Part shown: positions 1-27,546 of the stretch, in pieces
Layout of the letters: every line of letters begins with the position of its first letter
How positions within the stretch are numbered: position 1 is the stretch's first letter
IMG/VR virus record: IMGVR_UViG_3300031707_006555
Span: 1 to 27,546 of that record
DNA length: 27,546 bases
Direction: 5' to 3' (one strand)
From: a virus
Program-made: the position numbers and the translations under genes
Notes under the pieces: generated by a model
What the model was told of the DNA's origin: nothing
The model's database searches: none
The model's input: the letters and a program-made list of their open reading frames with translations, nothing else

Positions 1-429
1 ATGAATAAAGGGACTGAAATAAACAAAGTAGAAAAAGAAAAAAGAATATATCAAGTTAGCTTGATGTTAAGAAGGAAACCGATGCCTTTTATAATAGAAT
101 TCATTAGAAAAGAATGGGGTCTCGAAAAGGCCCAAGCCTATAATTATATTAGATCAGCCAGAAAAGAATGGCAAAAATATTTCGCAAAACTGAAGCACGA
201 TGGAATGAGCTATCATGTGGCTCAATTGAGGGACCTAAAAGACCAGGCTTATAGCAGAAAAGTTGTTATAGGAAGGGATAAAAATAAAGAAATAATTACC
301 ATTGCTGATTTAGGATTGGTGTTTGAGATAACGAAAGAAGAAGCAAAATTGATGGGAATATATCCGGCAGAAAGACACAAGGTTGATATACCTGAGTTTA
401 TAAAAGTTAAAGTGGATTTAACCGAATGA
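1..429 (+). CDS. putative terminase small subunit
   Basis: Likely DNA-recognition subunit of the packaging motor, which binds the phage packaging site and hands the DNA to the large terminase. The 142-residue product is basic and alpha-helical in its first half. Residues about 30-61 (FIIEFIRKEWGLEKAQAYNY and on) read like a helix-turn-helix followed by a basic helix, as expected for small terminases. The C-terminal third is probably the oligomerisation or large-subunit contact region. The assignment rests mostly on position: its stop overlaps the start of the large terminase (ATGA at 426-429), so the two are translationally coupled. The window begins at its ATG, so the ribosome binding site is not visible and a longer N-terminus cannot be excluded. 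Confidence 0.7.
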   Translation: MNKGTEINKVEKEKRIYQVSLMLRRKPMPFIIEFIRKEWGLEKAQAYNYIRSARKEWQKYFAKLKHDGMSYHVAQLRDLKDQAYSRKVVIGRDKNKEIITIADLGLVFEITKEEAKLMGIYPAERHKVDIPEFIKVKVDLTE

Positions 430-1685
430 ATGTTAATATACAAATATCTAAAAAAATCTTTAATGAAGCTTATATTCCTTACCTGAGAAATAATACTAGG
501 ACACAAATATTCTTCGGGGGAAGTTCTGCTGGGAAATCGGTATTTATTTCTCAAAGGTGCGTGATTGATCTTTTAAAAAATAATAGAAATTATCTCGTAA
601 TAAGAAATACAGCTAATACTTTGCGGACATCGGTATTCAATGAAATCAGGAAGGTTATTTTATTATTTAATTTAGGGAGATTATTCAAAATCAATAAAAC
701 TGAAATGACCATAACCTGTATTACCGGATATCAAATTCTTTTCAGGGGATTAGATGACGCAGAAAAACTCAAATCAATAATCCCGGAAAAAGGGGTCATT
801 ACTGATATTCTGATAGAAGAAGCAACCGAGACAAAAAGAGACGATGTTAAACAATTATATAAGAGATTGAGAGGCAAGTCTAAAGTATTAAAACGTCTAG
901 CAATGGTTTTCAACCCCATTTTCCGAACTCACTGGATATTCAAGGAATATTTCAAGAATTGGGTAGAAGGTGAATTTGAATATCACGATGACAGGTTATC
1001 GATCCTGAAGACAACCTACAAAGACAATCTAAGGTTTTTAGAACAAGATGATATAGATGAGCTGGAGAATGAGAAGGATGAATATTACAGACAAGTATAC
1101 ACTCTGGGGAACTGGGGAATTTTAGGGGATTTGATTTTCACCAATTGGAAGATTGAGGATCTTACTCAAATTAAAAATACATTCGGGACCTATTATAACG
1201 GGCTTGATTTTGGGTTTGCAAATGATCCCAGTGCAGCGGGAAGGCAGGCCATAAAGGGGAAGAAATTATATATACTGCACGAATTATTATATGAGCTGGG
1301 ATTGACCAATGATGTTATAGCATCAAGACTGAAACCGGCCATTGGTGGGGAATATATAAGGTGTGATTCTTCTGAACCGAAATCAATAGCTGAATTAAGG
1401 AGTTATAAGATAAATGCCCTGCCCGCTAAAAAAGGACCGGGAAGTATCAATTTTGGTATTCAATATCTGAAACAATTTGAAATCATAATTGATAGGCAAT
1501 GCCAGAATGCAATAAACGAATTTCAATTATATCAGTGGCAGAAAAATAAAGATGGAGAAGTGATTAATACGCCTGTGGATCGGAATAATCACTTTATAGA
1601 TCAGATTCGTTATGCCCTCAATGATAGGATTTTTGAGAGAGAGAAAGAAGAAGCTTATACCGCTGATGGGCTGGGGATATTTTAA
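426..1685 (+). CDS. terL: terminase large subunit (packaging ATPase/nuclease)
   Basis: Motor that translocates DNA into the prohead and cuts concatemers. Residues 31-38 (GGSSAGKS) are the Walker A ATP-binding loop. ILIEEATE at 128-135 is the Walker B strand with the catalytic acidic residues. The second half carries the RNase H-like nuclease: YNGLDFGFANDPSA near 257-270 supplies the first metal-binding Asp, IRCDSSEPKS near 313-322 the second, and NHFIDQIRYAL near 389-399 the last. Its 419 residues match the PBSX/Terminase_3 family. The start overlaps the preceding stop (ATGA), and an alternative ATG lies at 430. All motifs look intact, so the motor should be functional. Confidence 0.95.
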   Translation: MNVNIQISKKIFNEAYIPYLRNNTRTQIFFGGSSAGKSVFISQRCVIDLLKNNRNYLVIRNTANTLRTSVFNEIRKVILLFNLGRLFKINKTEMTITCITGYQILFRGLDDAEKLKSIIPEKGVITDILIEEATETKRDDVKQLYKRLRGKSKVLKRLAMVFNPIFRTHWIFKEYFKNWVEGEFEYHDDRLSILKTTYKDNLRFLEQDDIDELENEKDEYYRQVYTLGNWGILGDLIFTNWKIEDLTQIKNTFGTYYNGLDFGFANDPSAAGRQAIKGKKLYILHELLYELGLTNDVIASRLKPAIGGEYIRCDSSEPKSIAELRSYKINALPAKKGPGSINFGIQYLKQFEIIIDRQCQNAINEFQLYQWQKNKDGEVINTPVDRNNHFIDQIRYALNDRIFEREKEEAYTADGLGIF

Positions 1686-1713
1686 AAATAAATGAAATGA
1701 TAGGAGATTTACC

Positions 1714-3093
1714 ATGAATATAAAAGACATTTTAGAGAAGTATAGTAATGATTTTTCTAAGCTGACAACCGTTCTTTGCAAAGATCCAAAAGAACGGGAT
1801 GTAGAAACCTATAAAAAAGAGTATCAAGGTGAACATGACATCCTACTTCGACCCCAGAAGACTGTCGGTAAAGGTGCGACAATGAAATTAGTCCAGCAGG
1901 CAAAATTAGTTATTAAGTATCAAAGGAAAATTGTTAACATGGCAGTATCGTTTTTATTTGGTGACGCCGTTAAATTAGTCTTAGGCAATAAAGAGGATAA
2001 TCTTCAGGATACATTTACTTTGATTCAGGATGTCTGGGATAAGAATAAGCTTGATTATTTTAATAGGAAGTTAGCACGTAGACTATTCGTTGAAACGAAA
2101 GTAGCTGAGCTTTGGTATGTGATCATTGATAATGATAATGCAAAACATATTAAAGTAGCCCTTCTATGCAATGAAAACGGCGATGAGATATTTCCCCATT
2201 TTAATGAAAATGGAGATTTGGACGCATTCCTCCGCAGATATAAATTAGAAGATGTAGATGAAAAAACTTATGAACATATTGATATATATACTGCCGATAG
2301 TTTTATCTATGGAATTAAAAAAGATGTCTGGGTAATAGAAAAGAAAGAGAATTTATACGGTAAGATCCCGGTAATTTATTATGAGCAATCTGAACCGGAG
2401 TGGATGAGTGTACAAAGCGAGATTGATAGAAGCGAAATGTTGATCAGTAAATTTGCCGATACTAATGATTATTTTGGATCACCCACATTGAAGATTAAAG
2501 GGAAGATAACCAATCCACCCGATAAAGCAGAAGTAGGGAAAATACTACAGTTTACCGGGGAAGTTAATTCCGAAGGTAAAATGGATTATGGAGATGCCGA
2601 ATACCTCACCTGGGAACATGCGCCGGAAGCCATAAAGATGGAATATGACACGTTGAAGGATATCATTTACTCTATAACCTCAACCCCTGATTTATCTTTT
2701 AGTAATGTGAAGGGATTAACGAAAACTTCAGGAGAAGCCCTCAAGTTCCTTTTTATGGATTCAATTCTAAAAGCAAAAGACAAAGAAGAAATATTCGGAG
2801 AAGCATTAACCAGAAGGATCAATTTATTAAAGGCAATATTATCGGTAACTGATATAAAAGAAGCAACAAATTTACAAGAATTAGATGTATCGGTTAAATT
2901 CGGGAGCATTCTACCCCAGGATATAACAGAAACAATAAAGGCATTATCAACAGCCCGCGGGGGGGATGTAATAATGAGCCAGGACGAAGCTGTAAGGCAA
3001 AACCCGCTTGTAAGTGATGCAGAGGAAGATATTAAAAGACTGGAAGGAGAAAAGAAAGAGACATCGGATCTTGGAGAGTCCTATAATGCATAA
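1714..3093 (+). CDS. portal protein (SPP1 gp6-like)
   Basis: Twelve-subunit ring at one capsid vertex through which DNA enters and leaves and to which the connector and tail attach. The 459-residue length and the text RPQKTVGKGATMKLVQQAKL near 45-65, followed by a clip/stem region and a C-terminal helical segment (about 345-410) rich in charged residues, fit the SPP1-type portal family. Its position directly after the large terminase and before the MuF protein is the canonical order. The ribosome binding site is TAGGAG at 1701-1706, seven bases before the ATG. The last eight bases overlap the start of the dehydrogenase-like gene. Confidence 0.88.
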   Translation: MNIKDILEKYSNDFSKLTTVLCKDPKERDVETYKKEYQGEHDILLRPQKTVGKGATMKLVQQAKLVIKYQRKIVNMAVSFLFGDAVKLVLGNKEDNLQDTFTLIQDVWDKNKLDYFNRKLARRLFVETKVAELWYVIIDNDNAKHIKVALLCNENGDEIFPHFNENGDLDAFLRRYKLEDVDEKTYEHIDIYTADSFIYGIKKDVWVIEKKENLYGKIPVIYYEQSEPEWMSVQSEIDRSEMLISKFADTNDYFGSPTLKIKGKITNPPDKAEVGKILQFTGEVNSEGKMDYGDAEYLTWEHAPEAIKMEYDTLKDIIYSITSTPDLSFSNVKGLTKTSGEALKFLFMDSILKAKDKEEIFGEALTRRINLLKAILSVTDIKEATNLQELDVSVKFGSILPQDITETIKALSTARGGDVIMSQDEAVRQNPLVSDAEEDIKRLEGEKKETSDLGESYNA

Positions 3094-3925
3094 AAAAATG
3101 GAGCTTGGAATAGTGGGTTGCGGAGTTATCGGGAATAGCCTTGCCGGACTATTAGAAGATTTAGGGCATACGGTTAAGAAATATGACCCCGCTAAATTAT
3201 TGGCTGGCGATATTTCTAAATGTGAAATTGTATTTGTCTGTGTGCCTACAAAAAAAGATATGAAATTTGAAGATGTTAAAATGGCCGTAGGCTATGTAAA
3301 CCTTGAAAACAAAAAAGGAATAATCGCTGTAAGATCTACCATTATGCCGGGGATAATTGACGAGTTTACAAAAAGATATAAGAGAGAATTTGTCTATTTG
3401 CCTGAATTCTTACGGGAACGAACAGCGTTATTGGATGAAATCTGCCCTGATAAAATAATTGTAGGGACCAGGAAAAGAGAAGTATTCGAGATATTTGAAA
3501 AACTATTTAAGCGTGTAATTAATAAAAATAAAATAATAATGATGAAGCCGGTAGAAGCGGAATTATTGAAGGTGGCCCTAAATAGTCTGTATACCATAAA
3601 AGTAGTATTTGGGAATGAACTATACGATATCTGTCAAAAATATGGGGCAGACTATTATAAATTATTTGAGGCATTTAAGCTGGATAAGTATATCAACGCA
3701 ATGCATCTCGATCCATTATTCGATGGTTACAGGGGGGCAGGGGGTAAATGTCTTTCCAAAGATATTAAATTTTTGATTAGGGCAGCAAGGAAGAAGGGAA
3801 TTCTACCTGAGGTAATGATAATGGCCGATAAAGAAAATGTAAATTTATTAGAGAAAGGGACCTTAAATGGGAATCGAAGATCAATTCGAAAAGAAGAATA
3901 TACAGAATATAATCAAATACAATAG
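3086..3925 (+). CDS. shortened UDP-glucose/GDP-mannose dehydrogenase-like protein
   Basis: Member of the NAD-dependent nucleotide-sugar dehydrogenases, which oxidise the C6 hydroxyl of UDP-sugars to a uronic acid. From the ATG at 3086 (ribosome site GGAGAG at 3073-3078) the product has 279 residues. Visible motifs are the Rossmann loop GCGVIG at 11-16, PEFLRE at 106-111, EAELLKVALN at 157-166 with catalytic-type K162 and N166, and GAGGKCLSKD at 217-226 with the catalytic-type C222 and D226. Family members usually have 400 or more residues. Here the C-terminal second Rossmann domain, which helps bind UDP, is absent. The last 20 or so residues are read out of frame from the start of the MuF gene (59-base overlap), as if a captured gene were cut off at the insertion point. 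Activity is uncertain: the catalytic residues remain but substrate binding may be altered. Confidence 0.85.
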   Translation: MHKKMELGIVGCGVIGNSLAGLLEDLGHTVKKYDPAKLLAGDISKCEIVFVCVPTKKDMKFEDVKMAVGYVNLENKKGIIAVRSTIMPGIIDEFTKRYKREFVYLPEFLRERTALLDEICPDKIIVGTRKREVFEIFEKLFKRVINKNKIIMMKPVEAELLKVALNSLYTIKVVFGNELYDICQKYGADYYKLFEAFKLDKYINAMHLDPLFDGYRGAGGKCLSKDIKFLIRAARKKGILPEVMIMADKENVNLLEKGTLNGNRRSIRKEEYTEYNQIQ

Positions 3926-5504
3926 AAAAATTGAAGCAACATTAAACCAGGCGTCAAAGGATTTGGCTAAGAGAATTAGCATTTTTGAATTGAAAAAGCC
4001 ATCTATAATATCTCAAGGTTCTTTCTATAAAATAAATAAAGGATTAGAAGATAAAGTAAATACAATATTAAATAAACTCCATGAAGATATTCAGACCAAC
4101 ATAAAAAACGGAATTGTTTCCAATTGGGATATGGCTAATTTAAAAAATAATAAACTGGTGGGAACCTGGACCGAAGGGATAAAATTAAGTAAAGATGCTA
4201 TATCGCCCTCATTTAATCAATTAAACTTGGCGGCACTGGATTCTTTTCTTAACCGAACCGAAGCGGGAATGAACCTGAGCGAACGAGTCTGGAATCTAAC
4301 CAATGGAGCGAAGGATCAATTAGAACTTTATCTTAGTTCGGGAATATCTACCGGAAGAAGTGCGGCTGGAATTGTAGGGAATATTAAGCAATATTTGAAT
4401 GAACCGAATAGGTTATTCAGAAGAGTTAGACAGGAAGGGAAACTTGTTTTAAGCAAGGCGGCCAAAGGTTACCATCCTGGAGCAGGGATTTATCGAAGTT
4501 CATATAAGAATGCTTTGAGACTTACCAGAACCGAAGTAAATATGGCATATAGAATGAGCGATTATACGAGAAGGCAAGAATTGCCATTTGTAACAGGAAT
4601 AGAGGTACACTTATCTGGTATGCATCCGCAAATAGATATATGCGATAATTTAGCAGGAGAATACCCGAAGGGGTTTATCTTTAGTGGGTGGCATCCTATT
4701 TGCTTTTGCTATACAACTTCGATCATGCTCAACGAAAAAGATTCTCTTAAATTCATGAAAACCGGAAAGATCGCTCAATCAAATTATATTTCAAAAATTC
4801 CTAAAAGAGCGGAGAATTGGATAAAAGAAAATGCTTCTAAGATTGCAGGATATAAGAATATACCATATTTTATTAAAGACAATTTTACAAAGGACTTTAT
4901 ACTTAGAGAAGATATAACACGAATAAGCATGCCTATATTTGGGCCTGAAAAGATGAATATGCAATTAATAAGAATAGGAGAATTCAACGAAAGATATGCC
5001 GATGCAAAAATAGAACATTGTATTGCGGTAGATAAAGAAGGAAATGTAGTATTTGAAAAATCCGGCAGTAAGAATTATGTAAATTTCACACGAGAAGATT
5101 TTGATAAAATGAATGTCGATAATATGCTATTTACACATAATCATCCTTCCAATAGCAGTTTTTCCGGAGATGATCTTAATATGTTAGGAGCATATAAAAG
5201 AGGAACTGAAATAAGGGCAATAGGAACTCAATACGAATATAGTGCGAAAATAACAGATAGCACAAAGTTTCCACATTCCGGGTCCGAAGTAAAAAGTTTT
5301 TATTTATTAGAAAATAGTAGATTACAAGATAAATATCAGACGATTTATGAATTAAGGCGTGAGAGTTTGATAAAGACTGGGGTTGAATATGACGAAGCAG
5401 TAAAATCTGCATCAAAAGTAACAAGTCAAAGACATACTCATGAGGCAATGGAAATATTTGCCAAGAAGTATGGAATAGAATATAAAAGGTGGGTGAATAA
5501 ATAA
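3867..5504 (+). CDS. MuF-type minor head protein with C-terminal JAMM/MPN-like domain
   Basis: Minor capsid protein of the SPP1 gp7/Mu gpF family, normally attached to the portal inside the head. Residues about 215-290 hold the family core: LRLTRTEVNMAYR, then a conserved-type ending HPICFC at 276-281 whose His/Cys cluster may bind metal. Beyond about residue 370 a separate domain appears, with HNHPSNSSFSGDD at 424-436. This is an HxH...S..D arrangement (H424, H426, S433, D436) like the JAMM/RadC zinc metalloprotease motif, but one residue shorter between the second His and the Ser than in RadC. MuF proteins with C-terminal enzymatic or toxin domains are known; this domain could be a processing protease or an injected effector. 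The ATG at 3867 is supported by AAAGGGA six bases upstream. Confidence 0.85.
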   Translation: MGIEDQFEKKNIQNIIKYNRKIEATLNQASKDLAKRISIFELKKPSIISQGSFYKINKGLEDKVNTILNKLHEDIQTNIKNGIVSNWDMANLKNNKLVGTWTEGIKLSKDAISPSFNQLNLAALDSFLNRTEAGMNLSERVWNLTNGAKDQLELYLSSGISTGRSAAGIVGNIKQYLNEPNRLFRRVRQEGKLVLSKAAKGYHPGAGIYRSSYKNALRLTRTEVNMAYRMSDYTRRQELPFVTGIEVHLSGMHPQIDICDNLAGEYPKGFIFSGWHPICFCYTTSIMLNEKDSLKFMKTGKIAQSNYISKIPKRAENWIKENASKIAGYKNIPYFIKDNFTKDFILREDITRISMPIFGPEKMNMQLIRIGEFNERYADAKIEHCIAVDKEGNVVFEKSGSKNYVNFTREDFDKMNVDNMLFTHNHPSNSSFSGDDLNMLGAYKRGTEIRAIGTQYEYSAKITDSTKFPHSGSEVKSFYLLENSRLQDKYQTIYELRRESLIKTGVEYDEAVKSASKVTSQRHTHEAMEIFAKKYGIEYKRWVNK

Positions 5505-5656
5505 TGGCCGAAACAAAAAAAGATAAAAATAAAAATCCTTTTTTGAAACCTGACGGCAGTTTAGAACTTGTTGAAGAATTTGTAGGTATTGATTTTATGC
5601 CTTATGAACCGAAGAAAATTAAGAAACAAAAAAAATTACCTGAGAAGGAGGAATAA
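5504..5656 (+). CDS. small charged protein of unknown function
   Basis: A 50-residue product whose ATG overlaps the MuF stop (TAATG at 5502-5506), so it is probably translated by re-initiation. It is lysine- and glutamate-rich, with KNPFLKPDGSLELVEEFVGI near residues 10-29 and a very basic C-terminus (KKIKKQKKL). The next gene begins two bases after its stop, and the ribosome site of that gene (AAGGAGG, 5645-5651) lies inside its last codons. No family is recognised. It may be a small head-associated factor, judged only from its place between MuF and the scaffold region. Confidence 0.6.
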   Translation: MAETKKDKNKNPFLKPDGSLELVEEFVGIDFMPYEPKKIKKQKKLPEKEE

Positions 5657-5657
5657 A

Positions 5658-5831
5658 ATGCCATTAATGAAATGTAGATTAAACGATAAACCAGGATGGA
5701 AATATGGGGATAGCGGTGCTTGTTATACATATACTGCTGGCGATAAAAAGTCCGAATCGGCGGCAAAACTTAAGGCCATTAAGCAGGGAATTGCGATCAG
5801 CAGAGAGTCAGGCGAAAAATTCGAGACATAA
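5658..5831 (+). CDS. small conserved phage protein with KPGWKYGDSGACYTY motif
   Basis: A 57-residue protein starting at the ATG at 5658, chosen because a strong AAGGAGG lies at 5645-5651, seven bases upstream; an in-frame upstream start would have no such site. It contains C6 and C21 in the text KPGWKYGDSGACYTYTAGDK, followed by a short helix rich in Ala and Lys (SESAAKLKAIKQGIAI). Similar short cysteine/tryptophan/glycine signatures recur, to my memory, in head-region proteins of environmental phages, but no function is known to me. It could be a metal-binding or capsid-associated mini-protein. Confidence 0.75.
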   Translation: MPLMKCRLNDKPGWKYGDSGACYTYTAGDKKSESAAKLKAIKQGIAISRESGEKFET

Positions 5832-5844
5832 AAAGGAAAAATAA

Positions 5845-6774
5845 ATGAAAAAGGTAGGTTTTATATGTCTGGCAGGACTTGACCAATTTATAGATCCGAT
5901 AATTGAAGGATTGTCAGACAATTATACCACTAGGAAGTTTATGATCAGGAATCAACAAGATATATATAATGCAATTGACTGGGCTGATATTATCTGGCTG
6001 GAATGGTGCAATCAGACGGCCATAATAGGAACGAATTACGAAGGGATCAAAGGTAAAAAAGTTATAATTAGACTTCACAGCTATGAAATATTTACGGATT
6101 TTCCTAAACAGATCAATTGGCTTGTAGTAAATAGACTAATTCTGGTAGCCCCCCATATCAGAGAAATTCTGAAAATATTTATCCCGGACATTGAGGAAAA
6201 AGTTAAAATAGAAATCGTTTCTAATGGGATTGACCTGGATTCTACCCACTGGAAGAAGGTGCAACCCGGATATAACATATCTTGGGTTGGATTCATTAAT
6301 TATAAAAAGAATCCTCAAATGGCTTTACAAATATTAAAGAAATTAGCTGACATTGATAAAAGATATAAATTGCACGTGGCAGGTTCGTTCCAGGATCTAA
6401 GATATAAAATATACCTGGAGTATATGGTCAAGGAAATGGGATTGCAGGATAATGTAAAATTCTACGGCTGGATTGATGATATGGAGAAATTTTGGGAAGA
6501 TAAAAATTACCTGCTTCATACATCGATACATGAAAGTTTTGGGTATGGTATTTTTGAAGCAATGGCGAGGGGAATTAAACCGGTAATCCATAACTTTAGG
6601 GGGGCCAAAGAATTATATCCTAAAAATGTTATTTTTAATACTATTGATGAGGCAACTAATAAAATAATTAGCAAAGATTATAATAGTAATGAATATAGAA
6701 ATTGGATCATAGAAAAAGAGTGGACTCTGGAAAAACAATTAAGACAAATTAAAGATATTATAAAAGAGGATTAA
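5845..6774 (+). CDS. GT-B fold glycosyltransferase (GT4-like)
   Basis: Transfers a sugar from an activated nucleotide donor to an unidentified acceptor in the cytoplasm. The C-terminal half is a typical Glycos_transf_1 domain: ISWVGFINYKKNPQMALQIL opens it, VKFYGWIDD follows, and HESFGYGIFEAMARGIKP supplies the E-x7-E donor-binding motif (E230 and E238). At 309 residues it is shorter than most GT4 enzymes (about 370-400), the loss being in the acceptor-binding N-terminal domain. It is followed after one base by a methyltransferase, and the two look like one cassette placed among head genes. The likely role is to decorate a virion protein or a host surface polymer; the acceptor cannot be read from sequence. 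Confidence 0.88.
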   Translation: MKKVGFICLAGLDQFIDPIIEGLSDNYTTRKFMIRNQQDIYNAIDWADIIWLEWCNQTAIIGTNYEGIKGKKVIIRLHSYEIFTDFPKQINWLVVNRLILVAPHIREILKIFIPDIEEKVKIEIVSNGIDLDSTHWKKVQPGYNISWVGFINYKKNPQMALQILKKLADIDKRYKLHVAGSFQDLRYKIYLEYMVKEMGLQDNVKFYGWIDDMEKFWEDKNYLLHTSIHESFGYGIFEAMARGIKPVIHNFRGAKELYPKNVIFNTIDEATNKIISKDYNSNEYRNWIIEKEWTLEKQLRQIKDIIKED

Positions 6775-6775
6775 A

Positions 6776-7297
6776 ATGCCATCAAGTAGGCCCAATATAA
6801 TCAGTCCGGTAATTGATTTAATAATGAGAATCAATCCGGATTCTATTCTTGACGTAGGTTCTGGTTTTGGAAAATGGGGCTTCCTATTAAGAGAATATCT
6901 TGAAGTCTGGCAAGGGCGGTTATACCCGGAAGAGTGGAAAAAACGAATAGATGCAATAGAAATTTTTAAGGAATATACCAGACTACCCTGGTATGCTGTA
7001 ATTTATAATAATATTTATAATCAAGATATAACTAAAAACGATGGAATATTAGCGAATTATGATTTAGTATTATTCATGGATGTTATCGAACATATAAAAA
7101 AAGAAAAAGGGCTTGAAATGCTCAAAAAAGCCAGGCATTGGATAGTGTCAACTCCCAATTATATTAGCGGACAGGGCACAATGTTTGGCAATATATATGA
7201 AACCCACATAAGCGAATGGTCGCAAAATGATTTTAAAAAAAGTGTAATCATAAATAATAGATGGATAATAGGCTATCAAATTACCTTAAAAGTGTAG
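6776..7297 (+). CDS. class I SAM-dependent methyltransferase
   Basis: Seven-strand Rossmann-fold methyltransferase of 173 residues. Motif I is ILDVGSGFGKWGFL at about 23-36, the S-adenosylmethionine loop. YDLVLFMDVIEHIKKEKG near 97-114 corresponds to motifs II/III with the common D-x-I-E-H ending. STPN near 127 and ETHISEWS near 141-148 resemble the segment after strand 5 in glycan-modifying methyltransferases. The C-terminus is short, so a substrate-lid element may be missing. It starts two bases after the glycosyltransferase stop, with GAGGA as ribosome site, so the two are co-translated. O-methylation of a glycan made by its neighbour is plausible but inferred. Confidence 0.85.
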   Translation: MPSSRPNIISPVIDLIMRINPDSILDVGSGFGKWGFLLREYLEVWQGRLYPEEWKKRIDAIEIFKEYTRLPWYAVIYNNIYNQDITKNDGILANYDLVLFMDVIEHIKKEKGLEMLKKARHWIVSTPNYISGQGTMFGNIYETHISEWSQNDFKKSVIINNRWIIGYQITLKV

Positions 7298-7393
7298 AGA
7301 TTCAATAAAAGAGGCACTCTACGTTTGAATTTGAGGGTATTCTGAAGGATTAGAGAAGTTTTATCTAAAATAAATATTTAGGAGGTGAACCAG

Positions 7394-7675
7394 ATGCCAT
7401 ATCCCAATTTTCATTCCTGCAGAATCAAAAGTCCTAGTCTTTTTCAGTCCGATAGTTTCAAAACGATCGAATCGGGGAAATTATCTATCATTATCGGAAG
7501 ATTGAAGGGGAAGACCACGACCACGACCCAGGCATTTCGCTATCCGATAGATGCCTATACAGAATTAGCAGCAAGAACACATTGCGAAGAAAACAAGGGG
7601 ACTTTTGAGGCAGCGACTAAGGAAAAAGTAATAAAAGCAGCAGAAAGATTAAAAAAGGCAATATCGAAAAAGTAA
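7394..7675 (+). CDS. small phage protein with PN-HSC and AFRYP motifs
   Basis: A 93-residue protein. The ATG at 7394 is chosen over a GTG at 7385 because the excellent AGGAGGTGA (7380-7388) ends five bases before it, and the GTG lies inside that site. The product contains PNFHSCRIKSPSLF at 4-17, QAFRYPIDAYTELAARTHCE near 46-65 and a C-terminal Lys/Ala helix. I recall this combination (an N-terminal HSC motif and a central AYRYP-type motif) as a recurrent module near prohead protease or head genes of environmental phages, sometimes fused to them. A run of Thr codons near residues 40-44 comes from a short ACCACG tandem repeat (7514-7528). Function is unknown; a head-maturation accessory is a guess. 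Confidence 0.75.
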   Translation: MPYPNFHSCRIKSPSLFQSDSFKTIESGKLSIIIGRLKGKTTTTTQAFRYPIDAYTELAARTHCEENKGTFEAATKEKVIKAAERLKKAISKK

Positions 7676-7704
7676 AAGGGAATAGAATTATTTTATTGTT
7701 GAAC

Positions 7705-7731
7705 TTGTAAAATATAAAAAAATGTTGTAAT
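7705..7731 (+). promoter_or_regulatory. putative sigma70-type promoter upstream of capsid module
   Basis: TTGTAA (7705-7710) and TGTAAT (7726-7731) with a 15-base spacer, and TG one base before the -10 (extended -10). The spacer is short, but the upstream part TTGTAAAATATA is identical to that of the promoter before the lipoproteins (25140), which supports a shared promoter type. Transcription would start near 7738 and meet a terminator about 40 bases later. Confidence 0.45.
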
Positions 7732-7760
7732 ATAAATAAAGAAAAAATAAATAATTAAAC

Positions 7761-7782
7761 AGAGCTCCAAGATAGAGAGCCA
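7761..7782 (+). repeat. duplicated leader box, copy 1 (AGAGCTCCA-N4-AGAGAGCCA)
   Basis: AGAGCTCCA (7761-7769) and AGAGAGCCA (7774-7782) separated by four bases. The same pair with a five-base spacer occurs at 26192-26214. In both places the second element is the 5' arm of a terminator stem. The first element holds GCTC, which can pair with GAGC of the second, so an alternative hairpin that breaks the terminator is possible. Confidence 0.6.
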
Positions 7783-7830
7783 ATCTAAAAAGACTTTATG
7801 ATCGAGTCTTTTTGAGTTGGCTCTTTTTTT
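7776..7830 (+). terminator. rho-independent terminator before scaffold gene
   Basis: AGAGCCAA (7776-7783) pairs with TTGGCTCT (7817-7824), and an inner AAAAAGACT (7787-7795) pairs with AGTCTTTTT (7805-7813). The loop has nine bases. A T run (7824-7830) ends it. It stands inside the head operon, so it must be bypassed, or be weak, for the capsid genes to be made from upstream transcripts. An attenuator role fits. Confidence 0.85.
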
Positions 7831-7862
7831 ATTAAAAAATAAAATTATAAGGAGAAAATAAA

Positions 7863-8618
7863 ATGGATGAGAAGCTAACAACTTTAATTAAACAAGCAAT
7901 GAAAAAAGCAGGGTTTGATGAGGGATTAGCAGAAAAAATCAAGGTGACCGATGCAAGTCAAATTGACGCAGAAATTGAAAAATTAAAAGGGAAAATTGAA
8001 CTCACACCGGAACAGCTTGTTGAGGCCATTAAAGAAGCTGGGCTGGAAGAAAGTTTCAAAAAGTATTTACAGAGTGAGACGGACCGGAGAGTATCGCAAG
8101 CCGTTACAACCCATGATTTGAAATTGGCAAAAGAAAAAGAAGAGGCAACGGCAAAAGGAAAAGCTGAGGAAAAGAAAAAGAAAGAGCAGGCAAATATGAG
8201 CGATACCGAAAAGAAAATATCGGATCTAACTGGAGAAGTTATTAATTTAACTAATTTAGTAAAGGATCTGAGTGGAACAACTGTTAAGACAAAGCGGGAG
8301 ACTTTAATCAAAGATGCTCTAAAAAAAGCAGGTTTAAATGAAGGATTCCTATCTTATATTACGGTTGATAAAGACGAAGATATTGAAGAAAGCATTAAGA
8401 GTTTGAAGGACAAAGTTCTGGACTTTAAACAAGCCGAAATTGATAAAAAACTTAAAGATGGAGAGGTCCCTCCGAAAGGCGAACCAGCAGGGACTATTGG
8501 AGAAGAAATGGCGATCAGTTTTGCTAAAGGAAAAAATGAAGGACCTGAAGGGCAACCTTTTCAAGGATTATCGGAAGAAGAAATCAAGAAAGGCAAAGAA
8601 ATCAAAGTAAAAAAATAA
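7863..8618 (+). CDS. capsid scaffolding protein
   Basis: Internal assembly scaffold that guides major capsid polymerisation and later leaves or is degraded. The 251-residue product is highly charged and helical, with coiled-coil text around 80-140 (DLKLAKEKEEATAKGKAEEK) and an unstructured, Pro/Gly-rich tail. QSETDRRVSQAV near 70-81 resembles the motif of DUF4355-type scaffolds. A helix-turn unit is duplicated: TLIKQAMKKAGFDEG at 7-21 and TLIKDALKKAGLNEG at 147-161, with a weaker copy near 56-70. The ribosome site GGAG at 7851-7854 supports the ATG. It lies immediately before the decoration and capsid genes, as scaffolds normally do. Confidence 0.82.
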   Translation: MDEKLTTLIKQAMKKAGFDEGLAEKIKVTDASQIDAEIEKLKGKIELTPEQLVEAIKEAGLEESFKKYLQSETDRRVSQAVTTHDLKLAKEKEEATAKGKAEEKKKKEQANMSDTEKKISDLTGEVINLTNLVKDLSGTTVKTKRETLIKDALKKAGLNEGFLSYITVDKDEDIEESIKSLKDKVLDFKQAEIDKKLKDGEVPPKGEPAGTIGEEMAISFAKGKNEGPEGQPFQGLSEEEIKKGKEIKVKK

Positions 8619-8639
8619 TTGTATAGGAGATAAAATATA

Positions 8640-9227
8640 ATGAGTTTACAAATTAAAAAAGAGGAAGGGGTCGTATATGACCCTGTGTTTTTAAAGATAT
8701 TAGAAGATATTCCTGGCGGAGTAACTATAAAAACTAATAGATTCCCAACCGCTACCAAAGAAATTAAAAAGGGAGCATTGTTAAATGCTGACGCTTCTAG
8801 TGCGGGACTGTATAATGTGATAAAAACTGTAAAATTGACTGCTGCGGGGGTTACAAATACTACCATTTTGGCAGTTGAACCTGCTGACCATTTATTTAAG
8901 GTCGGTGAGAAAATATTTTTACAGGGAGGAACTTCTGGAACAATTACCAGAGTATCATCCACTGCTATTGCTGTTGGGATAGCACATAAAGTAATTGCTA
9001 ACGGTGCGGTTTTATATGAAGCTGCAGCCGTTAGTTCTTCAGCTGCTTTGTATGATGCAGACTGTATTTTACGGGATACCATACAAGTAAGGGATGAAAA
9101 AGGTGACAAGTTAGGTAATATTTTCGCAGGTGCCGTTGTTCGTGGAACTGTGGATGAATCGGAATTACCATATTTCGTGACAAGTCAGCACAAGATTGAT
9201 CTCACCGCCAGAATACGATTTGCTTAA
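8640..9227 (+). CDS. putative head decoration or capsid-fibre protein
   Basis: A 195-residue beta-rich protein without Trp, rich in Ala, Val, Thr and Gly, between scaffold and major capsid, which is the place of lambda gpD-like decoration proteins. EIKKGALLNADASSAGLYN near 41-60 resembles the N-terminal part of phage decoration/fibre proteins. Residues about 78-130 (HLFKVGEKIFLQGGTSGTIT near 82-101) look like an inserted small beta-barrel domain. The C-terminal part (DTIQVRDEKGDKLGNIFAGA) returns to the first fold. The ribosome site TAGGAG at 8623-8628 supports the start. Assignment is by position and composition; a minor structural protein is the alternative. Confidence 0.6.
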   Translation: MSLQIKKEEGVVYDPVFLKILEDIPGGVTIKTNRFPTATKEIKKGALLNADASSAGLYNVIKTVKLTAAGVTNTTILAVEPADHLFKVGEKIFLQGGTSGTITRVSSTAIAVGIAHKVIANGAVLYEAAAVSSSAALYDADCILRDTIQVRDEKGDKLGNIFAGAVVRGTVDESELPYFVTSQHKIDLTARIRFA

Positions 9228-9274
9228 GAAAGATTAAAAATTAAAATTAAATAAATTACCGGAGGTAATATAAG

Positions 9275-10396
9275 ATGGAATATTCATTATTAAAAGAAAT
9301 AGATAAAAAGAGCTTACAAGCTTATCTTATTGCACGAGTATATGAAAAACTATTTTGGCCTACATTCTTTCCTTTGAAGGCAACTCCTTTCTTGACTTAC
9401 GAAACATTAGTCGGAAGCAAGGGGAATAGAGTGGCTGCTGATATAGTTGCGTATGATACAAGTGCACCTTTAAAAACCAGAAGGACTGTAAGCAAATTAT
9501 CAGGAGAAATCCCTTCTATCAGAATGAAAAAGAAAATGACAGAAATGGATTTGAATACTTATAACATACTAAAAGCCCAGGCGAGGCCAGAACAGATGGC
9601 TTTACTTGATCTTGTATTTGGAGATGTAGATGACTGCGTAGATGGTATAAATGCCAGATTGGAATGGGTAATATTTCAAGCGCTGTCTAAGGGACAAATA
9701 ACTCTTTCCACGATTACGAATGCTGCAGGAGTGGTAACTGAAGAGGCTATTGATTTTGGACTTCCTACAGCTAATAAAAAAGTTGTGGCGGCACTTGCTA
9801 TTACCGCTTATTGGACAATCGCTACTGCTGCCACTTCTAAGCCTATAACTGACATAGAAGCTGTTCTGGAGGCGGCTCGGGATCTTGGAATAACACCCGG
9901 ATATATGTTGATGAATCGTTCTAAGTGGCTGGCATTTAGAGTTTCGGCTCAGGTCCAGGACTTTGTAATACCATTTGCTTTATATGGCGGAACTAAGGTA
10001 AAAAGAGCTCCTACACTTGAAGTGGCAAATGATGCTTTAAAATCCGAGGGATTCCCACAAATAATGATAATTGATACCAGGATAAGTTATGAGGATGCAG
10101 GACATAACATCACATCGGTTGATCCCTGGTTAGATTCTGGTGGAGAGGATAGATATGTAACATTCCTTGAAGATTTAAATTGTGGAGATATGCTCTATGG
10201 ACCTATCGCCGAAGAGACAAACCCTCCAAAACAAGTGATTCAAGCCAAGAAAGGGCCGGTTCTAATCTCTAAATGGTCTGATGTTGATCCTGTGGCTGAA
10301 TATACCAAAGGGGAACTGAACGCATTTCCGTCCTGGCCCACAATAGATAGAGTGCTTTCTCTTGATACTGAAAATGCGACTACATGGGGTACATAA
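9275..10396 (+). CDS. major capsid protein (lambda gpE-like, HK97 fold)
   Basis: Main shell protein, 373 residues. Text such as SKLSGEIPSIRMKKKMTEMD near 71-90, LEWVIFQALSKGQI near 128-141, GYMLMNRSKWLAF near 209-221 and the C-terminal GPIAEETNPPKQVIQAKKGP is characteristic of the Phage_cap_E family, in which the shell protein follows a decoration protein. The ribosome site CCGGAGGT at 9259-9266 is strong, as expected for the most abundant virion protein. No cleavable N-terminal delta domain is evident, consistent with a separate scaffold gene. Start and stop look complete. Confidence 0.88.
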   Translation: MEYSLLKEIDKKSLQAYLIARVYEKLFWPTFFPLKATPFLTYETLVGSKGNRVAADIVAYDTSAPLKTRRTVSKLSGEIPSIRMKKKMTEMDLNTYNILKAQARPEQMALLDLVFGDVDDCVDGINARLEWVIFQALSKGQITLSTITNAAGVVTEEAIDFGLPTANKKVVAALAITAYWTIATAATSKPITDIEAVLEAARDLGITPGYMLMNRSKWLAFRVSAQVQDFVIPFALYGGTKVKRAPTLEVANDALKSEGFPQIMIIDTRISYEDAGHNITSVDPWLDSGGEDRYVTFLEDLNCGDMLYGPIAEETNPPKQVIQAKKGPVLISKWSDVDPVAEYTKGELNAFPSWPTIDRVLSLDTENATTWGT

Positions 10397-10401
10397 TCTA
10401 A

Positions 10402-10695
10402 ATGACCAACAAAGAGGCTCTACAATCACAAACTGAATATAAGAATGATAACTTGTTAGAGAAACTTCTTTTGGATAGAAATATTGCAACCGGAGGGACT
10501 TATGCGGCAGTTAATTCTAAAGACATAGATTTGGCCGCCGCATCCCTCTATTTTACCCTTGCTGCACACCCCGAGTTAAAAGAAGGGTCTTTTACGGTAA
10601 AATATAGTGGAGCTCAGCTAATCGCAATGGCAAAGAGAATTTTGAAAAAATATGATGAGGACGAACCAACAGTTAATGGAGAAGCAATATGGTAA
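10402..10695 (+). CDS. putative head-tail connector (gp6/gpFI-like)
   Basis: A 97-residue protein directly after the major capsid gene. Its C-terminal half (SGAQLIAMAKRILKKYDEDE) is a helix typical of small connector proteins that bind the portal ring, and PELKEGSFTVKYS precedes it. The start is five bases after the capsid stop, with no strong ribosome site, so translation is likely coupled. It overlaps the next gene by seven bases. The role as the first ring below the portal is deduced from gene order. Confidence 0.6.
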   Translation: MTNKEALQSQTEYKNDNLLEKLLLDRNIATGGTYAAVNSKDIDLAAASLYFTLAAHPELKEGSFTVKYSGAQLIAMAKRILKKYDEDEPTVNGEAIW

Positions 10696-10997
10696 TAGAA
10701 AGATACCCTCATACGGCCACCTTAAGTTATTACACTCCTGGAACATATAATTCAATCGGAATATATGAAGAAGGGACTTTAGTAACGATAGGGATTATCT
10801 GTAATATTCAACCGAATTCAACTAAATATATTATAGGGGAATCCGGGGATATGATCGGATATAGCTGGGCTGTATTTTCTCAAATATTTACTGGCGCGGG
10901 AAGTGTTCCTGATAATGCAAAATTAACTTTTTTTAACAAGGAACATATAATTTTACAATTGTTTGAATTTCAAAAACATGTAGAAATGAAGTGTTAA
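10689..10997 (+). CDS. putative head closure / head-tail joining protein
   Basis: A 102-residue, mainly beta protein beginning within the end of the preceding gene. ERYPHTATLSYYTPGTYNSI at 4-23 matches the usual N-terminus of head closure proteins, which start with a strand describing 'x-x-x-A-x-L' and continue as a small barrel. It would seal the portal channel after packaging and dock the tail. Assignment rests on size, order and fold pattern; no catalytic residues are expected. Confidence 0.6.
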   Translation: MVIERYPHTATLSYYTPGTYNSIGIYEEGTLVTIGIICNIQPNSTKYIIGESGDMIGYSWAVFSQIFTGAGSVPDNAKLTFFNKEHIILQLFEFQKHVEMKC

Positions 10998-10998
10998 T

Positions 10999-11424
10999 AT
11001 GCCTTTGATTCCTGGATTTTCACAAGGGGATGTAGACGGACGAATAGATAGATTTACAGTCAGCATAGAACAAAGGATCATTTGGACCTTGGCCATGGTA
11101 GGCGAAAATTTCGTTAATGATGCTAGGAATACAAGAACATATAAAGACCAAACAGGGAATTTAAGAAGTTCAATTGGATATATAATCGCTCGAGATGGAA
11201 ATATTATTCAGGAAAATGTAGAAGGGAAAGCTGAGGGTAAATCTCAAGCGAAGAAAATAGCAGAAGAAGTATTAAAAGAAAATAATAAAGGGTTTATCTT
11301 GATTGTAATTGCAGGCATGGAATATGCTGCAGCTGTGGAATCGAAGGGTTACGATGTAATTACCGGAAGCGTACCGGCAGCAAAAGCCCTCTTGAAGTTA
11401 AAGATAAAGGAATATAGCTTATGA
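10999..11424 (+). CDS. HK97 gp10-like head-tail/tail completion protein
   Basis: A 141-residue protein of the gp10-like neck family. Visible signatures are YKDQTGNLRSSIGYII near 49-64, a standard motif in this family, and GMEYAAAVESKGYDVITGS near 107-125, matching the typical 'YA..VE..G..V' segment. It follows the head closure gene by one base, and its stop overlaps the next start. Members sit at the neck and help complete the tail end. Confidence 0.78.
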   Translation: MPLIPGFSQGDVDGRIDRFTVSIEQRIIWTLAMVGENFVNDARNTRTYKDQTGNLRSSIGYIIARDGNIIQENVEGKAEGKSQAKKIAEEVLKENNKGFILIVIAGMEYAAAVESKGYDVITGSVPAAKALLKLKIKEYSL

Positions 11425-11819
11425 AAACGACATTCGATATAAACGATATATTATATCCTATTATTAATATAGATTCGGTTAAGAATACAATTGATGGCAG
11501 GGTCTATAGGAATAAAAAGCCTTTAAATTCCGAATTGCAGGATATCGTGATAATTCCTTTATCTAACCATAACGGGGACGAAATAATAAACGATGCCACT
11601 TTTATGGTTAATTGCTACTGCAAAAATTTTGACAATGGGACCCCCGATATAGTGAAATTAAGAGCGACAACCGATGCAGTAACAGCAGTAATAGAAGCAT
11701 ACAATAACATTTCAAATTACTATGTTTTTGATATTGTGAACCAGATACTATTAAATGATGTTGATCAGATTTCAATGTCATACGTTAACTTAAGAATAAA
11801 TTGTTTCATAGAAAAATAA
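11421..11819 (+). CDS. putative tail terminator protein
   Basis: A 132-residue alpha/beta protein placed between the gp10-like protein and the tail tube protein, the normal site of the tail terminator, a ring that caps the finished tail tube. GRVYRNKKPLNSELQDIVI near 26-44 fits the family pattern of a short N-terminal helix followed by 'VY...P....Y.vI'. Its ATG overlaps the preceding stop by four bases (ATGA). Assignment is mainly positional. Confidence 0.6.
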   Translation: MKTTFDINDILYPIINIDSVKNTIDGRVYRNKKPLNSELQDIVIIPLSNHNGDEIINDATFMVNCYCKNFDNGTPDIVKLRATTDAVTAVIEAYNNISNYYVFDIVNQILLNDVDQISMSYVNLRINCFIEK

Positions 11820-11839
11820 ATTACTGGAGGTAATATAAA

Positions 11840-12325
11840 ATGAGTAATATAAGATTGATAGGATTAGAATCAATAAAAATAGGACCGTCTGTTGCTTCTC
11901 TGGCTACCATAGAGCATATAGTTCCTGACAGTGCGCATATCGTACTTAATGCACCCTCGATAGCTGATCTGTTTTGTGAGGAAACTGAATATCCCGATGT
12001 GCAGCTAATTACCGCAGGCAAAAAGACTATAGAATTTGCTACAAGGGATATGGGAGTAAGTATAATGGAGGATGCTTTCGGGGGCACTGCGAGTCTTACA
12101 ACTATCTGGACAGCTCCTGTCACAGCAATAGTAATAAGTGAGAGAGCTTTCCAGATTATTTCTAAAAAGATAAATGGAAAACAATTAAAATTCGTAATTA
12201 AAAGAGCTTCTCTTTATGCTGGCGGAGAATTGAAATTTGCCAAGACCGAATCCGGGCAGATTACCTTTAGCGCTGATGTGCTGATGCCTGTCACTGGTTC
12301 CCCAATCGTAATGACGGTTCAGTAG
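11840..12325 (+). CDS. major tail tube protein
   Basis: A 161-residue beta-rich protein after the terminator and before the tail chaperones, the standard place of the tube subunit that polymerises around the tape measure. It contains the repeated strand-loop text TIEFATRDMGVSIMEDAFGG near 63-82 and ends with GQITFSADVLMPVTGSPIVM, matching the core of tail tube folds. The ribosome site TGGAGGT at 11824-11830 is strong, as expected for an abundant product. No Ig-like C-terminal extension is present. Confidence 0.75.
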   Translation: MSNIRLIGLESIKIGPSVASLATIEHIVPDSAHIVLNAPSIADLFCEETEYPDVQLITAGKKTIEFATRDMGVSIMEDAFGGTASLTTIWTAPVTAIVISERAFQIISKKINGKQLKFVIKRASLYAGGELKFAKTESGQITFSADVLMPVTGSPIVMTVQ

Positions 12326-12350
12326 AAAGAAACAGAATAAGAATTATTTG

Positions 12351-12384
12351 ACCCGCCCTGATAATATTTCTATATGGGGCGGGT
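12351..12384 (+). terminator. GC-rich hairpin between tail tube and chaperone genes
   Basis: ACCCGCCC (12351-12358) is an exact inverted complement of GGGCGGGT (12377-12384), with an 18-base loop, in otherwise AT-rich DNA. No T run follows, so it is either a weak attenuator lowering chaperone expression relative to the tube protein or an mRNA processing/stability element. Confidence 0.55.
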
Positions 12385-12407
12385 ATAGATTTAAATAAGG
12401 AGAAAAT

Positions 12408-12968
12408 ATGCCTGAGAAGAATAAGAAAAAAGAAATTAAGGATAAGCTCGGGGCCCCGAGTGATATTAAAAATAATCAAATTCGTCAGGGCGCTATCGAC
12501 TCCATTTTAGAGAAGGGGGTAGACTTCAGAATAACCATAACTCATAAAAATATGCTTAATAAACTTCATTTAATTTCTTCTGAAAGAAAATTCGTTATCT
12601 ATCCTATTAAGATGGGAACATTGTTAAAAATCAGCGAAATTCTATTGGATTTAAATACTGATGAACTAGTAGGGGCTATGAAAAATGAGGGGAAGGAGAT
12701 TAATCTTTTAGATCTAGGAGCAAAAAATGTAATTGAGAATAAAGACAAGTTAATCAAAATGATTGCCTACGGAATTGTTAATAGAGAAAAAGAACCGTCA
12801 AAAAAATTAATTAAATTTTTGAATGAAAACCTGACCGCGAAGGAGGGGTTGAAACTAATGACGGTAATAGTTCAACAAATGGATATGAACCCTTTTTTGG
12901 CGTCTTTAGTTTCGATAAAGGGGATGAATCTTCTACAGACCAGGAAGGAAACAACCCCTGGCGAATAA
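12408..12968 (+). CDS. tail assembly chaperone, short form (gpG-like)
   Basis: A 186-residue product read without frameshift. It is helical, with a basic N-terminus and the text FVIYPIKMGTLLKISEILLD near 64-83, which corresponds to the usual first part of tail chaperones. Such proteins bind the tape measure protein while the tube assembles around it. Its place between the tube protein and the tape measure is canonical, and the extended form described separately strengthens the call. The ribosome site AAGGAG at 12397-12402 supports the start. Confidence 0.85.
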   Translation: MPEKNKKKEIKDKLGAPSDIKNNQIRQGAIDSILEKGVDFRITITHKNMLNKLHLISSERKFVIYPIKMGTLLKISEILLDLNTDELVGAMKNEGKEINLLDLGAKNVIENKDKLIKMIAYGIVNREKEPSKKLIKFLNENLTAKEGLKLMTVIVQQMDMNPFLASLVSIKGMNLLQTRKETTPGE

Positions 12969-13150
12969 TCGGTGGGCTCATGCATTATTTTCCCCAGATG
13001 TCCATGAGAGATATTTTGTGGAATTATAGTTATGCTAACTTAGTGATGTTAATGAGTTCAATTCCAAGTTATAAGTCCGGAGATGAGAAAAAGAAAAAGG
13101 CGAAAGATTTAGAGATAAGAGATATAAATGAATTGGATGGTTTATTATGA
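12408..13150 (+). CDS. tail assembly chaperone, -1 frameshifted long form (gpGT-like)
   Basis: In the -1 frame the sequence stays open past the 12966-12968 stop up to TGA at 13148-13150. The added text includes NPWRIIGGLMHYFPQMSMRD and YANLVMLMSSIPSY, the familiar style of a T domain (Trp/Tyr-rich, with a charged tail). If slippage occurs at the A AAG GGG site (12917-12923), the product has 247 residues: 172 from the G frame and 75 from the T frame. The stop overlaps the next gene's ATG (ATGA at 13147-13150), good evidence that this frame is really translated. GT normally bridges the G-coated tape measure and the tube subunits. Confidence 0.85.
12893..12899 (+). other. candidate -1 slippery site T TTT TTG
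   Basis: Reading in the chaperone frame, the heptamer is T TTT TTG. Both tRNAs can re-pair after a one-base backward slip, and the -1 frame is open from here to 13150. The overlapping C CCT TTT (12890-12896) is also formally slippery. It lies upstream of the second candidate, so only protein data can decide between them. Confidence 0.45.
12917..12923 (+). other. candidate -1 slippery site A AAG GGG with downstream hairpin
   Basis: The heptamer fits X XXY YYZ exactly in the chaperone frame (ATA AAG GGG). After slipping, AAA and GGG are read and then GAT in the new frame. A five-base-pair hairpin, CCAGG (12940-12944) with CCTGG (12957-12961), lies 16 bases downstream, just before the short-form stop; the distance is longer than usual for a stimulator. 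Confidence 0.55.
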
Positions 13151-13509
13151 CAATTAATTTAATTAGACAACCTGATAATTCAAATTTGTGTGGCCAGGCA
13201 TGCGTGGCAATGATTGCCGGAATATCTCTTAAAGAATCAATAAAATTATTTGATTCAAAAGGCAAAACAAACACAAAAAAAGTATATTATGCCTTACAAA
13301 AAAAGGGGATATCCTGTAGTAATAAAGCTGTTAGAATAAAAAACAATAATAAACCAAAACTCTGTATGGTCACTATTCATTACACTGGATATAAGAATAG
13401 ACACTGGTGTGTCTGGAATAATAATAAATATTATGATCCGGCACGTGGAATAAAAATGAAATTAGATACTTTTGAAAGGGAGACATCATTTATCAAAATT
13501 AATCTATAA
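13147..13509 (+). CDS. papain-like (C39-type) cysteine protease domain protein
   Basis: A 120-residue single-domain protein with a complete putative catalytic set: oxyanion Gln Q8, nucleophile C15 in LCGQACVAMIAGIS, His H86 in RHWCVW and Asp D97 in YYDPARG. This is the pattern of C39-like/bacteriocin-processing and related peptidases. There is no signal peptide, transporter domain or cell-wall-binding repeat, so it should act in the cytoplasm or be packaged. Its start overlaps the stop of the frameshifted chaperone, placing it inside the tail operon just before a glycosyltransferase and the tape measure. Roles in tail protein processing, as a host-directed protease, or as a tail-borne wall peptidase are all possible. 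Confidence 0.75.
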   Translation: MTINLIRQPDNSNLCGQACVAMIAGISLKESIKLFDSKGKTNTKKVYYALQKKGISCSNKAVRIKNNNKPKLCMVTIHYTGYKNRHWCVWNNNKYYDPARGIKMKLDTFERETSFIKINL

Positions 13510-13521
13510 AAGGAAATTTAA

Positions 13522-14709
13522 ATGGAAAAACCAAAATTATCAATTTGTATGATCGTTAAAAATGAGGAAGCAAATTTACAAAGATGCCTAGATTCTTTTT
13601 TACCTATTATTCAAATGAAAGATGATAAAACACTAAAACTGCTTACCGAATTAATTATAGTAGATACCGGATCTACAGACAGGACGATAAATATTGCTAA
13701 AAAATTTACTGACAAGGTATATAAAAAAGAATTTATCCCCTGGGATTTCAGCAAAGCCCGCAATTATGGGATCGGAAAGGCTATCGGGGATAAAATTATG
13801 TATATGGATGCCGATGAGGAATTGCGTCATGAATGCTTATACTTGTTAGAGGATATAATTCTGAACCCAGAATATAAAGAACCAACGGTATTTGTAAATT
13901 TATATAACTACTATACCCGGGACCTAAAACAATATTCAGAAATGCTGCAGCCCAGAATATTCAAAAATGAGAGTGGTTTCCATTTTGAGCAGGCGGTCCA
14001 TAATAAACCAATTTGCAAGCCCCCCTATCTTTTTGCCCCTCATATAATCTTTAATCATTATGGATATATTTTCCAGGGGGAAAAGGGCGAAAAATTATTA
14101 GATAATAAAATGGCGCGTAGTTTGCCGATGCTCCAAAAAGAGTTTAAAGAACATCCGGATAACCTGCATAATTTAACTCATTTAGTAAAGACATACTATG
14201 TCACCAGAGATTTTGAGAATACGATTCGCCATGGTGAGATATGGATAAAAAAGATGAGAAAGGAAAATTATAATGAGGGCTGGAATGCCTTTCTTGAAGT
14301 TTTTGTTAATCTGGTGGGGTCATATTTAGCTAAAGATGATATAAAAAATGCGGAAAGAATAGAAAGAGAGGCCTGTCATTATTCGAGCAGGATCTCTCAA
14401 ATATATTTGATGTTAGGGAATTATTGGACCAGCAAGGATAATGAAAAGGCAAAAAAATATTTTGATATTGCACTCGATATTTGTAAAACAAAGGGGAGTT
14501 TATATGAACGGTTATTAATTAATAATTCAAAAATTGTGCTTCCTGAAATTCTCAATTGGCTGGCTATTTATGAATTCGAGAAAAAGGACTATGAAAAAGC
14601 AGGGGAATATATGAATTTTGGAATTGGATTGAATAATAATAGGTTACCTATACGTTGGGATATTTTTAATCAAGAGAATGCAAAGAAAAATTTAATTAAG
14701 GTGGAATAA
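13522..14709 (+). CDS. GT2 family glycosyltransferase with helical-repeat C-terminus
   Basis: A 395-residue GT-A-fold enzyme. LSICMIVKNEEANLQRCLDS at 6-25 is the GT2 start, VDTGSTDRT near 47-56 binds the nucleotide, and MYMDADEEL near 93-101 holds the DxD-type metal site. ARNYGIGKAIGDKI precedes the latter as in the family. Residues about 200-390 form TPR-like helical hairpins (for example IYLMLGNYWTSKDNEKAKKY), often used to hold protein acceptors. It is followed after one base by the tape measure gene. The arrangement resembles protein-modifying GT2 enzymes, so glycosylation of a tail protein is a reasonable hypothesis; a lipid-linked or surface acceptor is the alternative. Confidence 0.88.
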   Translation: MEKPKLSICMIVKNEEANLQRCLDSFLPIIQMKDDKTLKLLTELIIVDTGSTDRTINIAKKFTDKVYKKEFIPWDFSKARNYGIGKAIGDKIMYMDADEELRHECLYLLEDIILNPEYKEPTVFVNLYNYYTRDLKQYSEMLQPRIFKNESGFHFEQAVHNKPICKPPYLFAPHIIFNHYGYIFQGEKGEKLLDNKMARSLPMLQKEFKEHPDNLHNLTHLVKTYYVTRDFENTIRHGEIWIKKMRKENYNEGWNAFLEVFVNLVGSYLAKDDIKNAERIEREACHYSSRISQIYLMLGNYWTSKDNEKAKKYFDIALDICKTKGSLYERLLINNSKIVLPEILNWLAIYEFEKKDYEKAGEYMNFGIGLNNNRLPIRWDIFNQENAKKNLIKVE

Positions 14710-14710
14710 A

Positions 14711-17700
14711 ATGGCACTAGAAACCGGAGGTTCGCTTTTTTGGCGGACAAAAATCGATAATACGGGATTACAAACAGGAGCAGTCCAGGCGAAGGGAATA
14801 TTACGTACTTTAACTCGTAGTATAACTGGAATGGATATTTTTGCTGGGTTAGGCATTGGTGCAGCCCTTGTTTTTGCAAAAATAACCAAACAAGCCTACA
14901 ATTTTTCTAAAGAATTTGAAACTGCCATGAAGGAAGTCCAGACTATCTCAAAAATGGTACAAGGCAATTTTGAAGGAATATCCCAAGAAATTATAGATAT
15001 GTCAAAAACTGGTCCTGAAAGTGCCATAAGACTCACAAAAGCACTTTATCAGATTATCAGTGCTGGCATCGATGGTGCTGAAGCTATGGATATACTTCGA
15101 CAATCTATGGAACTAGCAGTGGGAGGTGTAACTGATACCTTCACAGCCGCCGATGCCTTGACGAGTATTATAAATGCCTATGGAGAAGCAGCAGGGAATG
15201 CAACGAATATATCGGATAAACTCTTTACCGTTGTTCGACTTGGCAAGACAAATATGGAAGAACTTGGACCCGAGATTACTACGGTTACAGGATTGGCAGC
15301 GCAAGCTGGACTTGCTTTCGATGATTTGATGGCAATTATTGCTCAAGGCACTAGAACTCTTAAGACTCCTGAAATGATGACGGGTATTAGAGGTATGCTC
15401 AATGCTATTATTACGCCTGGTGAAGAGGCAAAAAAATTAATTTCAGAATTGGGCATTGACTTTGATACAGCTGCTATAAGAGGAAAAGGATTTAAAACTT
15501 TCCTCAATGATTTGATTACCGCTACAGGTGGAAATATCGAACAATTAAGTATATTATTTCCTAATATCAGGGGTTTGACTGGCTTACTTGCCGTTGCGAG
15601 CGACCAAGGCGAGGAATTTAATAAAGCCTTAATAGAAGTACAAAACTCTACTGGCGCCACTTCTGAAGCCTTCAAGATCATGGTAGATACTACCGAAAAT
15701 CAAATGGCGATTATGAAAAATAATATAATGGCAAAGTTGAAACCTCTCGGAGATAGTTTGCTCGGATTTATGAACAATATAGCTCGTGGAATTAATCAGG
15801 CGATGAGCGGGACTAATGATGAGTTTTCCGAGTTATCAAGGGCTTATTCGGAATTAACTAATACACTAAAAAGTAAACAGAATAGAATTGATGATTTAAT
15901 CGCTACAGTAGAAAATCTACGAGGCAAAACAGAACTTACCAAAGAAGAAACAACCCACCTACACGCAGCAGAAGAAGCTCTGGCTATATACTTCCCCACT
16001 CTTGGAAAGGCTGTCGAAGGTGCTGCCACTTCTATCGATATTTTAAGTTTAGCTAAAGAAGGAACTATAAATTTAAGTATAAGGATAATGGAATTAGACC
16101 TAGCACAGGCGAAGATTGAAATGCGCCGGGCGGATTTAGCTAAAGAATTATATGATAGGAACGAAGATGCGGGAGATAAAGAAATAAAAAGAATTAATAA
16201 ACAAATTAAAGCCGAAGAGGACTTAGCGAAGTGGATAGTAACAGGCGGGGAATATGAATTATATGAGCAAGAACAGTTAAATGATATGATAGAGATACGT
16301 TTAAGGGATAATAATGAATATCTGAAATTGGAAAAAGATTTATCTTTGGCAACCGAAAAAAGAGCATTAGAAGAAGACCAATTAAATCAAAATCAAGAAA
16401 AATCATATGAAATGGTAGATATTTTAACTAAATCCTTAGAGGAATTAAGAAAAACACGAGAAAAACCGATTGTGATTACTCCTGAACCCGGAAAACCTCC
16501 TGAAGAAGAACCCACGGTTATTCCTACTATTACCGACAAAGAAATCGAAGATATAGAAGATAAATTAAAATATATGGCAAGTCAATATAAAAGATATACC
16601 AGCGATGTAGACCAATTCGGAGAAGAATATGTAAAAGAACACAATGCACAACTTGTTATGGATGGCGAAAATTATAGTCAATATTTATCTGAAATATTAA
16701 CAAAATATAAAGACAATGCCGAATTAACCAAAATAATTACCGATGATATATACGAATATAATAAAACTATAATAGAAAAAAAGAAGAAGATAGAAGATGA
16801 ACTCTTCGGGTATATAACAGAGGCAAGGGATAAAGACCTTAAAGCAGAAAAAGATAATTTCAAATCTATAATCAAAAATTACGAAGAGGGATCTACTGAA
16901 TATTTAGGGGCGGTAGAACAGCACAATAAAAATATATTAGAAATTAATGATAAATATAATAAAGAGATAGCAGAAACAGCATTGACTATATTTAAGGAAA
17001 ATCTGGGGAAACAAACAGATGAATTAGACAATAATTATAAATTAAGACTTGAAATAGCCAAAGCGGGACTTGGAAAAGAAATGGAAGCTAATAAAGAATA
17101 CTTCATATTCGTAAATGATAAATTAAAAGAAATTACTGATGCCGAAAAAGCAGCAGTTGATGAGAAGAGAAAAATATTACAATCTTATTTTGAATCTTAT
17201 CAGACAACAGAAGAAAAGATTGTTTCAATTCAGGAGAAAACTAACGAATTATTATTGCTAACCGATGTTAAATATGAACGGGACAGATTAAAGATTATAG
17301 AAGAGCAGTTAATTGCAGAGGTTAAATTTAGTAAAGCAAAACAAGAAATAGATTATAAATTAGCCGAATATGGGGAAGATCTAAATAATAAAGAATTAGA
17401 AGATAAAATTAAAACCCTCGAAGAGATGAAAGTAAAATATTCTGAATATGCCGATATCATTATTCTACTCGATAAAGATATCGCTGAATCACAAAAGCAA
17501 ATATGGGAAAATATAAATAACGAAATTAATAAAACGGTTGACACCCTGCATGCTTTGGCCGACGTTGTGGGAAATTTTGACACAGAACTTGAAGAAGCAA
17601 TAAATGATATGGCTGATTTAATTGGCGGAATTGGTGAGATAACAATTGGTTTTTCAACTGGCAATATTGCCGGGATTATAAGCGGAATAGCGGCTGCTAT

Positions 17701-18607
17701 AAATAGTATTATCAATCTATTCGTAAAAACTTATTCTGACGTTCCCGAACTTAGAGAAGAATTACAAGCGATTACTCTTGAATTACAAAAACAGCAAACG
17801 ATATTAAGTCAATCTTCTGGAACGGCAAAGACCGAGGCAATACAAGATACAATTGATTTACTCGAGGATCAAATTGATACATATAATAAAATGATTGAGG
17901 CTGAAAAAGAAGCTTACGGACAATTTTTATGGTGGACCTGGAGCGAAGTTGATCAAGAAAAGATAGAAGAATGGTTATCTGCTATAGAAAGCGCCAATGC
18001 AGAAATAGCTAATCTGTATCAGCAATATCAAGAAATTCTTACCGGAACCACCACTGAATCAATTGCCGATGCCATCGCTGAAGGATTTTCTCAAGGGCTA
18101 GATTCGGCCCAGGTTTTTGCCGATACTTTTAACGATATGATGAGAAAAGCAATTTTAGACGCCTTTAAGAGAACTATAATTACAAAATATATCGAGGATT
18201 GGTATGATCAATTTGCTATTCTTTCTGAAGGCGGGCTAACACCTGAAGAAATAGAGGATCTAACCGGAACATATCAAGAAATGATTGAAGCTGCAGAAAC
18301 ACAATGGGAAGCAATACAAGAGGTTTTAGAATCAGCAGGTATGGAATTAGAAGAGGCAGGGAGAAAAGGATTAACCGGAGCAATTGCAGGCATAACAGAA
18401 GAAACAGCCGGGCTTTTAGCAGGACAATTCCAAGCGATTAGAATTAATACCGTAGACATACTTTCCAATATGGAAAGCATAATAATAATTAACTCAAGAA
18501 TTGCCGATAATACTGAATATAATAAATACCTGAAAGACATAAATGATAAATTAAGTAAGGGAATATCTTTAGAAAGCGAATATTTAAGGGCGATTGGGGG
18601 TGCTTAA
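14711..18607 (+). CDS. tail tape measure protein (TP901-type)
   Basis: A 1298-residue protein that sets tail length and is ejected ahead of the DNA. Residues about 65-380 are the conserved TP901 core: SKTGPESAIRLTKALYQIIS, an ALTSIINAYGEAAGNATNIS segment and GLAAQAGLAFDDLMAIIAQG are typical. A long coiled-coil section rich in Lys, Glu and Asp follows (about 380-950). Hydrophobic stretches lie near 37-54 and 968-1005 (GFSTGNIAGIISGIAAAINS), which may insert into the host membrane. At the usual 0.15 nm per residue the tail would be about 190-195 nm. No lysozyme or peptidase domain is visible inside it. Confidence 0.93.
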   Translation: MALETGGSLFWRTKIDNTGLQTGAVQAKGILRTLTRSITGMDIFAGLGIGAALVFAKITKQAYNFSKEFETAMKEVQTISKMVQGNFEGISQEIIDMSKTGPESAIRLTKALYQIISAGIDGAEAMDILRQSMELAVGGVTDTFTAADALTSIINAYGEAAGNATNISDKLFTVVRLGKTNMEELGPEITTVTGLAAQAGLAFDDLMAIIAQGTRTLKTPEMMTGIRGMLNAIITPGEEAKKLISELGIDFDTAAIRGKGFKTFLNDLITATGGNIEQLSILFPNIRGLTGLLAVASDQGEEFNKALIEVQNSTGATSEAFKIMVDTTENQMAIMKNNIMAKLKPLGDSLLGFMNNIARGINQAMSGTNDEFSELSRAYSELTNTLKSKQNRIDDLIATVENLRGKTELTKEETTHLHAAEEALAIYFPTLGKAVEGAATSIDILSLAKEGTINLSIRIMELDLAQAKIEMRRADLAKELYDRNEDAGDKEIKRINKQIKAEEDLAKWIVTGGEYELYEQEQLNDMIEIRLRDNNEYLKLEKDLSLATEKRALEEDQLNQNQEKSYEMVDILTKSLEELRKTREKPIVITPEPGKPPEEEPTVIPTITDKEIEDIEDKLKYMASQYKRYTSDVDQFGEEYVKEHNAQLVMDGENYSQYLSEILTKYKDNAELTKIITDDIYEYNKTIIEKKKKIEDELFGYITEARDKDLKAEKDNFKSIIKNYEEGSTEYLGAVEQHNKNILEINDKYNKEIAETALTIFKENLGKQTDELDNNYKLRLEIAKAGLGKEMEANKEYFIFVNDKLKEITDAEKAAVDEKRKILQSYFESYQTTEEKIVSIQEKTNELLLLTDVKYERDRLKIIEEQLIAEVKFSKAKQEIDYKLAEYGEDLNNKELEDKIKTLEEMKVKYSEYADIIILLDKDIAESQKQIWENINNEINKTVDTLHALADVVGNFDTELEEAINDMADLIGGIGEITIGFSTGNIAGIISGIAAAINSIINLFVKTYSDVPELREELQAITLELQKQQTILSQSSGTAKTEAIQDTIDLLEDQIDTYNKMIEAEKEAYGQFLWWTWSEVDQEKIEEWLSAIESANAEIANLYQQYQEILTGTTTESIADAIAEGFSQGLDSAQVFADTFNDMMRKAILDAFKRTIITKYIEDWYDQFAILSEGGLTPEEIEDLTGTYQEMIEAAETQWEAIQEVLESAGMELEEAGRKGLTGAIAGITEETAGLLAGQFQAIRINTVDILSNMESIIIINSRIADNTEYNKYLKDINDKLSKGISLESEYLRAIGGA

Positions 18608-18609
18608 TT

Positions 18610-19275
18610 ATGCAATCCGGATATTTAATCGGTAGTAAGGTTACAGGAACTGATATTGCCTTTATAGATGGTGGGGCAGGAGAGGATACTATAATTCAAG
18701 CTGCCGCTAAATTTTTAGAGATTGGTCTTGCAGCAGGGGATGTAATTACCGTTTCTGGTTCTACTTCGAATAATGGTAATTATACCATCATTTCAGTTGT
18801 GGCAGGAACTATCAACGTAGTTACCGGGAGTTTAACCGCAGAAGCAGCAGGAGCTTCAGTAACTATTTCTTCGTCTCATGACTTGGCAGCTACCTATGGA
18901 GTTTATGTCCAAAAAGTTAACGGAACCTTAGATTTTCTGAAAAGAAAAGGTGAAATAGCCCATAGCTGGCCTGATTCCAATGGAGAGGAATCCTACACTG
19001 ATGCCGATGATATTCATTTTGAACCCAGGGATATAATTTTATTTTGCTATATAAAAGCAAATACAAAAGCAGAATTTTTAAGTAATTTAAATTTATTTAA
19101 AGCTATATTGGAATCACCTGGGCTTCATACTTTAAAACTACCATTTTTAGAAAATACTTTGGACGTATATTTTAAAGATGGAGGAGCTTTAAATATGTTA
19201 ACGGGCTGGAATAGTTCTAAATTGGTAGGAAAATTTATTTTAAAATTAAGAGAACCGGTGCCTTCTACGGCATAA
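18610..19275 (+). CDS. distal tail (Dit-like) protein with inserted beta domain
   Basis: A 221-residue protein next to the tape measure. From about residue 95 on (YGVYVQKVNGTLDFLKRKGE, then EPRDIILFCYIKANTKAEFL) it reads like the distal tail protein that forms the hub ring at the tail tip. Residues about 10-90 form an extra module, with GLAAGDVITVSGSTSNNGNY at 38-57 and SLTAEAAGASVTI near 74-86. It resembles small beta domains inserted in phage structural proteins and may be an adhesion surface. The gene begins two bases after the tape measure stop. Fold assignment is by position and pattern. Confidence 0.65.
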   Translation: MQSGYLIGSKVTGTDIAFIDGGAGEDTIIQAAAKFLEIGLAAGDVITVSGSTSNNGNYTIISVVAGTINVVTGSLTAEAAGASVTISSSHDLAATYGVYVQKVNGTLDFLKRKGEIAHSWPDSNGEESYTDADDIHFEPRDIILFCYIKANTKAEFLSNLNLFKAILESPGLHTLKLPFLENTLDVYFKDGGALNMLTGWNSSKLVGKFILKLREPVPSTA

Positions 19276-19292
19276 AAAGAGAGGAGAATGTT

Positions 19293-20549
19293 ATGAAAAG
19301 AATATTATTTTTAATAATTATTTTATTATTATTTTCTGGAATAGCTTTAGGATATGAGCTTGGAGGTGGAAGTGGGACAGATTATCCCGGTGCGATCGAT
19401 ACCGATACGAGCGTTGAAGTGGATTATCCGGATCCTCTTGCTACCACGGCCAGGGCAGCGGTGCCAAATGACACAAATGCGGCAGTTATCGCTATAGAAA
19501 CAGAATTGGGAATTAACCCAAGTGGCACATACGATACAATAAAGGCTCGTTTAGACGCCGGTGATGGACTTTATTATCTTAAGACGGAAATAAATACCCA
19601 GGCAAAGATGGAGGCTATATGGGGCGTATCTCTGGTTAATGATGGGGATTTAGATTTATATTATTTAAAGACTGCTATAGATACCTTACCTGAAATGGAA
19701 GATATCTGGTTATTAGATATTATTACATCAACTGAACTCTCTACTGCTTTGGGTAGTTATTATTTAAAGACAGCAATTGACGCTCAGGCAGAGATGGAAG
19801 AAATATGGGGAATTACCCTTGCTACTGATTCGGAACTTGCTGCTTTGAAGTTTACCGACTTAACCGATACCCCGGCCAATTATACTGGCAGTTCGTTAAA
19901 GTTTGCTAGGGTAAATGTTGGGGAGACTGCCTTAGAATTTGCAGTAGAAGCTGATCCTACTGTAGATACCGATGCAGAAATTAAGGCAATTTTGGTTGAT
20001 GAAATAACTAAAACAGGAGCTTTTACCGCTGGTAAAATAGCTAAAATTAACAATGCTACCGGAATAATCGAGGAAGGCACTAATACCGATACTGATGTGG
20101 CCGACGCAGTAACAAAGAAGCATAGCCAAAATACCGATACACAGCTTGACTTTTATAATGCTTTAGCTTCTGATCATACTTATTCAGGTATTACTGATAG
20201 TCAGCCAGTAGGTGAAAGTGTTGTCTTTGGACAATTACTGTATTTTAATTTTACCGATAAAGAGTGGAAAAAAGCTAAAGCAGATGCTTCGACAACTATG
20301 CCAGGATTAAGAATTGCTCTTGAAGCAAAAGCCGATGGTCAGACTTGTAAGATGTTAGTAATGGGTTATATAAGGGATGACTCTGCTTTTGAGTTTGCAG
20401 GTGCGATGGTTTATGTTTCTGCGGCAACGGCAGGGGCAATGACTTCTACTTGCCCAACTACGATAGGAAACCAGATTCAAAGAACAGGCTATGCCAAGTC
20501 GGCCGATATCCTCTTTTTCTCGCCCTCGATTGACGTTGGAGAATTGTAA
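19293..20549 (+). CDS. fibre-like protein with Sec signal peptide
   Basis: A 418-residue protein. The first 20 residues (two basic residues, then a hydrophobic core ending in GIALG) form a convincing Sec signal peptide, odd for a phage virion component. The rest looks like a tail fibre: AAVIAIETELGINPSGTYDT near 64-83 and TDLTDTPANYTGSSLKFARV near 190-209 are recurrent fibre motifs. Three imperfect repeats begin YYLKT at about 94, 123 and 156 and each contain MExIW. The C-terminal domain (GLRIALEAKADGQTCKMLVM) resembles the beta domain of fibre and decoration proteins. It may be exported to coat the host surface, or be a fibre whose signal is retained. The ribosome site GAGGAG at 19281-19286 supports the start. 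Confidence 0.7.
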   Translation: MKRILFLIIILLLFSGIALGYELGGGSGTDYPGAIDTDTSVEVDYPDPLATTARAAVPNDTNAAVIAIETELGINPSGTYDTIKARLDAGDGLYYLKTEINTQAKMEAIWGVSLVNDGDLDLYYLKTAIDTLPEMEDIWLLDIITSTELSTALGSYYLKTAIDAQAEMEEIWGITLATDSELAALKFTDLTDTPANYTGSSLKFARVNVGETALEFAVEADPTVDTDAEIKAILVDEITKTGAFTAGKIAKINNATGIIEEGTNTDTDVADAVTKKHSQNTDTQLDFYNALASDHTYSGITDSQPVGESVVFGQLLYFNFTDKEWKKAKADASTTMPGLRIALEAKADGQTCKMLVMGYIRDDSAFEFAGAMVYVSAATAGAMTSTCPTTIGNQIQRTGYAKSADILFFSPSIDVGEL

Positions 20550-20558
20550 TAAAAAAAT

Positions 20559-20587
20559 ATGATAAAAATACTCGAAAGTGTTATAAT
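20559..20587 (+). promoter_or_regulatory. promoter for homing endonuclease gene
   Basis: A perfect extended -10, TG-N-TATAAT (hexamer 20582-20587), with ATGATA (20559-20564) as a 4/6 match to the -35 at 17 bases. It lies between the fibre gene stop and the endonuclease start, so the endonuclease can be expressed independently of the late operon. Confidence 0.6.
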
Positions 20588-20607
20588 ATAAGCATTAAAG
20601 GTAACAA

Positions 20608-21375
20608 ATGAAAAAATATAAAGATAAAAATTGGTTATTTAATAAATATTGGAATAAAGAATTGAATATCCCTCAGATTGCCGAAATATGTGAGGTAAGT
20701 AATTTGACTATAAGATATTGGATGATAAAATTTAATATCTCAATTCGTTCTGTAGGCGAGGCTAATTCCCTTAAACAAGTGAAAAATCATTGCAAGTTAT
20801 CACGAAAAGCGATCGAATGGATTTCAGGGGAACTTCTTGGTGATGGTAGTTTAAATTGTCGATCTCTTCATTCTGCGAGGTTTAGATATAGTTCAAAACA
20901 TTTTGAATATATACAATATATAGCAAATATATTGAAATCATTTGGAATAGAAGGGGGAGAAATAAAAGAACGATATCACAAAGAACGAAATTATTATAGT
21001 TATTCTCATGCTTCCTATGCTTATGCAGAATTATTTCCTATCTATAAACATTGGTATCCCAACGGCAAAAAGATAGTTCCTAAAGATATTAAATTAACTT
21101 CTTTGACTTGTAGGCAATGGGTAATTGGAGATGGTTGTTTAAGACATGACAAAAGAGGAGGAAGGCCATATATTGTTTTATTTACTTGTGGATTTCTTAT
21201 TTCAGATGTTAAAAGATTAATTAAGAAATTAATAAATTTAGGATTCAAAATAACAAGATTGCCGAGTATAAATAGTATTCGTATTTCTGCTCATTCAACC
21301 AAAGATTTCCTAAATTTTATAGGCAAATGTCCAGTTCAATGCTACCAATATAAATTTGCCACGAAAGGAGAATAA
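20608..21375 (+). CDS. free-standing LAGLIDADG homing endonuclease
   Basis: A 255-residue selfish DNA endonuclease that would cut phage genomes lacking it and spread by repair. The N-terminal part (about 18-50: LNIPQIAEICEVSNLTIRYW) is a helix-turn-helix DNA-binding region. Two LAGLIDADG motifs follow: WISGELLGDGSL at 71-82 with catalytic D79 and LTCRQWVIGDGCL at 166-178 with D175, so a single chain should be active as a pseudo-dimer. It sits between two complete genes rather than in an intron or intein. It has its own promoter, and AAAGGT five bases before the ATG. Confidence 0.88.
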   Translation: MKKYKDKNWLFNKYWNKELNIPQIAEICEVSNLTIRYWMIKFNISIRSVGEANSLKQVKNHCKLSRKAIEWISGELLGDGSLNCRSLHSARFRYSSKHFEYIQYIANILKSFGIEGGEIKERYHKERNYYSYSHASYAYAELFPIYKHWYPNGKKIVPKDIKLTSLTCRQWVIGDGCLRHDKRGGRPYIVLFTCGFLISDVKRLIKKLINLGFKITRLPSINSIRISAHSTKDFLNFIGKCPVQCYQYKFATKGE

Positions 21376-21377
21376 TT

Positions 21378-21953
21378 ATGAAAAAAATATTATTAGTTGT
21401 TTTTCTTATTTTTTTAATATTTCAAATGGTTGTAATGGCCACTGAAATTGATGTAGGTGCAGCTGCAACAAACAGAACCAGTGAAAAGTTTACAGGCACA
21501 TATATGGTTATTGTTAATCCAGCCGATGGAACTGGAAAAATCACCAGTGTAGAAATATATGCTGTAACTGGCTATAACTTGACACTCGTAGAAGTGGCGA
21601 CCTTCTATGTTGTAAGTGGAAATTTTCTTTCTACAAGAGATTGGGAATATATTGGAAATGTAACCGCTGGCTCTAAGCAAACTTTTGTTGTTGACCTTAA
21701 TGTGGTAGCAGGAGACTATATTGGTATATATTTTGCTTCGGGGGGGAAAATAGAAGCAGACTCTACTGGAACTTATATGTCTAAAGCTGGAGATAATATA
21801 CCCTGTACAAATATAGAATTTAGCAGCCCAGTAGCTGGCACAATAAGTTTATATGGGACAGGTGAGACAGTTGCGGTAGGGATTAAATGGAATACTCAAA
21901 CTATCTCTAAATGGGATGAGCAAGTAATTACAAAATTAAACGGACTGCCATAA
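21378..21953 (+). CDS. secreted beta-sandwich protein, possibly receptor or fibre related
   Basis: A 191-residue protein with a clear N-terminal signal peptide (MKK then a 15-residue hydrophobic core, cleavage near A21). The mature part is nearly all beta: TYMVIVNPADGTGKITSVEI near 34-53, VATFYVVSGNFLSTRDWEYI near 66-85, VVAGDYIGIYFASGGKIEAD near 101-120. I recall similar text in structural proteins of environmental phages. It starts two bases after the endonuclease stop, with AAGGAG as ribosome site. With the other signal-bearing gene it brackets the endonuclease. Function is unknown; a secreted or surface-bound carbohydrate-binding protein is an inference. Confidence 0.65.
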   Translation: MKKILLVVFLIFLIFQMVVMATEIDVGAAATNRTSEKFTGTYMVIVNPADGTGKITSVEIYAVTGYNLTLVEVATFYVVSGNFLSTRDWEYIGNVTAGSKQTFVVDLNVVAGDYIGIYFASGGKIEADSTGTYMSKAGDNIPCTNIEFSSPVAGTISLYGTGETVAVGIKWNTQTISKWDEQVITKLNGLP

Positions 21954-21971
21954 AGGAGAGGATATAAATAA

Positions 21972-24635
21972 ATGGCGAAATGGGGAGAACTCAAATGGGG
22001 ACAAGCTGAATGGGGCACAAGAAAGTGGAGTGGGCCTGAAGGATATTTGCTTGATATTTATAGGGGCGAATCTCTTTTGGGCTCTGTTAGAATTGACGAG
22101 GGAACTCGTCTAATTCAACAATTATTGGGTGAAAATATAATTAAATCTATTTTAGAAGTACCGGATATAATTGATATAACAATTGGAGACTATATCGTTT
22201 GGGAAGGTATTTATTATTATATCAATGCCTTACCTAATGTCAAGAAAAATTCCTCAAATTCATTTGATTATGATATCACTTTTGAATCTCAATATTACGA
22301 ATTGCTCAAAACTCAATTTATGGATTTAGACGAAAATTCTGATTTCTATTTGGTAGGAAATGTAGAAACATTTATTAACCTTATTATAACTAATATGAAC
22401 CGAACACATACCGGATGGGCAAAGGGAACTTGTGATCAAACAAATACAGATTATAAATTATTGAGTTTTTCAAGAAACAACTGCATGCAGGTCCTGCAAA
22501 AGCTTTGTGAAGAATTTGAAGGAGAATTTTATTTTTCCGTAAAAAATATTTATTTTACTGATAAAGCAGGTAGCAATTCGGGATTAACCTTCAAATATCA
22601 TCAGGGTTTAAGAAATATTATTAGGCAAACATTAAGTGAAAAAAATATCATTACAAGGCTATATGCCTTCGGCTCGGAGAGGAACCTGGCAAGCGATTAT
22701 AGGGATCATTGCAGGAGATTAAAATTCGTAGTGGAGGATAAATCCTATTTAGAAAAGAATATCGATAAATATGGCACAATTGAACATACGGAAATATTTA
22801 ATGATATTTATCCCCACCGAGAAGGAACGATAAGCTCAGTAGATATCGGGGATATAACTAAATTTACTGATAGCGGAATGGATTTTAATATAAATGACTA
22901 TCTACTCCCTGGCATAACCGCAAAGCTTCATTTTAATTCTGGAAACTTAGGTGGATATGAGTTTGAAGTTTCCAGTTACAATAATACTACAAAAGAATTT
23001 ACCATAATAGCATTTAAAGACGAGCAGGGATACGATATGCCGAATGATACTTTGAAACCTGCCATTGGTGATAAGTATGTTTTGTTAGATATAAAAATGC
23101 CACAAACCTATATAGATACTGCTGAAACGGCTTTGCAGGCCAAAGCCCAAACTTATCTTGATGGCAATTGCGAACCGCGAGTAACTTATATTCTAGAACC
23201 CGATTGGAGATATTTTAAAACTAATCTTGTTGAACTTAAAGTAGGGGATTCCATTACAATCGAGGATACAGACCTTAATATAAATTCATTGGTTAGAATT
23301 GTGGAATTAACAAGAACTTTAACCAATGCCTATAAATATACCCTGAAATTGTCTGATCATCTGGAAATGCAATTGATTCAACGGTTATATTCAGAACAGG
23401 AAGGGCTAAAAGAAAAAATTGAGGTTGGAGATGTAGGAAATATTATCCGGTCCAGGTGGAGCTGGAGAACGTCAGAAGAATTAAGAACGATGATCTTTGA
23501 TACAGACGGATATTTTGATATGGGAAACATCAGGCCTGCCTCAGTTGAAACTGAAATGCTATCAGTGGGGGCAAAATCTACCCAATTTATTTTAAAGGAA
23601 GTTCAGGTTGAAGGAAATTATACTGGGGACAAATCCAAATTCCATGCCAGCGCCGGGGAATTAATTCATTTATCAATTGCAGAAGAAATTAGGACCTGGA
23701 CATTATCGGGGAATTCGCAGAATAGCCTGGTAGATGGGACCGCTTATTACATTTACGCAAAATGCACCAAAGAGCCTGGCTATACCGGTCAAATTATAGT
23801 AGACGAGACACAAAGGAAATTTGACGATGATCCCACTTATTATTATTTTCTTATTGGAGTATTACATTCGGTTTTTGAAGAAGTAAGGGGAGTATCTCTT
23901 ACTTACGGACAGACGATCATTAATGGAAAGTTTATCACGACAGGCTCAATTACCGCAGACAGATTGAACATTTCCAATGTGGCCGATATAGGAAATATCA
24001 TTCTTGGCAATACCGGATACATCCGGACTACTGGGAAAGATAGTTATGCAAATGAAACGGCTGGTTTTTGGCTGGGGTATAATGTAGATAAATATAAATT
24101 AAATATTGGTAATGCCACAAATTATCTTAAATGGACGGGGTCTGTTTTACAGATTAAAGGGGATCTATTAAGTGGCATAATAGATGGTGCAGAACTTAGA
24201 GTTGGCGGTAACGGCAGTAACCAGGAAATATATTTTAAGGATAGTCAATTATATCTATACGATTATTATGTTTCTGAATATTATAGATTAGCCATAAGAA
24301 GAGAAGATACTGATTATTTTAGATTTTATCATTGGACAGGCGGTAATTCTGTATTAGAGGCAAGGGCTGGATCTGTAACATCTTTAATTGCCGGTATAAA
24401 TATGGGAGTATTAAAAAATGTTTATGATATTTATTCAATAATACTTAACTTAGTCCCAAATAGCGATACTAAAGAATTTACACTCTTTGGCACAGGAACT
24501 TTGAAATTTCCAGGGCACACTGATGCCCCTTCAGCACATATAGGAGATCTAGCCTATAAAAGCGTAAGTCCATATCAGTTTCTATTTTACAGTGGTGCAG
24601 GATGGGAATATTTCCTTGACGGAAGTGGGTGGTAA
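21972..24635 (+). CDS. tail hub/tip protein with C-terminal fibre region
   Basis: An 887-residue protein. Residues about 25-480 follow the tail-associated hub pattern (gp27-like/Tal): IGDYIVWEGIYYYINALPNV near 71-90, LSFSRNNCMQVLQKLCEEFE near 162-181, and LKVGDSITIEDTDLNINSLV near 419-438, describing the ring with paired barrels. After about 480 comes a fibre/receptor-binding tail containing NGKFITTGSITADRLNISNV near 652-671, a common fibre linker. No peptidase motif is obvious. The N-terminus has a strict five-residue repeat with Trp at 4, 9, 14 and 19. No signal peptide is present, unlike the two upstream fibre-like proteins. It probably ends the tail and contacts the receptor. Confidence 0.82.
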   Translation: MAKWGELKWGQAEWGTRKWSGPEGYLLDIYRGESLLGSVRIDEGTRLIQQLLGENIIKSILEVPDIIDITIGDYIVWEGIYYYINALPNVKKNSSNSFDYDITFESQYYELLKTQFMDLDENSDFYLVGNVETFINLIITNMNRTHTGWAKGTCDQTNTDYKLLSFSRNNCMQVLQKLCEEFEGEFYFSVKNIYFTDKAGSNSGLTFKYHQGLRNIIRQTLSEKNIITRLYAFGSERNLASDYRDHCRRLKFVVEDKSYLEKNIDKYGTIEHTEIFNDIYPHREGTISSVDIGDITKFTDSGMDFNINDYLLPGITAKLHFNSGNLGGYEFEVSSYNNTTKEFTIIAFKDEQGYDMPNDTLKPAIGDKYVLLDIKMPQTYIDTAETALQAKAQTYLDGNCEPRVTYILEPDWRYFKTNLVELKVGDSITIEDTDLNINSLVRIVELTRTLTNAYKYTLKLSDHLEMQLIQRLYSEQEGLKEKIEVGDVGNIIRSRWSWRTSEELRTMIFDTDGYFDMGNIRPASVETEMLSVGAKSTQFILKEVQVEGNYTGDKSKFHASAGELIHLSIAEEIRTWTLSGNSQNSLVDGTAYYIYAKCTKEPGYTGQIIVDETQRKFDDDPTYYYFLIGVLHSVFEEVRGVSLTYGQTIINGKFITTGSITADRLNISNVADIGNIILGNTGYIRTTGKDSYANETAGFWLGYNVDKYKLNIGNATNYLKWTGSVLQIKGDLLSGIIDGAELRVGGNGSNQEIYFKDSQLYLYDYYVSEYYRLAIRREDTDYFRFYHWTGGNSVLEARAGSVTSLIAGINMGVLKNVYDIYSIILNLVPNSDTKEFTLFGTGTLKFPGHTDAPSAHIGDLAYKSVSPYQFLFYSGAGWEYFLDGSGW

Positions 24636-24638
24636 AAG

Positions 24639-25139
24639 TTGAAATTATATATAAATATTAAAAAGATGACTTTCGAGGAAGAAGATAATCAAATTATCCA
24701 TGAAATTGTTTTAGAGGTAAATGATAAAGAAATACCTTGCTATGATTATGTAATTTCATTATCTGAAAGTGATAAATTTATCAAAGATACTCTTAAGATT
24801 TTTTATAAGAAGGATAAAGAAGGTCGAGATACAAAAGAAATTGAAAATAAAATCTTTGTAGTCAGAGAACAAAAAACTTGGTGGAGTCTTCCCCTTTATG
24901 AAATTATTGAAAGTAGTATTGAATTTTTCGATTATAAAAAATATAATTATTTTTCCAGAACTGAAAGAAGAGTAATACTGGCACGAAAGATAAATCAATT
25001 ATATAATATCCCTTCTGAATTAAAGACATTAAGAAAGACTTTTAAATATATAATGGATAATTTTAATATTCCTTATCCTGATTTTTTCAAAAAATACAAT
25101 GACAAAATAGAAACGATTATAAATAAAAATCCGAAATAA
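24639..25139 (+). CDS. protein of unknown function (TTG start)
   Basis: A 166-residue, charged, probably soluble alpha/beta protein. The frame opens with TTG at 24639, three bases after the hub stop; the first ATG is at 24666 (a nine-residue shorter product). No strong ribosome site precedes either start, so coupling to the hub gene is likely. The C-terminal half is helical and basic (RTERRVILARKINQLYNI, then LRKTFKYIMDNFNIPYPDFF). No family is recognised. Its position after the hub suggests a tail fibre assembly factor or an accessory morphogenesis protein, without direct support. Confidence 0.55.
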   Translation: MKLYINIKKMTFEEEDNQIIHEIVLEVNDKEIPCYDYVISLSESDKFIKDTLKIFYKKDKEGRDTKEIENKIFVVREQKTWWSLPLYEIIESSIEFFDYKKYNYFSRTERRVILARKINQLYNIPSELKTLRKTFKYIMDNFNIPYPDFFKKYNDKIETIINKNPK

Positions 25140-25167
25140 TTGTAAAATATAGAAAAAGGATTATAAT
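25140..25167 (+). promoter_or_regulatory. promoter of the lipoprotein genes
   Basis: TTGTAA (25140-25145) and a perfect TATAAT (25162-25167) with a 16-base spacer, in the first intergenic space for more than 3 kb. The first twelve bases (TTGTAAAATATA) are identical to the promoter before the capsid module. It gives the lipoproteins transcription independent of the late genes. Confidence 0.65.
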
Positions 25168-25170
25168 ATT

Positions 25171-25183
25171 AATAGTAACTATT
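25171..25183. promoter_or_regulatory. operator-like palindrome at the transcription start
   Basis: AATAGT and ACTATT are exact inverted complements around a central A. The palindrome begins four bases after the -10 box, so it covers the expected start point, where a repressor could block transcription. No second copy was noticed in the window. Confidence 0.4.
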
Positions 25184-25244
25184 CATTGCTTATATCGTAT
25201 TATATATTAGTAGTTTAAAGATAATTTTAGGGGGCATATAAGCA

Positions 25245-25649
25245 ATGAAAAGGAAAATTTTAATATCGTTCTTTATCATACTTTTAATTTTAGCCTTAAC
25301 CGGTTGCGGAATGATCCCTGAAGGTGATCCCGACTGGAATGATGAAAAAGAAATAGAAGAATTAATTAATTATTATTGGGATATGATTTCCGTTGGTGAT
25401 TATGAATTAGCTAAAATTTATTGTATCCCGGATGGGGATGCTTACAATGTAGTTGAGGAATATGAGGATTTAAATTATTCAAATCTAGAGTTCATTGTTA
25501 ACTATAATTGGATTAAAATAATAGAAGATGAAGCTATTGTTAGCATTGATCTTATTATAATTAAATCTAACGAAAGTGAAGTAGTCTGTGACTATATTAT
25601 GTATCTAACTAAAAGTTCTTCAATAACTGTAAATTGGATACTTAAATAA
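25245..25649 (+). CDS. small lipoprotein 1
   Basis: A 134-residue lipoprotein: MKRK, a hydrophobic stretch, then the lipobox LTGC with acylated Cys at 21. The mature part begins acidic (PEGDPDW) and contains YYWDMISVGDYELAKIYCI near 44-62, a pattern of small NTF2-like lipoproteins (DUF4878 style), which is a tentative fold call. It would be anchored on the outside of the host membrane. Phage-encoded lipoproteins at this kind of position are known to block superinfection (for example T5 Llp, TP-J34 Ltp). It has its own promoter and the ribosome site AGGGGG at 25229-25234. Its paralogue follows 55 bases later. Confidence 0.8.
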   Translation: MKRKILISFFIILLILALTGCGMIPEGDPDWNDEKEIEELINYYWDMISVGDYELAKIYCIPDGDAYNVVEEYEDLNYSNLEFIVNYNWIKIIEDEAIVSIDLIIIKSNESEVVCDYIMYLTKSSSITVNWILK

Positions 25650-25701
25650 AGATTTGTAATTTTATTGATTTAAAAAAGAATAATTTAAGGGAGATATATA
25701 A

Positions 25702-26169
25702 ATGATGAAAAGGAAATTTTTAATATCATTCTTGATTATACTTTTAATTTTAGCCTTAACCGGTTGCGGGATGATCGCTCCGGGTTTTCCTAACTGGATG
25801 TTAGCAGAAGATGCAGTTTATAACTACTGGCAGGCGATCATTAACCGGCAATACGAATTAGCTAAATGTTATTGCATAACTGACGGAGTTTGGTATAATA
25901 AGGTTGACGAGTGGGAAGAATATATCAATATTAATTCTGAAGGAGAGGCCTCAGTATTGATTTTTCTCGATAAGTTTTATAAACCGACTGAGGTAATCGG
26001 AGAGGATATTTATGATCCTGATATTAGAAATAATGCTATTGTATATGCAGAAATTATTACTCATAAAAGACCTTTTCCTTGTAGTTATGAAATAGATGTT
26101 GATGTCTTTGAATATGAAACAGAGTTACTTAAGCAAAATTACCCACCTGGAGACTGGGAACTTAAATAA
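25702..26169 (+). CDS. small lipoprotein 2, paralogue of lipoprotein 1
   Basis: A 155-residue lipoprotein (154 if it starts at the second ATG, 25705, as in its paralogue), with LTGC lipobox and acylated Cys at 22. The leader DNA matches that of lipoprotein 1 with five mismatches in 72 bases, while the mature parts share only short blocks such as QYELAKCYCITDG near 51-63. It is longer in the middle (about 70-110) and ends PPGDWELK. The ribosome site AAGGGAGA at 25687-25694 serves either ATG. A tandem duplication with strong divergence of the exposed part suggests selection for variety, as expected for exclusion or receptor-masking proteins. Confidence 0.8.
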   Translation: MMKRKFLISFLIILLILALTGCGMIAPGFPNWMLAEDAVYNYWQAIINRQYELAKCYCITDGVWYNKVDEWEEYININSEGEASVLIFLDKFYKPTEVIGEDIYDPDIRNNAIVYAEIITHKRPFPCSYEIDVDVFEYETELLKQNYPPGDWELK

Positions 26170-26191
26170 ATTTTAAAAATTAAATAACTTT

Positions 26192-26214
26192 AGAGCTCCA
26201 TTTTTAGAGAGCCA
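26192..26214 (+). repeat. duplicated leader box, copy 2 (AGAGCTCCA-N5-AGAGAGCCA)
   Basis: Same pair of nine-base elements as at 7761-7782, here with five T bases between them. Again it runs into a terminator stem and again a gene module follows, in this case lysis. The two terminators differ in loop and inner stem, so conservation of the boxes is not just a recent copy of the whole region. Confidence 0.6.
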
Positions 26215-26257
26215 GATTTTAAAAAGGTAAAAAACCTTAATGGATCTGGCTTTTTTT
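26208..26257 (+). terminator. rho-independent terminator before lysis genes
   Basis: AGCCAGAT (26210-26217) pairs with ATCTGGCT (26244-26251), with an inner AAGG/CCTT stem (26224-26227 with 26235-26238) and a run of seven T at 26251-26257. It ends lipoprotein transcription and separates it from the lysis genes, which must be reached by read-through or antitermination. Confidence 0.85.
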
Positions 26258-26294
26258 ATTTTGATTATAAAAAAAGATAAGGGGGAATGTTATT

Positions 26295-26480
26295 CTGGAG
26301 GGTTTAGCTAAAAAGATTGAGCAAATAATTAATCAATTTGCGACTGAAGAATTGGGTAATCGACTTAGCCAATTCGCTATGATTTCCTTTAAAGATATGA
26401 TTCTGAAAGAAATAAAATCTTATAAACCAATTGTAAATGAAACAGCTAAGGAAGTTAAGAAGGAGAAGGAGATGATGTAA
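26295..26480 (+). CDS. small pre-holin protein with non-ATG start
   Basis: The frame runs to TAA at 26478-26480 and encodes about 61 residues: an amphipathic N-terminal helix (GLAKKIEQIINQFATEELGN), a short middle (RLSQFAMISFKDMILKEI) and a Lys/Glu-rich tail. There is no ATG at the N-terminus. AAGGGGGA (26279-26286) lies eight bases before CTG at 26295 and five before ATT at 26292, so one of these rare starts is probably used. The stop overlaps the ATG of the holin-like gene (TAATG). Function is unknown; a small lysis-cassette protein is suggested by place. Confidence 0.6.
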   Translation: MEGLAKKIEQIINQFATEELGNRLSQFAMISFKDMILKEIKSYKPIVNETAKEVKKEKEMM

Positions 26481-26797
26481 TGATTGCAGCATTAATAGAA
26501 AACTATAAAGAGTTAACAGTAGTGGGTGTATTCGCTATAATAATGTCCTGGTATCTATGGCACCAGACAAAACAACAGTCAAAGCGTGAGGATAAGCGAG
26601 ATAAACAGCAAGACGAGGATAGGTTATTTCATCGAAACTTAATAACAAACGATTTAAAAAGTTTACATGATGACAATACTAAAAATACTGACTTAAATAA
26701 CCAGAGCATAATATTACTCAAGGACATAGGTGAGAACCAGACAAAATTATGTACTTTAATAGAGGGTGTCGATAGGAAAATAAATGGACGGAAATAA
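26480..26797 (+). CDS. holin-like membrane protein
   Basis: A 105-residue protein with one membrane segment near residues 12-28 (LTVVGVFAIIMSWYLWH), followed by a strongly charged stretch (QSKREDKRDKQQDEDR) and a helical C-terminal tail likely to form a coiled coil. This topology is shared by single-span holins and holin-accessory proteins such as the XhlA type. It lies immediately before and overlaps the endolysin gene by 14 bases, so a role in releasing or triggering the endolysin is likely. Whether it forms the hole itself cannot be decided from sequence. Confidence 0.7.
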   Translation: MIAALIENYKELTVVGVFAIIMSWYLWHQTKQQSKREDKRDKQQDEDRLFHRNLITNDLKSLHDDNTKNTDLNNQSIILLKDIGENQTKLCTLIEGVDRKINGRK

Positions 26798-27266
26798 AAA
26801 ATCTTTAGGTGACTTATCTACCAACTTCTGGTCCAAAGAGTTCCGCTGCCCCTGTCAAAAATGCAGAAGGAAAAAAGTTAGAGTAAGCAGTCTATTACTT
26901 TTTAAATTAGAAATGGTAAAGATGGCTTTTGACGGTAAACCGGTCATTGTATTAAGTGGAAACCGTTGCCTTGAAGAAAATAAAAGGGTAGGTGGCTATC
27001 CTGATTCTGAACATATACCTAATCCGGATGGGGAAGCTGCCGATATAAAAATAAAAGGGATAAAGCCTATCGATATAGGATTGGCTGCTGAAAAAATAGG
27101 CGGTATGAGAATAGGGATAGCCAAAACTTATTGCCACTTGGATATAAAACCTCCAAGTCCGAGCAAGTTCTGGATCTATATAGGGAAGAAAATTATTTAT
27201 TCCGGGTCCATAGAGAACAATGATCTGTTAAAGTTCTATCAAATTTTAACAGGGAAGAATATTTGA
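26784..27266 (+). CDS. endolysin, M15 family D-Ala-D-Ala peptidase
   Basis: A 160-residue zinc peptidase that cuts peptide cross-links of peptidoglycan at the end of infection. Family features in order: LSTNFWSKEFRCPC at 11-24, the usual opening; SGNRC at 58-62; SEH at 75-77 with zinc ligand H77; AAD at 85-87 with D87; and CHLDIKP at 117-123 with H118 and catalytic-type D120. Compared with the common S-x-H-x-x-G-x-A-x-D spacing, three extra residues stand between H77 and the Gly. The Cys cluster at 22, 24 and 27 may stabilise the N-terminus. There is no signal peptide or wall-binding domain, so it depends on a holin. Confidence 0.88.
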   Translation: MDGNKKSLGDLSTNFWSKEFRCPCQKCRRKKVRVSSLLLFKLEMVKMAFDGKPVIVLSGNRCLEENKRVGGYPDSEHIPNPDGEAADIKIKGIKPIDIGLAAEKIGGMRIGIAKTYCHLDIKPPSPSKFWIYIGKKIIYSGSIENNDLLKFYQILTGKNI

Positions 27267-27282
27267 TACTAATTTAAATTTA

Positions 27283-27288
27283 TATAAT
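27283..27288 (+). promoter_or_regulatory. possible -10 box before last gene
   Basis: TATAAT lies 28 bases before the ATG of the last gene, in an AT-rich spacer. A -35-like TTTGAT at 27262-27267 gives only a 15-base spacing, so this is weak; AT-rich chance occurrence is the main alternative. Confidence 0.25.
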
Positions 27289-27315
27289 AATGTTTAAGAA
27301 AGGAAGGTGATATAA

Positions 27316-27546
27316 ATGGATGATAAAATAATCGGTATTCCTAATCCAGATGAATACCCGGATTGGAAACCCGAAAAGGAACCAAAGCAATTTACCAGAA
27401 AAGAATTATCTGAATTAGAACATAGAGCATTTTCGCTTGGATTAACAACAAAAAATTCGGTATGGATAAAGGCTTATGAGAGATTAGGAAATGCAGCAAA
27501 TATTTTAGATGCTTTTATTGCAAGAACTGAATTAACTGGAAAATAA
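27316..27546 (+). CDS. small protein of unknown function
   Basis: A 76-residue protein after the endolysin, with a strong ribosome site AAGGAAGGTGA at 27300-27310. The N-terminal part is Pro/Asp-rich and acidic (IPNPDEYPDWKPEKEPKQ) and the rest is helical (RKELSELEHRAFSLGL, then AYERLGNAANILDAFIARTE). No family is recognised. It may be regulatory or a lysis-cassette accessory, and nothing in it decides. The window ends on its stop codon. Confidence 0.65.
   Translation: MDDKIIGIPNPDEYPDWKPEKEPKQFTRKELSELEHRAFSLGLTTKNSVWIKAYERLGNAANILDAFIARTELTGK

What the first reader, a model, noticed from the sequence alone, without database searches (positions are those of the whole stretch)
25140..26169. 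Independently regulated tandem lipoproteins with conserved leaders and diverged mature parts
A good promoter, a 6-1-6 palindrome at its start point and a terminator isolate this pair from the late operon. The leader DNA differs at five of 72 bases while the exposed parts are far apart. This is the layout expected of superinfection-exclusion or host-altering genes expressed in a lysogen, with fast diversification.
Basis: partly seen in the sequence, partly recalled or inferred. Interest (0 to 1): 0.55.

Follow-up and report, generated by a model that had tools for sequence, protein, structure and literature searches.

The report
Mobile phage cassette of surface lipoproteins
A bacterial virus carries a small self-contained gene block, with its own start and stop signals, for proteins that should sit on the surface of the infected cell; related viruses carry one to five such genes and have shuffled their front and back halves, as expected of genes that protect or alter the host cell.

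Summary
Two lipoprotein genes (25245-25649; 25702-26169) lie between tail and lysis genes, and their leader DNA differs at 5 of 72 bases. Comparison with relatives changes the meaning. The promoter and 5' UTR (25140-25244) and the terminator (26206-26255) are conserved across related phage records whose upstream neighbours differ, so this is a moron-type cassette; arrays hold 1-5 genes of three lipoprotein types. The 6-1-6 palindrome is not conserved and is near chance. Both mature parts are divergent members of one family with a confidently predicted NTF2-like fold, matching no Pfam, NCBIfam or PHROG family above cut-off. The similar leaders are not simple conservation: leaders and mature parts have reassorted. 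The first gene's mature part is 94% identical in DNA to that of another phage, whose leader is only 83% identical. No gene-wide positive selection is seen (median dN/dS 0.40). Export to the host envelope is well supported. Superinfection exclusion is the likeliest role by precedent (about 0.45), untested. Expression in a lysogen is not shown. New variant of a known kind; moderate interest.

The parts
25140..25167 (+). promoter of the cassette, TTGTAA (25140-25145), 16-bp spacer, TATAAT (25162-25167); relatives mostly have a 17-bp spacer
   Evidence: 10 of 12 consensus matches; TATAAT kept in 10 of 12 distinct array starts
25171..25183 (.).
   Evidence: not present in relatives
25184..25244 (+). 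conserved 5' untranslated block; core TTATATCGTATTATATA (25190-25206) is identical in all 12 distinct aligned starts (10 of 10 not selected by that pattern)
25182..25249 (+). possible RNA hairpin, arms 25182-25195 and 25236-25249, start codon inside the stem and AGGGGG ribosome site in the loop
   Evidence: searches (window z -3.56; the other seven -2.1 to +0.3; 99% cells paired, only one-sided changes): suggestive, not proven
25245..25649 (+). lipoprotein A, 134 aa, NTF2-like mature domain
25702..26169 (+). lipoprotein B, 155 aa (ATG at 25702 or 25705), NTF2-like mature domain
26206..26255 (+). intrinsic terminator closing the cassette; sequence kept in most relatives
   Evidence: compared by eye
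24639..25139 (+). gene directly upstream (166 aa, unknown); its stop codon ends right before the -35 box
26480..27266 (+). downstream lysis genes: holin-like ORF (weak match) and M15 peptidase endolysin

Best explanation
This is a moron-type cassette of a tailed phage: own promoter, conserved 5' UTR, an array of 1-5 lipoprotein genes, terminator. Each lipoprotein is expected to be exported, lipidated at the lipobox cysteine and anchored in the envelope of the infected or lysogenised cell, with an NTF2-like domain facing out of the membrane. The cassette moves between phages as a unit. Within it, the promoter/UTR/signal-peptide DNA is common to many copies and acts, passively or otherwise, as the place where recombination joins new mature parts to an existing expression start, so phages differ in copy number and in mature domains. 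The most likely job is to change the host surface or membrane so that related phages cannot adsorb or inject (superinfection exclusion); each mature part would answer to a different receptor or invader. Shown by sequence: cassette structure, homology of A and B, copy-number variation, leader/mature reassortment, predicted fold. Inferred: lipidation, expression timing, membrane location, exclusion.
For: Conserved start block in front of arrays with different upstream genes: the 166-aa gene (window, L015), the 21972-type tail gene (L016), an unrelated 920-942-aa tail gene (L014, L018-L022, L060), a 21378-type exported protein (L023) and a different short gene (L013). A scan for the UTR core returned 11 viral records; 9 were known arrays, one more (L060) is followed by a type-C lipoprotein and one (L057) ends before the gene. 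Terminator z -5.9 to -7.0 in all 5 arrays folded, window included. Arrays of 1-5 genes. Reassortment: W_A informative sites 10:3 for W_B in the leader but 9:136 for L018_A in the mature part, p 1e-8; W_A/W_B synonymous differences about 2 of 13 in the leader against 39 of 61 in the mature part, p 0.002; nearest leader partner equals nearest mature partner in 2 of 19 genes against 5-14 in 33 control windows of the mature part. Fold: pLDDT 84.2 and 84.1, NTF2-like chains at Z 9.7-12.6 over 92-123 residues in the rows listed. Precedents for exclusion lipoproteins beside tail/receptor-binding genes: T5 Llp, mEpimmI Lpp; Rtp45 as mechanism.
Against: No expression, lipidation or exclusion data. Known exclusion lipoproteins read about here are small (Rtp45 about 6 kDa) or repeat proteins (Ltp), not NTF2-like domains. 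Lipoprotein similarity does not clearly track the fibre-like gene across 8 phages (Mantel r 0.28, p 0.10). No gene-wide positive selection. The leader is short, so nearest-partner tests on it are noisy, and pairs of genes are not independent. Temperate lifestyle of the window phage is unproven. L017 carries a single copy without the start block, in another operon.
Confidence: 0.5

Rival explanations
1. Lysogenic-conversion (host fitness) cassette: the lipoproteins bind small molecules or wall parts and help the lysogen, like lambda bor/lom, without excluding phages.
For: NTF2-like folds often form ligand pockets (recalled); structural neighbours include ketosteroid-isomerase-like proteins and the N-terminal domain of PBP5. 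Relatives carry further exported proteins and lipoproteins. Lambda bor and lom are expressed in lysogens (PMC7067206, passages). A decayed phage remnant next to miaA keeps an intact B gene (L013).
Against: No ligand or catalytic residues tested; copy-number and mature-part variation are more readily explained by conflict; lysogeny not shown for the window.
Confidence: 0.3
2. Late, lysis-linked envelope proteins: the genes are read mainly with the tail and lysis genes and help weaken the envelope or stop released phages binding debris.
For: Same strand, no terminator found upstream, next to lysis genes; in most relatives also near the lysis genes.
Against: Dedicated conserved promoter and terminator; the L017 copy lies in an operon next to recombinase and terminase genes.
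Confidence: 0.15
3. The leaders are alike only because the signal peptide is under purifying selection; no recombination is involved.
For: Leaders are the more conserved part overall (mean 78% DNA identity against about 51-72% along the mature part).
Against: Synonymous sites are also alike in the W_A/W_B leader; W_A leader and mature part have different nearest partners, with a sharp switch of informative sites; the leader agrees with the mature part less often than any of 33 mature windows.
Confidence: 0.1
4. The 5' UTR hairpin controls translation (start codon sequestered until a signal or a shorter transcript frees it), so the cassette is regulated mainly after transcription. This can hold together with the main explanation.
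For: 14-pair stem over AUG in the window, z -3.56; helix pairs kept in 99% of cells with one-sided wobble-type changes at 5 pairs and one broken cell.
Against: No compensatory changes; z between -2.1 and +0.3 in the other seven sequences folded, and L021 folds otherwise; the structure was taken from one of the sequences; the invariant core could equally be a DNA operator.
Confidence: 0.3

Closest known systems
T5 Llp, T1-like Cor and Rtp45 exclusion lipoproteins
   Same: phage lipoproteins that act on the envelope; Llp gene is adjacent to and downstream of the receptor-binding gene pb5 (PMC9586334, passages; Rtp45, PMC12685063, passages)
   Different: those are small single lipoproteins; here larger NTF2-like domains in arrays with a shared start block; no exclusion shown here
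mEpimmI Lpp exclusion lipoproteins
   Same: several sequence types of lipoprotein in the structural gene cluster, tested to exclude phages (PMC11893012, passages)
   Different: no sequence comparison made here; no report in the passages of tandem arrays or leader exchange
Ltp of Streptococcus thermophilus phage TP-J34
   Same: lipid-anchored phage lipoprotein that blocks DNA injection, transcribed in the prophage (PMC3952083, passages)
   Different: Ltp lies in the lysogeny module and has a repeat domain; this pair lies between tail and lysis genes and has an NTF2-like domain
lambda bor/lom morons
   Same: accessory envelope genes expressed by the prophage (PMC7067206, passages)
   Different: no homology tested; position near lysis genes is recalled, not from a call
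NTF2-like superfamily (ketosteroid-isomerase-like, PBP5 N-terminal domain, TraM)
   Same: predicted fold of both mature parts
   Different: 3-18% identity in the listed alignments; no shared function implied

Membership tests
phage moron (accessory cassette) | own promoter | tested here: met
   conserved sigma-70-like start: TATAAT in 10 and TACAAT in 1 of 12 distinct array starts; activity not measured
phage moron (accessory cassette) | own terminator | tested here: met
   z -6.4 in the window, -5.9 to -7.0 in 4 relatives
phage moron (accessory cassette) | inserted at different places between phage genes | tested here: met
   several unrelated upstream neighbours
phage moron (accessory cassette) | expressed while other phage genes are off | not testable with these tools
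   no RNA data; PF00589 recombinase in 2 of 13 records, none in the window
superinfection-exclusion lipoprotein | signal peptide with lipobox | tested here: met
   LTGC in both proteins; cysteine invariant in 19 aligned members; lipidation itself not tested
superinfection-exclusion lipoprotein | blocks adsorption or DNA entry of related phages | not testable with these tools
   needs expression and phage challenge
superinfection-exclusion lipoprotein | type follows the receptor-binding gene | tested here: inconclusive
   fibre-like gene against lipoprotein similarity, 8 phages, r 0.28, p 0.10; the true receptor-binding gene is unknown
NTF2-like fold | helices packed on a curved beta sheet, alpha-alpha-alpha-beta order | tested here: met
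   predicted models, NTF2-like chains at Z up to 11.3 (B) and 12.6 (A)
any Pfam, NCBIfam or PHROG protein family | match above curated cut-off or E below 0.001 to the mature part | tested here: not met
   best mature-part matches E 0.03 or worse; the NCBIfam LptM model matches only the signal peptide, below cut-off
Ltp-type exclusion lipoprotein | gene in the lysogeny module | tested here: not met
   window genes lie between tail and lysis genes

The most novel reading that the evidence does not exclude
The promoter, UTR and signal-peptide DNA form an evolved recombination socket: co-infecting phages swap mature surface domains behind a fixed expression start, a shared pool of host-surface proteins analogous to the expression-site and silent-cassette systems of antigenic variation, but run between phages.
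Probability: 0.25. Interest if true: 0.68.

Novelty: new variant of a known kind. Interest (0 to 1): 0.45.

Why it matters
If right, this is an unnamed family of phage lipoproteins with an NTF2-like domain, in phages whose host is not known, and a clear natural case of leader-anchored reassortment of surface genes. It gives a ready set of mature domains (19 aligned here) to test which phage each one excludes, and so whether exclusion specificity is exchanged like tail fibres are.

Tried and rejected
Palindrome as operator: rejected, not conserved and near chance. Rfam: nothing above gathering score, three weak chance-like matches. Known phages: no tblastn match of B in 50,697 records at E 1; Marinitoga camini virus 1 and Thermoanaerobacterium phage THSA-485A, related by terminase (56% and 41%), were read for context and list no annotated lipoprotein in the tables seen. 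BFVD fold search: no match at E 0.001. Host: the only genome-collection hit (L013) lies in a MAG called Bacteroidales; its miaA is 38% identical to the miaA on that bin's contig C1 and at most 45% to those of 40 other genomes drawn from the same phylum, so the contig is probably mis-binned; 24 of 30 window ORF starts listed (25702 and 25705 both counted) have a Shine-Dalgarno-like match, which also speaks against Bacteroidota (recalled). Host stays unknown. Positive selection: not seen gene-wide. Fibre-lipoprotein co-variation: inconclusive. RNA stem: not proven. Serine integrase PF07508: 0 of 13 records. tRNAs: none in 8 loci. A claim that nothing is in print rests only on paper searches. Of the papers named, I read passages only: PMC3952083, PMC8092301 (not used), PMC11893012, PMC12685063, PMC9586334, PMC7067206; others I saw only in search listings.

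Rows dropped: L019 is a near copy of L018 and was left out of the family set and of the profile. L057 and L060 were found by the UTR pattern itself and were left out of the conservation profile. Type-C lipoproteins and short weak matches in records G003, G004 and G011 were not in the 19-gene set.

Full report
What was checked. The window is a 27,546-base virus record from IMG/VR, holding terminase, head, tail and lysis genes. The two ORFs of the finding are there: A at 25245-25649 (134 aa) and B at 25702-26169 (155 aa), each with a signal peptide and lipobox LTGC. Their leaders differ at 5 of 72 bases. The promoter is a fair consensus match but such matches are as frequent as in shuffles. The terminator is strong. 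The palindrome is real, but 17 of the same kind occur in the window and about one in nine shuffles of the stretch has one.

Relatives. Protein searches of viral contigs and of genome contigs and a DNA-pattern scan for the UTR core gave 14 records with the cassette or its start, the window included; G006 and G007 (L018, L019) are near copies of each other, so 13 are distinct. Twelve of the 13 carry the start block; L017 does not. All 12 records searched with the family profile matched; the two extra records found by the pattern did not, one because it ends in a type-C gene and one because it ends before the gene. Arrays hold one gene (L014, L017, L022), two (window, L016, L020, L021, L023, and L013 whose first gene has lost its start codon), three (L015) or five (L018/L019). 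Three types occur: A, B and an unrelated-looking type C.

The start block. Aligned, the 12 distinct starts share a TATAAT box (10 of 12; TACAAT in L023; no counterpart in L013) and a UTR whose core TTATATCGTATTATATA is identical in all 12, 10 of which were not selected by that pattern. Identity upstream of the -10 region falls to 0.4-0.6. The gene in front differs: a 166-aa gene in the window and L015, a homologue of the 21972 tail gene in L016, an unrelated 920-942-aa tail gene in L014, L018-L022 and L060, an exported 21378-type protein in L023, and another short gene in L013. The cassette therefore behaves as a unit. In the window the UTR can fold into a stem that contains the start codon (z -3.56), but other members fold less convincingly and the pair counts show wobble-type, never compensatory, changes, so RNA control remains a possibility only.

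The proteins. The mature parts of A and B are homologous (58% identity over residues 1-79, leader included; 46% in the alignment). Models of B and A have mean pLDDT 84.2 and 84.1 and the same helix-helix-helix-sheet order; second-look alignment gives NTF2-like chains with Z up to 11.3 and 12.6. No Pfam, NCBIfam or PHROG family covers the mature parts.

Leader and mature parts have parted company. Over 171 pairs of 19 genes, leader and mature DNA identity correlate at only 0.26. A is 94.4% identical to L018_A in the mature part but 82.5% in the leader, while its leader is 93.7% identical to that of B and 95.2% to that of L013_B. Informative sites switch from 10:3 in favour of B to 9:136 in favour of L018_A. 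L022_B shows the same with other partners: 11:3 in the leader and 10:93 in the mature part. The leader's nearest partner agrees with that of the mature part in 2 of 19 genes; 24-codon windows of the mature part agree in 5-14 genes, 33 windows. Synonymous divergence of A against B is 0.17 in the leader and 1.43 in the mature part. Purifying selection on the signal peptide alone does not explain this. Mature dN/dS is 0.14-0.60, median 0.40, in 66 pairs with dS below 0.8, so gene-wide positive selection is not seen; single sites were not tested.

Meaning. A phage that spends its own promoter on exported lipoproteins next to tail and lysis genes, and whose relatives vary their number and mature parts, most resembles phages with exclusion lipoproteins (T5 Llp beside pb5; Rtp45; mEpimmI Lpp types in the structural cluster, shown to exclude phages). 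Membership in that functional class is untested. A host-fitness role is the main rival. The phage's lifestyle and host are unknown: tyrosine recombinases occur in 2 of 13 records, which may be fragments, and L013 shows a cassette beside a bacterial miaA gene in a probably mis-binned contig.

Noticed in passing
window 19293-20549 and 21378-21953: Two further genes amid the tail genes begin with signal-peptide or membrane-anchor sequences, as do their homologues in seven relatives; exported proteins among tail genes are odd.
   Followed up: partly
L015:8776-9381, L016:8564-9151, L023:8575-9618 and 13661-14191, L068:13366-13989: Relatives carry more lipoproteins with a transglutaminase-like GDCNDFST-type motif (resemblance recalled), several directly after the cassette terminator.
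   Followed up: no
L013:1-2200: Decayed phage remnant beside a bacterial miaA; the UTR block joins another phage gene at a short stretch of similarity, and the first lipoprotein gene has lost its start codon.
   Followed up: partly
L017:1295-3180: A single B-type gene without the promoter block sits in another operon, between recombinase and terminase genes.
   Followed up: partly
window 20608-21375: LAGLIDADG homing-endonuclease-like ORF between the two exported-protein genes.
   Followed up: no
window 5845-7297 and 13522-14709: Glycosyltransferase (13522-14709) and, by eye, glycosyltransferase- and methyltransferase-like ORFs within the head and tail genes.
   Followed up: no
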